DNA from: an uncultured Lutibacter sp.
GTDB taxonomy: Bacteria; Bacteroidota; Bacteroidia; Flavobacteriales; Flavobacteriaceae
Assembly (NCBI RefSeq): GCF_947493565.1
Contig: NZ_CANLRG010000003.1
Location: 124,001-188,000, forward strand
Reading direction: 5' to 3'
Length of the DNA stretch: 64,000 nt
Numbering within the stretch: position 1 is the first letter of the stretch; every line of letters starts with the position of its first letter. The notes under the pieces were generated by a model, which saw nothing but the letters and a program-made list of their open reading frames with translations, made no database searches and had not been told where the DNA came from. Positions 1-64,000 of the stretch are shown in pieces. A program made the translations under genes and the position numbers.

Positions 1-2573
1 TTGAAAGTGACGTTACTTTTACCAAAGATTTAAAAACGGTATATTTTACTTGGAACAATTATTATAACTCATTAAAATACAGTGATTTAAAAAATAGCAA
101 GGCTTTATATTTATTTAAAGCTACTGTTGATAAAAATTTTGGACTTAGCAATATTGAACCACTACCATTTAATAGCAAACGTTATTCTGTAAGAAGCCCT
201 AAATTAAGTAAAGACGGAAAACAGCTCTTTTTTATTTCAGATATGGATGGTGGCTATGGCGGTATGGATATTTATGTAGTAAATATCACAAAAAATGGAA
301 GCTTTAGTGCACCAAAAAATTTAGGACCAAATGTTAATACCTCAAATGATGAGTTTTTTCCATATATTGATGAAAATAACACCTTATATTTTTCTTCATA
401 TGGGCATTTAGGTTTGGGTAATTTAGATATTTTTAAAAGTGAGTTTAAAAATGGAACATATCAAAAAGCTGAAAGTTTACCGGAGCCCATAAACAGTAAA
501 TTTGATGATTTTGCCTTTGTTATTAATAACACTAAAAATACTGGCTATTTTACCTCTAATAGAAATGGAGGAATTGGAGGTGTTGATATTTATGCTTTTA
601 AGCCTAAACTTCCTGATTGCAGTCAAATTATTACTGGTTTAGTTTATAATAAAAATACGGCTAAAGAAATTGATGATGTTGAAATTAGTTTGCTTAAAAA
701 TGGTGAATTAATTGAAACTCATATAAACCAATTTGAAAAAAAATACAATTTTAAACTTGATTGTAACTCAACTTATTCAATAATTGCACAAAAAGAACAT
801 TTTGAAACACTAGAAATTGAAATTGCTATTGATACCATTTTTAATAAAAAACTAAAACAAAATTTAGAGCTCACCCCAATACTTTGTAACCAATTACTAA
901 CGCTTCAAGTTGTTGATGAAGAAACTGGTAATACATTAGAAAATGCCAATATATTAATTTCAGAAAATAATCAATTTACAACTACTAATTATCTTCAAAA
1001 AGAGTTCGTTAACTTTCCTTTAGCTTGTAATAAAGCTTATAAAATTAACATCAGTAATGAACATTATGAAAACTTCGAATTTGTACTTAAAACTGATAAT
1101 GATTATGATAGAAAAATCAGTAAAACAATTAAATTAACACCTAAAAAATGTACCCAATTAATTACAGGAAACATTTTAAACAAAGAAACTAATAAATCTT
1201 TAATTGGAGTAACACTTAATTTATATCACAATAACACATTAATAGCTTCAAAAAATGTAAAAAATGATTCAAACTATACATTTGAAGTTGAATGCGATAA
1301 ATTATACAAAGTAGTTGCCAAAAAAGAAAATTTTGAAACATTAACTTCTGAAGTTGTAACAAACAAAGCTTATAACTCCACAATTCAGCAAAATTTTGAG
1401 CTAGCTCCTATGAGCTGCAATCAGTTGTTAACTTTAAATATTATTGATTCAAAAACAAAAAAAATCATTGCTAACTCAAAAATAACTGTTTTTGAAAATA
1501 ATGAATCACTTGGTAATTTTTCAAATGAAATTAATTTAGATTGTCATAAAACTTATCAAATTTCTATAACTAATGATGCATATGAAGATGCAGCAGTTCA
1601 ATTAATAACCGCTAATAAAAACACTCAAACTATTAAAAAAACTATTGAACTAACTCGTAAAGTTTGTACACAACTCATTTCAGGAAAAATTTTAAATAAA
1701 AATTCGAATCAAATTGCTATCGGAACAAAAGTTCTTTTATATCAAAATAATAAATTAGTTAACTCACAAATAGTGAACAGTGATGGAACTTATAATTTTG
1801 AACTAAATTGTAATGAAACTTATAAAGTTGTAACCGAAAATAAGCATTATCAACCTATTGAATTGGAGATTTTAAATCCATCTACTACAACTCAATATAA
1901 AAATATTGAATTAACTCCGTTAAAATGCGAACAATTTATTACAGGAAAAGTTATTGATTTTAACACTCAAAAAGAACTGCCAAATGCAATAGTTACACTT
2001 TATGAAAACAACAGCAAGATTGATACTTTAAAATTAGATAAATCAGCAAACTTTAAATATAAAATAAACTGTAATAAAACATACAAACTAGTTACTATTT
2101 TAAAAAATTATAACACTTACAGTACGCTAATTAACACTTCAAATGAATTGAATAAAACAATTCAAAAAAATATTGTGTTAGATTATAGCAAAGAATTTAT
2201 TACTGTACGTGATCAAAAAATGATTAAAACAAACCCTATTTATTTTGATCTTGATAAATCTGATATTAGAACAGATGCTGCAATTGAATTAAACAAAGTA
2301 GTTGAAATATTACAAAAATATCCAAAAATTAAAATTGAAATAAAATCACATACTGATAGTAGAGCTCCTGATAATTATAATATGAAATTATCTAATAGCA
2401 GAGCTAAATCAACTATTAGTTATATTATTGCACAAGGAATTGACTCAAGTAGGGTTACAGGGCGTGGATATGGTGAAACCCAACTTGTAAATAAATGTGC
2501 AAACGGAGTAAAATGTTCAGATGCGGAACACCAATTAAATAGAAGAACCGAATTTATTGTTATCGATGAATAA
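1..2573 (+). CDS. OmpA-family protein with PD40 propeller repeats and six Cys-paired repeats (5' partial)
   Basis: The frame is open from base 3, so the first ATG at 243 is internal and the gene begins upstream of the window. Visible order: WD40-like PD40 repeats (about 200-600, each with a DIY or DIF signature), then six tandem repeats of 83-89 residues starting at the Cys codons 618, 885, 1149, 1416, 1665 and 1926, then an OmpA-type peptidoglycan-binding domain (about 2235-2570, with HTDSR and NRRTEF). Each middle repeat opens with C-x-Q and carries a second Cys in a C-x-x-x-Y motif, and looks like a carboxypeptidase-regulatory-like beta-sandwich. The architecture recalls PorE of the type IX secretion machinery (TPR, propeller, one such sandwich, OmpA), but many flavobacterial paralogues share it. 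It is probably periplasmic or anchored to the outer membrane. The role is inferred. Confidence 0.85.
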   Translation, partial: ESDVTFTKDLKTVYFTWNNYYNSLKYSDLKNSKALYLFKATVDKNFGLSNIEPLPFNSKRYSVRSPKLSKDGKQLFFISDMDGGYGGMDIYVVNITKNGSFSAPKNLGPNVNTSNDEFFPYIDENNTLYFSSYGHLGLGNLDIFKSEFKNGTYQKAESLPEPINSKFDDFAFVINNTKNTGYFTSNRNGGIGGVDIYAFKPKLPDCSQIITGLVYNKNTAKEIDDVEISLLKNGELIETHINQFEKKYNFKLDCNSTYSIIAQKEHFETLEIEIAIDTIFNKKLKQNLELTPILCNQLLTLQVVDEETGNTLENANILISENNQFTTTNYLQKEFVNFPLACNKAYKINISNEHYENFEFVLKTDNDYDRKISKTIKLTPKKCTQLITGNILNKETNKSLIGVTLNLYHNNTLIASKNVKNDSNYTFEVECDKLYKVVAKKENFETLTSEVVTNKAYNSTIQQNFELAPMSCNQLLTLNIIDSKTKKIIANSKITVFENNESLGNFSNEINLDCHKTYQISITNDAYEDAAVQLITANKNTQTIKKTIELTRKVCTQLISGKILNKNSNQIAIGTKVLLYQNNKLVNSQIVNSDGTYNFELNCNETYKVVTENKHYQPIELEILNPSTTTQYKNIELTPLKCEQFITGKVIDFNTQKELPNAIVTLYENNSKIDTLKLDKSANFKYKINCNKTYKLVTILKNYNTYSTLINTSNELNKTIQKNIVLDYSKEFITVRDQKMIKTNPIYFDLDKSDIRTDAAIELNKVVEILQKYPKIKIEIKSHTDSRAPDNYNMKLSNSRAKSTISYIIAQGIDSSRVTGRGYGETQLVNKCANGVKCSDAEHQLNRRTEFIVIDE

Positions 2574-2577
2574 AAAA

Positions 2578-2919
2578 ATGAAACCAGAAATTACTTTTGA
2601 AGATTTTAGTAATATAGATGTAAGAGTTGGAACTATTATGAAAGTAAATGATTTTCCAAAAGCCAGAAAACCAGCCTACCAATTAACCATAGATTTTGGA
2701 GATTTAGGCATTAAAAAATCAAGCGCACAAATTACAGATTTATACACTAAAGAAGATTTACTACATAAAAAAATAGTGGCTATTATTAATTTTGAAAAAA
2801 AGCAAATAGCCAATTTTTTTAGTGAGTGCTTGGTATTAGGAATTGAAAATAAAGATGGAAAAGTTGTCCTTCTTAAAACTTCAAAATCAGCCATAAAGAA
2901 TGGAGCGCAAGTAAGTTAG
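2578..2919 (+). CDS. csaA: CsaA-like tRNA-binding protein
   Basis: This is a single EMAPII/OB-fold tRNA-binding domain of about 113 residues, the usual size for CsaA. The family motifs are visible: DVRVGTI near the N-terminus, KKSSAQIT in the middle, and KQIANFFSECLVLG near the C-terminus. In other bacteria such proteins bind tRNA and have been described as export chaperones; which applies here is not known. The chosen ATG at 2578 gives the usual family length. In-frame alternatives at 2566 (ATG) and 2557 (TTG) overlap the end of the OmpA-family gene. The tight junction suggests co-transcription with that gene. Confidence 0.85.
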   Translation: MKPEITFEDFSNIDVRVGTIMKVNDFPKARKPAYQLTIDFGDLGIKKSSAQITDLYTKEDLLHKKIVAIINFEKKQIANFFSECLVLGIENKDGKVVLLKTSKSAIKNGAQVS

Positions 2920-2927
2920 TTTCTTAA

Positions 2928-5450
2928 TTACATTGTTTTTCCAAAAAATATGGCGTTCATTAATAATTTATTTGTCCCATACCAAAAAGCTCTAAAATTA
3001 GTATTGTCAGTAAAAACTACTACTTTACCTTTTCCTAAACTTTTAACTTGAAATGGTACGGTGTTTTTTAAAACTTCTAAATTAGGTTTAGAAATATATC
3101 CACTTAATAATGGATTTTCGGTATAAATTATTGGATTATTAAAACTACTACTATCGGGTTTTACAAATATTTTAGTTCGTCTAAACATTGGTAAATTCTT
3201 CTTAGTATATCCAAAATTTATTGGATGAGATCTATCAATTTTTGTTTCAAAAATTGCTCCTCCTATCACTTGAGCACCCGTAAAATTTCTTTTTTGTTCA
3301 AATGTTACCTGCTTAGCGTTTACTTTTGCAGAAGTGTAATTAAGAGTAATAAACTTATTAGCTGACAACCATTTTACAGCATTTTTATAACCGATTAAAA
3401 CCCCTCCATTTTGTACCCATAATTTTAATTTTTCAACGGTGCCTTTACTTAACAACATATTAGTACTAGGTATAATTATTGAAGTGTATTTAGAAAAATC
3501 AACCCTATTAATATAACTTATATCTAATTTTGTAATATTCATTTTATAACGCTGGTCAAATAAGTGCCAAATTTCACCTGCATCATACGATGAAATTCCG
3601 TTACCTACCAACATAGCTACTTTTTGTTTCTCTATATTTCTGAACTGATTACTACCTAAATCAATTCCATTTGTTAAACCTGTAGAAACACTGTTAATAT
3701 TTATATTGCTTTCTAATGCAACTTTTTGTAACAAATTAAATAACTCATTTTCATTGAGATGTTGGTTTTGAACTGGAATTAAAATTGTTCCATAATCGTA
3801 TGTTTTTCCATTTAATGAAAACGGTTTCATCCCAACTTTGGCTCTCAACCCTTTATTTAAAATGATGTTTAAAGCTTTAGGAGAGTAATACTCATGCCAT
3901 TCCATCAAATAAGCATAGGTACTTTTTCCTGTAACCTCACCTTTTTTTAAAGATAAATTTTCAATTTTATCACCTATCAGTGAAGTAGATTTTAGCTCGG
4001 TATAATCTAAATTAAATGCTAATGGAAAAGTCCAAGCAGAAATATCATAAAACAAACTATCTGTAAAAGAAGTTCGTTTTTCAAACATTGCTTTAATTAA
4101 TTTGCTATTTTTTTGATTTATAGGAACTATATAACTCTGTTCTTTCTTAAAGTTTTTCCCATTTTCTTTGAAATCTGATTTTGGTTTGTAAATTTCAATG
4201 GTATGTTGTTTTAATATTTCTGCCAAATGAAAACTTCTAGCAGCATCATTTTCACTACCAAATACAATAGCTTTAGTTTTATCTTTTAAAGTTTCTATTG
4301 CTGCATTTTTATAAAAATTACGTTGATACGTTAATAATTTTACACGCATACTTTTTGCTGCTTCTAGCGTAGAGAGCGCTGCTGTATACTGGTTTCTAAT
4401 GGTAAAGGGAAAAGTCAACACTCCATTGATAGTTTCCTGAGCATGCCCTCTTGAGCTCCCTTGTTCAAATAAAATTCCAATAGCCCCATTTATATCAGGA
4501 TATGTAGAGCCTTTCCCATAATAAAAATCATCGAAATTTTCTTCTGTAAAATATAATGAACCTATTTTATCTAAAGCTGCTGCATGATAATTTCCTATTT
4601 CTTTGGTTAATTCTTGATTTTCTTTCGGCGTTAAAGGATGCACTCTAGACTGTATTCCTGGTTGAAAAAAGAACGTAGAGTTACTTCCCATTTCATGATG
4701 ATCGGTTAAAATATTTGGCATCCATTTTCTGTAGGTTTCAATACGTGCTTTAGATTCTGGCAATTGAGCTGGCAACCAATCTCTATTCATATCAAACCAA
4801 TAATGATTAGTTCTTGATCCTGGCCATACTTCATGAAATTCTCTATCATTTGGATCAGAATTTATAAAATCACTCTTGTTAGTATTAGCCCAATAAGCAA
4901 ATCGTTGTAAACCATCAGGATTTAAAGATGGGTCTAACAAAATAATGGTGTTATCCAATAAATTAATTATTTCAGTACCCTCAGCCGCAGCTAAATAATA
5001 TGCTAGTAATAAACTTGCATTAGCGCCACTTGGTTCATTTCCATGAATTGAAAAACCTTGATAAACCACCAAAGGCATTGTTTCAATATTTAATGTACTA
5101 CTTTTGTTTGCTTCAGTGAGGTTAAAATGATTAGACTGGATAGCATCAATATTTTTATGATTTTCTGGAGAAGTAATTGTCAATAAAATTAATGGTTTTC
5201 CTTCAAATGTGAATCCTCTATCTTCAATGGTAACTCTATCTGAAACAGCTGCAATAGTTTTCATATAAGTTACTAATTTATCATGTGTTATATGCCACTC
5301 ACCTATTTGATGACCAATAACACTCTCAGGTGTAGGTATATTTTTATTGTAACTAATATTTTGTGGCAAGTAGTAAGAAAGCTCAAACTGATTTTGTCCA
5401 TGTAACATAGCTGTTACAAAAACAAAAATTAAAAGGATTTTTAATTTCAT
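2928..5450 (-). CDS. Exported M14 family zinc carboxypeptidase
   Basis: An 840-residue protein with a Sec signal peptide (about residues 1-18). The peptidase M14 fold occupies roughly residues 45-370. Zinc ligands fit H136-x-x-E139 (HGNE) and the His pair 251-252 (DHHEMG); R223 in DMNRDW is the likely substrate-carboxylate Arg, and E329 in LFEQGSS the catalytic Glu. The C-terminal half contains a glutamine-amidotransferase-like segment (about 610-720) seen in large Bacteroidota M14 proteins. It probably degrades peptides in the periplasm or outside the cell. It ends 8 bases from the convergent csaA-like gene and is divergent from the S9 peptidase gene. Confidence 0.9.
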   Translation of the reverse strand: MKLKILLIFVFVTAMLHGQNQFELSYYLPQNISYNKNIPTPESVIGHQIGEWHITHDKLVTYMKTIAAVSDRVTIEDRGFTFEGKPLILLTITSPENHKNIDAIQSNHFNLTEANKSSTLNIETMPLVVYQGFSIHGNEPSGANASLLLAYYLAAAEGTEIINLLDNTIILLDPSLNPDGLQRFAYWANTNKSDFINSDPNDREFHEVWPGSRTNHYWFDMNRDWLPAQLPESKARIETYRKWMPNILTDHHEMGSNSTFFFQPGIQSRVHPLTPKENQELTKEIGNYHAAALDKIGSLYFTEENFDDFYYGKGSTYPDINGAIGILFEQGSSRGHAQETINGVLTFPFTIRNQYTAALSTLEAAKSMRVKLLTYQRNFYKNAAIETLKDKTKAIVFGSENDAARSFHLAEILKQHTIEIYKPKSDFKENGKNFKKEQSYIVPINQKNSKLIKAMFEKRTSFTDSLFYDISAWTFPLAFNLDYTELKSTSLIGDKIENLSLKKGEVTGKSTYAYLMEWHEYYSPKALNIILNKGLRAKVGMKPFSLNGKTYDYGTILIPVQNQHLNENELFNLLQKVALESNININSVSTGLTNGIDLGSNQFRNIEKQKVAMLVGNGISSYDAGEIWHLFDQRYKMNITKLDISYINRVDFSKYTSIIIPSTNMLLSKGTVEKLKLWVQNGGVLIGYKNAVKWLSANKFITLNYTSAKVNAKQVTFEQKRNFTGAQVIGGAIFETKIDRSHPINFGYTKKNLPMFRRTKIFVKPDSSSFNNPIIYTENPLLSGYISKPNLEVLKNTVPFQVKSLGKGKVVVFTDNTNFRAFWYGTNKLLMNAIFFGKTM

Positions 5451-5466
5451 CTATAAATTGTTTACA

Positions 5467-5474
5467 CAAATATA
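5467..5474 (-). promoter_or_regulatory. -7 box (TATATTTG) upstream of the M14 peptidase gene
   Basis: On the minus strand this matches the Bacteroidota -7 consensus TAnnTTTG and lies 16 nt before the ATG at 5450. No clear -33 TTG is found at the expected spacing. Confidence 0.5.
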
Positions 5475-5567
5475 GAAATTTCATTTTTACCACTGAGTAA
5501 CAAATATTTTAGTATATTTCAAGTTTTAAAAAACATACTTAACCTTAAATTTTCAACTAAGATATTT

Positions 5568-8276
5568 ATGAAAAATTGTTACTTTTTTAACTTCCTATTA
5601 GTAGCTCTAGTGTTTTCTAACATTAATTTGAAAGCTCAAAATAAAGAAAATGATAAAACTCGATGGACTCCTGAAGACATTATTAATACTGAATATATGA
5701 GGTCTGTATCCATATCACCAAACGGGAATATGGTTCTTTGGACAAAAAATAAGGCCGTGAAAGAAAAAGATAGATTCGTTTCTGATATTTATTTAACCCG
5801 ATTAGACATTAAGGATAACGATACTTTTAAAACCATTCAACTTACCAATGCTGATGAAAATGATTTTAGCCCAATGTTTTCAAAAGATGGAGAATCTATT
5901 TATTTCTTATCATCTCGTGATAAAGGAAAAAAATTGTGGAAAATGAGTATTTATGGCGGTGAGCCTATTAAAGTAAAAGAATTTAAAAATGGCATTTCAA
6001 GTTTGTCATGGCAAAATAAAAATACATTGCTTTATACCTCAAATGAAGGAGAAACTTTATATGAAAAAGAATTAAAAGAAAAAAAAGACAACGTAATTGT
6101 GGTTGAAGATTCTTTACATTGGAAACCAACAAGAGTTTACGCTTATGATTTAAAAACTGAAACAACAAAAAGAATTACCAATAATAAAAAACCTTTAAAT
6201 AGTTATACTGTTTCTGAAGATGGAAAATGGTTAGTGTATAGTGTTAGTAGAAGTAGAAGTTATGCTTCTGATGCACAAAAAGACCCATTTTATTTTTTAC
6301 AAAATTTAGAAACTAACAAGGTTATTCAAATAATTAAAGAACTAGAATTTCCATCTTATAATTTTCAATTTAGTAAAGACAACAAAGGTTTTTATTTTGT
6401 TTCATCAGAGGCTTCAGACCCACAATGGAATGGCGCTGGAATTTCTCAACTATATTATTATACAATTGCAACTAATACTTATAAAAAAGTAAATTTAAAG
6501 TGGGATTTAGGAATTGGTCGTGGATTTAATGTTGTTGGAAATGATGTAATTGTAACCCTTGCCAATAAAGTATATTATAAATTAGCTTACTATCAAAAAA
6601 ACGGAAATTCTTGGTCGAAAAAGACCATTGATTTAGATAAAAAAAACAATCATACTACTTTGTTAAGTGTTGCTAATAATGGTACTAAAGTAGCTTATCA
6701 ATACTCCACAGCATCTAAATTACCTAGATTTTACATTGCAGATGTATCAAAAAACAAGTTTACTAATGAACAAGAAATCATACAGTTAAATAAAAAATTA
6801 GCTAAAAAACCGATTACAAAAAGTGAGGTTCTTGTGTGGAAAGGTTATAAAAATGAAGAGGTTACCGGTATTTTATACTATCCTGAAAATTACGAAGTTG
6901 GTAAAAAGTATCCATTAATTTTATCTATTCATGGAGGTCCTGCAGGAGTAGATACTGATATGTGGAGCGAGCGTTGGAGCACGTATCCAAATATTTTAGC
7001 ACAACGCGGTGCCTTTGTACTTAAACCTAACTATCATGGATCATCAAATCACGGGCTTTCTTTTGTTGAAAGTATTAAAGGAAATTATTACGAACCAGAG
7101 TTAGAAGATATTACTAAAGCAATAGATTTATTAGCCAATAAAGGAATGATTGATACCAATCAATTAGGAACTATGGGATGGTCTAACGGAGCAATTTTAA
7201 CCACTATGTTAACCGTTCGTTATCCTGATATGTTTAAATTTGCAGCACCTGGAGCTGGTGATGTTAACTGGACTTCAGATTATGGAACTTGTAGGTTCGG
7301 CGTTAGTTTCGATCAATCTTATTTTGGTGGTGCTCCTTGGGATGACTTAAATGGAAAATTTTATAATGAAAATTACATCATTAAATCTCCATTATTTGAA
7401 ATTGAAAAAATAAAAACCCCAACCATTATTTTTCATGGTAGTGAAGATAGAGCAGTTCCAAGAGATCAAGGTTGGGAATATTATAGAGGTTTACAACAAG
7501 TTGGAAAAACACCTGTTAAATTTTTATGGTTTCCTGGACAACCTCATGGCTTAGGCAAAATTACACATCAATTACGTAAAATGAACGAAGAATTAGCTTG
7601 GATTGATACTTACTTATTTAACAAATCTTCTACCAAAAATGAAACCTTTAAAAAAGATAGCCCATTTGCTCAACTATTAAAAATTGAAAAAGTTAACATT
7701 ACAAAAAACGGTAATTTTGGAAAAGTTTTCAATTCAACTCTTATTCCTGAAACAGTTTCAGTAAAAAAAGATTCAATAGAAATAGGTCGTTTTGAAGTTA
7801 CCAATGCTCAATTTAAAGCTTTTAATCCTGAATTTAATTTTGAAGCTGGAATGGACAATTATCCAGTAGTTACAACAAAAGAAGATGCTCTTAAATATGT
7901 AAAATGGTTAAGCAACTTAACAGGCAAAAAATATCGTTTACCAACTTCTGAAGAAGGTAAAAACTTACACAAACTTGCCCATAAAGCAGCTGCTAAAGAA
8001 AATACACTAAATTATTGGGCTGGCTATCCGATTACTATTGATGAAATATCAGAATTCAATAAAAAAGTTCAAGAATTAAAATCTCATTTATTTAAAAAAG
8101 TGGGAAAAAATAAAGCCACAAAAGTAGGTGATGCAGAAATCTATGATTTAGGGGGAAATGTTGCTGAATACTTTGATGATGGAATTTATGGTTACAGCGC
8201 ATATGACTTTTATGATGTTAATAACAATGATCTAATTACTAGTAAATATGTTGGTATTAGAGTTATAAAAGAGTAA
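5568..8276 (+). CDS. Exported S9 prolyl-oligopeptidase-family peptidase fused to a SUMF1-like domain
   Basis: A 902-residue protein with a Sec signal peptide (1-23). Residues about 40-415 form a beta-propeller of PD40/WD40-like blades; 430-690 is an alpha/beta-hydrolase peptidase. The catalytic triad fits S539 (GWSNG), D627 (GSEDRAVP) and H660 (GQPHG). Past residue about 735 comes a second domain with signatures of the FGE/SUMF1 (formylglycine-generating-enzyme-like) fold: EIGRFEVTNAQF, YRLPTSEE, GGNVAEY and a terminal GIRVIKE. Usual S9 peptidases stop near residue 690, so the tail is an addition. A bidirectional terminator follows. The peptidase role is well supported; the function of the tail is unknown. 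Confidence 0.9.
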   Translation: MKNCYFFNFLLVALVFSNINLKAQNKENDKTRWTPEDIINTEYMRSVSISPNGNMVLWTKNKAVKEKDRFVSDIYLTRLDIKDNDTFKTIQLTNADENDFSPMFSKDGESIYFLSSRDKGKKLWKMSIYGGEPIKVKEFKNGISSLSWQNKNTLLYTSNEGETLYEKELKEKKDNVIVVEDSLHWKPTRVYAYDLKTETTKRITNNKKPLNSYTVSEDGKWLVYSVSRSRSYASDAQKDPFYFLQNLETNKVIQIIKELEFPSYNFQFSKDNKGFYFVSSEASDPQWNGAGISQLYYYTIATNTYKKVNLKWDLGIGRGFNVVGNDVIVTLANKVYYKLAYYQKNGNSWSKKTIDLDKKNNHTTLLSVANNGTKVAYQYSTASKLPRFYIADVSKNKFTNEQEIIQLNKKLAKKPITKSEVLVWKGYKNEEVTGILYYPENYEVGKKYPLILSIHGGPAGVDTDMWSERWSTYPNILAQRGAFVLKPNYHGSSNHGLSFVESIKGNYYEPELEDITKAIDLLANKGMIDTNQLGTMGWSNGAILTTMLTVRYPDMFKFAAPGAGDVNWTSDYGTCRFGVSFDQSYFGGAPWDDLNGKFYNENYIIKSPLFEIEKIKTPTIIFHGSEDRAVPRDQGWEYYRGLQQVGKTPVKFLWFPGQPHGLGKITHQLRKMNEELAWIDTYLFNKSSTKNETFKKDSPFAQLLKIEKVNITKNGNFGKVFNSTLIPETVSVKKDSIEIGRFEVTNAQFKAFNPEFNFEAGMDNYPVVTTKEDALKYVKWLSNLTGKKYRLPTSEEGKNLHKLAHKAAAKENTLNYWAGYPITIDEISEFNKKVQELKSHLFKKVGKNKATKVGDAEIYDLGGNVAEYFDDGIYGYSAYDFYDVNNNDLITSKYVGIRVIKE

Positions 8277-8295
8277 CAAAATTTTGATAAAAAAA

Positions 8296-8313
8296 ACCTC
8301 TCAATTGAGAGGT
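8296..8313. terminator. Bidirectional intrinsic terminator between the S9 gene and guaB
   Basis: A perfect palindrome with 9-base arms centred on AATT, flanked by an A-run on the left and a T-run on the right. It serves the convergent S9 peptidase gene (+) and guaB (-). Confidence 0.85.
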
Positions 8314-8347
8314 CTTTTTTTTATAACAATAGTTTATTTTCAATAAC

Positions 8348-9829
<1,482 letters not shown>

Positions 9830-9847
9830 TTAGAAATTAATTGCGAG

Positions 9848-9855
9848 CAAATTTA
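9848..9855 (-). promoter_or_regulatory. -7 box (TAAATTTG) for guaB
   Basis: An exact TAnnTTTG match on the minus strand, 30 nt before the guaB ATG, lying in the short gap after the preceding membrane-protein gene. The -33 element is not convincing. Confidence 0.5.
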
Positions 9856-9883
9856 CAATTTTTAATTGAAATATGAGAATTTA

Positions 9884-10375
9884 TTATCTTTTTGTCACTA
9901 TTAGCTGATAAGCTATTGACAATGTAGAAAATACAAAGCTAAAAGTCATTAATATACCTGAAAAAATAATGATATATTTGAACCAAGTAATACCACTCCA
10001 TAGTAAATAAATACCACCAAAAGTTAAAAGTATAGAGAAAAATGGCTCTATCATTAAAAAATATTTTAGTTTTTTATTGATTGAAGTAGTTGCTAAAATA
10101 AGTGATAGTAATAAAAAAATCACAGACATAGAAAGTATATGATTATGCACAATCGTTAAAATTTCTCTTTCATTTTTCTTAAACATCATTACCTCTGCAT
10201 CCTCATCATCTTCATTTCCTAAATAATGATTTTCTATCCCTTTTGGCTGCATTGCTGTTGTATTATTAACAAAGCTTAACCCACCATAAAAACCAACACT
10301 TAAAACGATAATAAATGCTAAAATGACTGATTTAATTTCTTTGGGAAAGTGATGAATTTGTCCGTGAATTTGCAT
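9884..10375 (-). CDS. Four-helix membrane protein of unknown function, last gene of the porin/FMN-binding cluster
   Basis: I do not recognise the family. The 163 residues contain a short His-rich N-terminus, four predicted membrane helices (about 14-36, 78-98, 103-125, 131-156) and an acidic soluble loop (about 45-75). An HNH triplet sits at the start of helix 2, which could hint at metal or haem binding, but no second clear ligand pair is seen. Its ATG overlaps the stop codon of the FMN-binding gene by one base (TAATG), so the two are very likely translationally coupled. The partner suggests a membrane redox role; this is inference only. Confidence 0.75.
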   Translation of the reverse strand: MQIHGQIHHFPKEIKSVILAFIIVLSVGFYGGLSFVNNTTAMQPKGIENHYLGNEDDEDAEVMMFKKNEREILTIVHNHILSMSVIFLLLSLILATTSINKKLKYFLMIEPFFSILLTFGGIYLLWSGITWFKYIIIFSGILMTFSFVFSTLSIAYQLIVTKR

Positions 10376-10896
10376 TAGAACTGCTTATTATTATGTAAAA
10401 TGTTTATTGTTTTTAATAGTTTATTAATTTCAGTTGTCATAGCTTTTGCTGAAATTGTTGCTCCAGAAATGGCGGCAATATCTTTTTGATATTCTAACTG
10501 TTTATCTTTTGTTTTACCTGAAAACTGACGTAACCAACGTTTACTTCCAATTTCACCTCCGTGATCTTCTCTATACACAAGAATTCTTACTTTTGAAATA
10601 ACCAAACTTTCATCAAAAATAACAATAAAATCGAAATAATCTGCTTTACCAAAAGCTTGTCCAAAATAATAATAACCTTTTAATTCATTATTACTAACTA
10701 TCTTAAAAAAATTAGTTGATGAAATTTGAATTGGTAATGTTTCATTTATTTCTTGTGAAACTTTTAATGATTGTTTTGTGTAATTTTCAATATCAAAATA
10801 AGCTTTGATTTCCTTTTGAATTAAAGCTTCAATTTTTGAGTTTGTTAAACTCAAAAAACTCATCCCAATTGCTAAAATAAAGACAATTTTCTTCAT
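10375..10896 (-). CDS. Periplasmic FMN-binding domain protein
   Basis: A 173-residue exported protein with a signal peptide (about 1-20) and one FMN-binding domain of the NqrC/RnfG type. The tail motif SGATIS (S144-T147) provides the Thr to which ApbE couples FMN in characterised members. The Asp that normally stands three residues before the motif Ser is Ala141 here (IAAISGAT), with an Asp at 139 instead. Start: ATG at 10896 begins a clean signal peptide, while the in-frame GTG at 10929 lies inside the hairpin that precedes the gene. The gene is coupled to the downstream membrane protein. Such domains usually carry electrons on the outer face of the inner membrane; the partner here is unknown. 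Confidence 0.85.
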   Translation of the reverse strand: MKKIVFILAIGMSFLSLTNSKIEALIQKEIKAYFDIENYTKQSLKVSQEINETLPIQISSTNFFKIVSNNELKGYYYFGQAFGKADYFDFIVIFDESLVISKVRILVYREDHGGEIGSKRWLRQFSGKTKDKQLEYQKDIAAISGATISAKAMTTEINKLLKTINILHNNKQF

Positions 10897-10919
10897 TAAA
10901 CTTTTTATTATTAAAAAGA

Positions 10920-10964
10920 ATGAGGCCACAATATAAATAAATTAGTAAACTTTAGTGACCTCAT
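10920..10964 (-). terminator. Intercistronic hairpin between porin and FMN-binding genes
   Basis: On the minus strand, arms 10964-10955 and 10929-10920 pair over 10 bp with one G-U, around a 25-nt loop. The second arm is followed by a U-rich stretch, then 23 nt later by the FMN-binding gene's ATG. It could partly terminate transcription or protect the 3' end of the porin message, giving more porin than downstream proteins. Confidence 0.65.
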
Positions 10965-10976
10965 CTTATTAAACTT

Positions 10977-12113
10977 TTAGAACCAAATTGCTACACCTGC
11001 ATTAAATTGTTTAGAAGTATCACTACCTGAAACCGCATTATTCATCAACTGATAATCCATTTTAAAAGCTGCTCCTTCTGCAACTTTATAATTTAAACCA
11101 AAAATTAATTCATCTCTATCATAAGCTTTGTTAGCTACTATCCCATCTGTATCAGCATGTGTATTATGTTTTTCATAACGTAAAAACGGAGTTAATTTTT
11201 CAACACCTTTTAAATCAAAATTATAGGCTATCTCACCATATAGACCATTCATTTTTGATCCAAGATCTTTTCCTGTTAAAGCATTGTATTTATCTGTGTC
11301 AGATAAACTTGTTGTTATGTACTGACCTCTAAGTTCTAGATTATTGTATTTATAACGAGCATCAAAACCAATCATTGAAACACCTACTGTAGAATCTTCA
11401 ATAGTAGTATCATCAGTTTGTGTTTTACCAAAATATCCTGAAAGCCCTAAACGTAAACCTGCAATACCATAATAATCTAATTTGGCTGAAAAGTTAGGTG
11501 AACTAACTACAGATTCTGCTCCTTTTTGACGTCCTTTTCTTAAACCATCAGAGCCTCTTAGTATACCAGTACCATCAGCAAAAGATTTAAAACCATTAAA
11601 CAAATAAGCTTGGTATTTTAAAGATGCATTATCAATTCTACCAGACACTCCTACTCCTAGTTCTCTCCATGTAGTAGGCACAATATATTTATCAACATTG
11701 GGTCTTTCAACGCCATAATAAGTTGTTGGTTCATGAAACTCATTAATAATTCCCATAGGTACCAACATTAAACCTGCTAAAACGTTAAAATTTTCATTTG
11801 CTTTATATTTTAAATAAGCTTGCTCAACATAAACTTCTTTAACATGTTCATACTCTACTTCTGTCAAAAAACTAACTTTATCATTAAACTTGTAACCAAA
11901 AAGCAATACTAATCTATGTACATCTAATTTTCCTACTGCAGCCCCATCAGGTTCATTATAATCAATTTGCGCATAACCTCCAATTGTAACTCCTTTTGGT
12001 AAATTATCTCCTAATAATTTGCTACCAGCATTTTCATAATTGTCATTAGTTTCTTGTGCTAAACCTACAAAACTTACTAATAATATTATAATAACTATAC
12101 TTAATTTTTTCAT
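10977..12113 (-). CDS. Outer-membrane porin (phosphate-selective porin-like beta-barrel)
   Basis: A 378-residue protein with a signal peptide ending near FVGLAQ. The rest alternates polar and apolar residues as in a transmembrane beta-barrel and ends in an aromatic residue (GVAIWF). The segment with GGYAQIDYNEPDG, LDVHRLVLLFGYKF and FNVLAGLMLVPMG resembles the OprP/OprO-like porins of Bacteroidota. The start at 12113 begins the signal peptide; the in-frame ATG at 12182 lies upstream of the -7 box and would lengthen the protein unnaturally. It is first in a cluster with the FMN-binding and four-helix proteins. The substrate cannot be told from sequence. Confidence 0.85.
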   Translation of the reverse strand: MKKLSIVIIILLVSFVGLAQETNDNYENAGSKLLGDNLPKGVTIGGYAQIDYNEPDGAAVGKLDVHRLVLLFGYKFNDKVSFLTEVEYEHVKEVYVEQAYLKYKANENFNVLAGLMLVPMGIINEFHEPTTYYGVERPNVDKYIVPTTWRELGVGVSGRIDNASLKYQAYLFNGFKSFADGTGILRGSDGLRKGRQKGAESVVSSPNFSAKLDYYGIAGLRLGLSGYFGKTQTDDTTIEDSTVGVSMIGFDARYKYNNLELRGQYITTSLSDTDKYNALTGKDLGSKMNGLYGEIAYNFDLKGVEKLTPFLRYEKHNTHADTDGIVANKAYDRDELIFGLNYKVAEGAAFKMDYQLMNNAVSGSDTSKQFNAGVAIWF

Positions 12114-12157
12114 TTTTAAAATTTTATTTTTATTTAGACTTGTTTTAAATAATGATG

Positions 12158-12188
12158 CAAATTTATGTAACCAAAGTAACATGACAAA
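12158..12188 (-). promoter_or_regulatory. Promoter of the porin cluster (TTTG-N19-TAAATTTG)
   Basis: On the minus strand, -33 TTTG (12188-12185) and -7 TAAATTTG (12165-12158) are separated by 19 nt, a close match to the Bacteroidota primary promoter. The box ends 44 nt before the chosen porin ATG. Confidence 0.7.
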
Positions 12189-12277
12189 GTATTATTTAGA
12201 ATAATTATAAATAATATGATATTTGTCATATCTATAAAAAAAACAAAAAATTAAATTATTGAAATTCTGATTTTTAA

Positions 12278-13138
12278 CTAAAATCCAAAAATTTTAAGAG
12301 CTTCATTATAGGCGCTTTCAAAACTCATGGCGTTAATATTAGTGAATGCTTTTTGCTGATTGAAGTAAGAAATTAGCTTTTCTGTGGGCATATTACCAGT
12401 TAACTCATCCTTGGCCATTGGGCATCCTCCATAACCTTTAATTGCACCATCAAACCTAGTACAACCCGATTGATAGGCTGCATTAACTTTTCCAAACCAA
12501 GCATTAGGTGTAGTATGTAAATGAGCTCCAAACTCAATATCTGAATAAAGTGGTATTAAATTAGAAAACAAATAAGAAATGATGTCTGGTGTAGAACTAC
12601 CAATAGTATCGGATAATGAAATGATTTTAACCCCCATTTTAGCTAATTTTTCTGTCCACTTAGAAACAATATCAACATTCCAAGGATCTCCATAAGGATT
12701 TCCAAACCCCATTGACAAATAAGCTACAACCCCTTTATTAGTTTTCACTGAAATATTTAAAATTTCATCTAAAATTAGGATAGATTCAGCAATGGTTTTT
12801 CCTGTATTACGCATTTGAAAATTTTCTGAAATTGAAAAAGGGTAACCTAAATAATCAATTTGTTCAAATTTAGAAGCGTCTTGAGCACCACGAATATTAG
12901 CAACAATGGCTAATAATTTACTTTCAGTTTTACTCAAATCTAATTTAGACAATACTTCAGCAGTATCACGCATTTGTGGTATTGCCTTAGGCGACACAAA
13001 ACTTCCAAAATCTATGGTATTAAAACCAACTCTTAACAACGCATTTATGTATTGTGATTTTGCTTGAGTTGGAATAAAATGCGACTTAATACCTTGCATG
13101 GCATCTCGAGGACATTCTATTAATTTTACTTTTTTCAT
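12278..13138 (-). CDS. Hydroxymethylglutaryl-CoA lyase family protein
   Basis: A TIM-barrel enzyme of 286 residues that would cleave HMG-CoA to acetoacetate and acetyl-CoA in leucine or ketone-body catabolism. R11-D12 in ECPRDAMQG are the metal/substrate residues of the DRE-TIM family; H206 and H208 (GAHLHT) are metal ligands; C239 in GYGGCPMAKD is the catalytic Cys of the HMG-CoA lyase loop. No other leucine-degradation gene is nearby, so it stands alone. A -7 box lies only 5 nt upstream of the ATG, which suggests an almost leaderless message. Confidence 0.88.
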   Translation of the reverse strand: MKKVKLIECPRDAMQGIKSHFIPTQAKSQYINALLRVGFNTIDFGSFVSPKAIPQMRDTAEVLSKLDLSKTESKLLAIVANIRGAQDASKFEQIDYLGYPFSISENFQMRNTGKTIAESILILDEILNISVKTNKGVVAYLSMGFGNPYGDPWNVDIVSKWTEKLAKMGVKIISLSDTIGSSTPDIISYLFSNLIPLYSDIEFGAHLHTTPNAWFGKVNAAYQSGCTRFDGAIKGYGGCPMAKDELTGNMPTEKLISYFNQQKAFTNINAMSFESAYNEALKIFGF

Positions 13139-13143
13139 GAATT

Positions 13144-13151
13144 CAAATATA
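13144..13151 (-). promoter_or_regulatory. -7 box (TATATTTG) for the HMG-CoA lyase gene
   Basis: An exact TAnnTTTG on the minus strand, five bases before the ATG at 13138. Transcription starting at the usual distance would begin at or next to the start codon. Confidence 0.5.
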
Positions 13152-13222
13152 CAAATACAATTAGGAATAAAATAGCTTCAATTTAATTGTTAACTACAAC
13201 TGTTTTATAAATAAACACTTCT

Positions 13223-13230
13223 TATATTTG
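13223..13230 (+). promoter_or_regulatory. -7 box (TATATTTG) for the acetyltransferase gene
   Basis: An exact TAnnTTTG match on the plus strand, 51 nt upstream of the ATG at 13282, in the divergent gap with the HMG-CoA lyase gene. Confidence 0.45.
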
Positions 13231-13281
13231 TTTTAATTTTTTTGAAATTTATTTCAAAAAACATACTATACTCTTTATAAC

Positions 13282-13779
13282 ATGACGATTCAAAAAGCAA
13301 CCACAATAGCTGATATTCAAACTATTGAAAAGCTAGCCCATAAAATTTGGAATGCTCATTATGTACCAATAATTGGTCAAAATCAGGTAGATTTTATGCT
13401 TGAAAAATATCAAAGTTTTAATGCAATTTCTTCACAAATTAAAAATGGTTATGATTATTTTTTAATTTCAGATGCTAAAAAGGCTGTTGGATACCTATGC
13501 TTAGTATATAATTACTCTAAAAAAAAGCTAATGATTAGTAAAATTTATGTAGATACTAATGAAAGAGGGCTTGGATATGGCAAACAATTAATTGACTTTA
13601 CCATACGTTTAGCGAAAGAAAAAAAGATGAAAAAAATTTGGTTGACGGTAAATAAAAATAATAGTAATTCCATAAAATGGTATCAAAAATTAAATTTTAA
13701 GATTACCAATGAAGTAGTGATGGATATTGGTAATAATTTTGTTATGGATGATTATATTATGGAATTACAACTTAATTAA
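13282..13779 (+). CDS. GNAT family N-acetyltransferase
   Basis: A 165-residue single GNAT domain. The acetyl-CoA pyrophosphate-binding loop R95-G-L-G-Y-G100 is intact and is preceded by the strand KIYVDTNE, typical of motif A. Near the end, [19 protein letters not shown] matches GNAT motif B (Asn-x-Ser-x-x-x-Tyr pattern). The acceptor substrate is not predictable. Its 3' end overlaps the convergent pyrD stop by four bases, so there is no room for a terminator between them. Confidence 0.9.
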
Positions 13780-14813
13780 GTCAGCTGCTTTAAAATGGCT
13801 TTATTAATTTTTTTAACCAATATTGGTCCTTCATAAATAAATCCAGTATAAATTTGAACTAAGTCTGCGCCCGCTTTAATTTTTTCTAAGGCATCTTCCG
13901 CAGAATGTATGCCTCCTACTCCAATAATAGGAAAAGCTTTATTAGATTTTTCCGATAGGTATTTAATTACTTTTGTACTTTTATCTTTTATTGGCTTACC
14001 GCTTAAACCTCCATTACCAATAGCTTCTAATTGCTTTTCTGAGGCCAACAAACTTTCTCTACTCACAGATGTATTTGTGGCAATAACACCATCAATTTTT
14101 GTTTCTTCAACTATTTCGATAACTTCATCTAATTGAATATTATTTAAATCTGGAGCTATCTTTAACAATACTGGACGCTGTTTTGTATACGTTTTATTTA
14201 ATTCTTGAACTTTCGTAATTAATTCAATTAAATAACTTTTGTCCGTTAATTTGGCATGACTTCCAACATTAGGGCAACTCACATTTAACACAAAATAATC
14301 TACATAGGGATGTAGTTCAGAAAAACATTGCAAATAATCTGCTGTATATCCATCGGGCATTGTACTTGTATTTTTACCGATGTTTCCTCCAATTAAAAGG
14401 TTTTTTTTATTTTGCTTTAATTTTAAAATAACTGCCTCTAAACCCTTGTTATTAAATCCCATTCGATTAATAATTCCTTGATCTGCTTTTAATCTAAATA
14501 ATCTCTTTTTAGGATTTCCATCTTGTGCTTTTGGTGTTACCGTTCCAATTTCAATAAAACCAAAACCAAAATTGGCTAATTCATTATATAATTCTGCATT
14601 TTTATCAAATCCAGCAGCTAACCCAACAGGATTTTTAAATGTTAATCCAAACATTTTTTTTTCCAATCTTTTATCATTAACCTGAAATAAATTTCTTATA
14701 AAACTTGGAATACCAGGAATTTTAGAAAGATTTTTGATAGCAAAAAATGTAAAATGATGTATTTTTTCTGGATCGAAAAGAAAAAATAAGGGACGGATAA
14801 TTTTTTTATACAT
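13776..14813 (-). CDS. pyrD: Dihydroorotate dehydrogenase (quinone), class 2
   Basis: Oxidises dihydroorotate to orotate in pyrimidine synthesis and passes electrons to the quinone pool at the inner membrane. The 345 residues include the N-terminal amphipathic segment of class 2 enzymes. The catalytic base is S179 in NVSCPNVGS, where class 1 enzymes have Cys. FMN-binding motifs [11 protein letters not shown] and [11 protein letters not shown] are present. The start at 14813 is preferred because the in-frame TTG at 14831 is the end of the -7 box TAATTTTG (14829-14836). Confidence 0.96.
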
Positions 14814-14828
14814 AAACTTATGTTTGTG

Positions 14829-14836
14829 CAAAATTA
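14829..14836 (-). promoter_or_regulatory. -7 box (TAATTTTG) for pyrD
   Basis: A TAnnTTTG match on the minus strand 15 nt before the pyrD ATG. It overlaps an in-frame TTG, which is therefore unlikely to be the start codon. Confidence 0.5.
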
Positions 14837-14840
14837 AAAA

Positions 14841-14872
14841 AAAAGCCTTTAGAAAAAGGTCTAAAGGCTTTT
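14841..14872 (-). terminator. Intrinsic terminator after pheT
   Basis: A 13-bp perfect stem (14841-14853 with 14860-14872) around a 6-nt loop, followed on the minus strand by a U-run. It lies 20 nt past the pheT stop and just upstream of the pyrD promoter. Confidence 0.85.
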
Positions 14873-14891
14873 AAATTAAAAATTTATAAGA

Positions 14892-17318
14892 TTAACGCAA
14901 AGTAGCACCCACATTTTTTTCAAATGTCTGTTGTAATTTTTGCATTACTTTATCTATTTGTTTATCGTTTAATGTTTTATTTTCATCTTGTAATAAGAAA
15001 CTTACCGCGTATGATTTTTTTCCTTTTTTCAATTTATCTCCTTCATATACATCAAATAAATCAACTTCTTTTAATAAATTCTTTTCTGCTTGAAATGCTA
15101 AATTGTAAATTTCATTAAAAGTTACTTCTTTATCAATTAACAATGCAAAATCACGTTTTACGGGTTGAAACTTAGATAAATCTTCTACTTTTATTTTTGA
15201 TTTTCCTCCAACTTTTAACACATTTTCCCAATTAAAATCAGCAAATAATACTTCTTGTTTAATCCCAAATTCTTTATTAATTGAGCGTTTTACAACACCT
15301 AAATCTACTAATTTTATTTTTCCTAAACTCAAAGTTATACCTTCAGAAAATATATCATTTTTAGTTGGAGTTGTTTTAACCTTAGCTATACCTAATCTAT
15401 TCAATAAAGCTATTACAACACCTTTTAAATAAAAGAAATCAGATGTTTTTTGAACTACATTCCAACGTTCTTTAGTTCTAAATCCAGAAACAAATAAAGT
15501 TAAATGTTTTTGCTCTTTATAACCACTTTCAAATTTGTGGTACGTTTTACCAAATTCAAAAAACTTTAAAAAATTATTTTTTCTATTAATATTATAAATA
15601 ACAGACTCTAATCCACTGAATAACAATGATTGACGCATAACACCTAAATCATTACTCAAAGGGTTAAGCATCGACACGTTGTGCTCTTCATTTAACATTT
15701 CAGATAATGAAATATAATCTGCCTTTGTAAGTGAATTGGCCATGGTTTCATTAAAACCTTGTGAAACTAACTGATTAGAAATAACGTTTTCAATTTTAAC
15801 ATCATCAAACTCTGAAAATGATATTGAAGTATTTAATTTGTGTGAAAATTCAACATTATTATAACCATATACACGTAAAATTTCTTCAATAACATCTGCT
15901 TCTCTAGTAACGTCAACTCTATATGCAGGAATGGTTAATCCAATACCACCATCAGTAACACTATTAAATTTAATATCTAAAGAAGCTAATATATTTTTAA
16001 CTGTTTCTCTAGGAATTTCAGCACCTATCAATCTATCCATTTTTTCATAGGATAAGAATACTTGAAAATCTTCAAACTTTGTTGGATACAAATCATCTAT
16101 TTCAGAAGAAACTTTTCCTCCAGCAACTTCTAAAATAAGATTGGCTGCTCTTTTTAAAGCATATTTAGTAATGGCTGGATCTATTCCTCTTTCAAATCTA
16201 AAAGACGCATCGGTATTTAAGGCGTGTCTTTTGGCTGTTTTTCTAATAGAAACAGGATTAAAATAGGCGCTTTCTAAAAAAATTGAAGTGGTATTTTCTG
16301 ACACTCCAGAATTTAAACCACCAAACACACCGGCCAAACACATCGGCTCTTCATTTCCATTACAAATCATTAAATCTTCTTCGTGCAATTCACGTTCAAC
16401 CTCATCAAGTGTAGTAAATTTTGTACCAGTAGGTAATGTTTTAACAATTACTTTATTTCCTTTTACTTTTGAAGCGTCAAAAGCATGTAATGGTTGACCT
16501 AATTCGTGTAAAACATAATTTGTAGCATCTACAATATTGTTAATTGGAGTTAATCCAATTGCTTTTAATCTATTTTGAAGCCATTCTGGAGAATCTTTTA
16601 CGGTAATATCTGAAATTGTAACACCTACATATCTAGGCGCTTTATCAGAGTCTTCAACAATAACATCAAACTTTAAAGTTCTATCATCTACATGAAAATC
16701 GCTTACAGAAGGAGAAATTAATTCTAAAGAAATTCCTTGCTGAATTAACCCTGCTCTTAAATCTCTAGCCGTTCCTAAATGACTCATAGCATCTGCTCTG
16801 TTAGGGGTTAAACCAATTTCAAAAACTTGGTCTTTTTCTATATTAAAAACTTCAGAAGCTACAGTACCTGCTGGAATATTTTCATCTAAAACCATAATTC
16901 CATCATGACTACTTCCTAAACCAAGTTCGTCTTCAGCGCAAATCATTCCATGACTTTCTTCTCCTCTTATTTTTCCTTTTTTAATTTTGAAACCTTCTCC
17001 CTTATCATCATACAAAATAGTTCCAATAGTTGCAACAGGAACGGTTTGTCCGGCAGCAACATTTGGCGCGCCACAAACTATTTGAACTGGAGTTCCGTTT
17101 CCTAAATCAACTGTAGTTACTTTTAATCTATCTGCATTTGGATGTTGAATGCAAGTTAAAACTTTACCTATTACAACACCTTCTAAGCTTCCTTTAATGG
17201 ATTCTACAGTTTCAATTCCTTCAACTTCTAATCCTAAATCAGTTAACAATTCTCCAGTTTTTTCAGCTTCCCAATCAATCTTTAAAAATTGTTTTAACCA
17301 ATTGTATGATATTTTCAT
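14892..17318 (-). CDS. pheT: Phenylalanine--tRNA ligase beta subunit
   Basis: The 808-residue beta subunit of PheRS, which charges tRNA-Phe in a heterotetramer with PheS (not in this window). Domains run in the usual order: EMAPII-like tRNA-binding domain (about 39-150), B3/4 editing domain (about 210-390), B5 domain (about 405-475), catalytic-like core, and the FDX-ACB anticodon-binding domain (about 715-808, starting at KFQPVKRDFALLID). The length is normal. It is monocistronic here, with a -7 box upstream and a terminator downstream. Confidence 0.97.
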   Translation of the reverse strand: MKISYNWLKQFLKIDWEAEKTGELLTDLGLEVEGIETVESIKGSLEGVVIGKVLTCIQHPNADRLKVTTVDLGNGTPVQIVCGAPNVAAGQTVPVATIGTILYDDKGEGFKIKKGKIRGEESHGMICAEDELGLGSSHDGIMVLDENIPAGTVASEVFNIEKDQVFEIGLTPNRADAMSHLGTARDLRAGLIQQGISLELISPSVSDFHVDDRTLKFDVIVEDSDKAPRYVGVTISDITVKDSPEWLQNRLKAIGLTPINNIVDATNYVLHELGQPLHAFDASKVKGNKVIVKTLPTGTKFTTLDEVERELHEEDLMICNGNEEPMCLAGVFGGLNSGVSENTTSIFLESAYFNPVSIRKTAKRHALNTDASFRFERGIDPAITKYALKRAANLILEVAGGKVSSEIDDLYPTKFEDFQVFLSYEKMDRLIGAEIPRETVKNILASLDIKFNSVTDGGIGLTIPAYRVDVTREADVIEEILRVYGYNNVEFSHKLNTSISFSEFDDVKIENVISNQLVSQGFNETMANSLTKADYISLSEMLNEEHNVSMLNPLSNDLGVMRQSLLFSGLESVIYNINRKNNFLKFFEFGKTYHKFESGYKEQKHLTLFVSGFRTKERWNVVQKTSDFFYLKGVVIALLNRLGIAKVKTTPTKNDIFSEGITLSLGKIKLVDLGVVKRSINKEFGIKQEVLFADFNWENVLKVGGKSKIKVEDLSKFQPVKRDFALLIDKEVTFNEIYNLAFQAEKNLLKEVDLFDVYEGDKLKKGKKSYAVSFLLQDENKTLNDKQIDKVMQKLQQTFEKNVGATLR

Positions 17319-17344
17319 CTTTAGATTTTATTTTTAACAAGGTG

Positions 17345-17352
17345 CAAAGATA
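17345..17352 (-). promoter_or_regulatory. -7 box (TATCTTTG) for pheT
   Basis: A TAnnTTTG match on the minus strand, 26 nt upstream of the pheT ATG. Confidence 0.55.
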
Positions 17353-17493
17353 AAAAAAACCTATTTAGTTCACTTCATTTTAATTGTATAAAATGAATTT
17401 GTTTATTTAAAAATTGGGCTGAAATAAGATACTATTGAAAAATTAATATTATTTTCTATAAGAATCCTTCGTTTTTCAGTGTAATATTATGTC

Positions 17494-17513
17494 ATTCCTT
17501 TGAAGAAAGGAAT
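17494..17513. repeat. REP-like short palindrome
   Basis: Arms of 8 bp (17494-17501 and 17506-17513) around GAAG, embedded in a GTCATTCC...GGAATCTA context. This resembles dispersed 'cattcct-ngaag-aggaat' palindromes that recur between genes in many bacterial genomes. Only one copy is seen here, and no T-run follows, so it is not a clear terminator. Confidence 0.5.
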
Positions 17514-17568
17514 CTATACCAAACCTAAAAAGTAAAAACAAAGTAACTCATACAAAATAAGGGTTTTA

Positions 17569-18669
17569 TCAATTACTAACCATTGCAATTAAAGCAACCA
17601 CAATAAGGATAAAAACTACTAAAAATATAATTTTCCAATAAGAATAAGGTCGAGTTCCTGTAAACTTTCCTGTTTGTCCGTTTATAAAAAACTGATATAC
17701 TTTATCATTATATTTATACGAGCTTATATAAATAGGTAATAAAATATGCTTAAAGGTTTCTTCACTTAAACTCATATTTATTGAACTTATACGTTGCGTA
17801 TCACCTCCAATATCTCTACGAGCCCAAGTTCTTGCAATTTCTTCTGCCTCTTGAGTTGCGCTAAAATACCCATCTTTTAAAGGAATTGTATATTTTTCAG
17901 TAACAAAACCTGCTAAAAAACTTGAATCGAATGGTTTTAATGCTGTTAAATTCCAATTTGAAACTTTCTGAGGAATAGTGTTTTGCTTTTGAAATGAAGC
18001 TTTAATTAAAGTATCATCTACAAAACCTTTTACATCTCCACTGGCATTACTCCACCGTGTTCTTCGCTCCTGCCGTGTTTTTCTTACGCTTTTTCCATTT
18101 TCTGTAGTAGTGTATGAAACATTTACATAATAATAATCTCCTCTTTGACCTGTATAGTTAGCATACAGTTGCGCATCAAAAGTCCAATATGGTAAGTAAA
18201 CCCCTTGCGTATTTTCTAAATCTAAAGCAGCTTTTTTTAATTTGTTAGGCGCAAACCATAAGCTTTTTACCCAATTTGAAAATAATTGATGTGACTTTTT
18301 TACATCTAATTGAAAAGGTACTATTGCTCCTGGTAGAATCCAATCTTCTAATGTTGCATCATCTCTAATTAATGGCATTGTACAATATACGCAATGCAAC
18401 GATTTATAATTGTCTTGAATATGCTGATTTGCTCCACAACTATTACAACTAAGCATTAAAACTTCTTCAGAATGAGATAAGTTTCCCATTTCTTCTAAAT
18501 ATGGCTTTAAATCTAACTCTTTAAAGCCATTTTCATTAAATCTTATTTGCTCTTCATTTCCACAATAATTACAATGAATTGAAGTAGTACCGGGTTTAAA
18601 AAGCAACTCGGCTCCACATTTAGAGCATGCCTTTTTATTTTCTAAAGTTGCATTTTTGCTTTCTTCCAT
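17569..18669 (-). CDS. Membrane-anchored zinc-ribbon protein (YdjG-like)
   Basis: A 366-residue protein with two TFIIB-like zinc ribbons at the N-terminus (C15-x2-C18...C33-x2-C36 and C75-x2-C78...C93-x2-C96), a long beta-rich middle with the motif GVYLPYWTFDAQ, and one C-terminal membrane helix (about 345-364) ending at the terminus. This arrangement resembles Bacillus YdjG, a partner of PspA and YdjH/YdjI in membrane stress. It follows the SPFH protein gene by 23 nt on the same strand, which supports the comparison. The function here is inferred from that parallel and not proven. Confidence 0.75.
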   Translation of the reverse strand: MEESKNATLENKKACSKCGAELLFKPGTTSIHCNYCGNEEQIRFNENGFKELDLKPYLEEMGNLSHSEEVLMLSCNSCGANQHIQDNYKSLHCVYCTMPLIRDDATLEDWILPGAIVPFQLDVKKSHQLFSNWVKSLWFAPNKLKKAALDLENTQGVYLPYWTFDAQLYANYTGQRGDYYYVNVSYTTTENGKSVRKTRQERRTRWSNASGDVKGFVDDTLIKASFQKQNTIPQKVSNWNLTALKPFDSSFLAGFVTEKYTIPLKDGYFSATQEAEEIARTWARRDIGGDTQRISSINMSLSEETFKHILLPIYISSYKYNDKVYQFFINGQTGKFTGTRPYSYWKIIFLVVFILIVVALIAMVSN

Positions 18670-18692
18670 TTAACATTAAAATCAATTAAATA

Positions 18693-19823
18693 TTAAACAG
18701 TTGGTAATGGCGGCGGTGTATTTCCTCCTAAAAACGATTGCAACTCTTGAACATCTTTTAATGGAGTCCAATTTGCCATTCCTTGTTTCCAAACTAACGA
18801 ATCTTTATTTATAGTTCTATTTGCAAAAAAACCTTTTAATTGTTCTATAGAAACTGGTCCCATTTGTTGACCGTTAACTGCATAAAAATATTGAATTTGA
18901 ACAGGCATTGGAGGTGGAACAGCTACATTTGGTTGTGTAGTATTTGTTTGTTGTGTTGCCGGATTCATCATTCCGCCCATTTGTTGCGCTAATACAAAGC
19001 CCATTCCCATTCCCATTCCAGCTCCTGCAGTTCCTCCTTCATTAGCTGCAGCTGCTTCAATAGCTTTTGCAGTTTTAAACTTTGTTAATTTATCTAAGTC
19101 TAATTTATCAATTCTGCTGTATTCAAAAATTTCTTTTTTCAAATCTTCAGGCATTGATACGTTTTCAATAAAAAACTTTTCTAAAGAAATTCCAACAGAA
19201 TTAAATTCTGGTTGCATTACTTCTTTACATGTTTCTGAAAGTTCTGTGATATTAGTAGCGTATAATTCTATGGGTAAATTTGCACTACCAACAGTATTAG
19301 TAAATCGTGTTGAAATTAAACTTTTTAAATGCTCGTTTATTTCAAAATTGGTAAAATTTGCGTCAGTTCCAACAATATCAATAATAAACTTACCAGGGTC
19401 GTTAATTTTAAAGGCGTAGGTTCCAAAAGCTCTAATTTCTACTAAACCAAACCTATCGTCACTTAATGTAATTGGATTTTTTGTTCCCCATTTTTCATCT
19501 GTAAATAAATGCGTATTTACAAAATAAACTTCGGCTTTAAAAGGACTATCAAAACCGTATTTCCAACCTTTTAATGTGGTTAAAATTGGTAAATTATTAG
19601 TATTTAAAGTGTAAGTTCCTGGTTTAAAAACATCTGCCAACTGACCTTCGTTTATAAAAACTGCAGTTTGACCTTCTCTTACTATAAGTTTAGCATTATT
19701 TTTTATTTCGTTTTGGTAACGTTCAAATCTATGTACAATTGTTGAGTCTGTGGTGTCTAACCACTCAATAATATCAATAAATTCGTGACTTAATTTTTTC
19801 TTTATTTCATCAAATAATCCCAT
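18693..19823 (-). CDS. SPFH-domain protein with C-terminal GYF_2 domain (YdjI-like)
   Basis: A 376-residue soluble protein. Residues about 15-230 form an SPFH/virion-core-protein-like domain (stretch IVREGQTAVFINEGQLADVF). A Gly/Met-rich linker with GMGMGMG lies at about 265-280, then a Pro-rich segment, then a GYF_2 domain (about 310-368, FYAVNGQQMGPVSIEQL and KQGMANWTPL), ending in a PPPLP motif. B. subtilis YdjI carries the same kind of SPFH domain and is encoded next to the zinc-ribbon protein YdjG, as here. GYF_2 domains bind Pro-rich peptides, so the own Pro-rich tail could support self-association. A scaffold role at the membrane is inferred. Confidence 0.8.
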   Translation of the reverse strand: MGLFDEIKKKLSHEFIDIIEWLDTTDSTIVHRFERYQNEIKNNAKLIVREGQTAVFINEGQLADVFKPGTYTLNTNNLPILTTLKGWKYGFDSPFKAEVYFVNTHLFTDEKWGTKNPITLSDDRFGLVEIRAFGTYAFKINDPGKFIIDIVGTDANFTNFEINEHLKSLISTRFTNTVGSANLPIELYATNITELSETCKEVMQPEFNSVGISLEKFFIENVSMPEDLKKEIFEYSRIDKLDLDKLTKFKTAKAIEAAAANEGGTAGAGMGMGMGFVLAQQMGGMMNPATQQTNTTQPNVAVPPPMPVQIQYFYAVNGQQMGPVSIEQLKGFFANRTINKDSLVWKQGMANWTPLKDVQELQSFLGGNTPPPLPTV

Positions 19824-19865
19824 ATTTATTAAGTTTTTTATAGTTATTGTTTGTTAATTAGTATT

Positions 19866-19873
19866 CAAATCTA
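19866..19873 (-). promoter_or_regulatory. -7 box (TAGATTTG) for the SPFH/zinc-ribbon gene pair
   Basis: A TAnnTTTG match on the minus strand 42 nt upstream of the SPFH gene ATG, in the gap after recG. Confidence 0.45.
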
Positions 19874-19904
19874 CAAAATAGTTACAATTTTTTAGTTGAA
19901 TAAT

Positions 19905-22010
19905 TTAACTAATATTAGCCCAGATTGTACTGTTTTTACTTATTTCTTGATAAGCAATTCTAATCAATTTATGTTCTGGTAGTTTTAAAGAAGGGTCATT
20001 TGTTAGTAAATCAATAGCAGTACTTCTAGCTTTTTTTAACAATTGAGTATCTTTTACAATATCTGCAATTTTTAAATTTAAAACCCCACTTTGTTGAGTT
20101 CCCATTAAATTACCTGGGCCTCTTAATTTTAAATCAACTTCTGCAATTCTAAATCCGTCACTTGTATCAACCATCGTATTTAAACGTATTTTGGCATCTT
20201 CAGAAAGCTTAAAACTTGTCATTAATATACAATAACTTTGTTCTGCTCCACGCCCAACTCTACCTCTCAACTGATGTAATTGTGACAAGCCAAAACGCTC
20301 TGCACTTTCAATGACCATAACACTTGCATTTGGAATATTTACTCCCACTTCTATTACGGTAGTTGCCACCATAATTTGAGTTTCACCATTTATAAAGCGT
20401 TGCATTTCATACTCTTTATCTGCTGGTTTCATTTTACCATGCACAATGCTTACACCATAATTTGGTAATGGAAATTCTCTTACCACGCTTTCATATCCAT
20501 CCATTAAATCTTTATAATCCATAGCTTCGGACTCGTTAATTAACGGGTATACAATATAAACCTGTCTTCCTTTAGAAATTTCTTCTCTTAAAAATTTAAA
20601 AACTGACAATCTATTTGCATCATACCTATGAGCCGTTTTTACTTCTTTTCTTCCGGGTGGTAATTCATCAATTACAGAAATATCCAAATCGCCATAAACA
20701 CTCATGGCTAATGTTCTTGGAATTGGAGTGGCAGTCATCACCAATATATGTGGTGGTAATTCATTTTTTTTCCACATTTTTGAACGTTGTGCTACTCCAA
20801 ACCTATGCTGTTCATCAATAATTGCAATTCCTAAATTTTGAAACTTTACCTTATCTTCAATTAAAGCATGAGTCCCAATTAAAATATTTAATTCTCCAGA
20901 CTCTAGCTGCTCATGAATAATTTTTCGCTCTTTTGTTTTGGTAGAACCCGTAAGTAATTTAACTGTTACATTTAAACCATTTAATAATTCAGTTATAGAG
21001 TTATAATGTTGGGTTGCTAAAATTTCAGTTGGCGCCATTAAGGCTGCCTGAAAACCATTATCAAGTCCAATTAACATTGTTAATAGTGCCACAATGGTTT
21101 TTCCAGAACCAACATCACCTTGTAATAAGCGGTTCATTTGAGCATTAGAACCTAAATCTTTTCTTATTTCTTTTAAAACTCTTTTTTGTGCATTGGTTAA
21201 GTCAAAGGGAAGTTTATTGTTATAAAATGAATTGAAATAATTGCCTACTTTTTCAAAATTAAATCCTTTAATTTTAGATTTCCTTATTAACTTTTTTCTA
21301 ATTAATTGCAATTGAATAAAAAATAGCTCTTCAAATTTTAATCGAATTTGTGCTTTTGTTAATAATTCTTGATTTTTTGGAAAATGTATGTTTAAAATAG
21401 CTTCTTTTTTAGAAATTAACTTTAAATCGTTTATAATTGAAGTTGACAACGTTTCTATAAAATTACCTTTTACTTCTTCAAATAAGTTTTGAATCATTTT
21501 AGAAACTACTTTGTTAGTAATTCCTTTATTGGTTAATTTCTCTGTTGAAGGATAAATTGGCTGCATAGCAGTCCTCAAACTTTTTTTATAGTCTGCAACT
21601 AATTCCATTTCTGGATGTGGCATAGAAAATAAACCATTAAAAAAATTAGTTTTCCCAAAAATTACATAAGGTGTATTAATTTTTAATGCTTCTTTAATCC
21701 ATTTTGCACCTCTAAACCAAACCAATTCCATAAATCCAGTTCCATCCGTAAAAGTTGCTACCAATCTACTTCCTCTTTTTTGTTGAACTGTTTTAATCGT
21801 GGTTATTTTTCCAATAATTTGTACTTCAGAAGAATTATTTTGAAGCTCATTTATTTTAAAAAATTGCGTTCTATCAATGTACCTATTTGGAAAAAAATTA
21901 ACCAAATCACCAAACGTAAAAATTCCTAATTCCGATTTAAGCAAATCCGCTCGGTTAGGTCCAACTCCTTTTAAATAAGAGATAGATGTATTAAGATTGT
22001 AATTTGGCAT
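19905..22010 (-). CDS. recG: ATP-dependent DNA helicase RecG
   Basis: Reverses stalled replication forks and branch-migrates Holliday junctions. The 701 residues have the RecG order: wedge OB-fold domain (about 55-150), helicase lobe 1 with Walker A GDVGSGKT and the box DEQH, lobe 2 with ATTVIEVGVN and QLHQLRGRVGRG, then the TRG region. The in-frame GTG at 22028 would add six residues; the ATG at 22010 starts a typical MPNYNLNT. It is divergent from the rRNA methyltransferase gene. Confidence 0.97.
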   Translation of the reverse strand: MPNYNLNTSISYLKGVGPNRADLLKSELGIFTFGDLVNFFPNRYIDRTQFFKINELQNNSSEVQIIGKITTIKTVQQKRGSRLVATFTDGTGFMELVWFRGAKWIKEALKINTPYVIFGKTNFFNGLFSMPHPEMELVADYKKSLRTAMQPIYPSTEKLTNKGITNKVVSKMIQNLFEEVKGNFIETLSTSIINDLKLISKKEAILNIHFPKNQELLTKAQIRLKFEELFFIQLQLIRKKLIRKSKIKGFNFEKVGNYFNSFYNNKLPFDLTNAQKRVLKEIRKDLGSNAQMNRLLQGDVGSGKTIVALLTMLIGLDNGFQAALMAPTEILATQHYNSITELLNGLNVTVKLLTGSTKTKERKIIHEQLESGELNILIGTHALIEDKVKFQNLGIAIIDEQHRFGVAQRSKMWKKNELPPHILVMTATPIPRTLAMSVYGDLDISVIDELPPGRKEVKTAHRYDANRLSVFKFLREEISKGRQVYIVYPLINESEAMDYKDLMDGYESVVREFPLPNYGVSIVHGKMKPADKEYEMQRFINGETQIMVATTVIEVGVNIPNASVMVIESAERFGLSQLHQLRGRVGRGAEQSYCILMTSFKLSEDAKIRLNTMVDTSDGFRIAEVDLKLRGPGNLMGTQQSGVLNLKIADIVKDTQLLKKARSTAIDLLTNDPSLKLPEHKLIRIAYQEISKNSTIWANIS

Positions 22011-22121
22011 TTTTTGTATTGAAAGCACGAAGATAATAATTCAAACAGCAATACGCAATTTGTAATATCAACTGTTTCAATTAACTTGTTTTAAAGAAAA
22101 TTTTCTTAGTAACAAATTACG

Positions 22122-22129
22122 TATCTTTG
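22122..22129 (+). promoter_or_regulatory. -7 box (TATCTTTG) for the RsmB-type methyltransferase gene
   Basis: A TAnnTTTG match on the plus strand 18 nt before the ATG at 22148, with a TTTTC at the -33 spacing. Confidence 0.55.
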
Positions 22130-22147
22130 CAGCCTTAAATTTTTAAT

Positions 22148-23356
22148 ATGAGATTACACAGAAATTTAGTATTTACCGTAGTAGATTCTATAAAGTTAAT
22201 TTTTAATGAAGGAGAATATGCAGATAAAGTTGTTCAAAAAGCTTTAAAGCGTGATGCTCGCTGGGGAGCAAGAGACCGTAAATTTGTTGCAGAAACCATT
22301 TATGAAATGGTTAGATGGAAACGTTTATACAATGAAATTGCTGGAACAAAATCTCATTATACTACAGAAAATATATGGAAAAACTTTGCGGTTTTTGCGG
22401 TTTTAAAAGGATATCCTTTACCAGACTGGAATCAATTACAAGGGGTACCAGAAAGAAGAATAAAAGGGAAATTTGACGAGCTTCAAAAAGTAAGAATTTT
22501 TAAAGAATCTATTCCTGATTGGTTAGATGAATTAGGAGTAAAAGAGTTGGGTGAAAAACATTGGACAAAAGAAATTCATGAACTCAATAAAGAAGCTGAA
22601 GTTATTTTAAGAACAAATACTTTAAAAACAACTAAGCTTTCTTTACAAAAAAAATTAGCCGACGAAGGTATTGAAACAGTTTTTATTGATGGTTATAAAG
22701 ATGCTTTAAAATTAGTTGAACGTGCCAATGTGTTTAAAACTGAAGCATTTAAACTAGGTTTTTTTGAAGTACAAGATGCCTCTTCTCAATTAGTTGCAGA
22801 ATATTTAGAAGTAAAACCTGGAATGAGAGTAATTGATACTTGTGCTGGTGCTGGTGGAAAAACACTGCATTTAGCAGCATTAATGGAAAATAAAGGTCAA
22901 ATTATAGCAACTGATATTTATGAAAGTAAGTTAAAAAAGCTAAAAGTTAGAACTCGTAGAGCTAGTGTTCATAATGTAACTACCAAAGTTATTGATTCTT
23001 CTAAAATAATCAAAAAAATGAAAGGTACTGCTGACAGAGTTTTGATTGATGCTCCTTGTAGTGGTATTGGTGTATTAAAAAGAAACCCTGATAGCAAATG
23101 GAAATTACAGCCTGAGTTTGTAGAAAATATTATAAAAACGCAAGCAGAAATTTTAGAAAGTTATTCTCAATTGGTTAAAGTTGGAGGGAAAATTGTATAT
23201 GCTACATGTTCAATATTACCTTCTGAAAATGAAAAGCAAGTGAAAAATTTTATAAAAAATCATCCTGAATTTGAATTAGAAAAAGATCATAAAGTATCCC
23301 CTTTTAAATCTGGATATGATGGTTTTTATATGGCTTTAATGAAAAGAAATAGTTAA
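22148..23356 (+). CDS. RsmB/NOP family rRNA cytosine-C5 methyltransferase
   Basis: A 402-residue class I SAM-dependent RNA methyltransferase. The SAM-binding motif is VIDTCAGAGGKT (about 228-239). The two catalytic cysteines of m5C enzymes are C304 in DAPCSG and C354 in YATCS. An N-terminal helical region (about 1-140) resembles the RNA-binding/NusB-like part of RsmB-type proteins. The target is probably 16S rRNA, but RsmB and RsmF cannot be told apart from this sequence alone. Confidence 0.9.
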   Translation: MRLHRNLVFTVVDSIKLIFNEGEYADKVVQKALKRDARWGARDRKFVAETIYEMVRWKRLYNEIAGTKSHYTTENIWKNFAVFAVLKGYPLPDWNQLQGVPERRIKGKFDELQKVRIFKESIPDWLDELGVKELGEKHWTKEIHELNKEAEVILRTNTLKTTKLSLQKKLADEGIETVFIDGYKDALKLVERANVFKTEAFKLGFFEVQDASSQLVAEYLEVKPGMRVIDTCAGAGGKTLHLAALMENKGQIIATDIYESKLKKLKVRTRRASVHNVTTKVIDSSKIIKKMKGTADRVLIDAPCSGIGVLKRNPDSKWKLQPEFVENIIKTQAEILESYSQLVKVGGKIVYATCSILPSENEKQVKNFIKNHPEFELEKDHKVSPFKSGYDGFYMALMKRNS

Positions 23357-23380
23357 CTACCACAACTCTTTAAATACAAA

Positions 23381-23403
23381 AAGCAACTCAAAATAAGTCG
23401 CTT
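23381..23403 (-). terminator. Weak terminator-like hairpin after the DUF2461 gene
   Basis: On the minus strand an 8-bp stem with one G-U pair encloses a 7-nt loop and is followed by TTTTG. It lies between the convergent methyltransferase and DUF2461 genes. Confidence 0.45.
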
Positions 23404-23406
23404 GTT

Positions 23407-24081
23407 TTATTCTATAATTGAAACCCCATTTAAATCAGTAGTTAAAATTTCACTCATATAATTGAAGTAAGGACGCATGGCTTTATAAGATTGATCTATT
23501 TCTTCTAAAAAATTTGAAGCAAGTACTTCTTCATCAGAAAAATTTCTAACCACAATAAATTGTTTCATCCGAATTAAATCTAAATCTGGATGACTTTTAT
23601 CAAAACCACGAGGTGCTGTTTTTAAAGAGTCTCCTTGCAATTTTCCAAAAAAGTTTCTAAAATTTTTATCATTCATAATTTCTCGAATCTCTTGGCTATC
23701 CATTTCAAATTCCTTTCTAATTCGTAATAAATCCTCTTTATTGGGTTGCCAAAAGCCACCAGCCAAAAAACTCTCTCCTAGTCTAATTCTTAAATAATAT
23801 CCGCCTCTTAATTTTTTTGTTGCTCTTGAAAAAGAACCCGCAAAATGAGGTTTGTAAGGAGTTTTATCTTTCGAAAAACGAACATCTCTATAAACACGAT
23901 ACATTTTAAGCTGTTCAATATCATCATGGGTTTTTAATTGTTCCATAATGCTATTGTAAAACTGCTTTACTTTGTTTTGTTCAATTTGAAATTTGGGTTT
24001 ATGCTCATTAAACCAATCTCTATTATTATTTTCTTTAAGCTTACTTAAAAATTCTAATGTTGATTTAGAAATAGTCGTCAT
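23407..24081 (-). CDS. DUF2461 family protein
   Basis: A 224-residue cytoplasmic protein matching the DUF2461/TIGR02453 family along its length. The family signatures are NNNRDWFNEHKP near the N-terminus, YRVYRDVRFSKDKTPYKPHFAG in the middle, and the GGFWQPNKEDLLRIRKE region. The conserved Arg/Lys/Asp pattern suggests an enzyme or nucleic-acid binder, but no activity is established. It is downstream of hisIE by 77 nt on the same strand and may be read through from the his operon; no terminator is visible between them. Confidence 0.88.
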   Translation of the reverse strand: MTTISKSTLEFLSKLKENNNRDWFNEHKPKFQIEQNKVKQFYNSIMEQLKTHDDIEQLKMYRVYRDVRFSKDKTPYKPHFAGSFSRATKKLRGGYYLRIRLGESFLAGGFWQPNKEDLLRIRKEFEMDSQEIREIMNDKNFRNFFGKLQGDSLKTAPRGFDKSHPDLDLIRMKQFIVVRNFSDEEVLASNFLEEIDQSYKAMRPYFNYMSEILTTDLNGVSIIE

Positions 24082-24158
24082 TTAATTTGAATTTAAAGTT
24101 CAATATACAAAAAAATTAAATTAAGCACAGCTCATTTCAATTACTTTATAAATGTATT

Positions 24159-24758
24159 TTAAGTATGTCTTCCTTCTAATATTTTTGAAATATCAGCAAG
24201 TTCATAGCCTTTAGCTTGCAATAAAATTAAGTAATGAAATAATAAATCTGCTCCTTCATTTAAAAATAATTCATCGTTAGAATCTTTAGCTTCAATCACA
24301 ATTTCTACAGCTTCTTCACCAACTTTTTGGGCAATTTTATTAATACCTTTTTCAAATAATGAGGCTACATAACTTTTATTAGAATCAGCTATTTCTCTTC
24401 TGTTTTTAATCACATTTTCTAAGGTAGTCAAAAAACCAAATGTTGGTTTATTTTCTTCATTCCAACAAGTATCTGAACCTGTATGACACGCAGGTCCCTC
24501 TGGATTTACTTGAATTAAAAGAGTGTCTTTATCACAATCATTTTTTATTGAAACAAGTTTTAAAAAATTCCCACTTTCTTCTCCTTTAGTCCAAAGTCTA
24601 TTTTTTGTTCTACTAAAAAAAGTAACCTTTTTTGTTTCAAGTGTTTTTAAATAAGCTTCTTCATTCATATAGCCTAACATCAAAACATTTTTTGTAGTTA
24701 CATCTTGAATAATTACTGGCACTAAACCGTTGTTATTTTTATTAAAATTTATAGTCAT
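24159..24758 (-). CDS. hisI: Bifunctional phosphoribosyl-AMP cyclohydrolase / phosphoribosyl-ATP pyrophosphatase
   Basis: HisIE carries out steps 2 and 3 of histidine synthesis. Residues about 1-105 are the cyclohydrolase (HisI) with metal-binding [12 protein letters not shown] and the motif GYMNEEA; about 110-199 are the pyrophosphatase (HisE) with KVGEEAVE. The 199-residue length fits a fusion. Its ATG overlaps the hisF stop by four bases. It is the last gene of the his operon. Confidence 0.97.
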
Positions 24759-25510
24759 AACCTTATGGGTATATTATTTTTTTTTAATTCTTTTTTTAAA
24801 TTATTAATCTCTATTTCTTTGAAGTGAAAAACACTTGCTGCCAATGCAGCATCAGCTTTGCCTTTTAAAAAAACATCGGTAAAATGTTGAATTTTTCCGG
24901 CACCACCAGATGCAATTATAGGAATATTAACCAATTCACTTAAATAAGCTAGAGCCTCATTTGCAAAACCATTTTTTGTACCATCGTGATCCATTGAAGT
25001 GAATAAAATTTCACCAGCTCCCAACTGTTCTACCTTTTTTACCCAATCAAATAATTTAATTTCTGTTGGAACTTTCCCTCCTACTAAATGAACCATCCAT
25101 TCTCCATCAATTTGTTTAGCATCAATAGCCACTACAATGCATTGACTTCCAAATTTTGAAGCCAAATCACTAATTAATTGTGGGTTTTTAACCGCCGAAG
25201 AGTTTATAGATACCTTATCTGCTCCCGAATTTAATAGTAATTCAACATCTTCAACCGAAGAAATTCCACCTCCAACAGTAAATGGTATATTGACTTTTTC
25301 AGCTACCTTTAAAACTAAATCAATTAAGGTTTTTCGCTTTTGTTCTGTAGCAGTGATATCTAAAAAAACTAACTCATCAGCGCCTTTTTTTGCGTAAATT
25401 TCGGCTAGTTCTACTGGATCACCAGCATCACGCAAATCGACAAAATTAATTCCTTTAACAGTTCTTCCGTTTTTAATATCTAAACACGGTACAATTCTTT
25501 TTGTTAACAT
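24755..25510 (-). CDS. hisF: Imidazole glycerol phosphate synthase subunit HisF
   Basis: The cyclase subunit of IGP synthase, a half-barrel-duplicated TIM barrel of 251 residues. Catalytic Asp residues are D11 (VPCLDIKNG) and the Asp of VVAIDAKQ near 130. It receives ammonia from HisH, encoded two genes upstream. It starts one base after the hisA stop and overlaps hisIE by four bases, so translation is probably coupled. Confidence 0.98.
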
Positions 25511-25511
25511 T

Positions 25512-26237
25512 TTAGTTATTTAAAATGAATTTTTCAAGTTGTTTCATACTTATTTTTTGTTCATAAATTGCTTTTCCAATAATGGTTCCTTCACAACCCA
25601 TTTCGGCTAATTTAGGTAACTCATCATAGGCTGAAATCCCTCCTGAAGCAATTAATTTAATGTTCGTGGTTGAGTTTAATATCTTTTGATATAAATCAAA
25701 TGAAGGTCCTTGTAACATGCCATCTTTTGAAATATCTGTACAAATAACATAACTAACACCATCCTTTTCATAATTTTGAATGAATGGAACAAGGCTTTCC
25801 TCACTCTCCTCTAACCAACCACTTATTGTTACTTTTTCGTTGATAGCATCAGCCCCTAATATTATTTTTTTGGAGCCAAACTTTTGCAACCAATTTTTAA
25901 AAGTGTCTGGTTTTTTAACTGCAATACTACCTCCTGTAATTTGAGTTGCACCAGATTCGAAAGCAATTTTTAAATCTTCATCAGATTTTAGACCTCCTCC
26001 AAAATCAATAGACAATTGAGTTTTAGATGCAATATTATCCAATACTTTATAGTTAACAATATGACTTGCTTTTGCCCCATCCAAATCAACCAAGTGCAAG
26101 TGCTTAACCCCATAATCTTGAAACATTTTAGCTACTTCTAATGGGTTTTCATTGTATATTTTTTGTGTGGAAAAATCGCCTTTTGAAAGGCGAACACATT
26201 TTCCATTTATAATATCAATTGCGGGTATAATTCTCAT
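25512..26237 (-). CDS. hisA: ProFAR isomerase HisA
   Basis: Isomerises ProFAR to PRFAR, a (beta/alpha)8 barrel of 241 residues related to HisF. Catalytic Asp residues are D8 in PAIDIING and the Asp of LGADAINEK near 129. The start of the gene overlaps the end of hisH by 23 bases. Confidence 0.98.
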
Positions 26238-26820
26238 GTGATAATTCTAAAAAATTCTTTATTATTTTTTCTCCTGAAATACTACTCTTCTCTGGATGAA
26301 ATTGCACACCATAAAAATTATCTTTTTGCAATGCTGAGGCATATTCTATTCCATATTCTGTAGTTGCTATGGCATTTTTATTTAAAGGAACATAATAGCT
26401 ATGTACTAAATACATATACTCGTTTTCTTTAATTCCTTTGAATAAATTAGTTGATAAATTTTTAATTTGATTCCATCCTATTTGAGGTACTTTCAGTTTT
26501 TTATCAAATTTTACAACTTCAGCATTAAAAATACCTAAACCACTTGTACTACCTTCTTCACTATAGTTGCACATTAATTGCATTCCTAAACAAATACCTA
26601 AAACAGGTTGGGTTAACTTAGGAATTATAGTGTTTAAACCAGTAGCTTTTAATTTTCTCATTGCACTACTTGCTTCCCCAACTCCAGGAAAAATAACTTT
26701 ATCTGCTTGCTCTATTTCTGAAATATTATCAGATAATATAGCGTCAAAACCTAGACGTTGTATTGCAAACTTGATAGACTGGATATTACCTGCTCCATAA
26801 TTAATAATTACTATTTTCAT
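26215..26820 (-). CDS. hisH: Imidazole glycerol phosphate synthase subunit HisH
   Basis: The class I glutamine amidotransferase subunit that feeds ammonia to HisF. The 201 residues include the nucleophile C77 in GICLGMQ and the His-Glu dyad in QFHPEKS near 178. The gene overlaps hisB by one base (TAATG) and hisA by 23 bases. Confidence 0.98.
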
Positions 26821-27956
26821 TATAACATTCCTTTAGTTGAAGGTAAAATCATTTTTTCAGAATCTCTTTTTACAGCAGCTTTAATTGCTTTTGCAAATGC
26901 TTTAAAAATACCTTCAATTTTATGATGTTCATTTACTCCTTCAGCTTTAATATTTAAGTTACATTTTGCACCATCTGTAAATGATTTAAACAAATGATAA
27001 AACATTTCTGTTGGCATTTTACCAATCATTTCACGTTTAAATTCTGCATCCCATACCAACCAATTTCTTCCTCCAAAATCTATAGCTACTTGCGCTAGGC
27101 AATCGTCCATAGGCAAACAAAAACCATAGCGTTCAATTCCTAATTTATTGCCTAATGCCTTTGAAAATACTTCACCTAAAGCTATCATGGTATCTTCAAT
27201 AGTATGGTGTTCATCTACTACTAAATCGCCATCAACTTTTATTGTTAAATCCATATTTCCGTGACGCGCAATTTGATCTAACATATGGTCAAAAAAAGCA
27301 ATTCCAGTTGAAATATCACTTTTACCTGTACCATCAATATTTAGTTTGATGTGTATTTTAGTTTCGTTAGTGTTTCGTGTTAATTCAGCTGTTCTATTCT
27401 TTAATTTTAAAAACTCATAAATTTTTTCCCAATCGTTACTCTCTAAGGCAATTACTTTATCTAATTCGCTTCTTTTAACTGTAGTTTCTCCAGTACCTAA
27501 ATTGGTATTATCATTGATAAAAATTCCTTTTGCACCTAAATTTTTAGCCAATTCTATATCAGTTAACCTATCTCCAATTACAAATGAATTTTCTAAATCA
27601 TATGCTTCAGAAAAATATTGAGTTAATAATCCTGTCTCTGGTTTTCGAGTAGGTGCATTTTCGTGAGGAAAGGTTCTATCTAAAAAAACATTACTGAAGA
27701 TAATACCTTCATTTTCAAAAGATTTTAAAATAAAATTATGAACTGGCCAAAAAGTTTCTTCAGGAAAAGAATCTGTTCCTAAACCATCTTGATTGGTTAT
27801 CATCACCAATTCAAAATCCAATTCTTTCGCTATTTTTCCTAAAAATGTAAATACCTTTGGGTAAAAGATCATTTTTTCAAACGCATCAATCTGTTCATCA
27901 ACGGTTTCTTTAATTATAGTTCCATCACGATCTATAAAAAGTACTTTTTTCTTCAT
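26820..27956 (-). CDS. hisB: Bifunctional histidinol-phosphatase / imidazoleglycerol-phosphate dehydratase
   Basis: The 378 residues hold an N-terminal HAD-type histidinol-phosphatase (D9-x-D11 in FIDRDGT; about 1-165) and a C-terminal IGP dehydratase (about 185-378) with the metal-binding motifs [13 protein letters not shown] and DEHHTIED. This fusion is also found in enterobacteria and is usual in Flavobacteriia. The junction with hisC is one base. Confidence 0.98.
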
Positions 27957-27957
27957 T

Positions 27958-28998
27958 TTAAATAGTTTTTAATGCATTTATAAGTTTTGTATTTTCTTGT
28001 TCATTCCCTACCGTTAAACGTAATGTGTTTTCACATAAAAGTTGAGAGGTTCTATTTCTAACAACCACTCCTTGTTGAAGTAATTGATGATATATTTTTG
28101 TTGCATCAGGAACTTTTACCAATACAAAATTAGCATCTGTTGGGTATATTTTTTCAATAAACGAAATGGTTTTAAGAGCGTTTATTAAAAACGTTCTTTG
28201 ATTTAAAATAGTGGTTATTTGATTTTTAATTTCCAAAGGTTTTACCAATCTATCTATCGCTCTTTGTTGGGTCAATTCATTTATATTATACGGTGGTTTT
28301 ATTTTATTTAAAATTGAAATAATTTCAGAAGAAGCATAACAAATTCCTAATCGAATACCAGCCATACCATAAGCTTTTGATAATGTTTGAGTAATTACCA
28401 AGTTTGGAAATTCGCTTAACCTTTGTAACCAGCTTTTTTGAGATGAAAAATCAATATAAGCTTCATCTATAACTACTATTCCTTTAAATGAATTTAACAG
28501 CTTCTCAACCTCTTTAGCTGTAAAAGAATTACCTGTTGGATTGTTTGGAGAACATAAAAATAATAGTTTAGAGTTTTTATTAGCAGAAGCTAAAATGGCA
28601 TTTACATTGGGTTGAAAATTTTCAGTTAAAAGCACTTCTTTATTTTCTACATTATTAATCTCAGCCAATACTTTATACATTCCATAAGTTGGTGGTAGCG
28701 TTAAAATATTATCTTCTTTAGGCTCACAAAAAGCTCTAAATAATAAATCCAATACCTCATCACTTCCATTGCCTAATAAAAGTTGATGTATTGAAACCCC
28801 TTTTAATTTTGCCAACTCCATTTTTACTAAAATTTGTTGTGGGTCTGGATAACGGTTTACCCCATTCTCAAACGGATTTTCATTGGCATCTAAAAACACC
28901 ATTTCTTTAGAAAAGTCTTTAAATTCATCACGTGCCGAAGAATATGGACTCACTTTTTTAATGTTAGCTCTAGTTATATTGTCAATACTAAAATTCAT
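27958..28998 (-). CDS. hisC: Histidinol-phosphate aminotransferase
   Basis: A PLP enzyme of fold type I with 346 residues that converts imidazole-acetol phosphate to histidinol phosphate. The Schiff-base lysine is K208 in [19 protein letters not shown] and VIDEAYIDF are the family motifs that contact the cofactor. Its ATG overlaps the hisD stop by one base. Confidence 0.98.
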
Positions 28999-30281
28999 TA
29001 TTTTAAATTATTTAAACGTAAAGTCACTGCATTTTTGTGAGCATCCAAACCCTCTGCCTCTGCCATAATTTCAATAGTTTTTCCTATATTTTGAATACCT
29101 TCCTTAGAAATTTTCTGAAATGAAATAGCTTTGGTGAAAGAATCTAAATTTACACCAGAATAAGCTTTGGTATGCCCATTTGTAGGTAATGTATGATTGG
29201 TTCCTGAAGCGTAATCACCTGCACTTTCAGGAGTATAATTTCCTATAAAAACAGAACCAGCGTTTTCAATTCCATCAGTATAAAAATCATTCGTATTAGT
29301 ACAAACAATAAAGTGTTCTGGACCGTACTCATTTATAAGTTCTAAAGCCACTTCTTTAGTTTCTACAAAAATTAGTTTTGAATTTTCAATTGCTTTTTCT
29401 GCAATTGTTTTTCGCGACAAACTATTCAGTTGTTTTACTAATTCTAATTTAACACTTTCCAGTATTTTTTTAGAAGTTGTTACCAAAATAACTTGACTAT
29501 CGGTTCCATGTTCTGCCTGACTCAATAAATCTGAAGCAACAAAACTAGCATTTGCACTATCATCGGCTACTACTAACAATTCACTTGGTCCTGCAGGCAT
29601 ATCAATTGCAACTCCAAACTTTGTTGCTAATTGCTTCGCCACCGTTACATATTGGTTACCTGGTCCAAAAATTTTAAATACTTTTGGAATACTTTCAGTC
29701 CCAAAGGCGAGTCCAGCAATAGCTTGAATACCCCCTACTTTTAAAATAGTTGTAACACCACAAATTTTAGCAGCATAAATAATTGCTGGATTAATTTCAC
29801 CTTTTTTATTAGGAGGAGAACATAAAATTATTTCTTTACAACCCGCTATTTTGGCAGGAATTGCCAACATTAATACCGAAGAAAATAATGGAGCGGTTCC
29901 TCCTGGTATATATAAGCCTACTTTTTGAATAGGTCTTTTTTCTTGCCAACAAAAAACACCACTTGTAGTTTCAATTTTATGGGTCTTGGTTTTTTGGGAA
30001 CTGTGAAACTTAGAAATATTATTTTTTGCAACTTGTATGGCTTCTTTAAGTTCCTTTGAAATTAAATTTTCAGCCTGTAAAATTTCTTCGTCAGTAACTT
30101 TGATATTGGTTAATTCTACACCATCAAATATAGAGGTATATCGCTTAATTCCGTCATCACCATTTCTTTTTACATCATCAAAAATTGAAGAAACTGTTGT
30201 TTCAATAGCTTCAACTGTTTTTGTAGGTCTTTGTAAAAGTGAAGACCAATTTTCTTTTGGTGGATTTATATTTGTGTTCAT
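28998..30281 (-). CDS. hisD: Histidinol dehydrogenase
   Basis: A zinc enzyme performing the last two NAD-dependent oxidations to histidine. The 427 residues match the family length. Signatures include GLYIPGGTAPLFSSVLM, GPGNQYVTVAKQ, DMPAGPSELLV and the C-terminal SAGDYASGTNHTLPT with its metal-binding residues. It follows hisG with a 24-nt gap. Confidence 0.98.
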   Translation of the reverse strand: MNTNINPPKENWSSLLQRPTKTVEAIETTVSSIFDDVKRNGDDGIKRYTSIFDGVELTNIKVTDEEILQAENLISKELKEAIQVAKNNISKFHSSQKTKTHKIETTSGVFCWQEKRPIQKVGLYIPGGTAPLFSSVLMLAIPAKIAGCKEIILCSPPNKKGEINPAIIYAAKICGVTTILKVGGIQAIAGLAFGTESIPKVFKIFGPGNQYVTVAKQLATKFGVAIDMPAGPSELLVVADDSANASFVASDLLSQAEHGTDSQVILVTTSKKILESVKLELVKQLNSLSRKTIAEKAIENSKLIFVETKEVALELINEYGPEHFIVCTNTNDFYTDGIENAGSVFIGNYTPESAGDYASGTNHTLPTNGHTKAYSGVNLDSFTKAISFQKISKEGIQNIGKTIEIMAEAEGLDAHKNAVTLRLNNLK

Positions 30282-30305
30282 TTTAAAACTTATTATTAAT
30301 TAAAA

Positions 30306-31163
30306 TTATAGTACCATTTTTTCAATTGGAATTACTAAAAGTCCTTCAGCTCCATTTTCTTTTAATTCATCTATGACTTCCCAAAATGAATTTTTTTCAA
30401 TTACTGTATGAATTGAGCTCCATCCTTCTTCTGCCAAAGGTAAAACCGTAGGACTTCTCATTCCTGGCAGTAGTTTAATAATACTTGGTATTTTTTCATT
30501 GGGTGCATTCATTAAAATATATTTAGATTTTCTAGCTTTTAAAACCGCTTGAATTCTAAATTGAAGTTTGTTCAATATTTCTTGATTTTGGTTGGAAATA
30601 CTTGGAGAAACAGCCAACACTGCTTCGCTTGTTAATATTTGTTCAACTTCTTTTAAATTATTTTTAAATAAGGTACTTCCACTGGAAACAATATCACAAA
30701 TTGCATCAGCCAAACCAATATTAGGAGCTATTTCAACAGAACCATTAATGATATGTATGTCTGGTTTGACATTGAATCTTTTAAAATAGTTTAAAACGGT
30801 ATTGGGATATGAAGTTGCTATACGAGCTTCATTTAAATCTTGAATATTAGTATAAGATACATCTTTAGGCACTGCAATAGAAACCCTGCATTTTGAAAAC
30901 CCTAATTTTTCGGCAACAGTAATATCTGTACCCTTTTCAACTAAAACATTTTCTCCAATAATAGCAATATCTACTACACCATCTCTTAAATATTGAGGAA
31001 TATCACCATTTCTCAAATAGAAAACCTCTAAAGGAAAGTTACTTGCTGAAGCTTTTAATTGATCTTTTCCATTATCAATTGAAATACCACAATCTTTTAA
31101 TAGTTTAAGTGAATCTTCGTTTAATCTTCCTGATTTTTGAACTGCGATTTTTATTTTATTCAT
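30306..31163 (-). CDS. hisG: ATP phosphoribosyltransferase, long form
   Basis: The first and feedback-controlled enzyme of histidine synthesis. The 285 residues make it the long HisG type, with a C-terminal ACT-like regulatory domain (about 215-285) and no need for HisZ. The PRPP-binding segment is DIVSSGSTLF. It is the first structural gene of the operon and lies 45 nt past the attenuator terminator, so expression is controlled both by attenuation and, by family knowledge, by histidine feedback. Confidence 0.97.
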   Translation of the reverse strand: MNKIKIAVQKSGRLNEDSLKLLKDCGISIDNGKDQLKASASNFPLEVFYLRNGDIPQYLRDGVVDIAIIGENVLVEKGTDITVAEKLGFSKCRVSIAVPKDVSYTNIQDLNEARIATSYPNTVLNYFKRFNVKPDIHIINGSVEIAPNIGLADAICDIVSSGSTLFKNNLKEVEQILTSEAVLAVSPSISNQNQEILNKLQFRIQAVLKARKSKYILMNAPNEKIPSIIKLLPGMRSPTVLPLAEEGWSSIHTVIEKNSFWEVIDELKENGAEGLLVIPIEKMVL

Positions 31164-31208
31164 TTTTTAATTTCATAAGTTTCAGTAAATCAAAAAGGAA
31201 TAAAAACA

Positions 31209-31241
31209 AAAAACCCGTTTGATTTACTCAAACGGGTTTTT
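31209..31241 (-). terminator. Attenuator terminator of the his operon
   Basis: A 14-bp perfect stem (31209-31222 with 31228-31241) and a 5-nt loop, followed on the minus strand by a U-rich run. It sits between the leader peptide and hisG. Its first arm plus two loop bases (31226-31234) can instead pair with 31279-31287 inside the leader peptide gene, giving an antiterminator of nine pairs including one G-U. Confidence 0.9.
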
Positions 31242-31272
31242 AAATATATTTTTAACTTTATTCAATACATTT

Positions 31273-31329
31273 TCAGCTCGCTTGAGTGCCAGTATGAAAA
31301 TGATGATGATGTAGTTGAATAAATGTCAT
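31273..31329 (-). CDS. hisL: his operon leader peptide
   Basis: An 18-codon reading frame, MTFIQLHHHHFHTGTQAS, with four consecutive His codons and a fifth two codons later. It begins 19 nt after the -7 box of the his promoter and stops 31 nt before the attenuator stem. A ribosome stalled on the His codons would leave 31279-31287 (the Thr-Gln-Ala codons) free to pair with the terminator's first arm and allow transcription into hisG. This is the classic enterobacterial his mechanism by analogy. It was missed by ordinary gene calling because of its length. Confidence 0.88.
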   Translation of the reverse strand: MTFIQLHHHHFHTGTQAS

Positions 31330-31347
31330 ATTTTTTATTTTACTTGG

Positions 31348-31376
31348 CAAATATATAAAAATGATTTAATAAACAA
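31348..31376 (-). promoter_or_regulatory. his operon promoter (TTG-N18-TATATTTG)
   Basis: On the minus strand, -33 TTG (31376-31374) and -7 TATATTTG (31355-31348) are 18 nt apart. It lies between the upstream epimerase gene and the leader peptide, so the operon is transcribed independently. Confidence 0.75.
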
Positions 31377-31385
31377 CCAAAAACT

Positions 31386-32432
31386 TTATGAATTAAGTTC
31401 TAAATATTTTTTTACAAAATTCTTAACCCCATCTTCTAGCTTAGTCTGAGGCTTAAAATTGATGTAGTTAAATAAACTTTCAACATTGGCATAGGTAGAT
31501 TGTACATCTCCAGGTTGCATAGGTTTAAAAACAACTTTCCCCTTTTTCCCTAACGCTTTTTCAATTGCTTTAATAAAATCCATTAAAGCAACTGGACTGT
31601 TGTTTCCAATGTTAAAAATTTGATATGGTTTTGAACTTTTTGATGGTACAGGTTTTTTTGGATTAAACTTAAGGTTATTTTCTTTTGGTGCTAAAGGCAG
31701 CAATCTTTTAATACTTTCAACAATATCACCAACATAAGTAAAATCCCTACTCATATCACCATTATTAAACACTTCAAATTCTTTATCTGCAACTATTGCT
31801 TTGGTAAAAATATGCAGTGCCATATCTGGTCTTCCCCAAGGTCCATAAACCGTAAAAAACCTTAATCCAGTTGAAGGAATGTTATACAAATTAGCATATG
31901 AATGTGCCATCATTTCATTGGCTTTTTTACTTGCTGCATACATTGCTAAAGGATGATCGGTACAATGATCTTCATGAAAAGGAATTTCTTCACTTAAACC
32001 ATATACAGAACTTGATGAAGCAAATATTAAATGTTCTACAGGAAATGCTCTACAGCATTCTAAAATATTTAAAAATCCGGTAATATTACTATCTACATAT
32101 GAATGTGGATTTTTTAATGAATAACGTACACCTGCTTGTGCTGCTAAATTTACCACATAATCAAAACTTTGAGCTTTAAATAACTTTTTTAAATTATCTA
32201 AATCTGTTAAATCTAATTTTATAAATGAATTTAAACCTACCGATAGTAATTTGTTATATTCAATTTCAGAAGTTTTAAAACCTAAATCAGTTAATCTGGC
32301 TAGTTTTAAATTAACATCATAATAGTCATTAATATTATCCATTCCAACCACTTTGTAATTGTTTTTCAACAATAATTTGGCTAAATGGTGACCAATAAAA
32401 CCGGCCATTCCTGTAATCAATACTTTTTTCAT
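31386..32432 (-). CDS. NAD-dependent sugar-nucleotide epimerase (UDP-glucuronate 4-epimerase-like)
   Basis: A 348-residue extended short-chain dehydrogenase. The N-terminal Rossmann motif is GMAGFIGHH, the catalytic Tyr-Lys pair is in YAASKKANE, and RFFTVYGPWGRPDMA is typical of UDP-glucuronate epimerases that feed capsule or LPS synthesis. The substrate assignment is by family resemblance. The ATG at 32432 is preferred over the in-frame TTG at 32462, which is the end of a -7 box (32462-32469). It stands alone, without other polysaccharide genes nearby. Confidence 0.88.
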   Translation of the reverse strand: MKKVLITGMAGFIGHHLAKLLLKNNYKVVGMDNINDYYDVNLKLARLTDLGFKTSEIEYNKLLSVGLNSFIKLDLTDLDNLKKLFKAQSFDYVVNLAAQAGVRYSLKNPHSYVDSNITGFLNILECCRAFPVEHLIFASSSSVYGLSEEIPFHEDHCTDHPLAMYAASKKANEMMAHSYANLYNIPSTGLRFFTVYGPWGRPDMALHIFTKAIVADKEFEVFNNGDMSRDFTYVGDIVESIKRLLPLAPKENNLKFNPKKPVPSKSSKPYQIFNIGNNSPVALMDFIKAIEKALGKKGKVVFKPMQPGDVQSTYANVESLFNYINFKPQTKLEDGVKNFVKKYLELNS

Positions 32433-32461
32433 AAGTTCTTTTGATTTTTTTAGGTCTTGCA

Positions 32462-32469
32462 CAAAAATA
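32462..32469 (-). promoter_or_regulatory. -7 box (TATTTTTG) for the epimerase gene
   Basis: A TAnnTTTG match on the minus strand, 29 nt before the ATG at 32432. Its last three bases are an in-frame TTG that mimics a start codon. Confidence 0.5.
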
Positions 32470-32571
32470 AAACTAATTGCTAAAACAACTTAAACATGTA
32501 ACATTTATTTTAAAAGATTGATTTAATTTGAAAATAACTGATTAAATTTGACTCATTAAATTTTGAATAAA

Positions 32572-34263
32572 ATGAACAAACAATTAATAGAATGTGTTCC
32601 TAATATTAGTGAAGGACGAGATATCACAAAAATTAATGCAATTGCCAACGTAGTTGAAACTGTTGAAGGAGTTAAGTTATTAGATGTTGACCCTGGAAAG
32701 GCCACCAATAGAACAGTAATTACTTTTGTAGGTGAGCCAGAAAATGTAATTGAAGCAGCTTTTAGGCTCATTAAAAAAGCTTCTGAATTAATTGATATGA
32801 ATAAACATAGTGGAGAGCATCCTAGATTTGGTGCTACAGATGTTTGTCCGTTAGTTCCAATTTCTAATATAAGTCTTGAAGAAGCTGCTAAATATGCTCA
32901 TAAATTAGGAGAACGTGTTGGGAATGAATTGGGAATACCTGGTTATTTTTATGAAAATGCAGCCAAGGAAGAAAAAAGAAAAAATTTAGCTAACTGTCGT
33001 TCCGGAGAATACGAAGGTTTAAAAGAAAAACTCGTAAAACCAGAATGGAAACCAGATTTTGGTCCTGCAGAATTTAATACCTCTGTAGCAAAAAGTGGTG
33101 CTACCGCAATTTCTGCACGTGATTTTTTAATTGCTTACAATATCAATTTAAACACTACTTCAACTAGAAGAGCTAATGCCATTGCATTTGACATTCGTGA
33201 AGCTGGAAGAATTTTACGTGAAGGAAACCCATCTACAGGGAAAAAAGTGTTGGATGCCAATGGTGAACCTGTTAGAATTCCTGGAAAATTAAAAGCTGTT
33301 AAAGGAATTGGATGGTATATTGAAGAATATGGTATTGCCCAAATTTCATACAATTTAACCAATATTAGTATTACTTCTATGCACGTTGCTTTTGACGAAA
33401 CCGTAAAAGCAGCAACAGAAAGAGGTTTACGTGTAACTGGCTCTGAATTAATAGGTTTAATACCTCTTAAGGCAATGTTAGATGCTGGAGATTATTTTTT
33501 ACGTAAACAACATAGATCTCTTGGTATTTCTGAAGAAGAAAAAATTAAAATAGCGGTAAAATCTCTTGGATTAGATGACTTAAAACCTTTTAATCCTAAA
33601 GAGAAAATTATTGAATATTTATTAGAAGATGATACTAAAAAGTTAGTAGACCTTACCGTAACTGGTTTTGCTGAAGAAACCGCTGGAGAATCTATGGCTC
33701 CAGGAGGAGGATCTATTTCTGCTTATGTAGGTGCTTTAGGAGTTTCATTAGGAACTATGGTTGCTAATTTATCTTCTCATAAAGCTGGTTGGGACGATAA
33801 ATGGGAATTTTATTCAGATTGGGCGGTAAAAGGACAAGCATATAAAAACAAACTACTATTTTTAGTTGATGAAGACACCAATGCGTTTAATAAAATTATT
33901 GATGGATTTAGAATGCCAAAATCTACTAATGAAGAAATTGAAGCTAGAAAACAAGCTATTGAAACTGCAACAAAATATGCAACTGAAATTCCTTTTGAAG
34001 TGATGCAAACCGCCTACAATTCAATGGAAGTGATGAAAACTATGGTTAAAGAAGGAATGCAAAGTTCTATTTCAGATGCTGGTGTGGGAATATTGTGTGC
34101 TAAAACTGCTGTAACTGGAGCATATTTTAATGTACGCATCAATGCAAAAGATATTAAAGATCGTAATTTTGCAGATGCTATTATTTCTAAAGCCAAAGAC
34201 ATTTATAAGAAAACTTGTGCTATTGAAAAAGAGATTATGGACTATATTGATTCTAAAATGTAA
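32572..34263 (+). CDS. ftcD: Bifunctional glutamate formimidoyltransferase / formiminotetrahydrofolate cyclodeaminase
   Basis: A 563-residue fusion. The N-terminal part (about 1-300) is the formiminotransferase, beginning CVPNISEG with the HSGEHPRFGATDVCP motif; the C-terminal part (about 355-560) is the all-helical cyclodeaminase with APGGGSISAYVGALG. Together they move the formimino group of N-formiminoglutamate to tetrahydrofolate and close it to methenyl-THF, the last part of histidine degradation. No hutH, hutU or hutI is in the window. ATG 32572 is chosen over the in-frame TTG at 32563. A -7 box TAAATTTG lies at 32543-32550. Confidence 0.95.
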   Translation: MNKQLIECVPNISEGRDITKINAIANVVETVEGVKLLDVDPGKATNRTVITFVGEPENVIEAAFRLIKKASELIDMNKHSGEHPRFGATDVCPLVPISNISLEEAAKYAHKLGERVGNELGIPGYFYENAAKEEKRKNLANCRSGEYEGLKEKLVKPEWKPDFGPAEFNTSVAKSGATAISARDFLIAYNINLNTTSTRRANAIAFDIREAGRILREGNPSTGKKVLDANGEPVRIPGKLKAVKGIGWYIEEYGIAQISYNLTNISITSMHVAFDETVKAATERGLRVTGSELIGLIPLKAMLDAGDYFLRKQHRSLGISEEEKIKIAVKSLGLDDLKPFNPKEKIIEYLLEDDTKKLVDLTVTGFAEETAGESMAPGGGSISAYVGALGVSLGTMVANLSSHKAGWDDKWEFYSDWAVKGQAYKNKLLFLVDEDTNAFNKIIDGFRMPKSTNEEIEARKQAIETATKYATEIPFEVMQTAYNSMEVMKTMVKEGMQSSISDAGVGILCAKTAVTGAYFNVRINAKDIKDRNFADAIISKAKDIYKKTCAIEKEIMDYIDSKM

Positions 34264-34276
34264 GAACTTTCACTAT

Positions 34277-34310
34277 AAAAAAGGGAGCAAATTAATTTGC
34301 TCCCTTTTTT
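34277..34310. terminator. Bidirectional terminator after ftcD
   Basis: A perfect palindrome with 17-base arms that begins in an A-run and ends in a T-run. It serves ftcD (+) and the convergent NlpC/P60 gene (-). Confidence 0.9.
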
Positions 34311-34324
34311 ATGTGTTTAACTTG

Positions 34325-35524
34325 CTATAGTTTAATAGATTCATTGACTAATTTTAAATCAATAATTAAAGAATCTTGTACACCTAAATAACGTTTACTT
34401 CCTAAATACCTCTCTTCTAAACTTTGCTCATAATTTTCTGAAGTTCTATTCATCGAATTCAATTTAACCCTTTGCGATTCATGAATAAATTCCATTTTAT
34501 CATTTCCTAACCAAATTCCAACATGAGTAACTCTTTGTTTTTTTGTAGCAGTAGCCTTAGTTCCAAAAAACATTAGATCTCCTTTTTTTAATCCTTCAAA
34601 CTTAAGGTTTTCATCTACTGTTTTACCAGCTAAAATTTGCTGAGAAGCATCTCTTGGAATCACAAACCCATTCATTAAATAGATAGTTTTCACAAAACCA
34701 CTACAATCTAATCCTTTTGAAGATGTTCCTCCCCATAAATATGGAGTTCCTAACAAGTTTCTTGCATAATTTTCTATCAATTCTGCAGAAGGTTCTAATG
34801 CCTGAATCCAATCTACATACATTTTAGATGCGTCTTTTTCCACAAATCCAACTCTTTTATCTGGAAATTCAACTTTATAAGAGTTTTGCAATTCATCAAG
34901 CACTTTTAATTGAGCTCCTAAAACCACATCAGACAGTACAATACTTAAGTCTTTATCTTGAAAAATAGTCCCTACTGTGTTGGTAAATATTATTTTTTTT
35001 GCTGTTTTCCAATTTGAATATTCTTGTTCATCCATAAGTGTTAATCCACCATGGTCAACCCAACCAATATAACTATCAGGTGTTTGAATTAAATAAAAAT
35101 CGTCTTCAGCTTTTAAAACATTCAATTCTGTTCCAAGAATACTTTGAGTTACTAACTCTGCAGAGTGCTTAGAGTTTGACCTAATATTGGCAACAGAATT
35201 ATTTATAACTCCAAATTTTAAATTCCCCACCGAACTATTAGGTAAAATAGTAACTTCATTTTTAAAATCAATAGTTTCATTTGACAGTTTTTTTAGTAAA
35301 ATATTTAAAACTGAAGGTTGGTTTGTTTCACCACTTAAAATCAACGTATTATTTGCATTCTCAATTGCAACCTCATAAATTGCTACTCTTTTATCTGGCA
35401 CATGTTTTTGTCTAATGCTATCATTAAAATTACTGATGTTTATTAGTGAATTATTTGAAATAGTACACGAAAAGAATATGATTACTACTAAAATAAATGC
35501 TGCAATTGTAGATGGTATTTTCAT
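34325..35524 (-). CDS. NlpC/P60 family lipoprotein with SH3-like domains
   Basis: A 399-residue probable lipoprotein (lipobox FFSC with C20) carrying two bacterial SH3-like segments (about 100-160 and 180-235) and a C-terminal NlpC/P60 (C40) peptidase. The catalytic Cys is C274 in GLDCSGFVK and the His is H334 in RVTHVGIWLG, with H348 as third polar residue. Such enzymes cut D-Glu-diaminopimelate bonds in peptidoglycan stem peptides. It lies 12 nt downstream of valS on the same strand and may be co-transcribed. Confidence 0.92.
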   Translation of the reverse strand: MKIPSTIAAFILVVIIFFSCTISNNSLINISNFNDSIRQKHVPDKRVAIYEVAIENANNTLILSGETNQPSVLNILLKKLSNETIDFKNEVTILPNSSVGNLKFGVINNSVANIRSNSKHSAELVTQSILGTELNVLKAEDDFYLIQTPDSYIGWVDHGGLTLMDEQEYSNWKTAKKIIFTNTVGTIFQDKDLSIVLSDVVLGAQLKVLDELQNSYKVEFPDKRVGFVEKDASKMYVDWIQALEPSAELIENYARNLLGTPYLWGGTSSKGLDCSGFVKTIYLMNGFVIPRDASQQILAGKTVDENLKFEGLKKGDLMFFGTKATATKKQRVTHVGIWLGNDKMEFIHESQRVKLNSMNRTSENYEQSLEERYLGSKRYLGVQDSLIIDLKLVNESIKL

Positions 35525-35536
35525 AATGATTAGAGT

Positions 35537-38164
35537 TTATAAGCTTTTTAAACTTGCCTTTATAGTTTCAATTTTTGCTAATGCATCGGTTTCTTTTTGA
35601 CGCTCGTTTTTAATAACTTGTTCTGGAGCATTAGTTACAAATCGTTCGTTACTTAATTTTTTTTGAACCGACTTTAAAAACCCTTCAGTATACTTTAACT
35701 CTTCTTCTAACTTACTTTTTTCGGCATCTATATCAATATCAGATCCCATAGGTATAAAGTACTCATTTGATTTTACTCTAAAACTCAAAGCGCCATCTAC
35801 TTTTTCAGTAACATAATTTATCTTAGAAAGGTTTCCTAATTTTTCAATAACGGCATCAAATTCATTGGTAATATTATCATTATTTAACACTGAAAACTCC
35901 AACTGATTTTTAAATGCAATGTTTTTATCTTTTCTAATGGTTCTAATTCCTGAAATAACTTCTGAAGCTATTTTAAATTCATTAATTAATTTTTCATTTA
36001 CCACAATGGTTTTTGGGTATTCAGCAATAATTAATGCTTCTTCAGAAGTTCTATTTGTTATATGTTGCCAAATTTCTTCTGTTAAAAATGGCATAAATGG
36101 GTGTAGTACTTTTAAATTATCTTCTAAAAATGAGATGACACTTTGTAAAGTATTAATATCAATTGGTTGTTGATATGCTGGTTTTACCATTTCTAAAAAC
36201 CAAGAAGAAAAATCATCCCAAATTAATTTGTAAATACTCATTAGCGCTTCACTAATTCGGTATTGCTCAAAAGAGCTCTCTATCTCTTTTAAAGTTTGCT
36301 GAAATTTTGCTTGATACCATTCAATTGCAATTTTAGCTGCTTTAGGTTGTTCCAATGTTTCTGATACTTCCCAACCTTTAATTAAACGAAAAGCATTCCA
36401 TATTTTGTTTGAAAAATTTCTTCCTTGTGCGCATAATTCTTCATCAAATAATAAATCGTTTCCAGCAGCTGAGCACAATAACATTCCAACTCGAACACCG
36501 TCAGCTCCATATTTTTCCATTAATTCAATTGGATCAGGGGAATTTCCTAATGATTTAGACATTTTTCTACGTTGTTTGTCACGTACAATTCCAGTAAAAT
36601 AAACATTTGTAAATGGCTTTTCTTGTCTAAATTCATAACCTGCAAAAATCATACGTGCCACCCAAAAGAAAATAATATCAGGTCCCGTAACTAAATCGTT
36701 TGTTGGGTAGTAATAATTTATTTCTTTATTATCAGGAAAACGAATGCCGTCAAATACAGATATTGGCCATAGCCAAGATGAAAACCAAGTATCTAAAGCA
36801 TCTGGGTCTTGTTGTAAATCATTTTCCGAAAGCTCTTTTCCTAATTTTTTTGAAGCAATTTTTACAGCTTCCTTTATGGATGCAGCTACCACAAAATCAT
36901 TCTCTCCATCACCATAAAAATATGCTGGAATTTGATGTCCCCACCATAATTGACGAGAGATGTTCCAATCTCTAATATTTTCTAACCAGTGACGGTAGGT
37001 ATTGTTATAATGTTTAGGAAAAAAATGAATTTCTTCATCTTCTAAAACCGCTTTTAAAGCTGGCTTTACAATAGTATCCATTTTTAAAAACCATTGTGCA
37101 GATATTTTAGGTTCTATAACTTCTTTTGTTCGTTCAGAAGTACCTACTTTGTGAAGATGTTGTTCAATTTTCACTAAACAACCTAATTTTTCAAGTTCTT
37201 TAGTAATTTCTTTACGAACCACAAATCTATCTTTTCCTTCATAATGCAGTCCGAAAGAATTTAGTGTAGCATCGTCATTAAATATATCTATTACTTCTAA
37301 ATGATGCTTTTCTCCTAACACTTTATCATTTTGATCATGAGCTGGAGTAACTTTTAAACAACCTGTTCCAAATTCAACATCAACATATTCATCTTCAATA
37401 ATTGGAATTATTCTGTTAGCAATAGGAACAATTGCTTTTTTTCCTTTTAGATGTTTAAACCGTTCATCATTAGGATTGATACAAATTGCAGAATCACCTA
37501 AAATTGTTTCAGGACGTGTAGTTGCAATAGTTAAGTGCTCATCACTTCCTTCAATTTTATAGTTTACATAATATAGATTTCCTTGTTTTTCTTCAAAAAT
37601 AACTTCTTCATCAGATAAGGTTGTTTTAGCAGATGGATCCCAATTAACCATTCTGTAACCTCTGTAAATTAAACCTTTGTTATATAAGTCTATAAATACT
37701 TTGGTTACGGCTTCATTTAAATCATCATCCATCGTAAATTTAGTACGCTCCCAATCACAAGATGCACCTAATTTTTTAAGTTGCTCTAAAATTATTCCCC
37801 CATGTTTATCTGTCCAATCCCAAGCATGTTTTAAAAATTCATCTCTAGTTAAGTCTGATTTTTTAATTCCTTCTTGTTTCAGTTTATCAACTACTTTAGC
37901 TTCTGTAGCAATAGAGGCATGGTCTGTACCAGGTACCCAACAAGCATTAAACCCTTTAAGCCTAGCTCTTCTAATTAAAACATCTTGAATGGTATTATTC
38001 AACATATGCCCCATATGCAATACTCCAGTAACATTTGGAGGTGGAATTACAATTGTATAGGGTTCTTTTTCATTTGGTACAGAATGAAAATAATTATGTT
38101 TCATCCAGTAATCATACCATTTATTCTCAACTTCTTGTGGATTGTATTTTGTAGCTAAACTCAT
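35537..38164 (-). CDS. valS: Valine--tRNA ligase
   Basis: A class Ia synthetase of 875 residues. The HIGH motif appears as HMGH (50-53) in [14 protein letters not shown], and KMSKS as [10 protein letters not shown]. The CP1 editing domain, with [12 protein letters not shown], removes mischarged Thr. The C-terminal region carries the anticodon domain and the coiled-coil arm typical of ValRS (about 805-875). The length is normal. A -7 box TACATTTG precedes it at 38193-38200. Confidence 0.98.
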
Positions 38165-38192
38165 TTTGGTCTAATTTTTGTAAACTAATTTG

Positions 38193-38200
38193 CAAATGTA
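38193..38200 (-). promoter_or_regulatory. -7 box (TACATTTG) for valS
   Basis: A TAnnTTTG match on the minus strand, 28 nt before the valS ATG. Confidence 0.5.
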
Positions 38201-38226
38201 CAATTATAAGGGTAAACATAAAATAT

Positions 38227-38256
38227 TTTGAAAGCTTAAAAAAATAACTAACTTTA
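38227..38256 (+). promoter_or_regulatory. Promoter of the DUF1573 gene (TTTG-N18-TAACTTTA)
   Basis: TTTG at 38227-38230 and a one-mismatch -7 box TAACTTTA at 38249-38256 are 18 nt apart, 19 nt before the ATG. Confidence 0.5.
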
Positions 38257-38275
38257 CACTTTAAACTTAAAAATT

Positions 38276-38722
38276 ATGAAAAAAATAATAACTATTTTAT
38301 TTATTGGATTGTTAACAATTTCAATGAGTGCACAAGAAAAGCAAACTGAAAAAACACAAGATCCAAATGCGCCTATGTTTGAGTTTGAAACTGAGGTTAT
38401 TGATTATGGTAAAATTGAATTAAATGCTGACGGTGTTCGTGTTTTTAAATTTAAGAATATTGGTAAATCTCCATTGGTAATTACTAAAATTGATTCAAGT
38501 TGTGGTTGTACGGTGCCAAAAAAACCTACAGATCCAATTATGCCAGGAGAAACTGGTGAAATTGAAGTTAAATATGCAACAAACAGACCTGGCGGTTTTT
38601 CTAAAATGATTACGTTGCATTCTAATGCAAACGAGCCTGTTAAGAGATTGCGTATTAAAGGAATTGTTATAAAACCAGAGTCTTCAATGGTAAAACAAAA
38701 ATCTACGGTTTCATCTAAGTAA
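38276..38722 (+). CDS. Exported DUF1573 protein
   Basis: A 148-residue protein with a signal peptide (about 1-19) and one DUF1573 Ig-like domain. The family hallmark SSCGCTVPKKP with two Cys is intact, followed by PGETGEIEVKYAT and GGFSKMITLHSNA. DUF1573 proteins are abundant in Bacteroidota envelopes; their role is not established. It is monocistronic, with a promoter and a following terminator. Confidence 0.9.
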   Translation: MKKIITILFIGLLTISMSAQEKQTEKTQDPNAPMFEFETEVIDYGKIELNADGVRVFKFKNIGKSPLVITKIDSSCGCTVPKKPTDPIMPGETGEIEVKYATNRPGGFSKMITLHSNANEPVKRLRIKGIVIKPESSMVKQKSTVSSK

Positions 38723-38742
38723 TAACAACAGTATTGTAGTAT

Positions 38743-38770
38743 AAAAAAGCGTTCAATTGAACGCTTTTTT
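38743..38770. terminator. Bidirectional terminator between DUF1573 and aspartyl protease genes
   Basis: A perfect palindrome with 14-base arms centred on AATT, flanked by A-run and T-run. The last two bases touch the aspartyl protease stop codon on the minus strand. Confidence 0.88.
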
Positions 38771-40115
38771 ATTTTAACATATTTTTTAATCTGAAACTAA
38801 ATTCATAATGTTGAGCATTACGTTCAACAACCAAATTTATTTTTTTATTTTCTTTCTCATAAAATTTATGAACAATTTCTTCTAATTTCATTTCATGAGC
38901 ATATTTTCCATTGACTTTTACTATGATATCATCTTTTAATAATCCTGCGTAAAAAGCCGGTGATTCATTTTGAACTTTAAATATTTTATAAGAAGGTTTA
39001 AAAGCATATTTATATTTATAGTCCAAAATAACTGTATTATTTCTACTGCTTCCATTGTTTTCAGAAAATGAAAAACTCGCATTATCCCTTTGTTTTACAA
39101 GTACTTTCCCATTATAAACTAACTCAATCCCGCTCATGTTATAATTAAATGGATTTTTAAATGAACTATTTCTTTTTAAAATAATTTTTTGTTTTTTATA
39201 ATCAAAAGTAACATTAAATCTTTTTAAAACACTTGCTCCCATACTTCCATTCCTTTCTTCAAATTTACGTGCAAAAGATATTGATATGGAATCTGGATAT
39301 GAAACTGTAGGCTCTTTTAACTCATGCTTACCAATCATTAAAGCATTAATTTTAGCTCTTTTCCCATGAACAGTACCACTTAGCCCCTCACCCAAAAAAT
39401 CAACAAAAAACTTTTTTGGAGGTAAAATATCAGGATGACTATTTTCAAATAACCACATTGCATCACTTCCACCAGAATCAATTAATAATTTAACTGGAGT
39501 TATTTTATTTGGTGATGTTGGTAATTTAACCCCAACATTTATATAAGGTTTTAATTTATAAAATTCTAAATTTAATATTTCGCACTTTTTACAGTTTTTA
39601 TACTCATATGCGTCAGAATCATAAAAAGTTATACGTTTTGAATTATAATTAATATCTACTACAAAGTCTTTTAATAATTCAAAACCAATAATCCCATGTA
39701 CTGTAACACCTAATTTTGAGGATAAATCAAAGCTATCATCAAAAATCACGTAAAGACTTTGGTTTATACCACTTATCTTATTAATATTAAAAATATTGCC
39801 TTTTGACAAAATAGCATCAACAGGTTCTTCACTACCGAGTCCTTGTAATTTAATTTTCTTTAAATTATGTAATGGAATGGAGTCTTTATCATTTAAATTA
39901 AATAATATGGTTGACCCAACTCCAGAATCTAAAATAAAATTCAATTTTTTACCATTAACTTCTATTGGAATTACAATTAAATTATTTAATAGTTTAAACG
40001 ATAATGTTTGCTTTTTTGAGTTGTTTTTAAAATCAAATTTACTTTGAGCAGTACTTGTAAACAAACTACCAAATAGCAAAATTAAAATGGTAATATTTTT
40101 AAAACATTTAAGCAA
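38769..40115 (-). CDS. Exported retropepsin-like aspartyl protease with PDZ domain
   Basis: A 448-residue protein with a signal peptide (about 1-23). Two Asp-Ser-Gly motifs are present: D63 in ILDSGVGST and D213 in LIDSGGSDAM. This suggests a pepsin-like pair of lobes in one chain. A PDZ domain follows at about 350-448 (PAFYAGLLKDDIIVKVNG). The start is a TTG at 40115; no in-frame ATG or GTG lies between the upstream stop and the signal peptide. Its substrate is unknown. The protease call rests on the two catalytic motifs. Confidence 0.85.
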   Translation of the reverse strand: MLKCFKNITILILLFGSLFTSTAQSKFDFKNNSKKQTLSFKLLNNLIVIPIEVNGKKLNFILDSGVGSTILFNLNDKDSIPLHNLKKIKLQGLGSEEPVDAILSKGNIFNINKISGINQSLYVIFDDSFDLSSKLGVTVHGIIGFELLKDFVVDINYNSKRITFYDSDAYEYKNCKKCEILNLEFYKLKPYINVGVKLPTSPNKITPVKLLIDSGGSDAMWLFENSHPDILPPKKFFVDFLGEGLSGTVHGKRAKINALMIGKHELKEPTVSYPDSISISFARKFEERNGSMGASVLKRFNVTFDYKKQKIILKRNSSFKNPFNYNMSGIELVYNGKVLVKQRDNASFSFSENNGSSRNNTVILDYKYKYAFKPSYKIFKVQNESPAFYAGLLKDDIIVKVNGKYAHEMKLEEIVHKFYEKENKKINLVVERNAQHYEFSFRLKNMLK

Positions 40116-40273
40116 TATGGGATGAATTTATATTTTTAGTTAAACTACAAAAACACTAAAGTAATACCTAACTTTTATGAAAACTTTAACCTTTAACAAT
40201 TTACACTAAATGTTCCTTATTTTAAAATATATTTTGCAATTTTGTGATATAATTTTTTAATCAAAACTTACCA

Positions 40274-41467
40274 ATGCCAACCATATCAAATAAAGGAAAA
40301 AATATGCCTGAGTCACCAATTAGAAAATTGGTTCCTTATGCAGAAAATGCTAAAAAAAGAGGAATTGAAGTATTTCACTTAAATATTGGCCAACCAGATA
40401 TTAAAACACCTGATGTTGCATTAAAAGCTATCAAAAACAATACCGTTGAAGTTCTTGCATACAGTAGGTCAGAAGGATCTGAAGAATACAGAACAAAAAT
40501 TGCCAATTACTATGCAAAAAACAACATTCAGGTTACTGCTAATGAAATAATAGTTACTACTGGAGGTTCGGAAGCTCTATTATTTGCTATGGGTAGTATT
40601 ACAGATCCAGGTGATGAAATTATAATTCCAGAACCTTTTTATGCAAATTATAATGGATTTTCAACTGCTTCTGGTGTAAATGTGATACCCGTAATTTCCA
40701 AAATTGAAAATAATTTTGCATTGCCTCCTATTTCTGAATTTGAAAAATTAATTACTCCTAAAACGAAAGCTATTTTAATTTGCAACCCAGGAAATCCTAC
40801 AGGATATTTATATTCAAGAGAAGAAATTGAAAAATTAGCTGAAATAGTAAAAAAACACGATTTATTTTTAATTGCAGATGAAGTATATAGAGAATTTGTT
40901 TACGACAATGTACAACATCAATCTGTACTAAATAATTTTGGACTGGAAAATCATGCTATTATTATAGATTCTGTATCAAAACGTTACAGTATGTGTGGTG
41001 CTCGTATAGGTTGTTTAGTTTCTAAAAATAAAGACGTTATAAATACTGCTATGAAATTTGCACAAGCACGTTTAAGCCCTCCAACATTTGCACAAATTGC
41101 AAGTGAAGCAGCTTTAGAAACTCCTCAATCGTATTTTGATGAAGTTATAGCTGAATATAAAGATAGAAGAGACACCTTAATTAAAGAATTGTCTAAAATT
41201 AACGGTGTTAAAGTTGCTGAACCTAAAGGTGCTTTTTATTGTGTTGTTGAATTACCTGTTGATGATGCCGATAAGTTTGCTCAATGGATGTTGGAAAATT
41301 TTAATCTAAACAATCAAACAGTTATGGTGGCTCCTGCTGCTGGATTTTATTCTACTAAAGGAATTGGAACAAATCAAGTTAGAATTGCCTATGTATTAAA
41401 AAAAGAAGATTTAATTAACTCCGTAGCAATTTTAAAAGCTGCCATTGAAAAATACAACGCCAATTAA
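40274..41467 (+). CDS. Pyridoxal-phosphate aminotransferase (aspartate/aromatic type)
   Basis: A 397-residue fold-type I class I/II aminotransferase. Motifs: NIGQPDIKTPD near the N-terminus, TGGSEALLFA for the phosphate loop, CNPGNPTGYLY, the cofactor Asp/Tyr in IADEVYREF, and the Schiff-base Lys in SVSKRYSMCGARIG. It resembles aspartate aminotransferases, but substrate specificity is not certain. The next gene, murB, begins immediately after its stop codon, so the two form an operon. Confidence 0.9.
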   Translation: MPTISNKGKNMPESPIRKLVPYAENAKKRGIEVFHLNIGQPDIKTPDVALKAIKNNTVEVLAYSRSEGSEEYRTKIANYYAKNNIQVTANEIIVTTGGSEALLFAMGSITDPGDEIIIPEPFYANYNGFSTASGVNVIPVISKIENNFALPPISEFEKLITPKTKAILICNPGNPTGYLYSREEIEKLAEIVKKHDLFLIADEVYREFVYDNVQHQSVLNNFGLENHAIIIDSVSKRYSMCGARIGCLVSKNKDVINTAMKFAQARLSPPTFAQIASEAALETPQSYFDEVIAEYKDRRDTLIKELSKINGVKVAEPKGAFYCVVELPVDDADKFAQWMLENFNLNNQTVMVAPAAGFYSTKGIGTNQVRIAYVLKKEDLINSVAILKAAIEKYNAN

Positions 41468-42469
41468 TTGACAATTCAACAAAACATATCTTTAAAAAAA
41501 TACAATACGTTTGGCATTAATGTGTATGCCAAACGTTTTGTTGAAATAACTTCAATAGAAGAGTTAAAAAAAATTATTACACAAGAAACTGATCTCTTTT
41601 TATTGGGTGGAGGAAGTAATATGTTATTAACTTCAGATATTGAAAAACTGGTAGTTCACTTAAATTTAAAAGGAATTATTGTTAATGATACTAAAAGTGA
41701 TGTTGTTTTTGTTACTGCTGAAGCTGGTGAAAACTGGCACAATTTTGTAACTTGGTGTATTTCTCAAAATTATGGTGGTTTAGAAAATTTGTCTTTAATT
41801 CCCGGAAATGTTGGCGCGTCTCCAATTCAAAATATTGGAGCTTATGGTGTTGAAATTAAAGACACGTTTCATCAATTAGAAGCTTTGGAAATTGCCACTG
41901 GAAAAATAGCAGTTTTTACAAATAAAGACTGTGAATTTGGTTATAGAAATTCTGTTTTTAAAAATAAATACAAAGGGAAATTTATTATTACTAATGTTAC
42001 TTTTAAATTAACTAAAAAAAATCATAACATAAATATTAGTTACGGAGCTATTAAAGATTACCTTCAAAATATTAAGAAACCAACACTTAAAAATATTTCA
42101 GAAGCTGTTATTTCAATTAGACAAAGTAAACTTCCTGATCCAAAAGAAATTGGTAATAGTGGAAGTTTTTTTAAAAACCCTGTAGTTGCTTTAAACGATT
42201 TTCAAATTTTAAAAACTAGCTATCCAAAAATTCCACATTATGTAGTTTCTGAAAATGAAATAAAAATTCCAGCTGGTTGGTTGATTGAACAATGTGGTTT
42301 TAAAGGTAAACGCTTTGGTGAAACTGGTGTTCATAAAAAACAAGCGCTTGTTTTGGTTAATTATGGAAATGCTACTGGAAAAGAAATTTATGAATTGGCA
42401 AAAAAAATACAGCAAACTGTTTTAAATAAGTTTGCCGTATCTCTTGAAATTGAAGTTAACGTTATTTAA
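41468..42469 (+). CDS. murB: UDP-N-acetylenolpyruvoylglucosamine reductase
   Basis: An NADPH- and FAD-dependent reductase forming UDP-MurNAc for peptidoglycan. The 333 residues show the type I MurB pattern: FAD-binding LFLLGGGSNML and LSLIPGNVGASPIQNIGAYG, the catalytic Ser in GNSGSFFKNP, and the terminal Glu in LEIEVNVI. The start is a TTG directly after the aminotransferase TAA; no ATG is available, and the N-terminus NISLKKYNTFGI matches the family. Its end overlaps the convergent manA by four bases. Confidence 0.96.
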   Translation: MTIQQNISLKKYNTFGINVYAKRFVEITSIEELKKIITQETDLFLLGGGSNMLLTSDIEKLVVHLNLKGIIVNDTKSDVVFVTAEAGENWHNFVTWCISQNYGGLENLSLIPGNVGASPIQNIGAYGVEIKDTFHQLEALEIATGKIAVFTNKDCEFGYRNSVFKNKYKGKFIITNVTFKLTKKNHNINISYGAIKDYLQNIKKPTLKNISEAVISIRQSKLPDPKEIGNSGSFFKNPVVALNDFQILKTSYPKIPHYVVSENEIKIPAGWLIEQCGFKGKRFGETGVHKKQALVLVNYGNATGKEIYELAKKIQQTVLNKFAVSLEIEVNVI

Positions 42470-43431
42470 ACAGTTACTTCTAACAATTTACATTCACCTT
42501 CCACTAAAACATTTTTTACAGAAGCTGGAATTAAAATAGTTTCTCCAAAATTGATGGTTTCTGTATTTCCACAAATTGATATATTCGCATTTCCTTCAAC
42601 ACACATAAAAATCACAAATGAATCAGTTGTGGTGTATTCTAATTCTAAATCACCTTCAACTGGAATATAATTTGTTTTAAAATACTCACATTTTACTACT
42701 TCATTTAAATTATTTTTTTTTGAAGTATAGTTTCTTTTAGTATCAATATTGTTGCTAAAATTTAATGCATCAACTGCCAATTCTGTATGTAATTCACGTT
42801 CATTTCCTTGATCATCAACTCTATCAAAATCATAAATTCGATAGGTAATATCTGAAGTTTGTTGAATTTCAGCTAAAACAATACCGGCGCCTATTGCATG
42901 TACCGTACCCGTTTCAATAAAAAATGCGTCACCTTTTTTAACAGGCACATCATTTAAAACTGACATAATTTTTTTTTCTTCTAATAACTTTACATACTCT
43001 TCAGATGTAATTGTGTTATTAAATCCTAAAATTAATCTAGCTCCTTCATCCGCTTGCATAATATACCACATTTCTGTTTTTCCAAATGAGTTATGTCTAG
43101 CTTTAGATAATTCATCATTTGGATGCACTTGTACAGATAAATCTTGTTTGGCATCAATAAATTTGATTAACAAAGGAAATTTAGTTCCAAAATTGAGAAA
43201 ATTATTTTTTCCTAATAATTCAGCTTGGTAAGTTTCAAGCAAATTTTTTAATGATGTTCCTTTTAAACTTCCATTTGCAACAATAGAAACATCTCCTTCC
43301 ACATCAGAAAGTTCCCAACTTTCACCAATATTATTTAAAGTTGATGGTTTATTTAATTTTGTTACAAGTTTATCGCCTCCCCAAATTTTGTCTTTTAAAA
43401 TTGGTTGAAATTTTATTGGATAATTAAGCAT
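42466..43431 (-). CDS. manA: Class I mannose-6-phosphate isomerase
   Basis: Interconverts mannose-6-phosphate and fructose-6-phosphate. The 321-residue cupin enzyme shows zinc-binding motifs QVHPNDE and GTVHAIGAG and the substrate Arg in ITYRIYDFDR. This short form is usual in Bacteroidota and Firmicutes. Its ATG overlaps the stop codon of the cysteine desulfurase gene by one base, so it is the second gene of that unit. Confidence 0.95.
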   Translation of the reverse strand: MLNYPIKFQPILKDKIWGGDKLVTKLNKPSTLNNIGESWELSDVEGDVSIVANGSLKGTSLKNLLETYQAELLGKNNFLNFGTKFPLLIKFIDAKQDLSVQVHPNDELSKARHNSFGKTEMWYIMQADEGARLILGFNNTITSEEYVKLLEEKKIMSVLNDVPVKKGDAFFIETGTVHAIGAGIVLAEIQQTSDITYRIYDFDRVDDQGNERELHTELAVDALNFSNNIDTKRNYTSKKNNLNEVVKCEYFKTNYIPVEGDLELEYTTTDSFVIFMCVEGNANISICGNTETINFGETILIPASVKNVLVEGECKLLEVTV

Positions 43432-44567
43432 TATTTTAGTATTTCTTTTAAATTTTTAATTACGTAATCTATTTCCTCTTTGGTATTTAATTTACTAAAT
43501 GAAAAACGAACAGACGTTTTTAAAGCATCATTTTCAGAAAGAATGGTATGAAGTACATGAGATCCTTTATGGCTTCCACTTTGACAAGCACTACCACCAG
43601 AAACTGCAATTCCCTTCATATCTAAATTAAAAAGCAGCATTGCATATTCTTTAGGAAAACGTACGTTAAGTATGATATAACTACTTTTAAATTCATCCTC
43701 AGACGCTCCATTAAATTCTATTCCTTGAAAATTACTTTTAAGCTCTTTAACAAAATAATTCTTTAAGTTTTGTAAGTAAATTACTTCTTTGTCTAAATTA
43801 GTATAAGCAATTTGCAGCGCCTTTTCCATCCCTAAAATACTATGCACATTTTCGGTTCCTGCTCTAGCTCCTCGCTCCTGTTCTCCTCCATGCAAAATTG
43901 GAAAAATACCATACCCTTTTTTAATGTATGCAAACCCAACACCTTTTGGCCCATGAAATTTGTGGGCACTTGCCACAAAAAAATCTATCGGTGTTTTTTG
44001 GATATCTATTTTAAAATGACCAACACCTTGAACCGTATCTGAATGAAAAAGAGCTTTGTTTTGTAGGCATAAATCTGAAACCTGCTTTAAGTTTAATATA
44101 TTCCCAATTTCATTATTAACATACATTAAACTCACCATTTTTTTTGAAGTATCTTCTTGAAGCAATTCTTCTAAATGAGTATAATTAATTTCCCCTTTTT
44201 CATTTAAATCAACCCATTTTACCACAATATCAAACTCTTTAACTAAGTTTTCAATAGTATGTAAAACTGCATGGTGCTCAATTTTTGATGAAATAATTGT
44301 AGTAACCCCTAAATTTACTACGGCATTTCTTAAAATAAGATTATCTGCTTCACTACCGCCTGCCGTAAAAACTATTTCATTTGCCGATGCATTAAAATAT
44401 TTAGCAATATTTTTTCTAGCAGTTTCAACTAAGGCTCTTGCTTTTCTTCCTATTTGATGTGTGGAAGAAGGGTTACCATAAACAGTAGCCATTGTAGTAG
44501 AAATAGTATCAATTATTTCGGGTAATATTGGCGTTGTTGCTGCGTTATCTAAATAAATATTTTTCAT
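43431..44567 (-). CDS. Cysteine desulfurase, IscS/NifS family
   Basis: A 378-residue PLP enzyme. The cofactor Lys is K203 in ASAHKFHGPKG, and the mobile catalytic Cys is C328 in SGGSACQSG, of the class I (IscS/NifS) type. It mobilises sulfur for Fe-S clusters or thionucleosides; no scaffold gene is adjacent, so the acceptor is unknown. ATG 44567 is chosen: the in-frame TTG at 44576 is the end of the -7 box TACTTTTG (44574-44581), which stands only 6 nt upstream. Confidence 0.94.
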   Translation of the reverse strand: MKNIYLDNAATTPILPEIIDTISTTMATVYGNPSSTHQIGRKARALVETARKNIAKYFNASANEIVFTAGGSEADNLILRNAVVNLGVTTIISSKIEHHAVLHTIENLVKEFDIVVKWVDLNEKGEINYTHLEELLQEDTSKKMVSLMYVNNEIGNILNLKQVSDLCLQNKALFHSDTVQGVGHFKIDIQKTPIDFFVASAHKFHGPKGVGFAYIKKGYGIFPILHGGEQERGARAGTENVHSILGMEKALQIAYTNLDKEVIYLQNLKNYFVKELKSNFQGIEFNGASEDEFKSSYIILNVRFPKEYAMLLFNLDMKGIAVSGGSACQSGSHKGSHVLHTILSENDALKTSVRFSFSKLNTKEEIDYVIKNLKEILK

Positions 44568-44573
44568 CAATTG

Positions 44574-44581
44574 CAAAAGTA
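44574..44581 (-). promoter_or_regulatory. -7 box (TACTTTTG) for the cysteine desulfurase-manA unit
   Basis: A TAnnTTTG match on the minus strand ending 6 nt before the ATG. Its terminal TTG is in frame and mimics a start codon. Confidence 0.5.
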
Positions 44582-44626
44582 ATTAAAATAGTTGGTTTCA
44601 TATTACGCTGAATTGAGTAAAACTGC

Positions 44627-44634
44627 TATTTTTG
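44627..44634 (+). promoter_or_regulatory. -7 box (TATTTTTG) for the small lipoprotein gene
   Basis: A TAnnTTTG match on the plus strand, 17 nt before the ATG at 44652. It favours that start over upstream in-frame codons. Confidence 0.5.
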
Positions 44635-44651
44635 TTTCGAAAATATTTATT

Positions 44652-45128
44652 ATGAAAAAATTAATTTCGCTTATTATACTAACTACATTCATTTCTTGTA
44701 ATGATGGAGATTTTGATGTACCTGCTTTTGAATTTTCTGAAACAGTTTCTAACTGTGGTGAATACTTACTATATGTAACTAACGCCAGTAAAACTGAAAC
44801 ATTAATTTTAAATTTTACCAATAAACAAATTAGCGGTACGGAAGGAGAAAAATCTTTTGAAATTTCTTCATCTTTACCCGTTACTTATAGAATTTTTGAA
44901 GAAGCAATTGGTGCAGATTATTTTTGTCAAGAAATACCTCCAGCAACACCAAAAGTAGTTAAAGAATTAACAGCAGAAAGTGGTACTATAAATATTACAA
45001 CCCATTTAAAAGAAGGAAAAACAGATGTTTATGAATATGATATTTCTTTTACAAACTTACTGTTTTTTGATAAAAATGACGAACGAATTTTCTTTGAAAC
45101 TTTAAATTTTGGCACATTTACCAACTAA
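44652..45128 (+). CDS. Small lipoprotein of unknown function
   Basis: I do not recognise the family. The 158 residues begin with a lipoprotein signal (KKLISLIILTTFISC) whose lipobox Cys is C16 or so, followed by an acidic NDGDFDVP spacer often seen on surface lipoproteins of Bacteroidota. The rest is beta-rich with two further Cys. The track of Phe/Thr alternation suggests a small beta-sandwich. The start at 44652 gives a proper signal peptide. It ends one base before the convergent Smr gene. Confidence 0.8.
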   Translation: MKKLISLIILTTFISCNDGDFDVPAFEFSETVSNCGEYLLYVTNASKTETLILNFTNKQISGTEGEKSFEISSSLPVTYRIFEEAIGADYFCQEIPPATPKVVKELTAESGTINITTHLKEGKTDVYEYDISFTNLLFFDKNDERIFFETLNFGTFTN

Positions 45129-45692
45129 CTACTTTTTAGTATTTTGATAAATGTAAACTTCTGTAGCACCTAAACCATATTTTTTAAAAGAAGCAGCATA
45201 CCAATCTACCTGGTATTTTTTAAACAAATATTCCAATTCTGTTTTTAAAACTCCTTCTCCTACTCCATGAATAAAAATAATTTTTGGAAATCTATTTCTA
45301 ATAGCAAATTCTAATTTTTGTTTAGCAGTATCCATCTGCAAAGTCAATATATCAATTTTATCCATACCTCTTGTTGAATCAATTAACTGATTGATATGTA
45401 AATCAACTTCCATTGGAGGTATTTGGTCTTGTTTGATGGTAGATTTAAACTTTGGTGTGTGTTTTTTAGGTGAAGTTTCATGTATTTTTTCCAACAAATC
45501 TTCATTTTTTAAATCACTATACTTAGAAAGTTCTGCTTGATTTTCTTTTATTAAAACCAATTCATTTTCATTAAAATCAAATTCAAAACCATCTGTAGAT
45601 TCAATACAAATTTTATTATTTTTTATTGCAACTACCTCACCCTTAATAACATCATCTAAAACCGCAACAGTATCCCCTATTTTAAATCGCAT
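45129..45692 (-). CDS. Smr-domain protein (DUF2027/MutS2-like C-terminus)
   Basis: A 187-residue protein with an N-terminal SH3/Tudor-like barrel (about 1-50, FKIGDTVAVLDD) and a C-terminal Smr domain (about 95-187) carrying DLHINQL and the HGVGEG loop. Smr domains are nucleases or nucleic-acid binders, in MutS2 linked to recombination control and ribosome rescue. No MutS ATPase portion is present, so this is a standalone Smr protein. The exact substrate is unknown. Confidence 0.9.
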   Translation of the reverse strand: MRFKIGDTVAVLDDVIKGEVVAIKNNKICIESTDGFEFDFNENELVLIKENQAELSKYSDLKNEDLLEKIHETSPKKHTPKFKSTIKQDQIPPMEVDLHINQLIDSTRGMDKIDILTLQMDTAKQKLEFAIRNRFPKIIFIHGVGEGVLKTELEYLFKKYQVDWYAASFKKYGLGATEVYIYQNTKK

Positions 45693-45744
45693 ATATTTAA
45701 CTTTTTATTAAATTTATCAAAATAATTAAACAACATTCTAAATG

Positions 45745-45752
45745 TATGTTTG
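45745..45752 (+). promoter_or_regulatory. -7 box (TATGTTTG) for the phosphatase-like gene
   Basis: A TAnnTTTG match on the plus strand 15 nt before the ATG at 45768. Its last bases form an in-frame TTG at 45750. Confidence 0.5.
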
Positions 45753-45767
45753 TGCAAATTTAAATTC

Positions 45768-46400
45768 ATGTTGGATACAATCTCTATAAATACAGAACAA
45801 TTTTTTAAAAATGCTAAAAAAGATTTAAAAATAGATGAAAATAGAAAATTGCTGTTAAAATCTATTGCTCTTTTTATTGTGAAAGAAATTAAAGCTCAAA
45901 AGAAAGTTAATCTCAATTATATTTGCACTCATAATAGTAGAAGAAGTCAACTAGCACAAGTTTGGAGTAGCTTTGCTTGTTCCTATTTTGAATTAAAAAA
46001 AATCTCCAATTTTTCTGGAGGAACAGCAGCAACAGCTTTTTATAGAAATACTGTTAAAACATTACAAGAAGCTGGTTTTAAGTTTCAAATTATTGAATTT
46101 TCACATCAAAATCCAGTGTATGCAATAAGCTATAAAAATTGTATTGATCCTATCATTGGTTTTTCCAAATTATTTGACGACGAGTATAATAAGAAGCCTT
46201 TTATAGCTATTACTACCTGTTCAAATGCCGACGAAAATTGTCCGTTTATTCCAGATGCTGTAACGCGTTTTCATTTGCCTTTTAACGATCCCAAAAACTT
46301 TGACAACTCACTATACCAAGCTGAAAAGTACATGGAAACCAACAAGCAAATTGCTGGCGAAATTTATTTTATTTTTGAAATGGTAAAAAATTCTATTTAA
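45768..46400 (+). CDS. Low-molecular-weight phosphatase / arsenate reductase-like protein
   Basis: A 210-residue protein with the phosphatase loop C53-x5-R59 (CTHNSRR) of the LMW protein-tyrosine-phosphatase and thioredoxin-coupled arsenate-reductase fold. A second conserved part is CSNADENCPFIPDA and the DP-containing segment FNDPKNFD near the C-terminus. Flavobacteria commonly carry this version. Whether it acts on phosphotyrosine or arsenate cannot be told; no ars genes are adjacent. ATG 45768 is supported by the -7 box. Confidence 0.82.
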   Translation: MLDTISINTEQFFKNAKKDLKIDENRKLLLKSIALFIVKEIKAQKKVNLNYICTHNSRRSQLAQVWSSFACSYFELKKISNFSGGTAATAFYRNTVKTLQEAGFKFQIIEFSHQNPVYAISYKNCIDPIIGFSKLFDDEYNKKPFIAITTCSNADENCPFIPDAVTRFHLPFNDPKNFDNSLYQAEKYMETNKQIAGEIYFIFEMVKNSI

Positions 46401-46449
46401 TTTTTTACTTTCGCTTTTAATTAATTTTAAGAACATTAAAAATATTGGC

Positions 46450-46719
46450 ATGGAACAAAATCAACCAAAAAATTACTTAGTAGAATCTATTTTAGTAACC
46501 ATTTTTTGCTGTTTACCATTTGGTATTGCAGGAATTGTATTTGCCTCACAAGTAAACTCAAAATATGCAAGTGGAGATTATGAAGGAGCTTTAAAAGCTT
46601 CTAAAGATGCAAAAAAATGGATGAAGTGGGGTTTAATTTCAGGAATTATAGTAGCAGTTTTATATACTGTATTTCTTTTTGCCTTAGGAGGTATGGCAAT
46701 GTTAGGTGGAGATTTTTAA
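46450..46719 (+). CDS. CD225/dispanin family membrane protein
   Basis: An 89-residue protein with two membrane helices. It matches the CD225/dispanin domain: a re-entrant-like first helix with FCCLPFGIAGIVFA, then a cytoplasmic loop VNSKYASGDYEGALKAS with the AxxxSxxAKKW pattern, then a full second helix. Bacterial members have no proven role. It is directly followed, 9 nt later, by the DUF2752 gene, a pairing common in Flavobacteriia. Confidence 0.88.
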   Translation: MEQNQPKNYLVESILVTIFCCLPFGIAGIVFASQVNSKYASGDYEGALKASKDAKKWMKWGLISGIIVAVLYTVFLFALGGMAMLGGDF

Positions 46720-46728
46720 AAATAACTC

Positions 46729-47124
46729 ATGAAACTAAAATACATAGGAGTGCTTTTACTTGCAATAGTTTTGGCATTCCTTTATTTTTTTATAAATCCC
46801 AATGAAGTAAATTTTCTGCCAAAATGTCCATTATATGCAACCACAGGAATTTATTGTCCAGGATGTGGTAGTCAGCGTGCTACTCACCAACTTTTAAATT
46901 TTAATTTTTTAGGGGTAGTTCAACAAAATGCCTTGTACATTATTGGGCTTTTTATAATAGGATATCATTTAATAATTTCGGGAGTCAATTATTTCTTCAA
47001 AAAAAAATATTACAATTATATTTATCATTCCAAAACTCCCATAGTATTATTAATACTAATTATTATTTTTTGGATACTTCGAAATATCCCTTATTACCCT
47101 TTTAATTTATTGGCTCCTAAATAA
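46729..47124 (+). CDS. DUF2752 membrane protein
   Basis: A 131-residue membrane protein with about three helices. The family hallmark CPLYATTGIYCPGCGSQRA, with three Cys and the GCGxxRA motif, follows the first helix. DUF2752 proteins have no established function. It is co-directional with the CD225 gene and ends one base before the convergent anti-sigma candidate. Confidence 0.88.
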   Translation: MKLKYIGVLLLAIVLAFLYFFINPNEVNFLPKCPLYATTGIYCPGCGSQRATHQLLNFNFLGVVQQNALYIIGLFIIGYHLIISGVNYFFKKKYYNYIYHSKTPIVLLILIIIFWILRNIPYYPFNLLAPK

Positions 47125-47535
47125 TTAATTTGGTAAAACTTTTTTTGCATAAAAGTGCTTTATAGCGAATAATTGAAATACTACTAAAACTGCGAAAAGT
47201 AAAACTGAAAATGTAAAAGTAGTTGAGAACTTTAAATTATTGATAAAGTCAATTTCATTAAATTTATTTAAATAAGACGAATCTAAAATTAAAAAAATTT
47301 CACTGCTTTGAAAATTACTTAGTGAAATAAAAATGCTCATTCCCATTAAAAGAAGAGTTATTACAAACCAACCAAAATTTGATATTAGAGGCTGATAATT
47401 TAGATAAACTACTTTTTTATTCTCAACATCTATTGCTTTCATTACATTAGATACAAAATCAGTTGAAGGTGTTTCCAAACCAACTTCTTTTATAATACTT
47501 TTGGTAAAGCCTTCTATGTTATTTTCAGTTTTCAT
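47125..47535 (-). CDS. Putative anti-sigma membrane protein
   Basis: A 136-residue protein with a soluble N-terminus of about 50 residues and two membrane helices (about 53-72 and 104-125). No named family is recognised. Its ATG overlaps the sigma factor stop by four bases, so the pair is translationally coupled. A small cytoplasmic N-terminus plus membrane anchor directly after an ECF sigma gene is the usual layout for an anti-sigma factor. No zinc-binding HxxxCxxC motif is present. Confidence 0.65.
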   Translation of the reverse strand: MKTENNIEGFTKSIIKEVGLETPSTDFVSNVMKAIDVENKKVVYLNYQPLISNFGWFVITLLLMGMSIFISLSNFQSSEIFLILDSSYLNKFNEIDFINNLKFSTTFTFSVLLFAVLVVFQLFAIKHFYAKKVLPN

Positions 47536-48107
47536 AATAAATTAATTGTATTTGGTTCAATTACATTCTTTAAAATTGAAACTAATTTTTTTCGTACTCT
47601 ATATAATTTAATTTTTACATTGTCGGCACTTAAATTTACAATTTTTGAAATTTCTTTCACCGAAACTTCTTCATAATAAAATAATGTAACAATTGTTCTT
47701 TCCTCTTCAGAGAGTTTTAAAAGCGCTGTATTAATTATTTTTTTTCGGTCTTGCAACTCTAAAAAATTCAATCCGTGCGAAACACTTTCTACATCACTTT
47801 CATTAAATATATCTATATTTTCAGGATAAATCGTTCTTTTTTGTTTTTTTAAAACATCCAAACTAGCATAGTACGCAATTTTATAAATCCAAGTTGAAAA
47901 TTTAGAGTCGCCTTTAAAACTTTTCAAGTTTGTATAAGTTTTTACAAAAACATCTTGCGATATTTCTTCAGCCTCTTCCCTATTTTTAACTATACGTAAA
48001 GAAAGTGTAAACACCATATGTTTATACTTTTCAACTAAAAAAGCATACGCATTAACGTTACCATTTAAGGTTTCATTTATATAGTATTCGTCGGGTTTGG
48101 CATTCAT
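47532..48107 (-). CDS. ECF-type RNA polymerase sigma factor
   Basis: A 191-residue sigma-70 family factor with sigma2 (about 20-90; EAEEISQDVFVKTY and FSTWIYKIAY) and sigma4 (about 130-180; SVKEISKIVNLSADNVKIKLYRVRKKL). Sigma3 is absent, as in ECF factors. The gene is followed by a membrane protein that probably restrains it. Its own promoter (48118-48143) and the promoter of the divergent DUF6249-like gene share -35 GTAACC and -10 CGTC at identical spacing, so it likely controls both. Confidence 0.92.
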   Translation of the reverse strand: MNAKPDEYYINETLNGNVNAYAFLVEKYKHMVFTLSLRIVKNREEAEEISQDVFVKTYTNLKSFKGDSKFSTWIYKIAYYASLDVLKKQKRTIYPENIDIFNESDVESVSHGLNFLELQDRKKIINTALLKLSEEERTIVTLFYYEEVSVKEISKIVNLSADNVKIKLYRVRKKLVSILKNVIEPNTINLL

Positions 48108-48117
48108 TTTAACATAA

Positions 48118-48143
48118 GACGATTATTGAATAAAGTTGGTTAC
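48118..48143 (-). promoter_or_regulatory. ECF-type promoter for the sigma factor operon (GTAACC-N16-CGTC)
   Basis: On the minus strand, -35 GTAACC (48143-48138) and -10 CGTC (48121-48118) are separated by 16 nt. The -10 ends only 10 nt before the ATG at 48107, so the message would have a very short leader. Confidence 0.75.
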
Positions 48144-48176
48144 AAATTATACTAAATTAATTAATTTAATTTTTTT

Positions 48177-48202
48177 GTAACCTAGTTAAAATTAATTTCG
48201 TC
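48177..48202 (+). promoter_or_regulatory. ECF-type promoter for the DUF6249-like gene (GTAACC-N16-CGTC)
   Basis: On the plus strand, -35 GTAACC (48177-48182) and -10 CGTC (48199-48202) are separated by 16 nt, identical to the divergent promoter of the sigma gene. The leader to the ATG at 48244 would be about 35 nt. Confidence 0.75.
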
Positions 48203-48243
48203 ATACCTTATGAAACAAATTAAAAACTTAAATTTTATTTAAT

Positions 48244-48603
48244 ATGGAAGCAGTACTAGTATTTATATCATTATTTGTAGTAGTTTTTGGAATCTTTTAT
48301 TTACACTTTTCAACAAGAAATAAAGAACGATTAGCATTAATTGAAAAAGGTGCTGATGCAAGTATCTTTTTTAGTGCAAAGGCTCAAAAGAAACCTTCAG
48401 TACCTATTTGGAAAGTATTGATTTTAAATTTAGCCGTTTTATTAATGGGTATCGGATCGGGAATATTTATTGGTTCAATTTTAGAAGCATATACTCTAAT
48501 AAATGATGGTGTAGCTTATACAGGTTCAATATTTTTAATGGCAGGAATTGGTTTATTTGTAGGATTTACTTTATCTAAAAAATTAATTGAAAAAGAATCA
48601 TAA
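48244..48603 (+). CDS. DUF6249-like small membrane protein
   Basis: A 119-residue protein with three hydrophobic helices: one at the very N-terminus (about 1-22), one at about 57-80 and one at about 90-110. A basic segment with TRNKERLALIEKGAD follows the first helix; this pattern matches the DUF6249 proteins that often accompany ECF sigma genes in Bacteroidota. The function is unknown. It has an ECF-type promoter and its own terminator, so it is probably a direct target of the neighbouring sigma factor. Confidence 0.8.
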   Translation: MEAVLVFISLFVVVFGIFYLHFSTRNKERLALIEKGADASIFFSAKAQKKPSVPIWKVLILNLAVLLMGIGSGIFIGSILEAYTLINDGVAYTGSIFLMAGIGLFVGFTLSKKLIEKES

Positions 48604-48620
48604 AGAAAACTCTTTTCACA

Positions 48621-48650
48621 AAAAAAGCACTCAATTCTGAGTGCTTTTTT
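48621..48650. terminator. Terminator between DUF6249-like gene and folE
   Basis: A 13-bp stem (48621-48633 with 48638-48650) around a 4-nt loop, with A-run and T-run on the two sides. It serves both convergent genes. Confidence 0.88.
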
Positions 48651-48669
48651 ATTTATATTATTTGAAATG

Positions 48670-49356
48670 CTATTCAAATTCAGTTTCTAGGTTGATATAA
48701 TCTAAAAACTCTCGTTTAACATCTTTTTCCTTAAACTTACCACCAAATTCAGAGGTTACTGTACTACTTTCAATGTCACGAACTCCTCTAGAATTAACAC
48801 ATAAATGCTTCGCATCAATTACACAGGCAACATCCTCAGTACCTAATGCTTTTTGCAATGCTTGTACTACTTGCATTGTTAAACGCTCTTGTACTTGTGG
48901 TCTTTTCGCATAATAATCTACAATTCTATTCATTTTAGACAACCCAATAACATGACCATTAGAAATGTATGCTACGTGAGCTCTTCCTACAATAGGTAAT
49001 AAATGATGTTCACAAGTTGAATACACTGTAATGTTTTTTTCAACCAACATTTCACCATACTTATAATTATTATCAAAAGTTGATAGTTTAGGCTTATTTG
49101 CTGGATTTAAACCTCCAAAAAGTTCATTCACAAAAGCTTTTGCTACTCTTTTAGGAGTTCCTTTTAAGCTATCATCTTCCAAATCCATTCCTAAAGTATT
49201 CAAAATATCTTTTACACTTTCTTGAATACGTTTAACTTTTTCTTGATCTGAAATCTCAAAAGCATCAGCTCTTAATGGTGTTTTAGCAGATGATCCTACG
49301 TGATCATCTCCTCTATCATCTATTTTATCTGTCATTACGTTTTTACCTTCAAACAT
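48670..49356 (-). CDS. folE: GTP cyclohydrolase I
   Basis: Converts GTP to 7,8-dihydroneopterin triphosphate, the first step of folate synthesis. The 228 residues include a zinc site of C115, H118 and C186 (STCEHHLLP and HLCVNSRG), matching the E. coli ligands in order. The N-terminal 35 residues are a variable extension. It lies 44 nt after hisS in a minus-strand run and has a -7 box of its own at 49376-49383. Confidence 0.97.
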   Translation of the reverse strand: MFEGKNVMTDKIDDRGDDHVGSSAKTPLRADAFEISDQEKVKRIQESVKDILNTLGMDLEDDSLKGTPKRVAKAFVNELFGGLNPANKPKLSTFDNNYKYGEMLVEKNITVYSTCEHHLLPIVGRAHVAYISNGHVIGLSKMNRIVDYYAKRPQVQERLTMQVVQALQKALGTEDVACVIDAKHLCVNSRGVRDIESSTVTSEFGGKFKEKDVKREFLDYINLETEFE

Positions 49357-49375
49357 TTTGATTTTCTTTAGCCTG

Positions 49376-49383
49376 CAAATTTA
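49376..49383 (-). promoter_or_regulatory. -7 box (TAAATTTG) for folE
   Basis: An exact TAnnTTTG match on the minus strand between hisS and folE, 19 nt before the folE ATG. Confidence 0.5.
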
Positions 49384-49400
49384 CAATTTACTTTTTTAAA

Positions 49401-50771
49401 TTAGCTAGTGATTTCGAGTAATTCTTTTAAAGTACAAACTTGTTGTTCACCCGTTTGCATATTTTTTAAGGTATACTTATTATTTTCAACTTCTGATGCT
49501 CCTACTAAAACCACATAAGGTATTTGTCTTCTATTCGCATAATTAAGCTGCTTTTTCATTTTAGCAGCATCTGGATATAATTCAGATTTGATATGGTTTT
49601 TTCTTAAGGTTACCAAAGCCTTCATACAAAATGCTGCTTCTTTTTCACCAAAATTAATAAATAATACCTTTGGTTTTGGTAATTCTACTGCATCAAAAAG
49701 ATTTAATTCTTCCAATACTAAATAAATTCTATCCAATCCAAATGATATCCCAACTCCACTCATATCTTTTAATCCAAAAATACCTGTTAAATCATCATAT
49801 CTACCACCTCCACCAATAGAGCCCATTTTAACACCTTGTGGCGCTGTAACCTCGTAAATAGCTCCAGTATAGTAATTTAACCCACGTGCTAAAGTAACAT
49901 CAATGTCTAAATTAGCCGTTTGTAATCCTAACATTTCTATATTATCAACAATAAATTTTAAATCTTCCACTCCTTTAGTTCCTTCTTCAGAAGTTGTTAA
50001 TAGTTGTTGAAGTTGTTTTAATTTTTCTTGATTACTTCCTTTAAAATTAAATAAAGGCTCTACCTTTTGTATTGCTGCTTCAGAAATTCCTTTATCCAAC
50101 ATTTCTTTAGTAACACCTTCAGCACCAATTTTATCTAATTTATCTAAAGCAACAGTAAAATCTATTAATTTATCTTTAGCTCCAATAATTTCAGCAATTC
50201 CTGCTAATATTTTTCTGTTGTTAAGTTTAATGGTCGTACCTGTTAACTTTAACTTACTAAAAACGGCATCATACAATTGTACAAATTCTACTTCTTGCCA
50301 TAAACCTTTGCTTCCAACTACATCAGCATCACATTGATAAAATTCTCTAAAACGTCCTTTTTGGGGTCTATCTGCACGCCAAACTGGTTGCATTTGATAC
50401 CGTTTAAATGGAAACTCAATTTCATTTTGATGTTGTACTACATAACGTGCAAAAGGGACTGTTAAGTCGTAACGCAATGCTTTTTCAGAAATTTTTGAAG
50501 TTATTTTTATACTGTCTTTTGAAATTAATAAATCATCTTCTACTTTTTTCAAAAAATCACCAGAATTCAATATTTTAAAAATTAGCCTATCTCCTTCTTC
50601 TCCATATTTTCCCATTAAAGTTAAAGAGTTTTCAAAAGATGGAGTTTCAATAGGTTGAAAACCATACATTTCAAATACTTCTTTAATTGTTGAAAAAATA
50701 TAGTTTCTTTTTGCTACTTCGGTAGGTGAAAAATCACGTGTTCCTTTTGGTATGCTTGGTTTTTGTGCCAT
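49401..50771 (-). CDS. hisS: Histidine--tRNA ligase
   Basis: A class II synthetase of 456 residues. Motif 1 lies in PIETPSFEN, motif 2 in QPVWRADRPQKGRFREFYQCDAD, the histidine-specific LARGLNYYTGAIYEV, and motif 3 in GVGISFGLDRIY. The C-terminal anticodon-binding domain covers about 365-456. Its substrate supply ties in functionally with the his operon attenuator, which senses charged tRNA-His, though the genes are far apart. Confidence 0.98.
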   Translation of the reverse strand: MAQKPSIPKGTRDFSPTEVAKRNYIFSTIKEVFEMYGFQPIETPSFENSLTLMGKYGEEGDRLIFKILNSGDFLKKVEDDLLISKDSIKITSKISEKALRYDLTVPFARYVVQHQNEIEFPFKRYQMQPVWRADRPQKGRFREFYQCDADVVGSKGLWQEVEFVQLYDAVFSKLKLTGTTIKLNNRKILAGIAEIIGAKDKLIDFTVALDKLDKIGAEGVTKEMLDKGISEAAIQKVEPLFNFKGSNQEKLKQLQQLLTTSEEGTKGVEDLKFIVDNIEMLGLQTANLDIDVTLARGLNYYTGAIYEVTAPQGVKMGSIGGGGRYDDLTGIFGLKDMSGVGISFGLDRIYLVLEELNLFDAVELPKPKVLFINFGEKEAAFCMKALVTLRKNHIKSELYPDAAKMKKQLNYANRRQIPYVVLVGASEVENNKYTLKNMQTGEQQVCTLKELLEITS

Positions 50772-50814
50772 TTTAAAAAATTAGTTTGCAAATATCTGAA
50801 ATTTTAAAAACTAA

Positions 50815-51291
50815 TTAAAGCTTTTCTAACATAGTTTTTTCGCTATTGGTTAGCGGTACATCATTTTCAAACTTGGCTTTGGTTGGATAAATAGCTAACA
50901 TCATTAAAACTAAAATTCCTGCCAAAATAAAATAAAAGCTGTTATTGGTTTGAAATGCAAAAAATAAACACATAAAAGCTGGAAACTCTAACATTGCCAT
51001 TCTAAACACATGAGCTGTACTGTATTTTATTGCTTTTTGAGTTAAACTAGCTTCTTTAGAAATTTGTTTTATCAGCTTTGAGTATAATGATTTACTTGCT
51101 AAATTTCCAATAAATGAAATAATAATTGCTAAATATAAAAATGCTTTATTGGTTGTATATGAAAAAAATAGTTGGTCTTTGGCAGTATACACCACATAAA
51201 TTGCAAAAATTATCACCCCTAAAAATAATGCAAAATGAATAAGTTGTAGCGATTTAATAAAGTCTTTTGGTTGTTTATTAGCGTAGCTCAT
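50815..51291 (-). CDS. Small four-helix membrane protein of unknown function
   Basis: I do not recognise the family with certainty. The 158 residues contain four membrane helices (about 15-33, 45-63, 88-110, 112-130) and an N-terminal cytoplasmic segment. Similar small proteins sit between kdsB and hisS in related flavobacteria by general impression only. It follows kdsB by 10 nt and belongs to the same transcription unit. No catalytic motif is visible. Confidence 0.75.
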   Translation of the reverse strand: MSYANKQPKDFIKSLQLIHFALFLGVIIFAIYVVYTAKDQLFFSYTTNKAFLYLAIIISFIGNLASKSLYSKLIKQISKEASLTQKAIKYSTAHVFRMAMLEFPAFMCLFFAFQTNNSFYFILAGILVLMMLAIYPTKAKFENDVPLTNSEKTMLEKL

Positions 51292-51301
51292 AAAGTAATT
51301 T

Positions 51302-52051
51302 TTATGGTTTTTTAAATTTGTTCATCTCTTTATAAATAGCGTTAGCTTTTTCTAAATCTTCAGGAGTATCAATACCAATGGCAACCTTAGAGGTTTCAAC
51401 CATTTTAACTTTTAATCCATTAGCTAAAAAACGAAGATTTTCTAATTTCTCTGCAGCTTCTAATTGGTTAATTGGTAAGGTAGTAAATTTTAATAATGCT
51501 TGTTTTGTAAATGCGTAAATTCCAATATGTTTAAAATAGTTTGCTTTGGTTTTATCTCTTGGAAAAGGAATAGGAGCACGTGAAAAATACATTGCAAAAT
51601 TATGTTCATCACATACTACTTTTACATTGTTTGGATTATTGATTTCTTCCAAATCATTCATTTTGAACATTAATGAGGCTACATCAACTTTTTTAGCTAA
51701 GTCATTTTTAAAAACTTGTAATAATTTTTGAAGTGGCTCGGTTTGCGTAAAGGGCTCGTCTCCTTGAACATTTACAACAATATCAACCTCTAAATTTTCT
51801 ATTGCTTCAGCAATTCTATCACTGCCTGACTCGTGTTCTTTCTTACTTTTTATTGCTTTTCCGCTATTAGAAATTATTTCATTATAAATAATATCACTAT
51901 CTGTAACTACATAAACTTCATCAAATAAATTTGATTGTTTGGTGGCTTCATAAGTTCTTAAAATAACCGATTTACCAGCTAAATCTTTCATTAATTTACC
52001 AGGAAATCTACTTGCTTCATAACGAGCCGGAATCATAGCTACTGCTTTCAT
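51302..52051 (-). CDS. kdsB: 3-deoxy-manno-octulosonate cytidylyltransferase
   Basis: Activates KDO as CMP-KDO for lipid A-core assembly. The 249 residues show the nucleotide-binding start [15 protein letters not shown], the metal-binding VNVQGDEPF, and the substrate-binding [14 protein letters not shown] and [12 protein letters not shown]. It follows yihY with a one-base gap and precedes the small membrane protein gene. Confidence 0.97.
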
Positions 52052-52052
52052 T

Positions 52053-52988
52053 TTATTCTTTATTATATCTTAAATGTAATCTTTTTAATCGACTAATACT
52101 GGCATTTAATTCAAATCCAAGTAATAGGATTATTGAGTTTAACCAAACAAACAACATTAATACTAAAAGCGTACCTATAGAACCATACAATTTATTATAG
52201 GTTGCGAATTTTAACACATAAATTGAAAACAATTTAAACATTAAGAGTGTTAGTAGGGTGGTTAAAATGGAACCAGGTGTAAAAAATGAATGGTATTTTA
52301 CTTCTTTAGTTCCATATTTGTACAAAAATGATACAGAGACAAAAATTAATAATACAAAAAATAAGAATTGTCCTTTTTCAATCCAAAATACATCATCTGC
52401 TAGCCAGCCTTTATCTTTTAAACTCGCAATTCCAATTTCAAAATACAGGGTTATTGCAACCGTCAATACCAAAATAAATGCTAGTAAAATTGCCATTCCC
52501 ATTGAAATAATATATTGCCTTAATATATTTCTCATTTTAGTGACATGATACGAATATTCAAATCCCCCTAAAATTGCATTTACACCATTTGCCATTAAAA
52601 AAATTGAAGCTACAAACCCAAAAGAAAGTAATCCTCCATATCTGTTATTGGCAATATCTTCAATAACTTCATGAACAGTTTCTGCTGTGTTGGGTGGTAA
52701 TAACTGTTCAATAATTAATAAAAAATCTTCTTGAAATCCTTCAATGGGTACATAAGGTATTAATGTAAGAATAAATAGAATAAAGGGAAACAATGCCATA
52801 AAAAAGCTAAATGCTATACCTCCAGCCCTAGAAGTTAAAGCTCCTTTAACGATACCAATAATATACATTTCAATAACATCATACAACGACATCCCTTGCA
52901 AACCAGGAATTCTAACTTGTTTTCCAAGCTTTACAATCCAATTTACTATAGGAATTTTAGAAAGGTTTTTTTCTATTTCTTTAGTCAT
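52053..52988 (-). CDS. YihY/BrkB family membrane protein
   Basis: A 311-residue inner-membrane protein with six predicted helices, starting after a cytoplasmic N-terminus of about 55 residues. Family motifs are [19 protein letters not shown] and the late [26 protein letters not shown]. Once annotated as ribonuclease BN, the family is now regarded as envelope proteins, possibly lipid transporters, of unsettled function. It is encoded in a run with nadC and kdsB. Confidence 0.9.
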
Positions 52989-53018
52989 TTTGATGCATTA
53001 AAAATTTAAATTTTCAAA

Positions 53019-53879
53019 CTAATCTACAGCTTTTAAACTTAAATCCATATTATATATAGAGTGTGTTAATGCTCCAGACGAAATATAATTTACACCGCAT
53101 TCTGCATATTTTCTAGCAGTTTCCAAATTTATACCTCCTGATGATTCTGTTTGACATTGATTTCCTATTAACTGAACTGCTTTTTTGGTGTCTTTATAAT
53201 TAAAGTTATCAATTAAAATTCTATACACCCCGCCTACATTTAAAATTTCTTTAATTTCATCCAAGCTTCTAGCTTCAACTATAATTTTTAACTCTAAATT
53301 TTTATTTTTTAAGTATTGTTGGGTTTGTTGTATTGCTTTTGTAACACCTCCACAAAAATCTATGTGATTATCTTTTAACATAATCATATCATACAACGCA
53401 AATCTATGGTTTTCTCCACCACCTATTTTTACAGCCCATTTTTCAATAGCTCTAATTCCTGGAGTTGTTTTTCGAGTATCTAAAACTTTAGTTGCTGTAC
53501 CCTCTAATAAATTAGCAAATTTATTCGTTTTGGTAGCAATTGCACTCATTCGCTGCATTACATTCAACACCAAACGCTCGGCTTTTAAAATTGCTTGAGA
53601 ACTTCCCTCCACATAAAAAACAATATCTCCATATGTTACAAATTCTCCATCATTAATTAGGATTTCAATTTTCAATGATGAATCAACATACTTAAAAATT
53701 CTTTTGGCCATTTCTACACCTGCAATAATTCCATCTTCTTTTACTAAAAGTTTTGCTTTTCCTTTGGCTTCAACAGGAATACATGCTAAAGAACTATGAT
53801 CTCCTTCACCAACATCTTCTCTAATAGCATTGGAAATTATTATATCTAACTCTTTTTCAAATTGTTCGTTACTTATCAT
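53019..53879 (-). CDS. nadC: Nicotinate-nucleotide pyrophosphorylase (carboxylating)
   Basis: Makes nicotinate mononucleotide from quinolinate and PRPP in NAD synthesis. The 286 residues show the family motifs NVMQRMSAIATKT, DTRKTTPGIRAIEKWAVKIGGGENHR, and MLKDNHIDF. The ATG at 53879 starts MISNEQFEKEL as in homologues; the in-frame codon at 53897 lies 2 nt from the -7 box TATTTTTG (53899-53906) and is unlikely to be used. It leads the nadC-yihY-kdsB run. Confidence 0.96.
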   Translation of the reverse strand: MISNEQFEKELDIIISNAIREDVGEGDHSSLACIPVEAKGKAKLLVKEDGIIAGVEMAKRIFKYVDSSLKIEILINDGEFVTYGDIVFYVEGSSQAILKAERLVLNVMQRMSAIATKTNKFANLLEGTATKVLDTRKTTPGIRAIEKWAVKIGGGENHRFALYDMIMLKDNHIDFCGGVTKAIQQTQQYLKNKNLELKIIVEARSLDEIKEILNVGGVYRILIDNFNYKDTKKAVQLIGNQCQTESSGGINLETARKYAECGVNYISSGALTHSIYNMDLSLKAVD

Positions 53880-53898
53880 TTTAACCAGTATTTTCAAA

Positions 53899-53906
53899 CA
53901 AAAATA
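53899..53906 (-). promoter_or_regulatory. -7 box (TATTTTTG) for nadC
   Basis: A TAnnTTTG match on the minus strand, 19 nt before the ATG at 53879. Confidence 0.5.
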
Positions 53907-53944
53907 ACTTTTTTATTTTCAAAAATTAAAGCTTTATTTCTTTT

Positions 53945-53952
53945 TATATTTG
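53945..53952 (+). promoter_or_regulatory. -7 box (TATATTTG) for rlmH
   Basis: An exact TAnnTTTG on the plus strand ending 4 nt before the rlmH ATG, so the message may be leaderless. No good -33 is seen. Confidence 0.5.
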
Positions 53953-53956
53953 CCAA

Positions 53957-54430
53957 ATGAAAATTAAGTTATTGGCCATTGGTAAAACCGATGATAAAAA
54001 TTTACAAACACTAATTGAAACTTATCAAAATAGGTTAAAACATTATGTAAATTTTGAAATTGAAATTATTCCAGATTTAAAAAAAGTTAAAAACTTAAGT
54101 GAAACTCAACAAAAAGAAAAGGAAGGAGACTTCATTTTAAAAAAATTAAATCCAACCGATGTCTTAATTTTGTTAGATGAAAAAGGAAAAGAATTCAGAT
54201 CAGTTACTTTTTCAGAATATCTTCAAAAAAAAATGAATGCAGGAATTAAACAATTGGTTTTGGTAATTGGAGGTCCTTATGGATTTTCTGAAGAGGTTTA
54301 TAAAAAATCACAAGGAAAAATTTCATTATCAAAAATGACTTTTTCGCATCAAATGATTCGCTTGTTTATAGTTGAACAAATTTATAGAGCCTTTACGATT
54401 TTAAAAAATGAACCTTATCATCATGAATAA
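53957..54430 (+). CDS. rlmH: 23S rRNA (pseudouridine1915-N3)-methyltransferase
   Basis: A SPOUT-class methyltransferase of 157 residues that modifies pseudouridine 1915 in helix 69 of the ribosome. The trefoil-knot SAM pocket is visible as [21 protein letters not shown] and [22 protein letters not shown], ending in the conserved YHHE. The stop overlaps the start of rdgB by eight bases. Confidence 0.97.
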
Positions 54431-55010
54431 ATTAAAATTGGTTTTTGCCACTAATAATAAAAATAAACTTAAAGAAGTACAGGCAATGTTAACTAACTTT
54501 GAAATAGTTAGTTTGGCTGACATCAATTGTTTTGATGAAATACCTGAGACAGCAGAAACTTTAGAGGGAAACGCAATCTTAAAAGCCAACTATATAACTC
54601 ATAAATTTGGTTTAAATTGCTTTGCGGACGATACTGGTTTAGAAGTAGAAGCTTTAAATAACCAACCAGGAGTTTATTCTGCTCGTTATGCAGGTATAGA
54701 TAATAATGCTGAGGCCAATATGAATAAGCTATTAAACAATCTTGGTGATAATTTAAATAGAAGAGCTCAATTTAGAACAGCAATAGCTTTAAATATTAAT
54801 CAAAAACAATTTATATTTGAAGGCATTTGCAAAGGTCAAATTTTAAAACATAAACAAGGAAATAGCGGTTTTGGCTACGATCCTATTTTTTTACCAGATG
54901 GTTTTGATAAATCGTTTGCAGAAATGGAATTGATAGAAAAAGGAAAAATAAGTCACCGAGGAAAAGCCATTCAAAAATTAGTTAACTTTTTAAATAAATC
55001 TACTTGGTAA
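54423..55010 (+). CDS. rdgB: Non-canonical purine NTP pyrophosphatase (RdgB/HAM1)
   Basis: Hydrolyses dITP, XTP and similar bases to keep them out of DNA. The 195 residues contain [11 protein letters not shown] at the nucleotide-binding end, the metal-binding [25 protein letters not shown], and [12 protein letters not shown]. The ATG at 54423 is preferred; the upstream in-frame ATG at 54408 adds five residues not seen in the family. It overlaps rlmH and the FecCD permease gene. Confidence 0.96.
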
Positions 55011-56038
55011 GTCCAATAAAATCATATAAAAACACATTTCTTATCTTATTTTTTGCATTGGCACTTATTTGCTTTGTAAACATTAGTTTGGGATCTGTAT
55101 ATATTCCATTAAAACAAATATTTTTATCAATTATAAATGGTGATGTTGAAAAAGATTCTTGGCGCTCTATTGTATTAAGTTATCGAATTCCTAAAGCAAT
55201 AACAGCTATTATTGTTGGGTCTGGTTTATCTATTAGTGGTTTATTAATGCAAACTTTATTTAGAAATCCATTGGCCGGACCTTTTGTGTTAGGAATAAGT
55301 TCAGGAGCTAGTTTAGGCGTTGCCATTTTAATTTTAGGAGCTTCTTTTTTTGGGGCAACATTATCAAGTTATGCATTTACAAATTTTGGGCTTGCAATAG
55401 CTGCTAGCTTAGGGGCTTTCTTGGTTCTTTCTGCAGTTATGTTGGCTGCTATTAAAGTTAGAAACACCATGTCTATTTTAATTATTGGTTTAATGTTTGG
55501 AAGTTTAACAGCATCCGTTATTAGTATTTTAGCTTATTTTAGTAGTGCCAGTCAATTACAACAATATATGTTTTGGAGTTTTGGTAGCCTTGGTAATTTA
55601 AGTTGGAAAGAAATAACTGTGTTACTTACTACTTTTTTAATAGGAATTTTATTGGTTGTATTTATCATTAAACCTTTAAACAGCCTACTTTTAGGTGAAA
55701 ACTATGCTAAAAGTATGGGAGTTAATGTTAAAAAAACAAGAAATTTAATTTTAATAGCTACTAGTTTGTTAACTGGTGTAATTACTGCTTTTTCTGGTCC
55801 AATTGCTTTTATTGGCTTGGCCGTTCCACATTTAACAAAACTACTTTTTAACACTTCAAATCATAAAATTTTATTACCAGCTGTTGCTATAAGTGGTGCT
55901 ATTATAATGTTAATTTGTGATAGTATTGCTCAATTGCCAACAAGTGAATTTACATTACCTATAAATGCAATTACTTCATTATTTGGGGCACCAATCATTA
56001 TATGGCTATTAGTTAGAAAACGTAAGATTTATTATTAA
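55004..56038 (+). CDS. FecCD-type ABC transporter permease
   Basis: A 344-residue inner-membrane permease of the BtuC/FecCD family with eight or more helices. Family motifs: [33 protein letters not shown] with its GxxLxxxGxxxQ core, then [17 protein letters not shown]. It would import iron-siderophore, haem or cobalamin. The start is a TTG at 55004 that overlaps the rdgB stop; no upstream ATG exists in frame. Its ATG-coupled partner is the ATPase gene. No substrate-binding protein is encoded next to it. Confidence 0.92.
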
Positions 56039-56832
56039 TGAAAGACCAAGCAAAACATATTATAAAAATTGATAATTTAAGTATTGGTTATTCCTCCAAA
56101 AAGAAAACCATTACTATTGCTTCAAATTTAAACATTCAACTGCAAACAGGTAATATGGTGTGTTTACTAGGCAAAAATGGTATAGGGAAATCTACACTTT
56201 TAAGAACATTAACAAAAGTACAACCTACTTTAAAAGGTGAAATTTTTATCAATAATGCAAATTTAAATTCATTATCCAATAATGAATTAGCAAAAACACT
56301 AAGTTTAGTTTTAACCGAGCGCCTTCCAGATAGCAGTTTAACAGTGTTTGAATTGGTTGCTTTAGGGCGTCAACCATTCACCAACTGGATTGGATATTTA
56401 ACCAGTGAAGATCTACAAATAATTTATACGGCTTTTGAAAAAACAAATACCAAACACTTAATGAATTCTAAATGCTATGAATTAAGTGATGGACAGTTAC
56501 AAAGAGTATTAATTGCTAGAGCTTTGGCACAAAATACACCCATTATTGTGTTAGATGAACCAACTGCTCATTTAGACATCCACCATACCATAAATACATT
56601 TTCACTACTTAAAAACTTAGCTTCAGAATTTAACAAAACAATCATTATATCTACTCACGAAACAAATCTAGCACTTCAATTAGCAGATGAACTTTGGCTG
56701 ATGTCTCCTTCAAAATTTATCAGTGGAAAAACCGATGAATTAATAGAAAAAAATGCCCTAGACCTTCTTTTCGATTCTAAATTAATTTCTTTCAATAAAA
56801 CCTTAAAACAATTTACAATTTCCAACTCATAA
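56038..56832 (+). CDS. ABC transporter ATP-binding protein (FecE/BtuD type)
   Basis: A 264-residue ATPase. Walker A is G45-KNGIGKST (45-53), the signature is LSDGQLQRV, and Walker B is VLDEPTAHLD, followed by STHE as the switch His. It overlaps the permease stop by one base (TAATG), so the two form one importer. The signature has Asp and Gln in place of the usual Gly-Gln order (LSDGQ), a normal variant for this subfamily. Confidence 0.92.
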   Translation: MKDQAKHIIKIDNLSIGYSSKKKTITIASNLNIQLQTGNMVCLLGKNGIGKSTLLRTLTKVQPTLKGEIFINNANLNSLSNNELAKTLSLVLTERLPDSSLTVFELVALGRQPFTNWIGYLTSEDLQIIYTAFEKTNTKHLMNSKCYELSDGQLQRVLIARALAQNTPIIVLDEPTAHLDIHHTINTFSLLKNLASEFNKTIIISTHETNLALQLADELWLMSPSKFISGKTDELIEKNALDLLFDSKLISFNKTLKQFTISNS

Positions 56833-56841
56833 TAATTTTAA

Positions 56842-56849
56842 TATATTTG
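56842..56849 (+). promoter_or_regulatory. -7 box (TATATTTG) for the M28 peptidase gene
   Basis: An exact TAnnTTTG on the plus strand 20 nt before the ATG at 56870, after the ABC ATPase gene. Confidence 0.5.
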
Positions 56850-56869
56850 ACAAATTTCAACTACTAAAA

Positions 56870-57883
56870 ATGAAAAAAATACTGTCATTTATAATTGTCT
56901 TATGTTTACTAATTAGCTGTAAAGTAAACAATCATATTACTGAAAAAATTGAAGTAACTGGTAAAACTGCAATGGAATTTGCAGCTACCATTAGCCCAGA
57001 AAACTTAAAAGATCACCTATATATAATTGCTTCAGATGAATTTGAAGGAAGAAACACAGGCGAAGTTGGGCAAAAAAAAGCTGCTGAATACCTAAAAGAT
57101 TTCTATATTAGTAACAATATTGCCTCTCCGCTGGGTAATGATAATTATTTCCAAGATATTCCTACGGAATATTTAAGACCAAATTTAAAGCCTTCTGAAA
57201 ATGTTGTTGCTTTTATTGAAGGTTCTGAAAAACCAGAAGAAATTATAGTTATTTCTGCACATTTTGATCACGTTGGCATGAAAGATGGTGAAATTTATAA
57301 CGGAGCTGATGATGATGGTTCAGGCACAGTAGCTATTTTAGAAATTGCTCAAGCGTTTCAAAAAGCTGTAGAAAATGGCCATAAACCAAAAAGATCCATA
57401 CTTTTTTTACATGTAACTGGAGAAGAAAAAGGCTTATTAGGATCTAAATTTTACACCAATTTTCCAATATTCCCTTTAGCTAATACAGTTGCTAATTTAA
57501 ATATGGACATGATTGGTCGTGTAGATGATGCTCATGAAGCAAATCCAAACTATATTTATTTGATTGGTTCAGATAAGTTAAGTTCAGAATTACACGAGCT
57601 TTCAGAAGCTATGAATGAAAAGTTTACTAAAATTAAATTAGACTATAAATACAACGATGAAAATGATCCTAATCGCTTTTATTATAGATCTGATCACTAT
57701 AATTTTGCTAAAAATAACATTCCTATTATCTTTTATTTTAATGGCACTCATCAAGATTATCATAAACCTTCAGACACACCTGATAAAATTAATTACCAAT
57801 TATTAGCCAAACGAGCACAGTTGGTTTTTTATACTGCTTGGGAAATTGCAAATAGAGAACAAAGAATTATTGTTGATAAATAA
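56870..57883 (+). CDS. M28 family metallopeptidase lipoprotein
   Basis: A 337-residue lipoprotein (lipobox ISC, C17) with a di-zinc aminopeptidase domain. Ligands fit H131 (SAHFDHVG), bridging D147 (GADDDGSG), the catalytic/ligand Glu pair E185-E186 (TGEEKGLLGS), D213 (NMDMIGR) and a C-terminal His in HQDYHKPSDTPDKI. It probably trims peptides at the outer membrane or in the periplasm. It has its own promoter box, and ends convergent to holA. Confidence 0.92.
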   Translation: MKKILSFIIVLCLLISCKVNNHITEKIEVTGKTAMEFAATISPENLKDHLYIIASDEFEGRNTGEVGQKKAAEYLKDFYISNNIASPLGNDNYFQDIPTEYLRPNLKPSENVVAFIEGSEKPEEIIVISAHFDHVGMKDGEIYNGADDDGSGTVAILEIAQAFQKAVENGHKPKRSILFLHVTGEEKGLLGSKFYTNFPIFPLANTVANLNMDMIGRVDDAHEANPNYIYLIGSDKLSSELHELSEAMNEKFTKIKLDYKYNDENDPNRFYYRSDHYNFAKNNIPIIFYFNGTHQDYHKPSDTPDKINYQLLAKRAQLVFYTAWEIANREQRIIVDK

Positions 57884-57898
57884 ATTTTTAGTGCTTTA

Positions 57899-58903
57899 TT
57901 AGTGCATAATTTTAAATAATAATTCTTTTAAAATATCTCTTGCAGGAAGTGCATTGGCACCAACACCTTTACTTTTAATATCTGCTTCACGAAGTAATGA
58001 AATTACTTGTGACACCTTACGCATTGGATAATTTTTAGCGGCAATGGAATAGTCCGAAACAAAAAAAGGGCTAATTCCTAAAGATTTTGCAATGCTATTT
58101 TTTGACTTATCCTTTAAACTATGGTAAATCAATAATTGAGTAAATAAACTATTTAATAAAGAAATAGTAACAACTAAAGGGTTTGCTTTTTGATTTTGAC
58201 CAAAATAATTAATAATCTCATTAGCTTTTACAATATTTTTTTCACCAATAGCTTTACGCAATTCAAAATTATTATAATCTTTACTTATTCCTATATTTTC
58301 TTCAATATCTTTAGGTGAAATGGTAGATGTTTTAGGTAATACTACCATTAATTTATCTAGTTCATTGCTAATTTTACTTAAATCGGTTCCTAAAAATTCC
58401 ACTAACATTAGTGTGGCTTTGGTATCAATTTTATAATTTTTACCTGCTAAAACCCTTCTTATCCAATCAGCTACCTGATTTTCATATAATTTTTTACTCT
58501 CATACACCAATCCTACTTTTTGAATAGCTTTATACAAAGCTTTTCGCTTATCTAATTTTTTATATTTATAACAAATTACCAATACAGTAGATGGTTGCGG
58601 ATTGTTAGCATACAATGTTAAATTTTCTATAGTTCTTGATAAATCTTGAGCTTCTTTAATAATTACCACCTGTTTATCAGCCATCATTGGAAAGCGCTTT
58701 GCGTTGTCAACTATATCATCAATACTAACATCTCTTCCATACAAAACCATTTGATTAAATCCCTTCTCTTCTTCAGAAAGAATATTTTCTTCAATATATT
58801 CTGAAATTTTATCAATATAATAAGGTTCTTCACCCATTAAAAAATAAATAGGCTTTATATTTCCACTTTTTATATCTGAAACTATTTTAGTGACATCACT
58901 CAT
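57899..58903 (-). CDS. holA: DNA polymerase III delta subunit
   Basis: Clamp-loader subunit that opens the sliding clamp. The 334 residues show the DnaX-like fold with the N-terminal YFLMGEEPYYIDKISEYI and the conserved PMMADKQVVIIKEAQ, then the C-terminal collar (about 215-334) with KANPLVVTISLLNSLFTQLL. Length and motif order match HolA. It is divergent from the HSDR_N gene, with 29 nt between their start codons. Confidence 0.93.
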   Translation of the reverse strand: MSDVTKIVSDIKSGNIKPIYFLMGEEPYYIDKISEYIEENILSEEEKGFNQMVLYGRDVSIDDIVDNAKRFPMMADKQVVIIKEAQDLSRTIENLTLYANNPQPSTVLVICYKYKKLDKRKALYKAIQKVGLVYESKKLYENQVADWIRRVLAGKNYKIDTKATLMLVEFLGTDLSKISNELDKLMVVLPKTSTISPKDIEENIGISKDYNNFELRKAIGEKNIVKANEIINYFGQNQKANPLVVTISLLNSLFTQLLIYHSLKDKSKNSIAKSLGISPFFVSDYSIAAKNYPMRKVSQVISLLREADIKSKGVGANALPARDILKELLFKIMH

Positions 58904-58932
58904 TAATCAAAAAAAATTAGCATTTTTGCGAT

Positions 58933-59382
58933 ATGCAGGCATTAAATTTACCAACATATAAGTTCAAAATCAAAAGTAGGGAAAATAAGCTTTTTATTTA
59001 TGATATTGTTCGAAAAAAATATGTGAGTTTAACACCTGAAGAATGGGTTAGACAACATATCATTCATTATTTAATTAATGATAAAAACTATCCTATTTCA
59101 TTAATCGCTATTGAAAAAAAACTAATCATCAATAAATTAAGCAAAAGAACCGATATTTTAGTTTTTACCTCTAAAGGAACTCCTAATATTATTGTTGAAT
59201 GCAAAGCTCCGTCAGTTAAAATTAATCAAAATTCATTTGATCAAATTGCTCGATACAATTTAAAATTAGCAGCTAATTATTTGATTGTAAGCAATGGTTT
59301 AAACCATTATTTTTGTTTTATGGATGTTGAAAAAGAGCAGTATGTTTTTTTGGAAAATATCCCCCATTATATTTCTGATTAA
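58933..59382 (+). CDS. Standalone HSDR_N (PD-(D/E)XK) domain protein
   Basis: A 149-residue protein consisting of only the N-terminal nuclease-like domain of type I restriction enzyme R subunits. The PD-(D/E)XK core fits D74 (RTDILVF) and E89-C90-K91 (IIVECKAP). Upstream, LTPEEWVRQHIIHYLI is the usual helix. No helicase part, HsdM or HsdS is present, so it is not a restriction system. Similar orphan proteins occur beside holA in Bacteroidota. Its role is unknown. The start is only a few bases after a near -7 box (CATTTTTG). Confidence 0.85.
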   Translation: MQALNLPTYKFKIKSRENKLFIYDIVRKKYVSLTPEEWVRQHIIHYLINDKNYPISLIAIEKKLIINKLSKRTDILVFTSKGTPNIIVECKAPSVKINQNSFDQIARYNLKLAANYLIVSNGLNHYFCFMDVEKEQYVFLENIPHYISD

Positions 59383-59409
59383 ATTAATTCAATTCTAAAA
59401 GCAATTAGT

Positions 59410-59417
59410 TAAGTTTG
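59410..59417 (+). promoter_or_regulatory. -7 box (TAAGTTTG) for the glycosyltransferase gene
   Basis: A TAnnTTTG match on the plus strand ending 4 nt before the GTG start at 59422; the message may be leaderless. Confidence 0.45.
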
Positions 59418-59421
59418 CATT

Positions 59422-60423
59422 GTGAAAATTGCCATAGTTATATTAAATTGGAATGGAAAAAAATTACTAAAAAAATTTCTTCCATCTATCATCAAATTCA
59501 GCAACATTGAAAATGTTGAAATTGTAATTGCTGATAATGCTTCTACGGATAATTCTGTTGAATTTATTAAAAATAATTATCCTTCTATTTCAATTGTAAA
59601 AAATAAAATAAATGGCGGTTATGCAAAAGGATATAACGATGCATTAAAGAAGGTTAATGCAGATATTTATGCCTTGGTAAATTCTGATATTGAGGTTACC
59701 GAAAATTGGTTAAATCCAATAATTACTACCTTCAAAAATGAATCTTATACAGATATTATTCAACCAAAAATTTTAGATTATAAAAACAAAACTAAATTTG
59801 AATATGCTGGAGCTGGTGGCGGTTTTATTGATAAATATGGCTATCCCTATTGCAGAGGTCGTATTTTTTCTGAATTAGAAAATGACACCCAGCAATTTAA
59901 TGACGTAACTGAAATTTTTTGGGCTTCGGGTGCTTGTTTTTTTATTAGATCTAAGGTATTTCACAATTTAAAAGGATTTGATGAAGATTATTTTGCACAT
60001 CAAGAAGAAATTGATTTATGCTGGAGAGCTATAAACAACAACTCCATTATTAAATATGTTGGTACTTCAACTGTTTACCATGTTGGAGGAGCAACTTTAA
60101 AAGAAGAAAGTCCAAGAAAAACCTTTTTAAACTTTAGAAATAGCTTATTTACACTGCTTAAAAACTTACCTAAAAAAAAGTTAATCAGTATTATTTTAAC
60201 ACGATTGATTTTGGATGGCATTGCTGGAATAAAATTTATATTTGAACTTAAACCTATCCACACATTAGTTATTATTAAAGCTCATTTTAGTTTTTATAAT
60301 AACTTGATTAAAATGCTAAAAAAGAGATCTAGAACCAAACCTAAAGAAAACTATTACACGTTAAAAAGTATAGTTTGGGAGCATTTTATTTTAAGAAAAA
60401 AACACTATAAAGAAACTTTGTAA
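59422..60423 (+). CDS. Glycosyltransferase family 2 protein
   Basis: A 333-residue GT-A fold glycosyltransferase. Motifs: VILNWNGKKLL at the start, IADNASTDNSVEFI, the metal-binding LVNSDIEV (SD in place of DxD), ASGACFFIRS and the acceptor-side HQEEIDLCWRA. It resembles rhamnosyltransferase-like family 2 enzymes acting on surface polysaccharide. The start is GTG, with no in-frame ATG upstream. The donor and acceptor are unknown. It ends 2 nt from the convergent Sua5-family gene. Confidence 0.92.
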   Translation: MKIAIVILNWNGKKLLKKFLPSIIKFSNIENVEIVIADNASTDNSVEFIKNNYPSISIVKNKINGGYAKGYNDALKKVNADIYALVNSDIEVTENWLNPIITTFKNESYTDIIQPKILDYKNKTKFEYAGAGGGFIDKYGYPYCRGRIFSELENDTQQFNDVTEIFWASGACFFIRSKVFHNLKGFDEDYFAHQEEIDLCWRAINNNSIIKYVGTSTVYHVGGATLKEESPRKTFLNFRNSLFTLLKNLPKKKLISIILTRLILDGIAGIKFIFELKPIHTLVIIKAHFSFYNNLIKMLKKRSRTKPKENYYTLKSIVWEHFILRKKHYKETL

Positions 60424-60425
60424 AT

Positions 60426-61046
60426 TTAAAGTTCATCAACATCTCCTTTACCTTCTCTAATAACAACTACTTCACCATCAGATAAATCTACAACTGTTGA
60501 GGGTATATTACCTCCATAGCCTCCATTAATAACAATATCTACATTATTTTGCCATTTTTCAAAAATCAACTCTGGATCTGTAGTATATTCTAACAAATCA
60601 TCTTCATCATAAATTGAAGTGGATACTATTGGGTTACCTAATGCTTTAACCAATTCTCTAATTATATTATTATCCGGAATCCTTATCCCTACAGTTTTTT
60701 TTCCTTTAAAGGATTTTGGCAAATTAGTATTGGAAGGTAAAATAAATGTAAATGGTCCAGGCAATGATTTTTTTAAAATTTTATAAGTTGGCGTATCTAT
60801 TTGCTTAACATAGTCTGATAAATTACTTAAGTCATGACAAATAAATGAAAAGTTAGCTTTGTTTAGTTTTACACCTTTTAATTTTGCTACTTTTTCCATG
60901 GCTTTTGTGTTAGTAATATCACAACCCAAACCATAAACGGTATCTGTTGGATAAATAATTAAGCCTCCTTGCTTTAAAACTTGGACTACTCTTTCAATTT
61001 CGCGTTCATTTGGATTTTCTTCAAAAATTCTAACCAGTTGAGCCAT
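60426..61046 (-). CDS. Sua5/YciO/YrdC/YwlC family protein
   Basis: A 206-residue YrdC-like domain protein. Signatures: GGLIIYPTDTVYGLGCDI with the KR/SxN substrate pocket, KLNKANFSFICHDLSNLS, and the late VSTSIYDEDDLL. It may synthesise threonylcarbamoyl-AMP for t6A in tRNA, but its closest relatives are YciO-like and may differ in function. It lacks the C-terminal Sua5 domain. Confidence 0.88.
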   Translation of the reverse strand: MAQLVRIFEENPNEREIERVVQVLKQGGLIIYPTDTVYGLGCDITNTKAMEKVAKLKGVKLNKANFSFICHDLSNLSDYVKQIDTPTYKILKKSLPGPFTFILPSNTNLPKSFKGKKTVGIRIPDNNIIRELVKALGNPIVSTSIYDEDDLLEYTTDPELIFEKWQNNVDIVINGGYGGNIPSTVVDLSDGEVVVIREGKGDVDEL

Positions 61047-61082
61047 CTTATTTTTTTTACATAAATTAATTGTCTAAATATA

Positions 61083-61112
61083 AAAAAACCTGCTTAATTA
61101 AGCAGGTTTTTT
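61083..61112. terminator. Terminator after the response regulator gene
   Basis: A perfect palindrome with 15-base arms centred on TTAA/AATT, A-run to T-run. On the minus strand it follows the response regulator stop by 3 nt and precedes the Sua5-family gene. Confidence 0.85.
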
Positions 61113-61115
61113 AAT

Positions 61116-61814
61116 TTATGATTTATCTATTAGCCTAAAGCCTTCTCCATGTATATTGAGAATTTCTACATTTTCATCTTGTTTTAAATATTTTCTAAGC
61201 TTGGCTATATATACATCCATACTTCTTGACGTAAAATAATTATCATCTCTCCATATTTTAGTTAAAGCCAATTCTCTTGGCATTAAATCGTTGATATGAG
61301 TCGCTAGCATTTTTAACAATTTACTTTCTTTAGGTGATAACTTTTGAGGTTCCTCTCCACTATATGATAAATGGCGTAATTTAGAATTAAAATCAAATTT
61401 TCCAATTTTAAATTCAAAAGTATCTTCTTCAACATCTTGTTCAGTTTCTTTACGTTGAAGTATTGCTTTAATTTTATATAAAAGTACTTCCGAATCGAAA
61501 GGTTTGTTTAAATAATCATCTGCTCCAGCTTGGTAACCTTTTAAAACATCTTCTTTCATAGTTTTAGCTGTCAAAAAAATAATTGGCACTTCTGCATTGG
61601 CAGTTCTAATGTCTTTAGCTAAAGAAAATCCATCTTTTCGAGGCATCATTACATCTAAAATACACAAGTCGTATTCATCATTTTTAAACATAATTAATCC
61701 TTCTAATCCATCTTTTGCTAAAGTAACATTATAATCATTTAACGATAAGTAATCTTTTAAAACGGTTCCAAAATTAGGATCGTCTTCAACTAATAAAATT
61801 TTATTATTTTCCAT
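61116..61814 (-). CDS. OmpR/PhoB-type response regulator (RprY-like)
   Basis: A 232-residue regulator. The receiver domain (about 1-122) has the acidic pair D11-D12, the phospho-acceptor D54 in CILDVMMP and the Lys of NKPFDSEVL. The C-terminal winged-helix (about 135-230) contains LSPKESKLLKMLATH and SRSMDVYIAKLRKYL. It is encoded 8 nt after the histidine kinase in one operon. The pair resembles RprX/RprY of Bacteroides; the regulated genes are unknown. Confidence 0.95.
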   Translation of the reverse strand: MENNKILLVEDDPNFGTVLKDYLSLNDYNVTLAKDGLEGLIMFKNDEYDLCILDVMMPRKDGFSLAKDIRTANAEVPIIFLTAKTMKEDVLKGYQAGADDYLNKPFDSEVLLYKIKAILQRKETEQDVEEDTFEFKIGKFDFNSKLRHLSYSGEEPQKLSPKESKLLKMLATHINDLMPRELALTKIWRDDNYFTSRSMDVYIAKLRKYLKQDENVEILNIHGEGFRLIDKS

Positions 61815-61822
61815 ATTATTAT

Positions 61823-63391
61823 TTAAATTAAAGGTAGCTTTATGGTGAAAGTACTTCCAACTCCTTTTTCACTTTCAACATACACGATACCTTGATGAAT
61901 TTCTACTATTTTTTTTACATATGAGAGCCCTAAACCGTGCCCTTTAACATTATGAATATTTCCTGTTTCTTCTCTATAGAATTTTTTAAATATATTTTTT
62001 TGAACATTTTTATTCATTCCAATTCCCTGATCTTTAACTTGTATTGTAACGCTTTTAGCTGTATTTTCAGTAAAAATTGAAATTTTAGGTGCCTCTAACG
62101 AGTACTTAATTGCATTATCTAAAACATTAACAATTACATTAGTTAAATGAAAATGATTTGCCAATATTTCCGTTAAACTTGCTTTTAAATTAACTTTTAT
62201 ATAGCCTCCTTTATTTTTAACCAATAGCTCTACATGCGTTACTGCTTCTTCAATAATGTCGTGTATATCTACTTTTTCCTTACTAACATCTAACTGATTT
62301 TTTTCAAGCTTAGATATTCTTAATACATTTTCAACTTGTGCATGCATCCTTTTATTTTCATCACGAATCATTTTCACATAACGTAACACCTTATCCTTAT
62401 CTTCAACTATTTTAGGGTTTTTTATTGCATCTAAAGCTAAATTAATAGTTGCAATAGGTGTTTTAAACTCGTGGGTCATATTATTAATAAAATCAGTTTT
62501 TATTTCTGAAATTTGTTTTTGTCTAATTAATTGATACAACGCTGTGACAAATGCCATTATAATGATTAAAATAAAAATAGCTGATAATGCCAATATTTTT
62601 GAAATTGAAGAAAGAATGAAATTCTTCTTTTCAGGAAAAGACACATACAACTTAAAATTACTATTTCCATCAGCATCAGCAAACATTGGCACCATATAAC
62701 TTTTCCCTGCTTCTTTACTAAAATAACCAGATTTAACTTGTGTTGCTAAACCATTACTATAAATTCCATATTTAAAAGCCGTTTCAATCCCTTTTTGTTT
62801 AAGTTCCCTATCTAAGCGCATTGTAATTTCATTATTGCTTACTCTTTGATGTATAGGTAATCTGCTTGTGTATACATCAAAATCTCTTTCTAAATAAGCT
62901 TTTTCTGCCTTAGGAAATCTTCCAATTTTAGTTACTCTCTCTTCTGGAGAATTTTCAAATTCTTCTTTTCCACTACCTAAAATATCTTTTTGAATTACAA
63001 ATTCTTCTTTGCTGAAAATTTCTTTAAAGAATATTGAATCATTTTCAAAGAACTCTGTTGGAACTTTATAATTTTGCTCAATGATACTTTGAGAATAGGT
63101 AAACCTTTCATTTTTTGTAGTGTCAACCTTTTCAAAAATATAATTACGTATATCGGATTTATTTAACTCTTGACCTTCTTTATACGTATCCGCAAATTTG
63201 TTATAAAAATCATTAAACTCTCTTTGACGTATATCTTCAGATACTTTTGCCAAAGCAAATCTAACATTAGAGGTAAATTGCTCTTCTGTGATTTGAATGG
63301 TATTTTTTATCCAAAATACTTGTACTGATATAATCCCAATTAAAGCGATGCTCATTAATACAATGATGAGCAAAAATATCCTCTTCCCCAT
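61823..63391 (-). CDS. Sensor histidine kinase (RprX-like)
   Basis: A 522-residue membrane kinase: TM1 (about 4-26), a large periplasmic sensor region (about 27-260), TM2 (about 264-289), HisKA with phospho-acceptor H307 in MTHEFKTP, and HATPase with NVLDNAIKY, DQGIGM and GHGLGLSYVK. It probably phosphorylates the downstream response regulator. The signal is unknown. A well-formed promoter (63396-63424) ends 4 nt before the ATG. Confidence 0.95.
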   Translation of the reverse strand: MGKRIFLLIIVLMSIALIGIISVQVFWIKNTIQITEEQFTSNVRFALAKVSEDIRQREFNDFYNKFADTYKEGQELNKSDIRNYIFEKVDTTKNERFTYSQSIIEQNYKVPTEFFENDSIFFKEIFSKEEFVIQKDILGSGKEEFENSPEERVTKIGRFPKAEKAYLERDFDVYTSRLPIHQRVSNNEITMRLDRELKQKGIETAFKYGIYSNGLATQVKSGYFSKEAGKSYMVPMFADADGNSNFKLYVSFPEKKNFILSSISKILALSAIFILIIIMAFVTALYQLIRQKQISEIKTDFINNMTHEFKTPIATINLALDAIKNPKIVEDKDKVLRYVKMIRDENKRMHAQVENVLRISKLEKNQLDVSKEKVDIHDIIEEAVTHVELLVKNKGGYIKVNLKASLTEILANHFHLTNVIVNVLDNAIKYSLEAPKISIFTENTAKSVTIQVKDQGIGMNKNVQKNIFKKFYREETGNIHNVKGHGLGLSYVKKIVEIHQGIVYVESEKGVGSTFTIKLPLI

Positions 63392-63395
63392 TACT

Positions 63396-63424
63396 CAAAT
63401 TTAAACTTTTAACACTTATAACAA
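63396..63424 (-). promoter_or_regulatory. Promoter of the two-component operon (TTG-N18-TAAATTTG)
   Basis: On the minus strand, -33 TTG (63424-63422) and -7 TAAATTTG (63403-63396) are 18 nt apart, the same spacing as the his promoter. Only 4 nt separate the -7 box from the kinase ATG. Confidence 0.65.
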
Positions 63425-63483
63425 CTTATTTTAACGAAAGTTAACAAATTCTATAATTTTTTAACAGTATTTTAAGAAATATT

Positions 63484-64000
63484 TTAGTTACTGCAAGTTT
63501 TAGAAATAAGCTCAAAAATAGTTTTTACTTGCAGTTTTGTAGCATTTAAATTAGTGTTTTTAATCACAAAATTTGAATGTTTAATTTTAAAATTGTCATC
63601 TAGTTGATTATTAACTCTTTCCAAAATTTGTGCTTCACTAATTTTATCTCTTTTTTGTATTCTTTCTAATCTATCTTTAAAATCTGCAATTACAGTTATG
63701 ATTAAATCACAAAATTTAGAACTACCACTTTCAAACAAAATTGCCGCTTCATAAATTATAAATTTTGAAGTTGAAGTTTGTATAAAAGCATTGAAATGTT
63801 CTTTAACTTTTGGATGAACTAAACCATTTAAAAGAGTTAATTTCTCTTTATTATTAAATACTAAAGAAGCTAGATATGAATTATTTAAAGCACCATTTAC
63901 ATAGGTTTTCTCTCCAAATGCTTCACAAATTTGACGAATTAAATCTTTATCAGAATTCATTATTTTTTTTGCTTCTACATCTGCAACATATGTATCGACA
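63484..64000 (-). CDS. coaE: Dephospho-CoA kinase (5' partial)
   Basis: The last step of coenzyme A synthesis. The frame is open to the window edge, encoding YVADVEAKKIMN ahead of the internal ATG at 63960, so the gene starts beyond base 64000 and the N-terminal P-loop is not seen. Visible CoaE signatures are the ADxxAK segment, YLASLVFNNKEKL, NGLVHPKVKEHF, and YEAAILFESG followed by the lid region with QRDKISEAQILERVNNQ. The C-terminus is complete. Confidence 0.9.
   Translation of the reverse strand, partial: VDTYVADVEAKKIMNSDKDLIRQICEAFGEKTYVNGALNNSYLASLVFNNKEKLTLLNGLVHPKVKEHFNAFIQTSTSKFIIYEAAILFESGSSKFCDLIITVIADFKDRLERIQKRDKISEAQILERVNNQLDDNFKIKHSNFVIKNTNLNATKLQVKTIFELISKTCSN

Follow-up and report, generated by a model that had tools for sequence, protein, structure and literature searches.

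The region in front of hisG in this uncultured Lutibacter sp. raises the question whether its histidine operon is controlled through a translated leader. In the classical hisL arrangement, a short leader carries a run of His codons, a protector hairpin lies over the His codons and the stop codon, and a terminator precedes hisG. The element described here shares with E. coli and Salmonella hisL the His run, the protector hairpin and the terminator before hisG. Unlike in hisL, its antiterminator strand lies inside the last codons of the leader. We consider it to be a ribosome-mediated transcription attenuator of the his operon, with a probability of about 0.93. The window is the whole 64-kb stretch of DNA that was analysed. 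Its relevant features, with the evidence for each, are:

31348..31376, minus strand: promoter-like site of the Bacteroidota type, TTG-N18-TATATTTG (read from the sequence)
31273..31329, minus strand: leader ORF, MTFIQLHHHHFHTGTQAS (direct reading and presence in relatives)
31315..31323, minus strand: 5' arm of protector stem P1, codons 3-5, UUUAUUCAA (MFE fold; changes on both sides)
31268..31302, minus strand: inner hairpin of the protector, in which GCGAGCUGAAAAUG pairs with the last His codons and CUGGC (fold and consensus of 18 sequences)
31279..31287, minus strand: antiterminator strand 2, ACUCAAGCG, leader codons Thr-Gln-Ala (folding, strand comparison, alignment)
31257..31265, minus strand: 3' arm of protector stem P1, UUGAAUAAA, past the stop codon (fold and alignment; probability 0.97 without ribosome)
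31226..31234, minus strand: antiterminator strand 3, CGUUUGAGU, two loop bases and the adjoining part of the terminator's first arm (folding, strand comparison, alignment)
31209..31241, minus strand: intrinsic terminator, 14-bp stem, 5-nt loop, U-rich tail from 31208 (fold, terminator scan, alignment)
30306..31163, minus strand: hisG, first gene of the operon (Pfam HisG 7e-50, HisG_C 2e-29)
24159..30281, minus strand: hisD, hisC, hisB (bifunctional), hisH, hisA, hisF and hisIE (ORFs and Pfam)

Elements of the hisG leader

The eight-gene operon that the earlier note had placed behind the leader is present, in the order hisG-D-C-B-H-A-F-IE, with gaps of at most 24 nt or overlaps. Upstream, an epimerase-like gene on the same strand (31386-32462) ends 56 nt 5' of the leader ATG. 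Beyond the epimerase-like gene, at a distance of 1.4 kb from the hisG start, the opposite strand carries a formiminotransferase-cyclodeaminase gene (32563-34263, plus strand; Pfam FTCD_N, FTCD and FTCD_C). We take its product to belong to a histidine breakdown family.

The leader ORF has 18 codons, from ATG at 31329-31327 to TGA at 31275-31273 on the minus strand. Five of the 18 are His codons, a row of four CAT (31311-31300) and one more at 31296-31294, as first read in the earlier note. This is thus a short, putatively translated leader rich in codons for the amino acid under regulation. RNA of the leader region folds at -37.2 kcal/mol, compared to a shuffle mean of -16.5 kcal/mol (z -6.5; 0 of 200 shuffles as good). 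In the promoter-like site, TTG occupies 31376-31374 and TATATTTG occupies 31355-31348, separated by an 18-nt spacer. It is assigned to the Bacteroidota promoter type by its resemblance to the consensus of that phylum. Transcription of the leader RNA would be expected to start near 31340.

Between the leader and hisG lies a predicted intrinsic terminator, in which 31241-31228 pairs with 31222-31209 (14 pairs, 5 of them G-C; loop of 5 nt; T-rich tail). The hairpin pattern was found at a single place in the whole genome. Leader positions 31287-31279 are complementary to 31234-31226, with nine pairs, one of them G-U, and a duplex energy of -10.6 kcal/mol. Both the 14-bp terminator and the nine competing pairs had been claimed before and stand. 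The claim that all antiterminator partners lie in the terminator's first arm does not: seven of the nine are there, and two (31227 and 31226) are in the loop. One antiterminator position is G-U in 18 of 18 aligned sequences, although within the terminator its U has A or G as partner. This wobble is perhaps maintained by GC pairing of the inner hairpin.

The earlier description lacked two further elements, the protector stem P1 and the inner hairpin. Codons 3-5 pair perfectly with 31265-31257, past the stop codon, to form P1, which encloses a hairpin containing part of the antiterminator strand. An additional inner antiterminator helix, AAAUGUAUU with AAUAUAUUU, also appears in the window's fold. 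As a general element it reached p≤0.05 at 22 of 80 near and 5 of 80 class loci (sets defined below). We leave this helix unclaimed because it is suggestive near the window and not class-wide.

Computed folds and the proposed switch

We folded the leader RNA with the bases under a ribosome masked, on the assumption that the ribosome covers 15 nt before and 11 nt after the first A-site base. Without a ribosome, the probabilities were 0.97 for P1 and 0.00 for the antiterminator. Placing a ribosome at His codon 1, 2, 3 or 4 disrupted P1 and freed the antiterminator strand; in RNA ending at 31226-31218, the antiterminator then reached 0.98-0.99. With no ribosome, or with the ribosome at the stop codon, it remained at 0.00 over the same RNA ends. 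At the fifth His codon it reached only 0.49-0.66. The geometry proposed earlier, in which stalling at His codons frees the antiterminator, thus works in masked folding.

The preference for the antiterminator is confined to a short interval of synthesis. In RNA ending at 31215, the antiterminator was already down to 0.00-0.23, and in full-length RNA at equilibrium (end at 31203) the terminator had a probability of 0.96-0.97 wherever the ribosome was placed. Since the terminator is more stable (-17.5 kcal/mol) than the antiterminator (-10.6 kcal/mol), the switch must be kinetic, set by the order of synthesis. Known attenuators switch in this way. The computed folds are thus consistent with a mutually exclusive antiterminator that stalling would free kinetically and not at equilibrium.

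From the elements, their conservation and covariation and the computed alternative folds, all of which are shown here, we infer stalling, termination and a response to histidine, which would proceed as follows. With ample charged His-tRNA, the ribosome would reach the leader stop codon and cover the Thr-Gln-Ala strand; the terminator would form, and RNA polymerase would halt before hisG. With His-tRNA scarce, the ribosome would stall at the His codons and open the protector stem-loop, leaving the Thr-Gln-Ala strand free to pair with the loop-side portion of the first terminator arm the moment that this portion emerges. Once the antiterminator had formed, the terminator could not nucleate in time, and the eight his genes would be transcribed. 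Without any ribosome, the protector stem-loop would conceal the antiterminator strand and transcription would stop. This predicted role of the protector, favouring termination in the absence of translation, is seen in the folds of the window and is weak in the wider set.

Conservation of the leader and its pairings

Two sets of hisG upstream regions were analysed. The near set comprises 80 HisG relatives of the window; the 11 best are 83-89% identical, and 9 of these are labelled Lutibacter. The class set derives from an even draw of 296 genomes including the window's own, of which 136 have HisG and 135 yielded upstream regions. The remaining one (G290) was left out, as its contig begins 86 nt upstream, and so were the second fragments of split hisG genes in G013 and G054. 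Note that the class set contains the window once more (as L082), and that the named and unnamed sets may overlap in genomes.

A His leader was found in 79 of the 80 relatives; the contig of the 80th (L080) has just 180 nt upstream. A short ORF with three or more His among 6 codons occurred in 80 of the 81 near upstream regions (relatives plus window), compared to 1.1 of 81 in shuffles. Across the class, 121 of the 135 HisG-bearing genomes, window included, have a His leader: 120 of the 132 loci placed by script, where shuffling gave 3.8, and one of three placed by hand (L196, L199 and L214). No His leader was found in 12 of the 132 script-scored loci and two of the three checked by hand. ORFs with at least 4 His were present at 106 of the 132 loci versus 0.1 by shuffling, and 35 of the 39 families examined by script have at least one His leader. 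The His codons, whose loss the earlier note would have counted against attenuation, thus persist in relatives. Among the 240 codons that open the His runs of the near set, three per leader, departures from CAU fell 9 times at position 3, 3 times at position 2 and once at position 1, and gaps inside the aligned leader ORFs are whole codons. This concentration of changes at position 3, together with the whole-codon gaps, indicates that the reading frame is kept.

The earlier promoter assignment held on re-reading, and a motif of this type, TAnnTTTG, is enriched 5' of the leaders. Of 80 near and 120 class leaders, 47 and 96 have it within 70 nt of the ATG, at variable distance, where shuffling predicts 5.4 and 4.7, respectively.

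Terminator tests kept 169 of 200 leaders; 23 lacked a hairpin as defined by the rule and 8 failed the spacing or stem filter. The rule misses mismatched stems and long loops, so that some of the 23 (L094, L097, L098, L119 and L129) visibly have a hairpin and T tract. We then aligned the window with 17 of the 80 relatives, chosen for leaders resembling its own. In these 18 sequences, antiterminator and P1 together had 95.7% of cells paired, with four doubly changed pairs, and slid controls gave 26-50%. The terminator had 100% of 227 cells paired and one doubly changed pair. The covariation score of antiterminator plus P1 was reached by 0 of 500 shuffles and that of the terminator by 2 of 500, and the numbers of doubly changed pairs by 11 and 109 of 500, respectively, though related sequences can beat such shuffles without any structure, as the covariation tool warns. 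RNAalifold, supplied with no structure, recovered P1 and the inner hairpin as well as the terminator from the 18 sequences.

P1 is doubly changed at 2 of its 9 pairs in this alignment. Three relatives (L009, L011 and L022) keep it by double changes, U-A to C-G and U-A to A-U; two of them lose one other P1 pair. P1 complementarity reached p≤0.05 at 18 of the 80 near loci and at 19 of 91 in the class set. A stalled ribosome, compared to none, gave at least 2 extra paired bases at 42 of the 80 near loci and at 64 of 89 in the class set, and never the reverse. The protector is well supported close to the window and weak elsewhere; because P1 complementarity in distant loci is weakly above chance, it may be weaker there or take other forms.

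Across the class, the terminator arm is mostly of two sequence types, with 22 of the 169 leaders fitting neither. A CGUYUGA-like arm goes with a UCARGCG-like leader strand, all seven positions being paired in 91 of 107 leaders; where the arm is CGUCUGA, G and not A stands opposite its C in 11 of 11. A GCUURCC-like arm goes with a GGURRGC-like leader strand, all seven being paired in 30 of 40. Antiterminator strands 2 and 3 thus change together between clades, with their pairing kept despite entirely different sequences. Controls were added because the best 7-mer had been picked, which favours pairing. With shuffled leaders as control, the antiterminator reached p≤0.05 at 94 of 171 loci. Such single-sequence tests are individually weak because the terminator arm is short, and cross-family and folding controls were therefore included. 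When a terminator's own pairing was compared with that to leaders of other families, its mean percentile was 0.79, exceeding 0.5 in 29 of 31 families. In masked folding with the ribosome stalled, the leader paired with 11.3 strand-3 bases in the near set and 9.2 in the class set, compared to 3.9 and 3.8 when the stretch from leader to terminator was shuffled. Real exceeded shuffled pairing in 30 of 31 families, and the observed value was reached by at most 5% of shuffles at 68 of 80 near and 49 of 89 class loci. All three controls favour selection for antiterminator pairing. The contrast between a stalled ribosome and one at the stop codon was rejected as independent evidence, since the mask at the stop covers the counted strand and the contrast is partly built in.

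These data bear on a simpler explanation, that the hairpin merely serves constitutively to end transcription of the epimerase-like gene, with the His-rich ORF there by chance. The gene shares the leader's strand, with 56 nt from its end to the leader ATG, and the terminator scan listed just this one terminator-like site on the minus strand from that gene to hisG. However, leader and hairpin travel with hisG in relatives, the complementarity between ORF and hairpin covaries, and a promoter-like site sits between the epimerase-like gene and hisG. We regard this explanation as very improbable; a side role of the hairpin in terminating readthrough from the epimerase-like gene is possible. The earlier note had named the loss of both pairings in close relatives as evidence against attenuation; in most relatives that have a terminator, terminator and antiterminator are both kept, with compensatory changes.

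Leaders without a terminator and relation to known systems

Some His leaders in the class are not followed by a recognisable intrinsic terminator. In families f16 (L152, L154, L155, L163 and L178) and f3 (L145, L150 and L167), leaders end in HHFHHSS or a similar sequence, and in most of them a hairpin of the type AUUCCUCnnnnGAGGAAU spans the stop codon; no credible intrinsic terminator before hisG and no Rfam match was found for them. Other f16 and f3 leaders (L137, L146, L161 and L156) do have terminators. Family f39 has 12 His leaders (L198, L200, L201, L204-L209 and L211-L213), and the terminator search gave no hit in 9 of them and in 3 a single hit overlapping the ORF, none credible. Here the last His codons and the codons that follow form a hairpin, for example CACCAC:GUGGUG in L200, and GUUUCUACGCGAAAU lies past the stop codon at five loci (L200, L201, L205, L207 and L209). 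If the His leader has been kept in such loci and the intrinsic terminator lost, stalling there would have to use another output, such as Rho or hisG mRNA structure.

The existence of such leaders means that another output may exist somewhere in the class, and lends some interest to translational attenuation, in which alternative folds would control translation of hisG and not its transcription. In the window, however, the inhibitory hairpin ends 45 nt before hisG, clear of its start, with a U-rich tract behind it. Control of translation is therefore highly unlikely here. Action of the leader peptide in trans, as reported for Sinorhizobium meliloti peTrpL (PMC7298713), is similarly unlikely as the explanation of this locus. 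Outside the His run the peptide varies across the class (e.g. ...HTGTQAS, ...HTYPKG and ...HNNSCQ) and is unconserved, whereas the RNA complementarity is conserved; moreover, a trans-acting peptide would be an addition to attenuation and not a replacement. Least probable of all is another histidine sensor as the true regulator with the leader a relic: T-box and HisR-type systems regulate Firmicutes his operons (PMC9413887), but no Rfam family, T-box included, reached its gathering score anywhere in the window, T-box was absent upstream of the operon also among the 24 weak matches, and class-wide conservation is unlike a relic.

The top Rfam match of the region is RF00514 (His_leader), aligned over the whole model with 35.6 bits (E 0.00022 over 271 bases). 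Because this is below the gathering score of 49, the element is not a member by the Rfam rule, and the match is unspecific, as the next one, PyrR, scores 32.8. No match at gathering was found in 16 loci with odd or terminatorless leaders.

The attenuator reading is also supported by further candidate attenuators in the same genome, outside the window. Leader MNWWWNSLMQ with a terminator hairpin precedes a trpE-like gene (L219), and leader MKTNNTWNRFYFYFYFINKG with a terminator hairpin precedes a prephenate dehydratase gene (L217); these are probable Trp and Phe/Tyr attenuators. In front of ilvD (L218; C4, ~211.4 kb), where leader sequence is rich in Ile/Leu/Val, there are two tandem units of leader plus terminator, MKQVIINIISISISVIIPQKR and MNKKGTSIIILIQVIIICLIS, each with its own hairpin and U tract. 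The ilvD scan covered 26 of 28 loci and placed 13 of the 26, L218 included. Two further loci (L231 and L232) also have both ORFs, with one terminator scored each; the other ten have a single leader-like, Ile/Val-rich ORF.

Related elements have been described in part. In Flavobacterium psychrophilum, a 2021 transcriptome study reports a structured 5' element of hisG that is conserved in other Flavobacteriaceae genera and has no Rfam hit, and suggests leader-peptide attenuation for amino-acid operons (PMC9723704); the accessible text gives no leader peptide, pairing or covariation for the hisG element. For Firmicutes, His leaders with stretches of three to five His codons in a row (PMC9413887, 2022) and with terminators and antiterminators predicted by comparison (PMC9413887; PMC2965389, 2010) have been reported. 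These belong to another phylum and to few lineages, in contrast to the 35 of 39 Bacteroidia families found here. The 2010 study states that before its own Firmicutes cases none were known outside Proteobacteria and Actinobacteria. A 2021 paper on Bacteroidota his genes mentions attenuation once in its available text, in the introductory section on regulation (PMC8305728), and a study of Bacteroides thetaiotaomicron 5' UTRs lists unnamed leader-like sORFs, with histidine unmentioned in the portions available (PMC7366714). Related cases may also be listed by Lopatovskaya et al. 2010, which PMC4833913 cites. We found no survey of His leaders across Bacteroidota in the open-access literature searched. 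The mechanism is classic; what is newer is how widely such leaders occur in the class, some of them with no recognisable intrinsic terminator.

We put at roughly even odds a wider reading, in which His-leader attenuation is near-universal in Bacteroidia, probably ancestral and not a proteobacterial speciality. Its strands would have been replaced wholesale between clades with the logic kept, and f39 and parts of f16 and f3 would have lost the terminator, kept the leader and act through another output. A 2013 survey proposed that amino-acid attenuators may originate in gammaproteobacteria, with very few transfers (PMC3766115), and the class-wide His leader (121 of 135) contrasts with this view. 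Little on amino-acid regulation in the phylum Bacteroidota was found in the open-access literature searched here. For this phylum, the leader is a candidate control element and a testable reporter of histidine starvation, and attenuation here would imply the transcription-translation timing that it requires. In this Lutibacter, leader and stop signal very probably let the his genes run only when histidine is scarce, as in E. coli.
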